From positions 1 to 23,717 of IMG/VR virus record IMGVR_UViG_3300033153_001771: DNA of 23,717 nt; one strand, 5' to 3'. A model generated the notes under the pieces. The model ran no database searches and was not told the origin of the DNA. It saw only the letters and a program-made list of their open reading frames with translations. Origin of the DNA: a virus. The translations under genes and the position numbers were made by a program. Positions within the stretch are counted from its first letter, which is position 1; the number at the start of each line of letters is the position of its first letter. Below are positions 1-23,717 of this stretch, piece after piece.

Positions 1-1042
1 TAATCGAAGTGAATGGCTTTTCTTTTGCTTCAGAGACATACAGTTCGCCCTTAGCTGTAAATTCTACCGGCATTCGACTTTCAAGATATTGTGCGCCTAC
101 CCTATGCGGCATAGCAGCGGTTCTAGCAAGCGAACCAGTTATAGTTCCAATGCCCCTTACAAATAATTTCCCACCAGTGGAAAGAGCCTCTTGGCCTAAA
201 ATTCTTATCACCGCCCTTTGCCCGGCCTTTTTTGTAAATGCGTAAATCCCACGAGTAACCAAAAAGTCAAATACATAACTAGGAAGTTCAATTATACCAG
301 CGACAGCTTGCGCTCCAACAGTCAATCCTCGCTTTTCAAACTTAACATCCCTCAATCGTCTTTCAAGATACTCATCAACAATCTCAAGCATCTCTGCTTT
401 GTATTTTACAACCTCATTATAATCCTCCTCGCTCATTTGCGATTTCCATTCACTTAGCCTAGCAGGTAGTTTGCTGAGTCGGTACGTAGCGAGTTTCACC
501 TTACCTATATCTATGAAGGGAGCGACAATATGAACTCCTGGTATTTTTCCAATTCGTTCCCGCCATGTCAGACTACTAAGAAATTCACCAGCACTAACTC
601 TGTTTAGCCTCTCTGGTGCATATTTAATCCAATCTCTCATGGCCTCTACGCCAATGTACCCACCTGGAACTTCCTGCCCTTCAGGTGGCACATAGTCGAT
701 ACTTTCGAGTTCTGGGGGTTCTGTTACTACTGGTTCAGGCCCAGAAAGCGGCGAGTCTGGGATTTTCGTATCACCAAATAAGAGTTCGTCGTACAAAGCA
801 CGGGCTTCGGGTGTTGAGATAGCCTTAGCGGCAACAACATCAGGTTCTAGATTGTAGTTGCCCCCAGCATCGAAATACTCTTCGGCTTCTTGGAAAGTAA
901 GGCCGCGCTTCATGGAAATGTCATATATTTTGTCCCACTTTTCTTCATCGAAAGCACCACCACCCAAGACCTGAGTTCCAATTTCCGTTCGGTCAAACGG
1001 TTGGGTTGCTGGTTCTCCAATAGTTGATGGGTCAAATGGCAT
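1..1042 (-). CDS. Large virion protein, N-terminal part (probable ejection/internal core protein)
   Basis: An open frame runs from an ATG at 1042 down to base 1 without a stop, so 347 residues of the N-terminus are present and the C-terminus lies outside the window. The start overlaps the stop of the preceding gene as TAATG. The first 120 residues are acidic and proline-rich; residues from about 190 onward are helical, charged and then moderately hydrophobic (around GLTVGAQAVAGIIELPSYVF). No catalytic motif is visible in this part. Its place as the last gene after gp13-like and gp14-like proteins is where T7-like phages encode the large internal virion proteins (gp15/gp16) that are ejected to span the cell envelope. 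The role is inferred from position only; a large polyvalent protein is an alternative. Confidence 0.75.
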   Translation of the reverse strand, partial: MPFDPSTIGEPATQPFDRTEIGTQVLGGGAFDEEKWDKIYDISMKRGLTFQEAEEYFDAGGNYNLEPDVVAAKAISTPEARALYDELLFGDTKIPDSPLSGPEPVVTEPPELESIDYVPPEGQEVPGGYIGVEAMRDWIKYAPERLNRVSAGEFLSSLTWRERIGKIPGVHIVAPFIDIGKVKLATYRLSKLPARLSEWKSQMSEEDYNEVVKYKAEMLEIVDEYLERRLRDVKFEKRGLTVGAQAVAGIIELPSYVFDFLVTRGIYAFTKKAGQRAVIRILGQEALSTGGKLFVRGIGTITGSLARTAAMPHRVGAQYLESRMPVEFTAKGELYVSEAKEKPFTSI

Positions 1043-2505
1043 TATATTCTCTTGGCGCCTTCTTTAATGGCTATATCTACTTTGTCTGGCCTAATATCCC
1101 ACACCGTGCCGTCAGGGAATCTCATTCTGACCGGGCCGGGGCCAACTATAGGCTTCGGCTTGTTTCTTGGCGTAAACGCTAGACCAAGTTGTTCTTTAGA
1201 CATATTCTTAACATCTTCCTTTAGACCTTCCGCAAACAGGAACGCTTGTTTTCTAGTCCACGTCGGGTTCGCTTCAATGCCTTCAGCCAACCTTTCTTCG
1301 TATATACGAATACGCCTTTGCCCAGTTGGAGTTTCGCTGTATCTGGCCTTCATCATTGCCCTTAGTCCATTAGCAACTTCCATATTATTTGCAAAGCCCT
1401 CTCGCTTGAACTCTCTTACCATCAAGTTGTACTGCCTTGCGGAAGCCTTGCCACGAGGACCAAAGTCGCCATTCATCTTTGCCTGCCTCATCTCTGCCAA
1501 TAATGTAGAGTCCAGCCTTCCAGTACGCTTCATGGAATCAAGCCTTTCCCTGAAACTTGTTATCAAAGTATCGTTGATTTCTCCTTCGCCTTTATACCAT
1601 CGCAACAGATACTTTTCCCAAGATAATTTATCTTTTCCAGTTAGATTACTAGCCATGATTTTATCATTTAATGCTTCATGGGCTACCCTCAATTCGTTCG
1701 CCATTAAATCCTTGGCATCCAAGGCAAGCATTTCCTGAGTCAATTCCTCTATAAACTTGTCCTTAACGTCAACATATTGTTTCTTGGCTAAGGTCTTCAT
1801 TTCAGTTTTATATTTAAGCTGGTCTTGGTTAAGCGGGGTCTTCTTATTTAACTCATCCAGCTCCTCGGAAAGCACCTTAATGGCTTCAAGGTCTCCGTTT
1901 CCGGCTGCAATGCCAAACTGCGTCAGAAGTGAATTAGTATCAAACTGTTCTATCTTATACTTCTCTTCTTCAGGTGTAATTATCCCAACAGCAGCAGTTT
2001 TCCGCGTTAAAGCAATAAAGCCTTCCTTGTCTCCCTCTTTAAGAAACTCTGTTTCATTTATTTTTGTTTCTGCTTCTATTCTTTTGATACGGATTTTATT
2101 AGTAATAGCACGTGCCTGAATCTCTGTTGCGGGAAGAAAAGCATTTTTGAATATCTCTAACTGATTGTCAACGCCATGCCGTCCAGTTGAAACAGCCCCT
2201 ACGTCCTTAAGAAAAGTGGCCTCTAACTCTTTTGCACCCTCTGGGTCTTGCATAGTCTGCAAAGCCTCTAAATACGAATTGCGAAGCTCCTTTATTTTCC
2301 TCTGCCCATTTGATAACGCGAGGGCATCTTCTGCGGCGGTTAGCTTTTCAGATAAGGCAAGGCCAATCTTCGAAATATTTGCGCCCGCTTGGGTCATGGC
2401 TCTAGCAACTTGACCCGCACCTATATCTGTATCTAATTGCGCAGGAACACTTGTCCCTCTGCCAGAAGGTTGTGTCGTACTACGTACTATTGGAAATCTT
2501 GGCAT
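1042..2505 (-). CDS. Helical internal virion protein-like, 487 aa
   Basis: This encodes 487 residues rich in Lys, Glu, Ala and Leu, predicted by eye to be almost entirely helical with coiled-coil stretches. It has no signal peptide and no membrane segment. The N-terminus is polar and unstructured (TTQPSGRGTSVPAQ) and is followed by a helical block beginning near residue 30. I do not recognise a named family. It lies 26 bases downstream of the gp14-like gene and overlaps the start of the large terminal gene as TAATG. That is the position of T7 gp15, so a structural ejection protein is the likely role; this is inference from context and composition. The ribosome site is a distant AAGGAAAG before the ATG. 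Confidence 0.8.
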   Translation of the reverse strand: MPRFPIVRSTTQPSGRGTSVPAQLDTDIGAGQVARAMTQAGANISKIGLALSEKLTAAEDALALSNGQRKIKELRNSYLEALQTMQDPEGAKELEATFLKDVGAVSTGRHGVDNQLEIFKNAFLPATEIQARAITNKIRIKRIEAETKINETEFLKEGDKEGFIALTRKTAAVGIITPEEEKYKIEQFDTNSLLTQFGIAAGNGDLEAIKVLSEELDELNKKTPLNQDQLKYKTEMKTLAKKQYVDVKDKFIEELTQEMLALDAKDLMANELRVAHEALNDKIMASNLTGKDKLSWEKYLLRWYKGEGEINDTLITSFRERLDSMKRTGRLDSTLLAEMRQAKMNGDFGPRGKASARQYNLMVREFKREGFANNMEVANGLRAMMKARYSETPTGQRRIRIYEERLAEGIEANPTWTRKQAFLFAEGLKEDVKNMSKEQLGLAFTPRNKPKPIVGPGPVRMRFPDGTVWDIRPDKVDIAIKEGAKRI

Positions 2506-2531
2506 ATTACTTTTTACTTTCCTTTGCTGGC

Positions 2532-3068
2532 TCAGTCATCGTCACCGCCACCGCCAAGCCTTGAGCCAGCTAACCCAATCTGACCAAAGCCAGTCAATAA
2601 TGTAGAACCTGCACCAATCATACCAGCCTTATAAGCGGCACTTCCTCTCATGCCATATATACTGGCCTGAGCAGAGTGAATGCTGGACTGGCTTCTTGCT
2701 CGCTGGGCACTTACCCGGCCTTCGTAGCCTATCATAAGGTTTTCAAGTTCCATCTCCGCAGCCTGTTCAGCCTCTAAGAGTAATGCCGTACCAGCACCAG
2801 GAACAGCGCCAGAAGCACCAATCTTAGCTAAGAGACTACTCTTAATCCTTGCTGCCTCTTTTGCCTGTCTTCGCTGCTTGAACTGGGTAGCGGCTTCTAT
2901 ACTCTGTGCTTCACGTTCCGCAACTGCGGCATTGTATTCTGCTACAGACTGCTGAGCCTGCGCCTGAGCTTTCGCGGCTCTCCCAGCCTGTATTTGACCT
3001 ACAGCCGCAAGACCAGTTCCAGCGGCGGCAACACCAAGAGCAGCTATTGCTATTGTCGTGGGAGCCAT
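2532..3068 (-). CDS. gp14-like internal virion protein, 178 aa
   Basis: This 178-residue protein has a hydrophobic Ala/Gly-rich N-terminal segment (residues about 5-28, IAIAALGVAAAGTGLAAVG). A long Ala/Gln/Glu-rich helical middle (about 30-130) follows, and the Gly-rich C-terminal part ends in GGGG and three Asp. This layout is typical of T7 gp14-type internal virion protein B of podoviruses, which forms a pore in the outer membrane during DNA ejection. The start overlaps the stop of the gp13-like gene as TAATG. The call rests on the composition pattern plus the gp13-gp14 gene order; primary sequence conservation in this family is low. Confidence 0.75.
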   Translation of the reverse strand: MAPTTIAIAALGVAAAGTGLAAVGQIQAGRAAKAQAQAQQSVAEYNAAVAEREAQSIEAATQFKQRRQAKEAARIKSSLLAKIGASGAVPGAGTALLLEAEQAAEMELENLMIGYEGRVSAQRARSQSSIHSAQASIYGMRGSAAYKAGMIGAGSTLLTGFGQIGLAGSRLGGGGDDD

Positions 3069-3481
3069 TATCCTAACCTCACATACATATATGCTGGTTT
3101 ACCTTCTTTAGTCCATCGGAGCATTATACTCTCCTGACTAAAACCTAAATGCTCAACTGTGTTTATAGCCTCTACAAAGTCACACTCTACAGCAGCCATT
3201 AATCTCTTAATTCCGTGGTCTTTCATCATAATAGCTAACCACTCTTTCATTGTACGATATACTTTTCTTATATTATCTTTTGCATGTTCACTAAGGTCAA
3301 CCCACGCCCACGCAACTGTGGGTGTCACTATCTTCATTCCGCCAACGGCGAGAAGCTTTCCGCCATGCTCTAAAGCATATACGTAATCCAACATTTCCGG
3401 CTGTTCCTTAAAACAACCTCTAGATATAGTATGGTCTGCCATATACTCCAAATCAGATTGTATTGCTTCTCGAAACTTCAA
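3068..3481 (-). CDS. GNAT-fold protein, T7 gp13-like internal virion protein
   Basis: This protein has 137 residues. The N-terminus (MKFREAIQSDLEYMADH) and the segments KLLAVGGMKIV, a helix around KVYRTMKEWL and the C-terminal HLGFSQESIMLRW follow the beta-alpha layout of N-acetyltransferase (GNAT) folds. Small GNAT-like proteins of this length next to gp14 homologues are the gp13-type proteins of T7-like phages. The canonical acetyl-CoA loop (Q/RxxGxG/A) is not evident, so enzymatic activity is doubtful. The start is a TTG at 3481 overlapping the tail-fibre stop (TTGA), with a good GGAG eight bases upstream; the first ATG in frame comes only at codon 14. The gene is coupled to its upstream neighbour. 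Confidence 0.75.
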   Translation of the reverse strand: MKFREAIQSDLEYMADHTISRGCFKEQPEMLDYVYALEHGGKLLAVGGMKIVTPTVAWAWVDLSEHAKDNIRKVYRTMKEWLAIMMKDHGIKRLMAAVECDFVEAINTVEHLGFSQESIMLRWTKEGKPAYMYVRLG

Positions 3482-4761
3482 ACTGCTATCTCCGTAATTG
3501 TTATACTAGACGCACACACGCCACCATATCTCCGGTTTGTTCCTGACCCATTAAAAGTAATTGTTCCACTTGCCCCTCCAATGCGAATCCTGAAAGTTGT
3601 GGAATCAGTTGTACCAGCTTCCATGTAATGCCTCAAAACAATAGTTTCTGGTGAATTGGCAGTTGTATACTGACCCGTCGCTGCTAGAGCGGCAGCAGTA
3701 GCATCTTGGAAAAGCGCCACTGTAGTAATATCGTTTGTATCGACACAACAATGAACAATAGCTTCTATCATAAGCTTGTTTGCAGATGCGGCGGGCTTAA
3801 TTGCACGAGTCAGCACTTCCAAACCATCACCAATATCTGGTATATCATCACTATAGGCTATATTAGAAGCACTGTCATTAACTGCCGTAATTGTAGTATT
3901 CACAATTTTTACTATTGAACCAGCAGCATCAATAGAGTCGTCTACATACTTTTTGTTTGCTACTTCATAATCTGCGTCGGGAACATCAGAAGGGGTGATT
4001 GGGAAAACATCAAAGGTATTTTCAGCAGTAAAAGTATTCTCTGCATCCAAGATAGCCGCAGTAGCCACTTCTGTATCGACGTATGTCTTTGTTGCTTTTT
4101 GTGTCGCTACCACAGTATCAGAATTAGCGTCAAGGGTACCGTCGGTATCAATGTTAAGCGTTGCGACATCTCCCAACGCAAGGGTTGTTCTTGCGGCGGC
4201 AGCATTGGCAGCTTCGGCCAATGCCGTTCCAGTAGCAGTCATGGTTACGTCGCCAGGATCAACTGCCGTAGCTGCGGTTGGCACACCAGCCGAGTTAAAC
4301 AATAGGTACTTACTGGCTCTATCAGCTGCACTTGGAAGGACAAGTGAGTTCGTGGCCGTACTATCACAATCTGGCATACGGACGCATCTGTCCAGGCCGT
4401 CCTTATTCTCTATGGCCAACTTTGTTACCTTGTCCAAAGCATCTTCAATGTTCTCGGCACTAAATGCACCACCATCTTCAAGGTCTAAAGTCTGAGTCCT
4501 TGGGGTTTTGCGGATGATATGAATATATTTATCGGCGGATACAAATGGGTCAACCGTTAGAATACTGCCACCGTCTTCCCCATTGTTTGTGACAACATAA
4601 TGCGTTGTTTCCGTAAGAGTTTCTTCAACACCAGTAGTCGTTACTATTGTCTTAACCACAATATCGCTATTGGAGACTATAGGGAACGTAAAAGCCACAG
4701 TCTGTTCCTCGCCAGTGCCAATTGTTCCTGTGGTTCTGTTCGTTTGATTAGATACAGTCAT
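3478..4761 (-). CDS. Tail fibre protein with T7 gp17-like N-terminal domain, 427 aa
   Basis: Residues 1 to about 125 match the layout of the T7 gp17 N-terminal, tail-binding domain. There is a short start, then VAFTFPIVSNSDIVVKTI, a THYVV strand, a SADKYIHIIRKT strand, and a helix (NIEDALDKVTKLAIENKDGLDR). The middle is an Ala/Thr/Asp-rich shaft with repeated NTFTAENTF and KKYVDDSID elements. The C-terminal 140 residues are beta-rich (LMIEAIVHCCVDTND, FRIRIGGASGTITF) and probably form the receptor-binding or trimerisation head. It sits between tail tubular B and the gp13-like gene, whereas T7 places its fibre gene after gp16. A good GGAAGGTGA ribosome site precedes the ATG. The attachment role is well supported; the host receptor is unknown. 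Confidence 0.88.
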   Translation of the reverse strand: MTVSNQTNRTTGTIGTGEEQTVAFTFPIVSNSDIVVKTIVTTTGVEETLTETTHYVVTNNGEDGGSILTVDPFVSADKYIHIIRKTPRTQTLDLEDGGAFSAENIEDALDKVTKLAIENKDGLDRCVRMPDCDSTATNSLVLPSAADRASKYLLFNSAGVPTAATAVDPGDVTMTATGTALAEAANAAAARTTLALGDVATLNIDTDGTLDANSDTVVATQKATKTYVDTEVATAAILDAENTFTAENTFDVFPITPSDVPDADYEVANKKYVDDSIDAAGSIVKIVNTTITAVNDSASNIAYSDDIPDIGDGLEVLTRAIKPAASANKLMIEAIVHCCVDTNDITTVALFQDATAAALAATGQYTTANSPETIVLRHYMEAGTTDSTTFRIRIGGASGTITFNGSGTNRRYGGVCASSITITEIAV

Positions 4762-4765
4762 TGTA

Positions 4766-7030
4766 TCACCTTCCAGTTATATCTGTTCTTGGTATAATTG
4801 CTCTTATAGTACATGGCTCTGGGCCACTCCCTGAAATTAAAATTGATTCGTCGTTACTAAACCCACCGTCAAAGTTTACTATCTTATCGCCAGTGAACAT
4901 CGCCGGAGGGTCACCATATACTTCTGTTGTGCGCCAGTTAATATCAAACAAGTTATCAGTATCTACACCATACTTTGTATTAAACGTATTAACAAAGGAC
5001 AAAACTAATTCCGGTACTCGCCTTATTGTACCCCTAATAGAACCTTCCTGTGCGTTAATATCCAATATCATTGGTTTTAATTTGTAAGTGTTCGATAACC
5101 CAATAGACGCTTTTACTACCTCGGTATCAATAGTAACTTCACCGCCAACCACAGTCTCGTCATCATATACTGCACCGTCACCTAAGATTTTAACTGTCTC
5201 GCCTTCCAGGTGGTCTAGGCCAGAGAATGTACTTTTCGCAGCGCCAGAATAAGTTATTCCACAATCCACAAAGTAAGCGTCAGATTGGGTAGAGAAAGTT
5301 CTACTGCCAAATCTCTCTACATAAACTACATCTGAACCATTTATTGTCCTGTTTACTGTCAGCCAAACCTCATCCTCGTCGTCGCCTGGAATCACCGCTA
5401 CAGACTCAACAGTAGCGCCTGTCTGTAATGGATGCTTCGACCATGCCACAACGTTCTGGTCACGCTCGTAAGACATAGACAGTAACATGCCATCGCTACG
5501 CACCGCCCAGAGAATAGAATCCGGACTCTTCTGATATGCAATATGTGTTATACCACCAAGAGTAATGTGTTCTGCAAGTGAAGTTAAGTCTGGAGCAGTA
5601 TATCTATCCTCCTGAGAGTTGTATGTAAGTTCTCGAATCTTTCGGCCTACATAATCTACAAAAAGAATTACCTCTCTGGCACGTAACGCCTGAATTGCCG
5701 CACTACCATTTGTTGTCTGCATTCTTGCCGCATAATTAGTCGGGGTAAGCGGTTCGTAAAACTTAGTAGAGTTTACAGCCCATTCATCACCTGAAGTACC
5801 TACAACAATAGCTTGTAAGGCGTCTATCCACTGAATTATATTTGTTGTAGTTAATACTATCGAGAACGAATCTGCGTCATTAACTCCTTCGTCAAAGTTT
5901 TCATAATCGTCTGTCTTACTGAGCCATAAAGTTTGTGGGTCATTGTCCGTTCCGCCGTAAACAGTACGTCCTTCAAAGAACGTGAACGCTCTCGGATAAC
6001 CTCTTACTCCAGACCATGCACCTTCATGCCACTTGGCCGTAGAATCGGTTGACTCCAATTCCTTCACAACCTTTATCGCTGCTTCAGTAGCAGAGTTAAT
6101 AGCAGTTATTCTTACAATGCCTTCTTTTGTGGCTTCTTGAACTGAAATGTTTGCTTTTACCGTCCCGCTGGTATATTCAGATACCCGTATCCGATACCGA
6201 ACATTATCTTCCGTTTCCGTTTCCGCCAAAGAAACATTATTCTCATTTCGATCATAGGTGCGATACGGTTCCCAATCGGTATTGCCTATATTCCGCTCAA
6301 GGACAACCGTCCCGACCCATGTACCTTCAGTAACAAAATCAAAAGCACCTTTCACGTCGATTGCATCACTTGTGTCTATTGCAGCAGTAGATATAGAAAC
6401 CTTTGTCGTTTCACGTGGATGGACTAATTTGAACAAAGCCCCAACATGTCCAGGCTGAAAAGTAAAAGCAGCTACACCTGCGGTAAGTGTCCCTACGGCG
6501 TTAACAGCAGTAACGCTAGACTTCATGGTAACGCCATCTTCTTCAGCCAAATCATTGCGGACAAGAAACGGTCCATTTGTAAATACAATATCATCCAGTG
6601 AAAATTCGGTTGCCGAGGTTCTCGTAAGCTTTTTCGGCTTATAGTCTGGATGCAGTATCCACATTGTATCGCCCTGCTGCTTAACTGTAAGGGCTGGAAG
6701 GTCATCCTTGTCGTAATCGCTTGCCACCTCAACTGGCACCGCGCCGTCAAGCAGAATAGAACCGTCGTAATAGAATCGAATATATTCATGTCCAAACTCA
6801 CACATGTATGCGATTTCAGACGAATAAATAAACGGAATCAATCTGGTTCCAGTGCCAAGCTTTGTTTTATAGATGTACTTTGTGCCCGGCCTTCTTGTGG
6901 ATGGTCCGTAAATCAGGGGAATCATGTTCTCTAAAGTTCTGCACCCGCTCTTGTACTTTTCAATATCAGAGCGAACATCTATTAAAGAGCTTAACTCACC
7001 GCCATTAAAATTTATAATCGGTATATTCAT
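4766..7030 (-). CDS. Tail tubular protein B (T7 gp12-like), 754 aa
   Basis: The 754-residue length and the N-terminal signature (NFNGGELSSLIDVRSDIEKY, then GCRTLENMIPL and GPSTRRPGTKYI) are hallmarks of the podovirus tail nozzle protein gp12. Further typical segments are RLIPFIYSSEIAYMCEFG, QQGDTMWILHPDYKPKKL, the AFTFFEGRTVYGGTDNDPQTLWLS stretch and a long beta-propeller-like C-terminal region. It forms the distal tail tube on which the fibres sit. The ATG overlaps the stop of tail tubular A as ATGA, and no separate ribosome site is seen, so translation is probably coupled. The next gene, the tail fibre, begins four bases further on. Confidence 0.95.
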   Translation of the reverse strand: MNIPIINFNGGELSSLIDVRSDIEKYKSGCRTLENMIPLIYGPSTRRPGTKYIYKTKLGTGTRLIPFIYSSEIAYMCEFGHEYIRFYYDGSILLDGAVPVEVASDYDKDDLPALTVKQQGDTMWILHPDYKPKKLTRTSATEFSLDDIVFTNGPFLVRNDLAEEDGVTMKSSVTAVNAVGTLTAGVAAFTFQPGHVGALFKLVHPRETTKVSISTAAIDTSDAIDVKGAFDFVTEGTWVGTVVLERNIGNTDWEPYRTYDRNENNVSLAETETEDNVRYRIRVSEYTSGTVKANISVQEATKEGIVRITAINSATEAAIKVVKELESTDSTAKWHEGAWSGVRGYPRAFTFFEGRTVYGGTDNDPQTLWLSKTDDYENFDEGVNDADSFSIVLTTTNIIQWIDALQAIVVGTSGDEWAVNSTKFYEPLTPTNYAARMQTTNGSAAIQALRAREVILFVDYVGRKIRELTYNSQEDRYTAPDLTSLAEHITLGGITHIAYQKSPDSILWAVRSDGMLLSMSYERDQNVVAWSKHPLQTGATVESVAVIPGDDEDEVWLTVNRTINGSDVVYVERFGSRTFSTQSDAYFVDCGITYSGAAKSTFSGLDHLEGETVKILGDGAVYDDETVVGGEVTIDTEVVKASIGLSNTYKLKPMILDINAQEGSIRGTIRRVPELVLSFVNTFNTKYGVDTDNLFDINWRTTEVYGDPPAMFTGDKIVNFDGGFSNDESILISGSGPEPCTIRAIIPRTDITGR

Positions 7031-7632
7031 TCAAAGTATGAGTTTATTTTACTCGCGTCCCTATTGAAAGAGTAAGCGCTAATCCATGTTGACATGCTAT
7101 TCCTTCCTATGGTATTTGTCTCCTGCCTGGTAACTGTTCTTACAGTTCTGATAAGTTCTCTGAACTCGTCTTTTAATTCCTTTGACAACACCTTATCCTG
7201 CGATATTGCCATTGATAACTTAATAGCTAACTGCAATACAAGAGCTTCAACAAAAAGAGCGTCAAACTTAGTGGGATCAGTGACCTTCTTAACGTACACA
7301 ATTTCTGCCGAACTATCGTCTGTTAAAAGTTTTTCGCCTTCAATCTTAAAAGTTGACCACGTATTGTAAAGCGAAACCAATCGCATGAAATCTGCTGGTA
7401 AATCAAACTGATTGTCATATTCAAAATCGGGGGCGGAAGCATCTTCTGATAAAGTAGCCCTCGCCTTCGCAAAAGACCACGAGTTACTTCTGAGTAAAGC
7501 GTCTCTTGTCTGTTCGTAAAATGTCCTGCACCAAATCGCTTCAGGCGTAGTGTCAGTATCTATATCATTGATTCTCTTACTACCAACCTTAGCTAAAGCA
7601 AGGTTGCAAATCTTAGTTTCAGAGAGTGCCAT
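7027..7632 (-). CDS. Tail tubular protein A (T7 gp11-like), 201 aa
   Basis: This 201-residue protein begins MALSETKICNLALAKVGSKR and continues with WCRTFYEQTRDALLRSNSWSFAKARATL. That is the conserved signature of gp11-type tail tube gatekeepers, which bridge the portal and the nozzle. A second typical element is the YDNQFDLPADFMRLVSLYN motif. Length matches the family. It overlaps the stop of the 72-residue membrane protein as TAATG upstream and overlaps tail tubular B as ATGA downstream, so three genes are translationally linked. Confidence 0.95.
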   Translation of the reverse strand: MALSETKICNLALAKVGSKRINDIDTDTTPEAIWCRTFYEQTRDALLRSNSWSFAKARATLSEDASAPDFEYDNQFDLPADFMRLVSLYNTWSTFKIEGEKLLTDDSSAEIVYVKKVTDPTKFDALFVEALVLQLAIKLSMAISQDKVLSKELKDEFRELIRTVRTVTRQETNTIGRNSMSTWISAYSFNRDASKINSYFE

Positions 7633-7850
7633 TATTTAATTCCCTTAAAAAAATAAATCAACAAACCGACAGTGACAGAGATTGCACCACCAATTAAACC
7701 CCACACGCCACTTTTTACTTTTAGCATGGCTATATCAACTCTAAGTTTACTTACTTCGCTCTTTACGCTCTCTTGCCCGTCGCTCAATCTCTCAAGCTCT
7801 GACAATACGTGTCTAGACCATTCAAACCATCCATTCTTCTGTTCACTCAT
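7632..7850 (-). CDS. Small C-terminal membrane protein, XhlA/holin-like
   Basis: This has 72 residues. The N-terminal two thirds form an amphipathic helix or short coiled coil (residues about 12-45, LSELERLSDGQESVKSEVSK). One hydrophobic segment follows at about 49-67 (VWGLIGGAISVTVGLLIYFF), with a basic tail. This topology resembles haemolysin XhlA-type and some phage holin-associated proteins. It lies inside the structural operon between the beta-helix-like gene and tail tubular A, with ATGA and TAATG overlaps on either side. Its role could be lysis or a virion membrane protein; sequence alone does not decide. Confidence 0.7.
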   Translation of the reverse strand: MSEQKNGWFEWSRHVLSELERLSDGQESVKSEVSKLRVDIAMLKVKSGVWGLIGGAISVTVGLLIYFFKGIK

Positions 7851-9223
7851 ATTCCTATTCCTGTCAATGCCATGCTATTTGGCGGTGTATATTTATCAAA
7901 TGTGTAGTTTTCGTGAGCGTCTCCACCCATATCAGTTAAATTGTGACAGTGGATGAGAACTCCGGGGTCCACGTCGGCATTTGTAATACCACCAGTCCCT
8001 AGTCCTTCAATATGTACTACGTTATCTGCCGTAGCAGAAGCTATAATGTTATCTAAGTCTATCGTGCCAGAACATTGTAAGTAACAGTTCTCCAGATAGA
8101 TTTTATTTCCAGAATTTGCTGCGTTGCCTTTTGCTAAACTTGCTATACTATGTGCGGCACCACCACATTTTATTATTCCAGCCCCAGTATTCGCTCCTGG
8201 TTGACCAAGCACTAAATCCCCGACATTCCTAAAGGCGAAACCATTCATATCAAGCGTCATTATATCACCTGCACTTTGGCCTTGAATATGAAGCATCCCA
8301 CCATTAGTATTTATGTTTGCATCCATCGTTAAAGTGCCAACCCCTAAATGCAAAAATCTCAATGTTTTATTTTGCAGAATTATATCATTTCCAGGTGAAC
8401 TTGTTACGCTCTCTGTTTCAAGATTACTATTAATCACCGCATCAATAACATCCCACCAACCAGCAGCATTTGCCCTTGTCTTAAGATAAAAGTCGCCACC
8501 AGTAAGCGTAGCATCATCAGCTGCAATAAAGTTCCGAATCCATAAATTATCTACTAACGTACATTCGACACCGTCGCCCAATTCAAAAGTTGGAATAAAA
8601 GTTGCCCTATTATCATTTTCGGCATTTCCATCTGCTGTCATCTTTATTGTGCCAATATCAGTCCACACTATCGTGCCCGAGTTTAATATATCACCAGCAA
8701 AATCGCCGCCAAATCCGCCACCGCTAAAAGAGGTTGCCGCTTGCAGGTCGAGCGAACTTCCAATCATTTTATTTGCAGCATTAACAGCTCCTGCGGAATT
8801 TACTACAATTTTCCCAGCGTTTATGCCAAAACATGCAATTGTACTTACCCCATCTAATAATAATTCAACGCCATCAGGAATATGTGTGGCAGTTGCGCTA
8901 CCACCAGTTTCAACTTGGAACGTTCCAGACACAGCTATTATTGCACCAGTCAAACCAGTAATGCTGCCATCATAGATCATGTTCCCATCTACATCGATAT
9001 CATTTGTTCCCATTGAAAGTGTACCTGTGTAGCCAGTCATATTCAGCAAAGCTAATGCGGCGGTGTCTTCGTCTACCGTGCAATCGACGGCGTTGTTAAA
9101 GATAACTGAATCACCGTCCTCTGGTACCCTATCTTCCTCATCTGTGGTTGACCAGTTCCCGTCATCGCTCCAATTAAATGGCGCTCCAGCGTCACCAGTC
9201 CATGTGCAAGTTTGTGCAGCCAT
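7847..9223 (-). CDS. Beta-helix-like virion or adhesion protein, 458 aa
   Basis: The N-terminus reads TCTWTGDAGAPFNWSDDGNW followed by a PEDGDSVIFN element. This is the motif seen at the start of many repetitive, parallel beta-helix surface proteins. The rest consists of short Gly/Asn/Asp-punctuated strands with repeating spacing (GTLSMGTNDIDVDGNMIYDG, GTFQVETGGSATA, GTLTMDANINTNGGMLHIQG), consistent with a beta-helix. There are no catalytic motifs or membrane segments. The gene lies in the capsid-tail cassette and is coupled by TAATG and ATGA overlaps. A receptor-binding, decoration or polysaccharide-binding role is inference; it could also be a lyase lacking obvious residues. Confidence 0.75.
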   Translation of the reverse strand: MAAQTCTWTGDAGAPFNWSDDGNWSTTDEEDRVPEDGDSVIFNNAVDCTVDEDTAALALLNMTGYTGTLSMGTNDIDVDGNMIYDGSITGLTGAIIAVSGTFQVETGGSATATHIPDGVELLLDGVSTIACFGINAGKIVVNSAGAVNAANKMIGSSLDLQAATSFSGGGFGGDFAGDILNSGTIVWTDIGTIKMTADGNAENDNRATFIPTFELGDGVECTLVDNLWIRNFIAADDATLTGGDFYLKTRANAAGWWDVIDAVINSNLETESVTSSPGNDIILQNKTLRFLHLGVGTLTMDANINTNGGMLHIQGQSAGDIMTLDMNGFAFRNVGDLVLGQPGANTGAGIIKCGGAAHSIASLAKGNAANSGNKIYLENCYLQCSGTIDLDNIIASATADNVVHIEGLGTGGITNADVDPGVLIHCHNLTDMGGDAHENYTFDKYTPPNSMALTGIGI

Positions 9224-9519
9224 TACTCAATTTCCTCTATTGGAGCAGGCTTCGGGATATCAACGTCGGCTTCACCGCGAACCCTGATAAACAAAGAACA
9301 TCTTTTATCTTTATCAGCCTTTGCAATACCAGAAGCTACTACGTGTTCCTCATTGCCAATCTTAACGACAACAGAAAATGCCTCCTTATCTTCTAGATAT
9401 ATCCTACCACTTGAATTTCGTATTGCTGCTTTGTTCGGGTCATCCTGAGCCGCAGGTGTAATGTCTTTCCCGAACCACTGCGTTATTCGTCCGTTAGTAT
9501 CTAAGTACGGTTCTGCCAT
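9223..9519 (-). CDS. Hypothetical protein, 98 aa
   Basis: This is a 98-residue soluble protein with a charged centre (KEAFSVVVKIGNEEHVVASG) and an acidic, proline-containing tail (PKPAPIEEIE). I do not recognise a family. Both ends are fused to neighbours by TAATG overlaps, and there is no obvious ribosome site of its own. It therefore appears to be translated by coupling with the 160-residue gene upstream. Membership in the capsid-tail cassette suggests a minor virion or assembly protein. Confidence 0.75.
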   Translation of the reverse strand: MAEPYLDTNGRITQWFGKDITPAAQDDPNKAAIRNSSGRIYLEDKEAFSVVVKIGNEEHVVASGIAKADKDKRCSLFIRVRGEADVDIPKPAPIEEIE

Positions 9520-10001
9520 TAGTTCGCCACCTTTAAGTATATTGCTGTTCCGTTAAAGTTGTCACCAGTAGTGATTATTTCCATACCCTTACTATCTGCT
9601 GTTTTCGCGTACGGAAAGCCAGTTACTGGCATAACAGGACCGCCATTAGCACCAAAACTCATAGCGCCAGAATAAATCGGGGCATCATCTTTCTCTCTAA
9701 TCTGGAATGTTAAAAGGCCATCGGCGGTTCCGAACAAACCCATAAGATAATAGTGATAACCAACAGTGTCGTCTACAATTTCAGCCGCAACACCATCTGC
9801 CGCCTCAATAGCCTTGAACAACAAATCAGTAGCATCTGTTCCGGTAGCAGTAAACAAATTAGTCCTGCTTGTATCGGCGTCTATTGTAGTCATCAAGTCG
9901 TTAAGGTCACTTAGATAGCCATCTATCGTAGTTAAGAGGTCAATGTTCTTACCGTGAAACTCATCGTCTAGCATCTGGTCTGCAAAGTTATATTCTGCCA
10001 T
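9519..10001 (-). CDS. Hypothetical virion-cassette protein, 160 aa
   Basis: This has 160 residues. The first half is acidic and helical (NFADQMLDDEFHGKNIDLL, TTIDGYLSDLNDLM, AIEAADGVAAEIVDD). The second half is beta-rich with Gly (GTADGLLTFQIREKDD, GNDNFN-type loops). No family is recognised. A clear AGAGGCG ribosome site lies eight bases before the ATG. The stop overlaps the next start as TAATG. It is probably a structural or decoration protein by context only. Confidence 0.75.
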   Translation of the reverse strand: MAEYNFADQMLDDEFHGKNIDLLTTIDGYLSDLNDLMTTIDADTSRTNLFTATGTDATDLLFKAIEAADGVAAEIVDDTVGYHYYLMGLFGTADGLLTFQIREKDDAPIYSGAMSFGANGGPVMPVTGFPYAKTADSKGMEIITTGDNFNGTAIYLKVAN

Positions 10002-10003
10002 GA

Positions 10004-10171
10004 TTACGCCTCTTTTATTTCAATCTTCAGTTGGTTGCCACTGTTAATCATTTGGGCAAGATTAGCAGCGGCGTCAGAATCTAAATGCACCATCTTTATA
10101 TCTACCCTGTCACCATTAGTTTGTGTGGTAAATTTAATCTGATCTTTTTCTGCTGTAAATTCACAATTCAT
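10004..10171 (-). CDS. Small hypothetical protein, 55 aa
   Basis: An ATG at 10171 opens a 55-codon frame that ends at 10004. The product begins MNCEFTAEKDQIKFTTQ and ends NQLKIEIKEA. A strong GAGGTGA ribosome site lies just upstream and partly overlaps the stop of the 265-residue gene, and the frame fills an otherwise empty gap between two cassette genes. It is predicted to be soluble, with a beta-hairpin and a short helix. Function is unknown. Confidence 0.7.
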   Translation of the reverse strand: MNCEFTAEKDQIKFTTQTNGDRVDIKMVHLDSDAAANLAQMINSGNQLKIEIKEA

Positions 10172-10179
10172 TATTCACC

Positions 10180-10977
10180 TCATAAGTTTGTATGTTCATA
10201 CCAACTTGCCCTAAAGCTAACTATATTATTGTCACTGCCAGAGAGAAACTTTCTTAAGTATTTTGTATTTGGCCTGAGAATAGTTTCGTTAATTTGTTGT
10301 GATAGTCCACCTATATCGTTCTTAAAGCCCTCTCCACCAACGTCACTATCGCTTATCTCAAGACCAAGACTTGTTGCTACTGTTACACCAGATGTTATTA
10401 CTAATTGACTGCCGTTTATTTCGTACACATCCGCAGTATCCCATTCATTACCGCCGTCGGTACTACCAGAAAGCGTAGCGGTTACTGTTGTTGTATCATT
10501 GCCAGTTATAATACCACTTGACCCATCAGTTTGATTGAATATCTGCAAACCTATAAGCGCATCTGGGGTCCACGCCTGAGATGAATCTGTCAATACAGCA
10601 GCGTCGTTTGCCCCAGTATGCCGACCACTCCAGCAATTACGTTCTGCGGTCCTGTTACTTGCATGTATAGTCGCCCTATTACCATTAGCCATTCCACCTG
10701 TCGGTATTTCGTATAACATAGTGCTAAGAATGCCGTTGCTTGATATTCTCCAAGTTAAGTGTATCCACAAATCCGAGTCAGGAGTTTGTATTGTAGAATA
10801 TAAAACACCATCAGTCCCTAATTCTGCATGACCTTCTATGTAATAATGGCTTCCGTCATGTATAGTGTAATGTTCATACTCTATGGTCTTAATAGTCTTA
10901 GTAGTGCTATCTAAGATACCGTCATCAATAGCTAGAGTAATAACATCTGCGCCATCTTTAGTATATACTTTTGGCAT
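10180..10977 (-). CDS. Beta-rich virion-cassette protein, 265 aa
   Basis: This has 265 residues. The N-terminal segment contains YEHYTIHDGSHYYIEGHAEL, a layout I associate with small phage decoration or base proteins that start YEHxxIHxG. A central region of about residues 130-190 (VLTDSSQAWTPDALIGLQIF, GIITGNDTTTVTATLSG) looks like a repeated beta module. The C-terminus (LRPNTKYLRKFLSGSDNNIV, then SFRASWYEH) resembles the end of the same virion protein type. There is no enzyme motif. GGAGG lies about 13 bases upstream of the ATG, and the start overlaps the LamG gene stop as TAATG. A virion surface role is likely but not proven. Confidence 0.8.
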   Translation of the reverse strand: MPKVYTKDGADVITLAIDDGILDSTTKTIKTIEYEHYTIHDGSHYYIEGHAELGTDGVLYSTIQTPDSDLWIHLTWRISSNGILSTMLYEIPTGGMANGNRATIHASNRTAERNCWSGRHTGANDAAVLTDSSQAWTPDALIGLQIFNQTDGSSGIITGNDTTTVTATLSGSTDGGNEWDTADVYEINGSQLVITSGVTVATSLGLEISDSDVGGEGFKNDIGGLSQQINETILRPNTKYLRKFLSGSDNNIVSFRASWYEHTNL

Positions 10978-11696
10978 TATATTCTGTATGACCTCCGAGT
11001 CTGTTGATATAGACCTTTAATTTCCGCAGCAGTCAAAGTCTTGTTATAAAGCATTACTTCACCAATCTCACCTGCGTATGGGTTTTGCGGAGGTGGTGCA
11101 GCATCGCTTAAGGCACCTATGAACAAATTGTATGTAGATGTCCAATCAGTAAAAGTAACAGTAGAAGTATCGCCATCCGCACCTGTATTACCCATCAAAG
11201 AACCATCCATATATACAAGTAACCCACCTGAACCACCTACATCAGGATCACCAGTAACAATAGCAAAATGCCAATCCTCTTGACCATTTACTAAAGTAGG
11301 ACTATTCCCTGTGAATCTGGCAGTATCGCCTCCAATAACGTATTGAAAGTCTAAATACCCATCGCTAGTAATATACAAAACTATGTTTCCGTCGGTTATC
11401 GAAGAACCAAAGATAACATTACTCAATGATGGCTGACCATCTGATATTTTGAACCATACCCCAATCGAAAAATTACTGCGAAAGGTAGACTGAAAAGTTG
11501 CGCCTGTATCTATATAATCGTTTTGCCCATCAAACGTAAATCCTGGAAATGCTGGAAGTGCACCTACGATAGTTCCAGTATTGCCATTTCGACTATAATC
11601 AAACACTTTGCCAGAAGTGTAGGGGCCGTGGTTGAGATTGTAATACAACTGCAATCCTGTTCCAAACCTAACTTTTGGCGCAAACAATGTCCGCAT
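10977..11696 (-). CDS. LamG / concanavalin A-like lectin-fold protein, 239 aa
   Basis: Residues about 15-235 form a Laminin-G-like (LamG type 3) domain. The diagnostic order is LQLYYNLN, VFDYSRNGNTGTIVGA, FPGFTFDGQNDYIDTG, NFSIGVWFKI, WHFAIVTGD, LLVYMDGSLMGNTGA, YNLFIGAL, YAGEIGEVMLYNKTLTAAEI and GLYQQ. Such domains bind carbohydrates or serve as virion surface adhesins, often with calcium. A GAGAGG ribosome site lies nine bases before the ATG. The stop is coupled by TAATG to the next gene. It is most likely a head or neck decoration protein that helps the particle stick to glycans; the ligand cannot be inferred. Confidence 0.87.
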   Translation of the reverse strand: MRTLFAPKVRFGTGLQLYYNLNHGPYTSGKVFDYSRNGNTGTIVGALPAFPGFTFDGQNDYIDTGATFQSTFRSNFSIGVWFKISDGQPSLSNVIFGSSITDGNIVLYITSDGYLDFQYVIGGDTARFTGNSPTLVNGQEDWHFAIVTGDPDVGGSGGLLVYMDGSLMGNTGADGDTSTVTFTDWTSTYNLFIGALSDAAPPPQNPYAGEIGEVMLYNKTLTAAEIKGLYQQTRRSYRI

Positions 11697-11698
11697 TC

Positions 11699-12082
11699 TT
11701 AAATACCTCTCAAGTAAACTGTCACGGTTAATGTCCCACCGCCAGGGTCGGCACTAGGGTCGATACAAACATCTATCGTACCTCGCAAAGGCTCGTAAAG
11801 CCACCAGTAATGATAGGTAGCCCCGTCGTCTTCGGTGACTGTAAGTATCTCATTATCGGCATTATCGTCGATAGTAAGAGTTACGTCGGGGTCACCGGTT
11901 ACGCTTGACACCTTCATTGTAGCCGAAAGCAAAACGCCGTTTATATTAACAGCTACCTTTTGTTCTGCATGACCATCTCCAGTTTCCCATACGTAGGTTA
12001 TTTCCTTTTCCCATACAGGCCATCTGTTAGCCTCATAATCTCGCTGGTCGAAACTACCTGTTATAGAAGCCGAGGTCGTCAT
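11699..12082 (-). CDS. Beta-rich hypothetical protein, 127 aa
   Basis: A 127-residue protein with alternating strands (VAVNINGVLLSATMKV, VTLTIDDNADNEILTV, GTLTVTVYLRGI) and no membrane segment or recognised motif. An AGGGAG ribosome site precedes the ATG. The gene ends two bases before the LamG gene begins. The strand pattern suggests a small immunoglobulin-like or jelly-roll domain, so a capsid decoration role is possible, by inference only. Confidence 0.75.
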   Translation of the reverse strand: MTTSASITGSFDQRDYEANRWPVWEKEITYVWETGDGHAEQKVAVNINGVLLSATMKVSSVTGDPDVTLTIDDNADNEILTVTEDDGATYHYWWLYEPLRGTIDVCIDPSADPGGGTLTVTVYLRGI

Positions 12083-12091
12083 AATATCTCC

Positions 12092-12412
12092 CTAGATAGG
12101 CTCTCCAGCATATGTAAATATGTGTGATTCAGGATACCTTGCCCGGTCAGTAAGAATAGTTGTTGGGGTAGTAAAGCTAAGTCCTTCAGTGTCTTCGTTC
12201 ACGGTAGTCTTGCCGGGAATATCGACATTTTCACTATAGGTACCAGGGTCGGTTTCAGTTGCCGTATTACCATCTGCTTCATTCACTCTACTGAAAATCC
12301 GTGCCATTTCGTCTATTTCGTCCCAATGAACGCTATTCAAACTATTGTATGGATTAGCTCTTGCATATCGCAAGAACGACCATAAGTATTGATTACCTGT
12401 TGCCACTGCCAT
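12092..12412 (-). CDS. Hypothetical protein, 106 aa
   Basis: This has 106 residues. The N-terminal half is helical with aromatic residues (GNQYLWSFLRYARANPYNSL). The C-terminal half is acidic and Thr-rich (EADGNTATETDPGTYSENVD) and ends in a Tyr/Pro-containing tail. No family is recognised. A strong AAGGAG ribosome site lies seven bases before the ATG. It is part of the capsid-tail cassette. Confidence 0.72.
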   Translation of the reverse strand: MAVATGNQYLWSFLRYARANPYNSLNSVHWDEIDEMARIFSRVNEADGNTATETDPGTYSENVDIPGKTTVNEDTEGLSFTTPTTILTDRARYPESHIFTYAGEPI

Positions 12413-12423
12413 AATAAAACTCC

Positions 12424-12612
12424 TTATTCAATTAGATTGCCGTCCGCATCGCGGGGCCAGACGTTTAGTTTTGTCCGGCCCCACAATACAGTCATTTGCT
12501 TCTTTAATGGAATCCGTCCGCCTTCTCTAGTTGTATAACCAGCACGATAGGTACGAAAATTTACTTCTTCTCGCAAATCTTTCTGGCTAATATCATCTGG
12601 AACAATTTCCAT
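12424..12612 (-). CDS. Small hypothetical protein, 62 aa
   Basis: A 62-residue basic/acidic mixed protein (MEIVPDDISQKDLREEVNF, then RTYRAGYTTREGGRIPLKKQ, ending NVWPRDADGNLIE). No family is recognised. The ribosome site is weak (AAGAAG). It lies between two well-supported structural genes in the same direction with 31 and 11 base gaps, which favours a real gene. Confidence 0.65.
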   Translation of the reverse strand: MEIVPDDISQKDLREEVNFRTYRAGYTTREGGRIPLKKQMTVLWGRTKLNVWPRDADGNLIE

Positions 12613-12643
12613 TACTTCTTGTCCTTTATTGTCGATAATCTTC

Positions 12644-13414
12644 TTAGAGTGACCCTTGCAACATAACTAATGGGCCATCACCACTTTTACTACCAACCAT
12701 GACATAACCTGCATATTGACTCGTAACGTATGTTCCGATATTACTATAAACATCAATCGAGCCATCGTGTCGCCAGTAGGCACCACCAAGATACTGGTCA
12801 CCAACGGTAGCTTGCGGTGAAACAAATACAGGACCACGAGTTTTCACCCAACCGTAATAATTATCTGTAAGAAGGGCCAAAGGAACACCTATAAAACCTT
12901 GTGTTCCATTAGAATTGCCCTGCTTTACAGCAGTATATGGATTCGCAAAAAGCTCCATATTATCTGACGTAGTAACATCTACGCCTAATGGACGGTCAAG
13001 ATAAAATCTGGTTGTAGTTCCAGATGTTGCTTCATTACCTTGGATTCCATAGACTTGACCACCGCCAGTTGCATGAAATATCATTAAGCAGCCGCCTGCA
13101 TATTGATCTTCAGTAATCGATCCTTCTGTAAGAGTGATTACATTTGAACCAGCAGCAGAAGCGGCACCAATTGCTTCTTGACTTACCGCAGCGCCAGTCC
13201 CTTCGTCCCACACGCCCATGTCATACGACGTATAGGTTGAAGCGGCTTTGCAGTATTTATAAACACTTCCATCCCATGCAATATGACGCGTTCCGAGTGT
13301 ATATCTCTGGGTCGCATCATTTGTTGAAAGGCCAAGATTATCAGCACCAGTAAAATCGTGCGGAACGGCAGGCCATTGAATGGGATTAAATGGTTTTGCA
13401 AATTGTTTAGACAT
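12644..13414 (-). CDS. Beta-rich virion protein following the capsid gene, 256 aa
   Basis: This 256-residue protein lies 14 bases downstream of the major capsid gene. It has a polar N-terminus (KQFAKPFNPIQWPAVPHDF) and then many short Gly/Thr strands (AAGSNVITLTEGSITEDQYAG, TRFYLDRPLG, GWVKTRGPVFV, YAGYVMVGSKSGDGPLVMLQ). A strong AAAGGAG ribosome site is seen. It has no membrane segment. Its place and composition suggest a head decoration (cement) or head fibre protein, but I cannot assign a family. Confidence 0.78.
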   Translation of the reverse strand: MSKQFAKPFNPIQWPAVPHDFTGADNLGLSTNDATQRYTLGTRHIAWDGSVYKYCKAASTYTSYDMGVWDEGTGAAVSQEAIGAASAAGSNVITLTEGSITEDQYAGGCLMIFHATGGGQVYGIQGNEATSGTTTRFYLDRPLGVDVTTSDNMELFANPYTAVKQGNSNGTQGFIGVPLALLTDNYYGWVKTRGPVFVSPQATVGDQYLGGAYWRHDGSIDVYSNIGTYVTSQYAGYVMVGSKSGDGPLVMLQGSL

Positions 13415-13428
13415 TTTAATCTCCTTTA

Positions 13429-14349
13429 TTATTCAGCGTCAAGTTCAATCCTGACGACAGCGGGGCCTTCCACTCGCGTAGCACCGATACTAAGTGTGGA
13501 GAAAACTTGTACCGAGTTCAACAGGTCAGGACGAGGGTCGATATTTACGTCCGGCTCTTCTGCAACAGCAAGAACAATCGCGTCCTGAGCAAAAGCATAA
13601 GAAGCAATACAATCGGTATCAACACCGGTTGGAAGTCTTGTGCTTTTGATGAATTTGAATCCCATATAAGTATCAATCTGACCCTGAGCCAAAGCCTTGA
13701 CTGTGTTATAGTCAGAACTTTTCACCTCAGTAGTGTTCAACAACTGGTTGAGATTATAGGGATTAGTAACGAAGTAACGCTGACGGTCATCATCAATCTC
13801 AGCGTCATCGAGAAGTTGTTTGCAGGTAAGAAGCTTTGCAATCGTAAGCGGGGTTTCAGTTGCGTCACTGTTAGCTGTACCAGCAGCAACGATAGTCCCA
13901 TCACTATTGACTACGCGACATTCACCTACATCATAATGGTTAATCGTAGTTCCGCCTTCGTGCCCGCCATAAGCGGCTGCACCAAGCGCGGTAATAATAA
14001 CATCATCAATCTGCCGATTAAGTGAGAATGTCTGATTCTGCACATATACAGCCTGTGGGTCAATCAACATCTTCAACTTATCGGGGTTGTCAATCAAGTC
14101 GGCAGGAACAACGTAGTCAACCATTGACAGTTTACGTCTTGAGTGGTCGGCATCAGAAATCGGTGTTTCTCCATGCCTTGCACCACGAGCCTGTGCATCT
14201 TTAGGCCCAATTCGTTCTACATACATCGTATCGCCCGTAACCGCTTCCATACGGCAACATCCTCGCATCTTAGCAGGCTTCTGCTGAGATAACAGGAGAA
14301 TGTTGGCCTTGAATTGGTCAACAAAGGCAACTGGTATCTGTGTACTCAT
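13429..14349 (-). CDS. Major capsid protein, 306 aa
   Basis: This 306-residue protein starts MSTQIPVAFVDQFKANILLLS followed by QQKPAKMRGCC. It continues with GETPISDADHSRRKL, a VVPADLIDNPDKLKMLIDPQ helix and YVQNQTFSLNRQIDDVIITA. This arrangement is that of the HK97-fold capsid proteins of environmental podoviruses (the Phage_capsid_2-like group). The C-terminal half holds the P-domain-like segments FVTNPYNLNQLLNTTEV and MGFKFIKSTRLP. It follows the scaffold gene after an unusually long 152-base leader. An AGAAGGG ribosome site lies seven bases before the ATG. Identification is strong from sequence pattern and gene order. Confidence 0.9.
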   Translation of the reverse strand: MSTQIPVAFVDQFKANILLLSQQKPAKMRGCCRMEAVTGDTMYVERIGPKDAQARGARHGETPISDADHSRRKLSMVDYVVPADLIDNPDKLKMLIDPQAVYVQNQTFSLNRQIDDVIITALGAAAYGGHEGGTTINHYDVGECRVVNSDGTIVAAGTANSDATETPLTIAKLLTCKQLLDDAEIDDDRQRYFVTNPYNLNQLLNTTEVKSSDYNTVKALAQGQIDTYMGFKFIKSTRLPTGVDTDCIASYAFAQDAIVLAVAEEPDVNIDPRPDLLNSVQVFSTLSIGATRVEGPAVVRIELDAE

Positions 14350-14501
14350 AGTATTACCCTTCTGTTATATTTACGTTAAGTTTTAACGGAAAGGTAATCC
14401 TTACGGGCCTTTTCCTACATCACGCTGCTAACGGGTCGTTTACGACCATTTGCGGGGCTTCGTAAGAAGTAATCCCAAAACCGAATCAAAAGGGGCTTTC
14501 G
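14350..14501 (-). promoter_or_regulatory. Hairpin-rich leader between scaffold and capsid genes
   Basis: These 152 bases hold no credible gene, in an operon whose other gaps are mostly zero to 30 bases. On the minus strand two clear hairpins can be drawn. One is GGTCG-UAAA-CGACC (14447 to 14434). The other is CGTTAA-AAC-TTAACG (14388 to 14374), ending 24 bases before the capsid ATG. A further inverted repeat GGAAAAGG...CCTTTCC lies between them. No U-run follows either stem, so a simple terminator is unlikely. RNA processing, messenger stabilisation or boosting of capsid translation are possible roles (inference). Confidence 0.5.
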
Positions 14502-15383
14502 CTATTCCTTTTTATCTTCGGGGTGTAAGCTTGCAAAATACTTTTGTACTAAATCTACTTGTTGTTTATGTTGTGGGTGGTCTGCTTGTCGATACGCGTC
14601 AGTATTCATCGCCTCTGCAATCTTGGCCTTCATTTCAGTCGGAGTGGCAATATCCCTTTGAGATGCAACGCCATGCTCCGAAAACTTCTCGCCTAAATTA
14701 CTTGCAAACCGTATAAAGTTTGGATCATTACCGTACTGCTGAATAATTTTGCCCTTGAACTCTTCATCACCTGCACAACCCTGTTCAATCGCTATATTAC
14801 CTAAATGAAGTTTCTGTTCTGTGGCTGCGCCCCAATCTTTATATAACTGGGCCTTAGTCTCTTTCAATTCAAGCTCTTGTATATTTTGTTGCTCAGCTAG
14901 GGTTTCCATCAGATAACTGTTATTGAACTCAAATATCGCGTCAGCCTGCTTCTTACTAATTCCTATTTTATGGAATAACTCTTGTGCACTTTTTGCAAAG
15001 TCCTCGTTATAATGTTCCTCTGGTAACGCGTCGGGTTTCTTGAAGCCGTAATCATCAGCAGTGTCCGGCCTACCCGCTACACGCCAAAACTCTTCCCAGA
15101 CACCTTGGTCTGAAGTCTCGTCTGGTATGACAATCTTGTTCTTGCCTACCATAGCCTTTGTATTAACAAAGTTTTTGGCAAGGGTTTGAATGTTGGGGAT
15201 ACTCGACAGTGACGGGTCGCCCTGTAAGTCCTCCGGCAACATCCTTTGCTGCCAATCCTTTGCAAACGCTCCATCATCACCAATAAGCGGTTGGGGGGCG
15301 TCGCTAGTTTCCACCGATACATCGGGATTCAAACTAAGTTCCGGTTCCGGTGTTGCTACCGATGCTAATCCTTCTTCAGCCAT
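14502..15383 (-). CDS. Scaffolding protein, 293 aa
   Basis: This acidic, helical protein has the scaffold signature VWEEFWRVAGRPDTADDYGF followed by KKPDALPEEHYNEDF, then a helix with GISKKQADAIFEFNN. These are common to scaffolding proteins of T7-like and related phages. The Pro/Glu-rich N-terminus (residues 1-40) is disordered. The C-terminus is charged and would contact the capsid protein. A TTG lies six bases upstream in frame, but AAGGA sits seven bases before the ATG at 15383, so the ATG is preferred. The start overlaps the Bbp19-like gene by eight bases. Confidence 0.88.
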   Translation of the reverse strand: MAEEGLASVATPEPELSLNPDVSVETSDAPQPLIGDDGAFAKDWQQRMLPEDLQGDPSLSSIPNIQTLAKNFVNTKAMVGKNKIVIPDETSDQGVWEEFWRVAGRPDTADDYGFKKPDALPEEHYNEDFAKSAQELFHKIGISKKQADAIFEFNNSYLMETLAEQQNIQELELKETKAQLYKDWGAATEQKLHLGNIAIEQGCAGDEEFKGKIIQQYGNDPNFIRFASNLGEKFSEHGVASQRDIATPTEMKAKIAEAMNTDAYRQADHPQHKQQVDLVQKYFASLHPEDKKE

Positions 15384-15633
15384 TTTCAATTCCTTCTATT
15401 AATACGGGGTCATTAGGATCGGCACCGATTAGACGCCTAATCTGTAAAATAACCGACCTCTTACCCTCGTTATAAGCTGTCATATACTGGTTATCTGAAG
15501 TAAATGTAAGCTCGTTTTCGTGACAAAACTCTGATAAATGGTCCAGTACCCGCTTCGCTTCATTAGTTGCAAACGCAGCGTGATAGTTTGTAATCAGCTT
15601 CCGTAAAGCTTCTTTTCGCTTCCTTTCATTCAT
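15376..15633 (-). CDS. Bbp19-like phage protein, 85 aa
   Basis: This 85-residue protein reads YHAAFATNEAKRVLDHLSEF, then CHENELTF and TAYNEGKRSVILQIRRLI. The pattern of F-x-T-x-x-x-x-x-VL-x-x-L followed by a C-terminal EGxR-x-VxLxI helix fits the small Bbp19 family found next to portal and scaffold genes in podoviruses. Its biochemical role is not established. Its ATG overlaps the stop of the 33-residue gene (ATGA), and its end overlaps the scaffold start, so it is translationally coupled on both sides. Confidence 0.75.
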   Translation of the reverse strand: MNERKRKEALRKLITNYHAAFATNEAKRVLDHLSEFCHENELTFTSDNQYMTAYNEGKRSVILQIRRLIGADPNDPVLIEGIENG

Positions 15634-15731
15634 TTCTTAATCTTCTTTCCGTACTTCTTGTCCCATTTCTTTGCAAGCTTCGGATGCTTTGCGTGCATGT
15701 ACCTTCTTTGTTTTTTTGATCTATATGGCAT
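15630..15731 (-). CDS. Small basic protein, 33 aa
   Basis: An ATG at 15731 opens a 33-codon frame (MPYRSKKQRRYMHAKHPKLA, then KKWDKKYGKKIKK). The start overlaps the portal stop as TAATG, and the stop overlaps the next ATG as ATGA. The 'MPYxSxxQRRxMHAxHP' form is one I recall from many phage morphogenesis regions as an uncharacterised short protein. The 33 residues are very basic, suggesting nucleic acid or capsid-interior contact (inference). Confidence 0.75.
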   Translation of the reverse strand: MPYRSKKQRRYMHAKHPKLAKKWDKKYGKKIKK

Positions 15732-17353
15732 TATGCCTCCATAAGCTTTCCGGCTGGAGAACCTTCCTCCGGCGCCTTGTTAGTTTTAGAATACGCCTGA
15801 GAAGCAACTTCAGCAGCTTGTGCCACTTGCTGTGCCTGCATTGCCTGTTGCCTTGCAGCTTTCTTATCCGCTCTCTGTTGTTCAGTTGTAAGGTGTTCAG
15901 TCTTAACACCCCACGACTCTGCCATATCGGGCATTGCAGTATCAATGTTAACCCAATCCAAGGACTCCGGCATGAACTGTGACATACTACCAGCAAATTC
16001 CATAAACTGCATAAAGCCCTTGGCCTGCTGACTTCTTAATGCCAAAGCAAGCTCACCTCTATATTCAATGCCAAAGTCAGTCAATCCCATTGGAGGAGGA
16101 GGTAGTCTGCCATTTCTCATTAACAATTTAACAGAACGTGTTATATTTGGTCGTAAAAGTTCAGCTTCGAGCCGAGCCACTGGAGACGCGAGCCTACGAA
16201 GACCCTCTCTTATCCGCTCCGCAACTTCAACGGTAGTCATTCGCTGCGTAAGGTCAGTAAGTGGTACAAAAATGTCCCTATAAAACGCCTGATGTACCTT
16301 TTCTTGTAGATATTCTACAAATTCCTTCGTTATCGGGAAGTTACCCAAAGCATTCTGCTGTATAGCCCCAATAGAATTGCGCTCCTGAACAAAGTTTACT
16401 GCATTCGGAGTTACATTTACCCTACCTTCAAACGTACTTAGAACTTCAAGAGGAGGATTAGTCCACTTATTGCTCAACTCTATAAAATCAAGCATTGCCT
16501 GATTCAGCATCTTCACAAGTGGTAAGACTTCTGTGCCCTGGCCCCTTCCATATACCTCAAATCCAGACTTTTCCCACCTCGGTACTGCAAACGGAAGCTC
16601 TTCAAAACCACCCTCATCTACAATTTTCTTCCCTTTTACGTCTACATAAATAGATTCGTAGGGCATGTTGAGATTGTCTGTTAATGTCGGATTCCTGTCA
16701 CTACGAGGACGAATGATATGGATAAACTCAAATACGTTATTCTCTTTCTTGATGTCCTCAGAGGCTTTTTGTATATCTTCGCTTACATTGTCATAACCAA
16801 ACTGCTGTACGGCTTGCCGAGCAGTCCTGGAAAATGACAGAATCACAGTATCTACAATGCCGTGATTGTTTTCGAGAATCTGATATGTAGATATGTCCCA
16901 GTCTCTAAAGTTCAAGCCACCTTTACTATAATCCCACTCAGAGTATAGATTGCCTGTACCAAAGACCACCAAACTCCGTAAGGTCTCGTTAAGCTGTAAC
17001 ATGAAATTCGATTCAAACATCTCGTCATGTGTTATCTCAGTACTATACGAAAGATATCTCTTGATTTCAGGCCGTTCTCCTAATGACCTGTCCTTAGAAA
17101 CGAGACCAAAGAACTTCTGACCTGTAGGAATCAAAGCAGCGGAAAGACCTGAAGCCATATTCTGTGAATCGAATATAGCAGTAGTATCATATATTTTTCT
17201 CGCCTTGTCATCACCAGGAGTTTGAATATCAGTTATCTGATTCTCGCGTGGGAACATCAGGTCAGCAGTTTCCTGCCATAACTTACGGAAAGTAGCCTGC
17301 CGTGATTGTTCACGGTTACGCAAAGCGATAATGTCTCTTGCTCTTTCACCCAA
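15731..17353 (-). CDS. Head-tail connector (portal), T7 gp8-like, 540 aa
   Basis: The 540-residue length and the sequence RKLWQETADLMFPRENQI, then DTTAIFDSQNMASGLSAALI and PTGQKFFGL, identify the T7-type portal. Later typical segments are DWDISTYQILENNHGIVDTV, FAVPRWEKSGFEVYGRGQGT and a long C-terminal Gln/Ala-rich helix (QQAMQAQQVAQAAEV). Twelve copies form the vertex through which DNA enters and to which the tail attaches. The start is TTG at 17353 with AAGGGG about ten bases upstream, overlapping the end of the proline-rich gene by eight bases. The stop is coupled to the 33-residue gene by TAATG. Confidence 0.93.
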   Translation of the reverse strand: MGERARDIIALRNREQSRQATFRKLWQETADLMFPRENQITDIQTPGDDKARKIYDTTAIFDSQNMASGLSAALIPTGQKFFGLVSKDRSLGERPEIKRYLSYSTEITHDEMFESNFMLQLNETLRSLVVFGTGNLYSEWDYSKGGLNFRDWDISTYQILENNHGIVDTVILSFSRTARQAVQQFGYDNVSEDIQKASEDIKKENNVFEFIHIIRPRSDRNPTLTDNLNMPYESIYVDVKGKKIVDEGGFEELPFAVPRWEKSGFEVYGRGQGTEVLPLVKMLNQAMLDFIELSNKWTNPPLEVLSTFEGRVNVTPNAVNFVQERNSIGAIQQNALGNFPITKEFVEYLQEKVHQAFYRDIFVPLTDLTQRMTTVEVAERIREGLRRLASPVARLEAELLRPNITRSVKLLMRNGRLPPPPMGLTDFGIEYRGELALALRSQQAKGFMQFMEFAGSMSQFMPESLDWVNIDTAMPDMAESWGVKTEHLTTEQQRADKKAARQQAMQAQQVAQAAEVASQAYSKTNKAPEEGSPAGKLMEA

Positions 17354-17540
17354 GGATCGTTTTCCCCTTCTTTGCGGGCTCTAAAGCCCCTGTGATAATA
17401 GTCTTTCTGAAACCACTACGCCTACGCGCCTGCTTACGCGCAAAGTCCTCTGTCTCCGGGGTTACGTCCGGTATAGGCGGAGGCGGCGGTGGCGGTGGTA
17501 ACGGAGCAGGTTTTGATGGCTTACTAAAGAATCCACCCAT
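17346..17540 (-). CDS. Proline-rich small protein upstream of portal, 64 aa
   Basis: This has 64 residues. It begins MGGFFSKPSKP, has a run of eight consecutive prolines around residues 15-22, and has a basic C-terminal half (RKQARRRSGFRKTIITGAL). A short protein with Pro stretch followed by RRxGxxxTIxTG is often found just before portal genes in podoviruses; its function is not known to me. An AGGTGAGATATT ribosome site precedes the ATG, and that site overlaps the stop of the 39-residue gene. The end overlaps the portal start. Confidence 0.75.
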   Translation of the reverse strand: MGGFFSKPSKPAPLPPPPPPPPIPDVTPETEDFARKQARRRSGFRKTIITGALEPAKKGKTILG

Positions 17541-17546
17541 AATATC

Positions 17547-17666
17547 TCACCTATGCTTAAATATCTTCTCGTAATTCTTTCCGTACTTCTTCATATCACA
17601 AGGACGGGGTCTGCAGCCCTTTCCTGCCTCAATCTTTATTCCAAGTTTTTTCTTCTTCTTTTCCAT
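17547..17666 (-). CDS. Small basic protein, 39 aa, possibly leaderless
   Basis: An ATG at 17666 opens a 39-codon frame (MEKKKKKLGIKIEAGKG, then CRPRPCDMKKYGKNYEKIFK). The pattern of KIxxGKGC-RPxxxKKYGxNYxxIF is one I recall from small phage proteins near terminase genes. No Shine-Dalgarno site lies upstream. The TATAAT of a perfect promoter ends nine bases before the ATG, so the messenger would start within about 0-3 bases of the start codon. The stop lies inside the ribosome site of the next gene. Confidence 0.65.
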   Translation of the reverse strand: MEKKKKKLGIKIEAGKGCRPRPCDMKKYGKNYEKIFKHR

Positions 17667-17674
17667 TTTTGTAA

Positions 17675-17703
17675 ATTATATACTACTTATACTACTTTGT
17701 CAA
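17675..17703 (-). promoter_or_regulatory. Perfect consensus sigma70-type promoter, late operon
   Basis: On the minus strand TTGACA (17703-17698) and TATAAT (17680-17675) are separated by exactly 17 bases, the full consensus of the bacterial housekeeping promoter. It starts three bases after the large terminase stop codon. The predicted start of transcription is near 17668, so all head and tail genes from the 39-residue gene onward can be driven from it, independently of the promoter ahead of the small terminase. It needs no phage polymerase. Confidence is high for the motif; use in vivo is inferred. Confidence 0.85.
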
Positions 17704-17706
17704 GTA

Positions 17707-19332
17707 TTACATTATTTTATATTCAGAAATCGCATATTCCTGTCTAGGAACAGTGCTTACACTTGCTATCCTTGCGCCCGAAGCTGCAAGCGAAAAGTAA
17801 TTCATTGCGTTTCTGTAATGGTCGCCACCGGAACCTAAGGATCGATATCTGTATATCTTAGTTCCCGACCGCTTATTTGTTTCAAGGACTTTGGCACAAT
17901 TACACATTTGCTTAGCAAATTCGTCTATTTCCTTACACCTTCTCGGTAATACTACTTGCTGCTTCATAATCATTCTGTGCGTTGTGTCGAATATCTCGGT
18001 TCTGTTTACTTTAACTATTCCTGTATTATTGTTATATGAAGTGCCTATAGTAGAAGTTTCAGAGTATTCGCATAAAAATATCTTGTACGGTTCCGCCGCT
18101 TGGAATGTTCTTGCTGCATCTTCGTAAGGCCTAATATCTATTACGGCACTCTTTACGTTAAATCTTTTGGCTATATCATGTATATCATTCCAATCTGATA
18201 GCTGAATAACCTTTAGAATCTCGTAATTGTCCATGCCGGTTCTAGCACCGATAACTACGTGTTTTATCTTGCCTACGTCAACCCCCATTGCACATGGCCC
18301 TTTACTAAACGTCTGTTGTATATCAGGGCCACAACACTTAAATACGGCGTCATGGGTCAACTTATCCTCAGCGGCTACATAAGGCAGACCTAACCTTAAT
18401 CTGTATACATCACCAATGTTGCCCTGCGGTGGGTCGTTGAAGTCTGTTAGGATTTCGTAAGGGTCGTTAAATACACTTGAAAGTTGAGACCATCTATACC
18501 CGTGCATAAAGTCTGTATTCTCTCGTTTAGAAGGAACCCACTCAATCATGTCAGGATTAGATATGCCTACCTCCTTCCCGCATTTATCACAACCTATATA
18601 CCCTATACCGTTTTTTGTTTTTACGCACTCCGGAAATGAGAGTTCCGCGCAGGTCCAATGGTTACAAGTACATTTTCTGAATAGGTGCCGCTGGTCGGAT
18701 TTCTGGAAGATTTTGTCTATCCCGTAATCTGGTAGTGTAGGGTTGGATATGAACGCCTCTTCCTTAATCTTCGAAGCTCCCATCCTCATGCGGGCCTTGG
18801 TAATAATTTCCTCGTCCATCAGGTCAACTTCATCAAAAACAACTCTATCTACAGGAATTGACCGCAATTGAGTGGATTCCTTTGCGTCGTCACCACTTCC
18901 TATCTTCTGAGATAATCTGGCACCTCTTAAATATAAGAAAGCATCGTGTATTTTCTTTAGTGATGTAGTGTCTGTGCCCCTGCCACCAGACTTTACATAT
19001 TTACCTATGGAGTCCCTGTTTGCCTGAATCAGCGGATTAAACCGAGATTTACTAAACTCACCAACATTATCAGTCGTTGGGAATAAATATAAAACACCTT
19101 TAGGATACCTCCGGAATATCATGCCGTGTAAAGACTTCAAAACCTCAAGCTCGGTAAAACCGCCCTGCGTAGCCTTCATATAACATAAACGTCTTGCCGT
19201 ACTCTGCAAAGGCTCTAACTGATAACCATGGTCCTCAAACGAAAATGTACAAGTCTGTAACTGAATCTTATTCAATTCAGCCCAATAAGCGCAATCAGCC
19301 TGAGCTATTATAGTTGGGTCAATTTCCATCAT
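17707..19332 (-). CDS. Terminase large subunit, GpA-like, 541 aa
   Basis: This is the ATP-driven DNA packaging motor and nuclease. A deviant Walker A (MKATQGGFTE, residues about 52-61) resembles the KSARVGYSK loop of lambda gpA. Walker B is VDRVVFDEVD (161-170). A zinc-finger-like region has cysteines near 221, 223, 228, 236, 248 and 251. The RNase H-like nuclease begins MGVDVGK (349-355), with a second acidic strand at AVIDIRPYEDAARTF. This is the GpA family, unlike T7 gp19. The first of two ATGs (19332) overlaps the stop of the 23-residue gene as ATGA. Length is somewhat short of lambda gpA. Confidence 0.93.
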   Translation of the reverse strand: MMEIDPTIIAQADCAYWAELNKIQLQTCTFSFEDHGYQLEPLQSTARRLCYMKATQGGFTELEVLKSLHGMIFRRYPKGVLYLFPTTDNVGEFSKSRFNPLIQANRDSIGKYVKSGGRGTDTTSLKKIHDAFLYLRGARLSQKIGSGDDAKESTQLRSIPVDRVVFDEVDLMDEEIITKARMRMGASKIKEEAFISNPTLPDYGIDKIFQKSDQRHLFRKCTCNHWTCAELSFPECVKTKNGIGYIGCDKCGKEVGISNPDMIEWVPSKRENTDFMHGYRWSQLSSVFNDPYEILTDFNDPPQGNIGDVYRLRLGLPYVAAEDKLTHDAVFKCCGPDIQQTFSKGPCAMGVDVGKIKHVVIGARTGMDNYEILKVIQLSDWNDIHDIAKRFNVKSAVIDIRPYEDAARTFQAAEPYKIFLCEYSETSTIGTSYNNNTGIVKVNRTEIFDTTHRMIMKQQVVLPRRCKEIDEFAKQMCNCAKVLETNKRSGTKIYRYRSLGSGGDHYRNAMNYFSLAASGARIASVSTVPRQEYAISEYKIM

Positions 19333-19400
19333 TTAGTCAACCACGCATAAATAACAAGTAGAAACATGAACACCATTATTGTGTATACGAAGTAAGTCAT
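19329..19400 (-). CDS. 23-residue single-pass membrane peptide
   Basis: An ATG at 19400 opens a 23-codon frame (MTYFVYTIMVFMFLLVIYAW, then LTK). It is almost wholly hydrophobic with a basic end, forming one membrane-spanning helix. Its start overlaps the stop of the Gly/Arg-rich gene (ATGA), and its stop overlaps the terminase start (ATGA). This exact coupling on both sides argues for real translation despite the size. Function is unknown; it could tether terminase or packaging components to the membrane, act as a small holin, or serve only as a coupling leader. Confidence 0.6.
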   Translation of the reverse strand: MTYFVYTIMVFMFLLVIYAWLTK

Positions 19401-19546
19401 TTCCTGCCCGTACCATTCCCCCTCCCACCACCACGACCGTGACCTGGACCACCACTCCTGCAACCACCAGTATTTCTATTACGCCTACCTCCTCCTGCAC
19501 GACCCCTGCCCTTACCACTACCATTCTTAGTACCGTATCTGGCCAT
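19397..19546 (-). CDS. Gly/Arg-rich small protein, 49 aa
   Basis: An ATG at 19546 with AAGGAAG just upstream opens a 49-codon frame (MARYGTKNGSGKGRGRAGGG, then RRNRNTGG and GRGGGRGNGTGR). Nearly two thirds of residues are Gly or Arg in RGG-like repeats, with one Cys. It is expected to be disordered and to bind nucleic acid. It lies directly before the membrane peptide and large terminase, to which it is coupled by ATGA. An open frame of 63 codons in another phase (Val/Gly-rich) covers the same bases and is judged a shadow. A role in packaging or RNA/DNA binding is inference. Confidence 0.7.
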   Translation of the reverse strand: MARYGTKNGSGKGRGRAGGGRRNRNTGGCRSGGPGHGRGGGRGNGTGRK

Positions 19547-19598
19547 TATCTTCCTTTCATTCCAAAATCAATATATATGTCTGAGGTCATAATGTTAT

Positions 19599-19754
19599 TC
19601 ACGACCCCGCCCCCTTTGGGGGGTTTGCCCTTATTCTGACGTAAGTACCCCTTATGCCATTATTCCTATTACTCATTCTAGGTGCATGTTTATTGGTCAA
19701 AAATGACCTTGCCCCAGCGCTGGGTATAAAAAGGCTACGTCGATTTATCGTCAT
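19599..19754 (-). CDS. Possible small basic protein, 51 aa
   Basis: An ATG at 19754 opens a 51-codon frame (MTINRRSLFIPSAGARSFLT and on to ANPPKGAGS). AAGGATAAGGA precedes it. The frame runs across two palindromes, and its composition is not convincing. A 15-codon frame with a better ribosome site (GAGGTATT, ATG at 19782, stop at 19735) overlaps its start. A 14-codon frame (19590-19546) links to the Gly/Arg-rich gene by TAATG. Any or none of these may be translated; no family is recognised. Confidence 0.3.
   Translation of the reverse strand: MTINRRSLFIPSAGARSFLTNKHAPRMSNRNNGIRGTYVRIRANPPKGAGS
19695..19724. repeat. Adjacent inverted repeat and 12-base perfect palindrome
   Basis: GGTCA-AAAA-TGACC (19695-19708) is followed four bases later by the perfect palindrome CCCAGCGCTGGG (19713-19724). 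About 100 bases to the left a further G/C inverted repeat (CCCCC-TTT-GGGGG, near 19611-19623) is seen. The block lies between the small and large terminase genes, where packaging recognition (cos or pac) sites lie in many phages. A protein-binding or RNA hairpin role is equally possible. Confidence 0.55.
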
Positions 19755-19795
19755 TGTCCTTATCCTTACAAAACATTAACATAATACCTCAATGC

Positions 19796-20563
19796 CTATT
19801 CTTGGTCCTTGTGCGCCCTAGAATCAATTATCTCTGTTTTATCGACCTGTACTATGTTTTCATTATTATAATCGCCCATAGAATCTATGCTGCAGTGTTT
19901 TTCTGCATCCTGTAGCTCTGTAATGCTTGGAGAGCACCCTATATCGCCCTCATTCTCAACGTCTATGGCGTTATCTAGTAATGCTTGTTTTTGAATCTGC
20001 TTCAGTCTTATAGTTGCTAATGCCTGATATTCTGCACGTTCTCGCTCTGATAACTGCTTCAATTGTTCACTTTCTATATTGAGATTATCAGTGAATATGC
20101 CTAGTGTTCTACCAAGCTTTTCTAAGGCATCTAAACGATTGTAAAGCTCTAACTGAACATTAGTTCCGTTTTGCGTATGGCTTATTTTACAGCTCTTAAT
20201 TAGCTTGGTATTGTATCCCATTCTTTTTAATTCGCCCAAGCTGGTTTTTCCTTGTAAGTACTTTTCAAAGCTGGAGATATCACCGCAAAAAGCTATTTCA
20301 GCAAGTGCTATCTTTATACGTTCAGGAGTGATCGCATAATCGTGAAGTCCTTGTTTTATCGCATCTTGCACCCTCGGTGTCTTGATAAGCTGACAACCTG
20401 ATACTCCTGGATCACTATAACCAGCTATCTCTGCTGCCTGTTTATGTTTAAATCCATTAGTTAGATACTCTTGTACGAATATTGCTTGCTTATCTGTAAG
20501 CTTCTTAGTACCTAGAGGTGGTAAAGCAATTCTTTTTAATTCCGTCTGCGATTCATTACTCAT
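19796..20563 (-). CDS. Terminase small subunit, 255 aa
   Basis: Residues about 21-70 read KLTDKQAIFVQEYLTNGFKH then KQAAEIAGYSDPGVSGCQLI. This is the helix-turn-helix signature of small terminase subunits (Terminase_2 type), which recognise the packaging site and load DNA onto the large subunit. The rest contains charged helices (AEYQALATIRLKQIQKQALL) and an acidic C-terminal third (residues 195-255). At 255 residues it is longer than many relatives because of that tail. The start ATG at 20563 has AAGGAG 13 bases upstream, a long spacing. It is first in the minus operon, about 45 bases after its promoter. Confidence 0.88.
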   Translation of the reverse strand: MSNESQTELKRIALPPLGTKKLTDKQAIFVQEYLTNGFKHKQAAEIAGYSDPGVSGCQLIKTPRVQDAIKQGLHDYAITPERIKIALAEIAFCGDISSFEKYLQGKTSLGELKRMGYNTKLIKSCKISHTQNGTNVQLELYNRLDALEKLGRTLGIFTDNLNIESEQLKQLSERERAEYQALATIRLKQIQKQALLDNAIDVENEGDIGCSPSITELQDAEKHCSIDSMGDYNNENIVQVDKTEIIDSRAHKDQE

Positions 20564-20608
20564 TTTCGCTTGTTTACTCCTTATTCTAATTTCGGAAAAT
20601 CTACACTA

Positions 20609-20636
20609 ATTATATACATTATATATGCAACGTCAA
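20609..20636 (-). promoter_or_regulatory. Sigma70-type promoter for terminase genes
   Basis: TTGACG (20636-20631) and TATAAT (20614-20609) are separated by 16 bases on the minus strand, one base off the ideal spacing and one mismatch in the -35 box. Transcription would start near 20602, giving a leader of about 40 bases before the small terminase ATG. It diverges from the plus-strand promoter at 20782, so both sit in one control region. Confidence 0.7.
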
Positions 20637-20659
20637 GTAAAACCTTACATATACCTAAC

Positions 20660-20683
20660 AGTGTCCTATTATACTAAGTGTCC
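20660..20683. repeat. Pair of AGTGTCC direct repeats between divergent promoters
   Basis: AGTGTCC occurs at 20660-20666 and again at 20677-20683, 17 bases apart, in the divergent control region upstream of the small terminase promoter. The spacing is nearly two helical turns, which would suit a dimeric regulator on one DNA face. Two 7-base matches in AT-rich DNA can arise by chance, so this is a weak operator candidate. Confidence 0.3.
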
Positions 20684-20781
20684 AGTAAAGTTTTTTTGCC
20701 GTGATAAAGATTTTTTCGTTATCGTTGATATTGCTGGTCAGAATCCTCCGGTAAAAAAACATAAAAAAAATAAAATAGTTA

Positions 20782-20810
20782 TTGACAAGCATGTATTATG
20801 CCGATACAAT
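20782..20810 (+). promoter_or_regulatory. Sigma70-type promoter for plus-strand cluster
   Basis: TTGACA (20782-20787) and TACAAT (20805-20810) are exactly 17 bases apart, one mismatch from full consensus. Transcription would begin near 20817, about 33 bases before the ATG at 20850. An AT-rich tract (with poly-A stretches) lies directly upstream and may act as an UP element. It is likely to drive the small-gene cluster through to the lysozyme-like gene. Confidence 0.8.
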
Positions 20811-20849
20811 GCTAACGTGGACTTGAGAAACTCTTACAGGAGAATGATT

Positions 20850-21149
20850 ATGCTTAACTGCACAGAAAATGACTTATGTTACGATGAAGTGAAGCTGGAC
20901 TACCACGCACTACAGGAAACCGCGAGCTTTGCAGTCGCGGCCCTGATTCAAGACTGTAGCGACAGTCTTGCTAAAATGCAAGACGCGCACTTCAAGGCAA
21001 TAACAAAAAACGATGGCACTACAAGCTTGTACCTTGATGCAGATAGGCTTTCACAAAAAGCAAATGCCTTAAAACTTGCAGCGGATACCTATGCAGCATT
21101 AAAAGAGGGTTGGACCCGAGAAAATAAAACTATTGTAAATGTTGGATAG
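20850..21149 (+). CDS. Hypothetical protein, 99 aa
   Basis: The frame stays open far upstream (to 20625), but that part covers the promoter, so the start must lie after 20817. The first usable starts are ATG at 20844 and 20850 (ATGATTATG). CAGGAG lies seven bases before the second, which is chosen. The 99 residues are mainly helical and contain a central LAKMQDAHFKAITKNDGTTS and the helix DADRLSQKANALKLAADTYA. Cys occurs near residues 4, 10 and 36. No family is recognised. It is the first gene after a strong promoter, the usual place of an early takeover protein (inference). Confidence 0.75.
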   Translation: MLNCTENDLCYDEVKLDYHALQETASFAVAALIQDCSDSLAKMQDAHFKAITKNDGTTSLYLDADRLSQKANALKLAADTYAALKEGWTRENKTIVNVG

Positions 21150-21154
21150 TAACT

Positions 21155-21192
21155 CACTGGACCGATGATCTTAATTGTTTGATGGTCCATTG
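21155..21192 (+). repeat. Leader hairpin 1 of the repeated gene-start module
   Basis: CACTGGACC and GGTCCATTG pair with one mismatch, enclosing a partly paired loop. ATTCGA follows at 21193-21198 and an AGGAG ribosome site 16 bases later. The right arm shares TTGATGGTCC with the leader of the 61-residue gene. No U-run follows, so it is not an ordinary terminator. Confidence 0.5.
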
Positions 21193-21225
21193 ATTCGAGA
21201 AACCCTAACCTAGGAGATAATGATT

Positions 21226-21645
21226 ATGGAAGCAAACGAGAAAAACTTTGCAGAAGTATTGGACGAAAAGGGATACTCTGACAGGCCCGACGTTAGCGCT
21301 GATATATCCCTGTATGAGTATCTGATGATGAGAAATCCAGATAATGACGTGGTGGTATATGCTGAATATAAAGAAGATGACGAAACAAATGACGATAGGC
21401 ATTTTGGGTGGTCCGTTATCGGCCTAGATGATGTAATTGAGTTTTTACTTGATGCTGATGACGGGTTTTTTAGTTTCGTCGGTTCGACAAAAGCAAAAGA
21501 GATAAAAAGCATTATCCTTTACCCGCGAGGGCTGGAAAACACCATAAACGCTGCAAATTCGTGGAACGGTTGGTTTAATGAATCAATCTTCTACACAACC
21601 AAAGAAACAGTATTAGAGCAAATTGACAACTACCTGAAGAAATAG
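21226..21645 (+). CDS. Acidic hypothetical protein, 139 aa
   Basis: ATGs lie at 21220 and 21226 in the same ATGATTATG arrangement as the previous gene. AGGAG is only three bases from the first and nine from the second, so 21226 is chosen. The 139 residues are strongly acidic, with clusters such as EYKEDDETNDDRHF and LDDVIEFLLDADDGFFSF, and include an aromatic C-terminal part (SWNGWFNESIFYTTKETVL). Such acidic, DNA-mimic-like composition is common in small phage inhibitor proteins, but nothing specific is recognised. Confidence 0.75.
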   Translation: MEANEKNFAEVLDEKGYSDRPDVSADISLYEYLMMRNPDNDVVVYAEYKEDDETNDDRHFGWSVIGLDDVIEFLLDADDGFFSFVGSTKAKEIKSIILYPRGLENTINAANSWNGWFNESIFYTTKETVLEQIDNYLKK

Positions 21646-21652
21646 CAAAACC

Positions 21653-21682
21653 GGATCATTAAGCTTAACTGCTTGATGGTCC
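21653..21682 (+). repeat. Leader hairpin 2: 12-bp stem of the repeated module
   Basis: GGATCATTAAGC (21653-21664) and GCTTGATGGTCC (21671-21682) pair over 12 base pairs with two G-U wobbles and a six-base loop. ATTCGA follows at 21684-21689, then GGGAG and the ATG at 21715. It shares TTGATGGTCC with leader hairpin 1. No U-run follows. Confidence 0.6.
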
Positions 21683-21714
21683 TATTCGATAACCTTTAAT
21701 ATGGGAGTGAGATT

Positions 21715-21900
21715 ATGAAATACCAAAAAGCTAATATCGAGAATGGACGCATAGAGGTAACAGAATCAATCGAAGTAGACCAGAACAGTTTAACAAGTGA
21801 TTGCTGGTTAGTACAGATCCAAGGTCTAAAAGCATGTGCAAACTGCGAATTTAGAAATACCCCTGAATGTGGTGGTGATTTTCTAAAGTCCTTACAGTAG
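21715..21900 (+). CDS. Small Cys-containing protein, 61 aa
   Basis: The ATG at 21715 has GGGAG seven bases upstream. The 61 residues end in a cysteine cluster: CW near residue 30, then CANCEFRNTPECGG, i.e. C-x2-C-x8-C. This could bind a metal, although a fourth ligand is not obvious. The CxxCEFxxTPECGG form is one I have seen in uncharacterised phage proteins. Function is unknown. Confidence 0.7.
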   Translation: MKYQKANIENGRIEVTESIEVDQNSLTSDCWLVQIQGLKACANCEFRNTPECGGDFLKSLQ

Positions 21901-21909
21901 CCCTTCGCC

Positions 21910-21940
21910 GCTGCGCTGTACTTTATAGGTGGAGCGCAGC
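21910..21940 (+). repeat. Leader hairpin 3: 8-bp G/C-rich stem
   Basis: GCTGCGCT (21910-21917) pairs with AGCGCAGC (21933-21940) over eight base pairs with a 15-base loop. It lies ten bases after the stop of the 61-residue gene. ATTTGTTG follows, so it could be a weak terminator. ATTCGA appears at 21970-21975 before the next gene, as in the two leaders upstream, but this stem is unlike theirs in sequence. Confidence 0.5.
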
Positions 21941-22013
21941 ATTTGTTGTCCGTGTTGTATGGTAGAGGTATTCGAGAGTTTAGATCAACGGCATAATGCC
22001 AAGGGAGACAATG

Positions 22014-22251
22014 ATGAAAGTAGAGAACATGACAAGTAGCAGAGGAAACAAAGTAGCAAACATCTTATGATACCATTATTGCCAAGGTAGAAAATAAGAA
22101 CGATGGAACTCACAAGATTTATCTTGACCGCGACGCGTGGGATTACTCCGCCACAACCGGAAAGTATCGCAACCAGTTTTTAGGCGAAACAAAGAAAGAA
22201 ACAGAAGCGAAGATCAAAAGTGGAGAATATATCCTTATGGACTTGAATTAA
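22014..22251 (+). pseudogene. Frame-disrupted small phage gene (DUF8033-like)
   Basis: AAGGGAGACA leads to ATGATG and the frame MKVENMTSSRGNKVAN, which then meets a TGA at 22068-22070. The next frame over starts at 22063 and runs 62 residues to TAA at 22249-22251: SYDTIIAKVENKNDG, YLDRDAWDYSATTGKYRNQF and LGETKKETEAKIKSGEYILM. Both parts match, in order, a small phage protein family I recall as DUF8033, where roughly a dozen residues join them (a QFII...FQ segment). The junction lacks those residues and is shifted by one base, so an out-of-frame deletion is the simplest reading. An assembly error is possible. Confidence 0.7.
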
Positions 22252-22320
22252 TAATAATAGGACTGTGAGCACTTGTAAGACGTTTCGATTTTACTTTAGA
22301 CCTAGAGGGTGGCTGGAATT

Positions 22321-22530
22321 ATGAGAATGGTAACGCAGCGAGATCAAATTGAGAGCGTGCTTCAAGGCGCTGAAAGCCCAACAGAGATATTTCAAAATAA
22401 AAAAGGTGAAATTCTTATCACAGAAGAAATTGATGTTGGCTTGTCAAGAGTTGTAATTGACAAACGGGCAAATATAAATTTTATCGGGTGTGGACCAGTT
22501 CGTAAGAAAATATGGCAAGAAAGGAAGTAA
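22321..22530 (+). CDS. Hypothetical protein, 69 aa
   Basis: A GTG at 22309 is in frame, but its spacing from GAGGG is nil. The ATG at 22321 is about 11 bases from GAGGG and is preferred. The 69 residues contain a helix (TQRDQIESVLQGAESPTEI) and beta strands (GEILITEEIDVGLSRVVID), ending in basic residues. No family is recognised. The leader carries TTTCGA at 22283-22288, a variant of the repeated motif. Confidence 0.6.
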   Translation: MRMVTQRDQIESVLQGAESPTEIFQNKKGEILITEEIDVGLSRVVIDKRANINFIGCGPVRKKIWQERK

Positions 22531-22592
22531 CACGGAAAGAAACTAAATACCGCCGCTACTGACGCGGCTAACCGGAAAGGGAAGGTGAAATT

Positions 22593-22736
22593 GTGAACAT
22601 AGTAAATTGGGTTTGCTTCTGGATTGTGGCGGTAGAGGCCGCTGTATTAGGGGCAATCATTCTATTCGCTTTTGCTACCCGTCTTTATTTCAGAATCGAT
22701 GACATGCTGCGCACGCGGTATAGAAAGAATAGGTGA
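22593..22736 (+). CDS. Small membrane protein, 47 aa
   Basis: A GTG at 22593 preceded by AAGGTGAAATT opens a 47-codon frame (MNIVNWVCFWIVAVEAAVLG, then AIILFAFATRLYF and a basic tail). Residues about 5-29 form one membrane helix with the positively charged C-terminus in the cytoplasm. Its stop lies in the ribosome site of the next gene (AGGTGA). It lies three genes before a lysozyme-like gene, so a holin or antiholin role is possible, but it could equally be an unrelated membrane protein. Confidence 0.6.
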   Translation: MNIVNWVCFWIVAVEAAVLGAIILFAFATRLYFRIDDMLRTRYRKNR

Positions 22737-22740
22737 AAAC

Positions 22741-23007
22741 ATGTACACAAAAGGAAAATTAAGAGTTTTGGCTACGAACTGCGGCTCTAGCTTAATGTCA
22801 GGATCAACCGTTATAGGTTACACCCCGCGAAGATATGGCGGGGAAGCCAACGCAGAACGCCTAGTAAAGTGCTGGAATGAGCACGATGAATTGGTAAAAC
22901 ACTTGAAACGACTTGTCAGATTCGACACAAAAGAGGAAATTAAAAGAAACTTTGGTCTATACGATTTGGCCATAAAAGAAGCTAAAGAGCTTATCGAGGC
23001 TATATAA
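22741..23007 (+). CDS. Hypothetical phage protein, 88 aa
   Basis: The frame is open upstream to 22672, but AGGTGA lies four bases before the ATG at 22741, which fixes the start. The 88 residues include GEANAERLVKCWNEHDELVK followed by a helical C-terminus (IKRNFGLYDLAIKEAKELIE). The ANAxRxVxCxNEHDxL motif occurs in many uncharacterised small phage proteins; the function is not known to me. The stop overlaps a 14-codon frame as TAATG. Confidence 0.75.
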   Translation: MYTKGKLRVLATNCGSSLMSGSTVIGYTPRRYGGEANAERLVKCWNEHDELVKHLKRLVRFDTKEEIKRNFGLYDLAIKEAKELIEAI

Positions 23008-23051
23008 TGACACCTAAAGTTATACTACAATTATGGCTAGCAGGAAACTAA
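23007..23051 (+). CDS. Possible 14-codon coupled peptide
   Basis: The stop of the 88-residue gene overlaps an ATG (TAATG) that opens MTPKVILQLWLAGN and ends just before the next gene, within whose ribosome region its stop lies (AGGAAACTAA). The overlap is like those of confirmed genes here, but 14 codons could easily be chance. It may merely couple translation to the next gene. Confidence 0.2.
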   Translation: MTPKVILQLWLAGN

Positions 23052-23054
23052 ATT

Positions 23055-23360
23055 ATGAATTGCGAAAACTGTGAAAATTATATCCCCACTAAAGGCTATC
23101 GCCCCGGCGATAGATTTGAACTTAAATTTGAAAGCAGTAGTATTATCTGCCTTTTGATCGGCATCAACGGAAAGTACCGTTTGGTGAACTTAGTAAATGG
23201 GGGATTCCCCGGTGAGGAAATAGACGTAGGAACCTCTTGTAGTTTGCCGCTGAATAAGTCACAAATAGTCAAACTGACGGGAAACGCGACAGAATGGGCT
23301 TGTGTTTCACGTCGCTTTTCGGAACCTCTATACCCAGACTTTCATAAGGTAGAAAAATGA
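23055..23360 (+). CDS. Hypothetical protein, 101 aa
   Basis: The ATG at 23055 has AGGAAA about eight bases upstream. The protein starts MNCENCENYIPTKGYRPGDR, so cysteines at residues 3 and 6 form a CxxC pair. A beta-rich section follows (FELKFESSSIICLLIGINGK, YRLVNLVNGGFPGEEI), and it ends with charged and aromatic residues. The GDRF...G-KYRLVNLxxG shape resembles small beta-barrel proteins, but I cannot name a family. It overlaps the lysozyme-like gene by ATGA. Confidence 0.7.
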   Translation: MNCENCENYIPTKGYRPGDRFELKFESSSIICLLIGINGKYRLVNLVNGGFPGEEIDVGTSCSLPLNKSQIVKLTGNATEWACVSRRFSEPLYPDFHKVEK

Positions 23361-23695
23361 CTGAGCAAATACTGCTAAATCTGTTTCTGGCTATCTGTGC
23401 AGTAGAGTCAGGGAATAACCCTAACGCTGTAAATTTGAAAGAAAATGCTGTTGGGGTGGCGCAAATACGCCCTATCATGGTTCGGGACGTTAATCGTATT
23501 TGTGGCGCTCCGGTGTTCGGGTTAAAAGATAGATACGATCCTGAAGCTTCCTACGAGATGTTCAAGATTTATATCAAACATTACGGCGCTAAAACGCCAC
23601 GTGAGGTGTCAATGCAATGGAACGGAGGCCCGAAAGGGTATGAAAAGAAAAGCACACTTGGATATTGGCGAAAGGTGCAAAGGAGAATGAAATGA
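23357..23695 (+). CDS. Lysozyme/lytic transglycosylase-like protein, 112 aa
   Basis: The sequence LNLFLAICAVESGNNPNAVN is followed by ENAVGVAQIRPIMVRDVNRI and later MQWNGGPKGYEK. This matches the soluble lytic transglycosylase/lysozyme fold: a helix ending in the catalytic Glu (ES-GNNPxA), then a GVAQI hairpin, then a WNGGP motif. It would cleave peptidoglycan. At 112 residues it is near the minimal size for the fold, with no signal peptide, so it would need a holin or be used otherwise. AAGGTAG precedes the ATG, which overlaps the upstream stop. It may be the endolysin or a virion-independent muralytic enzyme. Confidence 0.8.
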   Translation: MTEQILLNLFLAICAVESGNNPNAVNLKENAVGVAQIRPIMVRDVNRICGAPVFGLKDRYDPEASYEMFKIYIKHYGAKTPREVSMQWNGGPKGYEKKSTLGYWRKVQRRMK

Positions 23696-23698
23696 CAT

Positions 23699-23713
23699 AA
23701 AAAAAAAAAAAAA
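23699..23713. repeat. Run of 15 A at the window end
   Basis: Fifteen A follow the lysozyme-like stop by three bases, then GGCA closes the window. No stem precedes it on either strand that would make a terminator. It may be a natural homopolymer or a place where an assembly stopped. Confidence 0.6.
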
Positions 23714-23717
23714 GGCA

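Follow-up and report, generated by a model that had tools for sequence, protein, structure and literature searches.

The window (the whole stretch of DNA analysed, 23,717 bp) is a virus record from a tailed phage that is uncultivated and has virion genes of the podovirus type. On its minus strand, the small terminase gene (terS) is followed by an ORF of 51 codons, by GR49 (a Gly/Arg-rich frame of 49 codons), by TM23 (a hydrophobic frame of 23 codons), and then by the large terminase gene (terL), a gene for a phrog_831 protein and a gene for a head-tail connector protein. The features referred to below are:

19796..20563, minus strand: small terminase terS, 255 aa (PF03592, 1.7e-12; phrog_51)
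19599..19754, minus strand: 51-aa ORF between terS and GR49, with a 5-nt Shine-Dalgarno
19604..19630, minus strand: conserved DNA element with G/C runs, lying between terS and the putative cargo genes: gggcaaACCCCCCAAAGGGGGCGGGG (pattern count over 102 loci)
19550..19557, minus strand: Shine-Dalgarno of GR49, AAAGGAAG, read from the sequence and scored as 6 nt
19397..19546, minus strand: GR49, 49-aa Gly/Arg-rich protein (composition and codon test, N-terminal match, Shine-Dalgarno)
19329..19400, minus strand: TM23, 23-aa single-helix micro-ORF, MTYFVYTIMVFMFLLVIYAWLTK (ATGA overlaps with GR49 and with terL)
17707..19332, minus strand: large terminase terL, 541 aa, matching the profiles of GpA-like terminase ATPases (PF05876, 1.4e-13; best PHROG phrog_675, 1.5e-75)
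17346..17540, minus strand: 64-aa phrog_831 protein, after terL (PHROG match)
7632..7850, minus strand: 72-aa protein with a C-terminal helix in the structural module, a weak holin candidate (phrog_689, lysis/holin, at E = 0.056 only)

The 51-aa ORF matched neither Pfam nor PHROG, its C-terminus overlies the G/C-run element, and it is probably not a separate conserved gene. The DNA from 19300 to 20600 had no match among phage records. In two other loci (L061 and L063), a protein similar to the phrog_831 protein of the window sits before terL, not after it.

GR49, TM23 and terL are consecutive on the minus strand and are joined by two ATGA overlaps, as a preliminary description of this DNA had stated. 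If terL were started at its second ATG (ATGATGG), the last junction would become a 1-nt overlap, TGATG. The Shine-Dalgarno matches measure 6 nt for GR49, 3 nt for TM23 and 3 nt for terL, strengths that would fit ribosome entry at GR49 and re-initiation downstream. The TM23 frame is also open further upstream, from a TTG, which would give 44 aa.

GR49 is very probably a real gene, in agreement with the preliminary description. Gly and Arg make up 30 of its 49 residues, compared to a best-of-three-frames mean of 17.7 in dinucleotide shuffles, none of which (0/20,000) reached 30. Since both sets of codons are varied, with all four Gly codons in use and Arg encoded by CGT, AGG and AGA, the signal lies at the protein level and not in a DNA repeat, and this variety argues for selection on the protein. 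The 6-nt Shine-Dalgarno is the joint-strongest among the eight starts scored, tied with that of the phrog_831 gene. The likeliest reading of GR49 is that of a small basic protein, predicted from its composition to bind nucleic acid.

The N-terminus of GR49 resembles that of a group of Gly/Arg-rich microproteins (the GR group) with the motif ...KRDGSGxGxRANRGRGGC..., present in more than 100 IMG/VR loci. A scan of viral contigs for the RANRGRGGC block yielded at least 120 stretches, which is a lower bound on its abundance, and at least 122 matches to the GR pattern were listed over all loci, mostly 28–43 aa long and many with a good Shine-Dalgarno. (Matches of the L170 and L252 type were due to chance; the requirement for an in-frame GSG removed them.) Two of the terL relatives, L021 and L032, encode small proteins of the type MSKGTPKKDGSGRGIRANRGRGGCKTTRSKGRGR. 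The group brought to light here is apparently widespread and undescribed: the scanned members had no match in Pfam, PHROG or NCBIfam, and our literature searches found the strings RANRGRGGC, DGSGRGVRANRG and GRGVRANRGRGGC nowhere and nothing relevant on Gly/Arg-rich small phage proteins. A tblastn search of 50,697 phage records with a GR-group peptide gave no match, a weak blank, as the low-complexity filter may mask such sequences. The single chance-level Pfam row belonged to a different, Gly/Lys-rich peptide.

GR49 shares with the GR group the start MA..G...[ND]GSG[KR]G.(.)RA, a later GGC, a basic Gly/Arg tail and a close downstream gene, and terL is frequent in the neighbourhood of the group. 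It differs in being longer (49 aa, against mostly 33–43 aa) and in its GGGRG-rich C-terminal half. The N-terminal pattern M..G..K[RK][DN]GSGxGx(x)RA fits GR49, and when GR49 was compared with 60 of the 93 usable family N-termini, over a stretch picked after the alignment had been viewed, the mean score was 36.5 against 14.3 ± 5.1 in shuffles, with 0/2000 shuffles reaching it; for the best single match, 3/2000 shuffles were as good. The RANRGRGGC block is broken in GR49, which has RAGGGRRNRNTGGC at that place. GR49 was missing from the hits (E ≤ 10) of a GR-group profile run with default filters over 21,439 short ORFs, and with filters off its weak score was matched by 108/5000 shuffles for the best domain and by 156/5000 for the full score. 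Because the full-profile score is weak, the default search silent and the block broken, we have not filed GR49 as a member, and regard it as a probable divergent relative of the group.

Direct searches with GR49 gave a similar picture. In tblastn (uncorrected), the top row outside the window was a GR-group gene in L209, with 45% identity over all 49 residues at E = 9e-5, but nearly the same score was reached in L252 by a G/R-rich stretch that looks like a chance match (E = 1e-4). With the filter off there were many weak rows, mostly G/C-rich stretches, together with the GR genes of L209, L032 and L021; among the 101 other terL loci, a GR gene lay under a weak row in L032 and L021 only. No clear counterpart of GR49 was seen among the fetched loci (tblastn, 273 sequences), nor any match in the 50,697 phage records, where the filter may again mask Gly/Arg-rich sequence and the blank is weak.

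TM23 has a hydrophobicity of 2.5 (KD over 15 residues), and is a plausible, although unproven, single-span membrane peptide. When its stretch was shuffled, 47% of the shuffles were open, and 2.2% were open and at least as hydrophobic. A tblastn search with filters off against 273 sequences (the window, L001 as its duplicate, and a further 271 loci) found the peptide in the window and in L001 only; the next rows had E = 0.17 and 0.81. There was likewise no match in the 50,697 phage records by tblastn, none in PHROG, including the known holin families, none in NCBIfam, and only chance-level rows in Pfam. The frame of the 23-residue membrane peptide named in the preliminary description is possibly more than a chance product; its 3-nt Shine-Dalgarno is weak.

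For comparison, relatives were collected by TerL and portal searches (L002–L103 and L111–L152 from IMG/VR, L104–L110 from GTDB), and the comparison covered 102 terL loci, the window among them, that were non-redundant and reached far enough upstream. The closest relative has a terL ≈70% identical to that of the window. Overlaps at the terL start are frequent in this set: 55/102 terL starts overlap an upstream ORF by 1–20 nt, and in 20/102 the overlap is exactly 4 nt, with very different upstream ORFs. Overlaps of 1 or 4 nt are modestly commoner before terL (29/102) than before control genes (176/948). A chain of two such overlaps, each of 1 or 4 nt, precedes 10/102 terL genes compared to 69/948 other long ORFs, so that the double overlap by itself is ordinary in these phages.

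The genes ahead of terL are highly variable. ORFs of 66 aa or longer lying up to 1.3 kb ahead of terL were picked mechanically by their Shine-Dalgarno-like match, without terS as a boundary; 111 were listed, at least one of which is itself a small terminase, and 107 were aligned and scanned, with four left out. These 107 fell into 86 BLAST families. Their Pfam and PHROG matches were scattered, with an HNH endonuclease in 2/107 and single matches to a GIY-YIG-type protein (T5orf172/MUG113), a ferredoxin, a pyrophosphohydrolase and others. The clearest case is that of L146/L149 and L150/L151, in which terL is 100% identical over 1440 nt, while the upstream 250 nt have no match and divergence begins within the first codons of terL; a 27-aa hydrophobic micro-ORF is present in one pair and absent in the other. 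Each upstream form came from two contigs whose sample numbers differ, which argues against an assembly chimera. What precedes terL is exchanged, even between phages with identical terL sequence, and the view that the two small frames are “locked to the terminase” is not supported. The 23-codon frame itself, whose absence from related genomes had been named as the finding that would refute the idea, was absent from 101/101 other terL loci.

We compared hydrophobic micro-ORFs ahead of terL with those ahead of control genes, requiring an ATG start, 18–35 codons, KD over 15 residues of at least 2.2 and an end within 12 nt of the start of the following gene. They preceded 4/102 terL genes and 4/973 controls (Fisher p = 0.004), or, without the window, 3/101 and 4/973 (p = 0.021); the raw control count was 7/976, from which three rows that were terL in duplicate loci had been removed, and other terL duplicates may remain. 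There is thus an excess before terL, and with such small counts it is suggestive, not proof. The micro-ORFs measure 23 aa in the window, 22 aa in L040, 25 aa in L111 and 33 aa in L150 (27 aa from an internal start), and have no obvious sequence similarity to each other. That of L040 lies within a T-rich stretch that is hydrophobic in all three frames; that of L111 has a recognisable GAGAGG Shine-Dalgarno. In a shuffle test, micro-membrane ORFs carrying a Shine-Dalgarno near terL were present in 6/102 loci against 0.36 expected, the window entering this count with a different frame; we prefer the test against control genes because the shuffles are devoid of real genes.

Several other ORFs were considered and rejected as micro-ORFs. 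The hydrophobic ORFs of L038 and L025 stop 16 and 26 nt short of terL, too far away for the limit of 12 nt, and each shares sequence with a longer ORF in another frame; a 27-aa hydrophobic ORF in L031 ends 57 nt before terL, also too far away. A 53-aa ORF ahead of terL in L008 and L009 exceeds the 35-aa cut; separately, its two copies differ at three nucleotides, 3/3 of which change an amino acid.

Small genes between the terminase genes have a precedent. In T7, the interval from gene 18 (terS) to gene 19 holds two membrane/lysis genes, 18.5 and 18.7 (PMC3276506; PMC8365609), and a T3/T7 recombination crossover falls inside gene 18.5 (PMC3276506). The statement that no equivalent had been described was consequently too strong. 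Like T7 18.5/18.7 (Rz/Rz1 spanins), GR49 and TM23 are small genes located between terS and terL that overlap in different frames. However, the T7 products are longer (143 aa for 18.5, and 83 aa for 18.7, an outer-membrane lipoprotein), whereas TM23, at 23 aa, lacks a lipobox, and GR49 lacks a membrane segment. Apart from location, the features of a spanin pair, a lipobox lipoprotein and an inner-membrane partner with a periplasmic coil, were found in neither GR49 nor TM23. TM23 resembles phage holins and single-helix lysis proteins in being a short hydrophobic helix and is unlike them in lacking any family match; to our knowledge, it is also far smaller than they are. Tailed-phage “morons” are variable accessory-gene slots, in which different small genes occupy a fixed place among conserved virion genes. 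Unlike these, the slot described here is bounded by terS and a conserved DNA element on one side and by terL on the other, and the ORFs in it frequently run into the start of terL. Nothing was found in the literature on a variable terS–terL interval. Because this interval changes quickly in this phage group and overlaps with the start of terL are frequent there, a tiny gene next to the terminase is not by itself a sign of a role in packaging.

On balance, we favor the interpretation that GR49 and TM23 are exchangeable accessory cargo in a variable terS–terL slot and are co-translated with terL. Ribosomes would enter at the strong Shine-Dalgarno of GR49, re-initiate at the ATGA for TM23, and re-initiate a second time at the next ATGA, where terL has only a weak Shine-Dalgarno of its own. 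The genes of the slot, which is bounded by terS with the G/C-run element behind it and by terL, would be expressed as a late co-translated unit, and what ties GR49 and TM23 to terL would be their position and translation and not a shared function. TM23 is then most likely a non-essential micropeptide with a presumed role in the membrane, for which an effect on lysis timing or on the envelope in some other way is the likeliest putative activity. Among the possible roles of TM23, we place such a membrane or lysis effect before pure coupling, with chance third.

In its specific form, as a mini-holin- or pinholin-like lysis micropeptide in the slot of the T7 spanin genes, the lysis role is the foremost of the alternatives, though a rather unlikely one. 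The single hydrophobic span, the place of the T7 lysis genes between genes 18 and 19 and the recurrence of hydrophobic micro-ORFs before terL are consistent with it, as are the membrane- or lipoprotein-like ORFs ahead of terL in L007 (53 aa), L017 (72 aa), L096 (63 aa) and L075, where a 56-aa ORF is accompanied by an 80-aa ORF with a lipobox-like LFTPGC. Yet TM23 matched no lysis family, nor did any of nine small upstream proteins scanned singly, and there was no lysis family among the 25 PHROGs listed, of 29, for the 107 longer slot ORFs. The window also has its weak holin candidate elsewhere (7632..7850), and we know of no holin as small as 23 aa. The proposal that TM23 serves terL purely in translation, as a coupler or leader whose amino acids are irrelevant, comes close behind and is likewise unlikely: it would account for the exact 4-nt overlap in 20 of the 102 terL genes behind such different ORFs and for the weak terL Shine-Dalgarno, but not for a degree of hydrophobicity in an open frame that few shuffles reach (2.2%), nor for the over-representation of hydrophobic micro-ORFs before terL. 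That the frame arose by chance in the short GR49–terL spacer is doubtful to a slightly greater degree. Its absence from every other fetched locus, the ≈47% of shuffles that are open, the commonness of overlap chains and the weak Shine-Dalgarno are as expected of a chance ORF, whereas the exact ATGA junctions at both ends, the strong hydrophobicity and the analogous micro-ORFs before terL in relatives, including that of L111 with its GAGAGG, are not.

The preliminary description had proposed that the peptide might localise terminase or packaging to the membrane. Although TM23 lies directly ahead of terL and overlaps it, such docking is scarcely credible, because terL occurs with unrelated upstream genes: the same terL sequence is found both with and without a micro-membrane ORF, and the peptide is present in 0/101 other terL loci.

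The neighbourhood of the GR group is in keeping with the favored reading. An ORF starts between −4 and +15 nt from the stop codon of 79/103 GR-group genes, compared to 565/1027 other long ORFs and 990/3000 random stops. Among neighbours of at least 150 aa, phrog_2 (terL) was the most frequent of the PHROGs listed, with 7/57 downstream (57 of 77 neighbours covered, all within 500 nt) and 6/54 upstream (54 of 81 covered, within 400 nt save for a single case; L157 was excluded because of its length), and other terL families add a few. In L190, 73 nt separate the end of the GR gene from a phrog_675 terL, and in L032 the GR gene lies 272 nt ahead of a terL that is 64% identical to that of the window. 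A bolder proposal is that the GR microproteins form a large, strongly conserved group, often beside terminase genes, and might act as nucleic-acid chaperones or condensers in packaging or late expression, the window holding a divergent form in a three-part late unit with TM23 and terL; we consider this improbable as a whole.

The G/C-run element was found as the pattern ACCCCC(C)A..GG..GG between terS and the cargo in 30/102 loci. The pattern, which was composed after examples had been viewed, occurred 30 times in 170,116 nt upstream of terL and 0 times antisense there, compared to twice in 525,679 nt from terL onward. The consensus of 31 instances is approximately gGGgGG...aaaa.gcc..aACCCCCcAaGGGGgcgGGGg. 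As a guess, this strand-specific conserved element between terS and the slot may be a packaging (cos/pac) or regulatory site, and it offers a defined target for testing either role.

Tiny Gly/Arg-rich phage proteins that share a RANRGRGGC block (GR proteins) formed a large group among the matches listed. The block itself served as the search pattern when the group was collected, and the true abundance is at least the number found. No match to Pfam, PHROG or NCBIfam was obtained for the members scanned. Among the matches listed, the next ORF starts between −4 and +15 nt from the stop of the GR gene in 79 of 103 cases. The genes concerned, including the two compared below, were:

L153–L272; L021, 4615–4719; L032, 3600–3716: GR-group genes in fetched loci
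L180, 3443–3607, minus strand (reverse-complement coordinates): GR gene compared with that of L190
L190, 693–797, minus strand (reverse-complement coordinates): GR gene near terL

L180 and L190 have similar terL genes but differ in the genes between GR and terL, and repeats coding for VNSLH flank both sides; one of the two GR genes carries an in-frame insert of ≈20 residues. The sequence upstream of terL also differs in another set of relatives: L146/L149 and L150/L151 are identical over 1440 nt of terL, whereas the sequence 5′ of it is wholly unlike: the upstream material was exchanged recently, and the junction lies at the 5′ end of terL. In the relative L075 (775–1247), two ATGA overlaps lead in a chain into terL, a layout shared with the window; however, the protein is different, the middle gene being an 80-residue ORF with a lipobox-like LFTPGC.

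Between terS and terL lies a conserved, strand-specific G/C-run element (G5-9 .. aaaa.GGC..aACCCCCcAAGGGGGcGGGG), a candidate cos/pac or regulatory site:

Window, 19604–19630, minus strand: G/C-run element in the terS–terL interval
L031, L032, L033, L043, L059, L087 and others: G/C-run element 5′ of terL

Two relatives have unusual terL frames. That of L017 (2910–5621) is uninterrupted, but ≈340 additional residues, adjoining the KATQGG ATP-binding region, separate query residue 59 from residue 62; the extra segment is possibly an intein. In L004 (5980–6003; the same contig as L081), ATG, GTG and TTG are all absent near the expected terL start, with only ATA codons in place.

Outside the terS–terL interval, on the opposite strand to its genes, the window encodes a candidate lysis or entry protein:

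Window, 23357–23695, plus strand: SLT transglycosylase-like protein (PF01464, 6e-9)

Relatives of the window terL are also present in contigs of bacterial MAGs, possibly as prophages that hint at the host:

L104, L105: Phycisphaerales and Sedimentisphaerales MAGs
L110: Omnitrophota MAG chromosome, a chromosome-sized contig of 1.14 Mb with the terL relative inside
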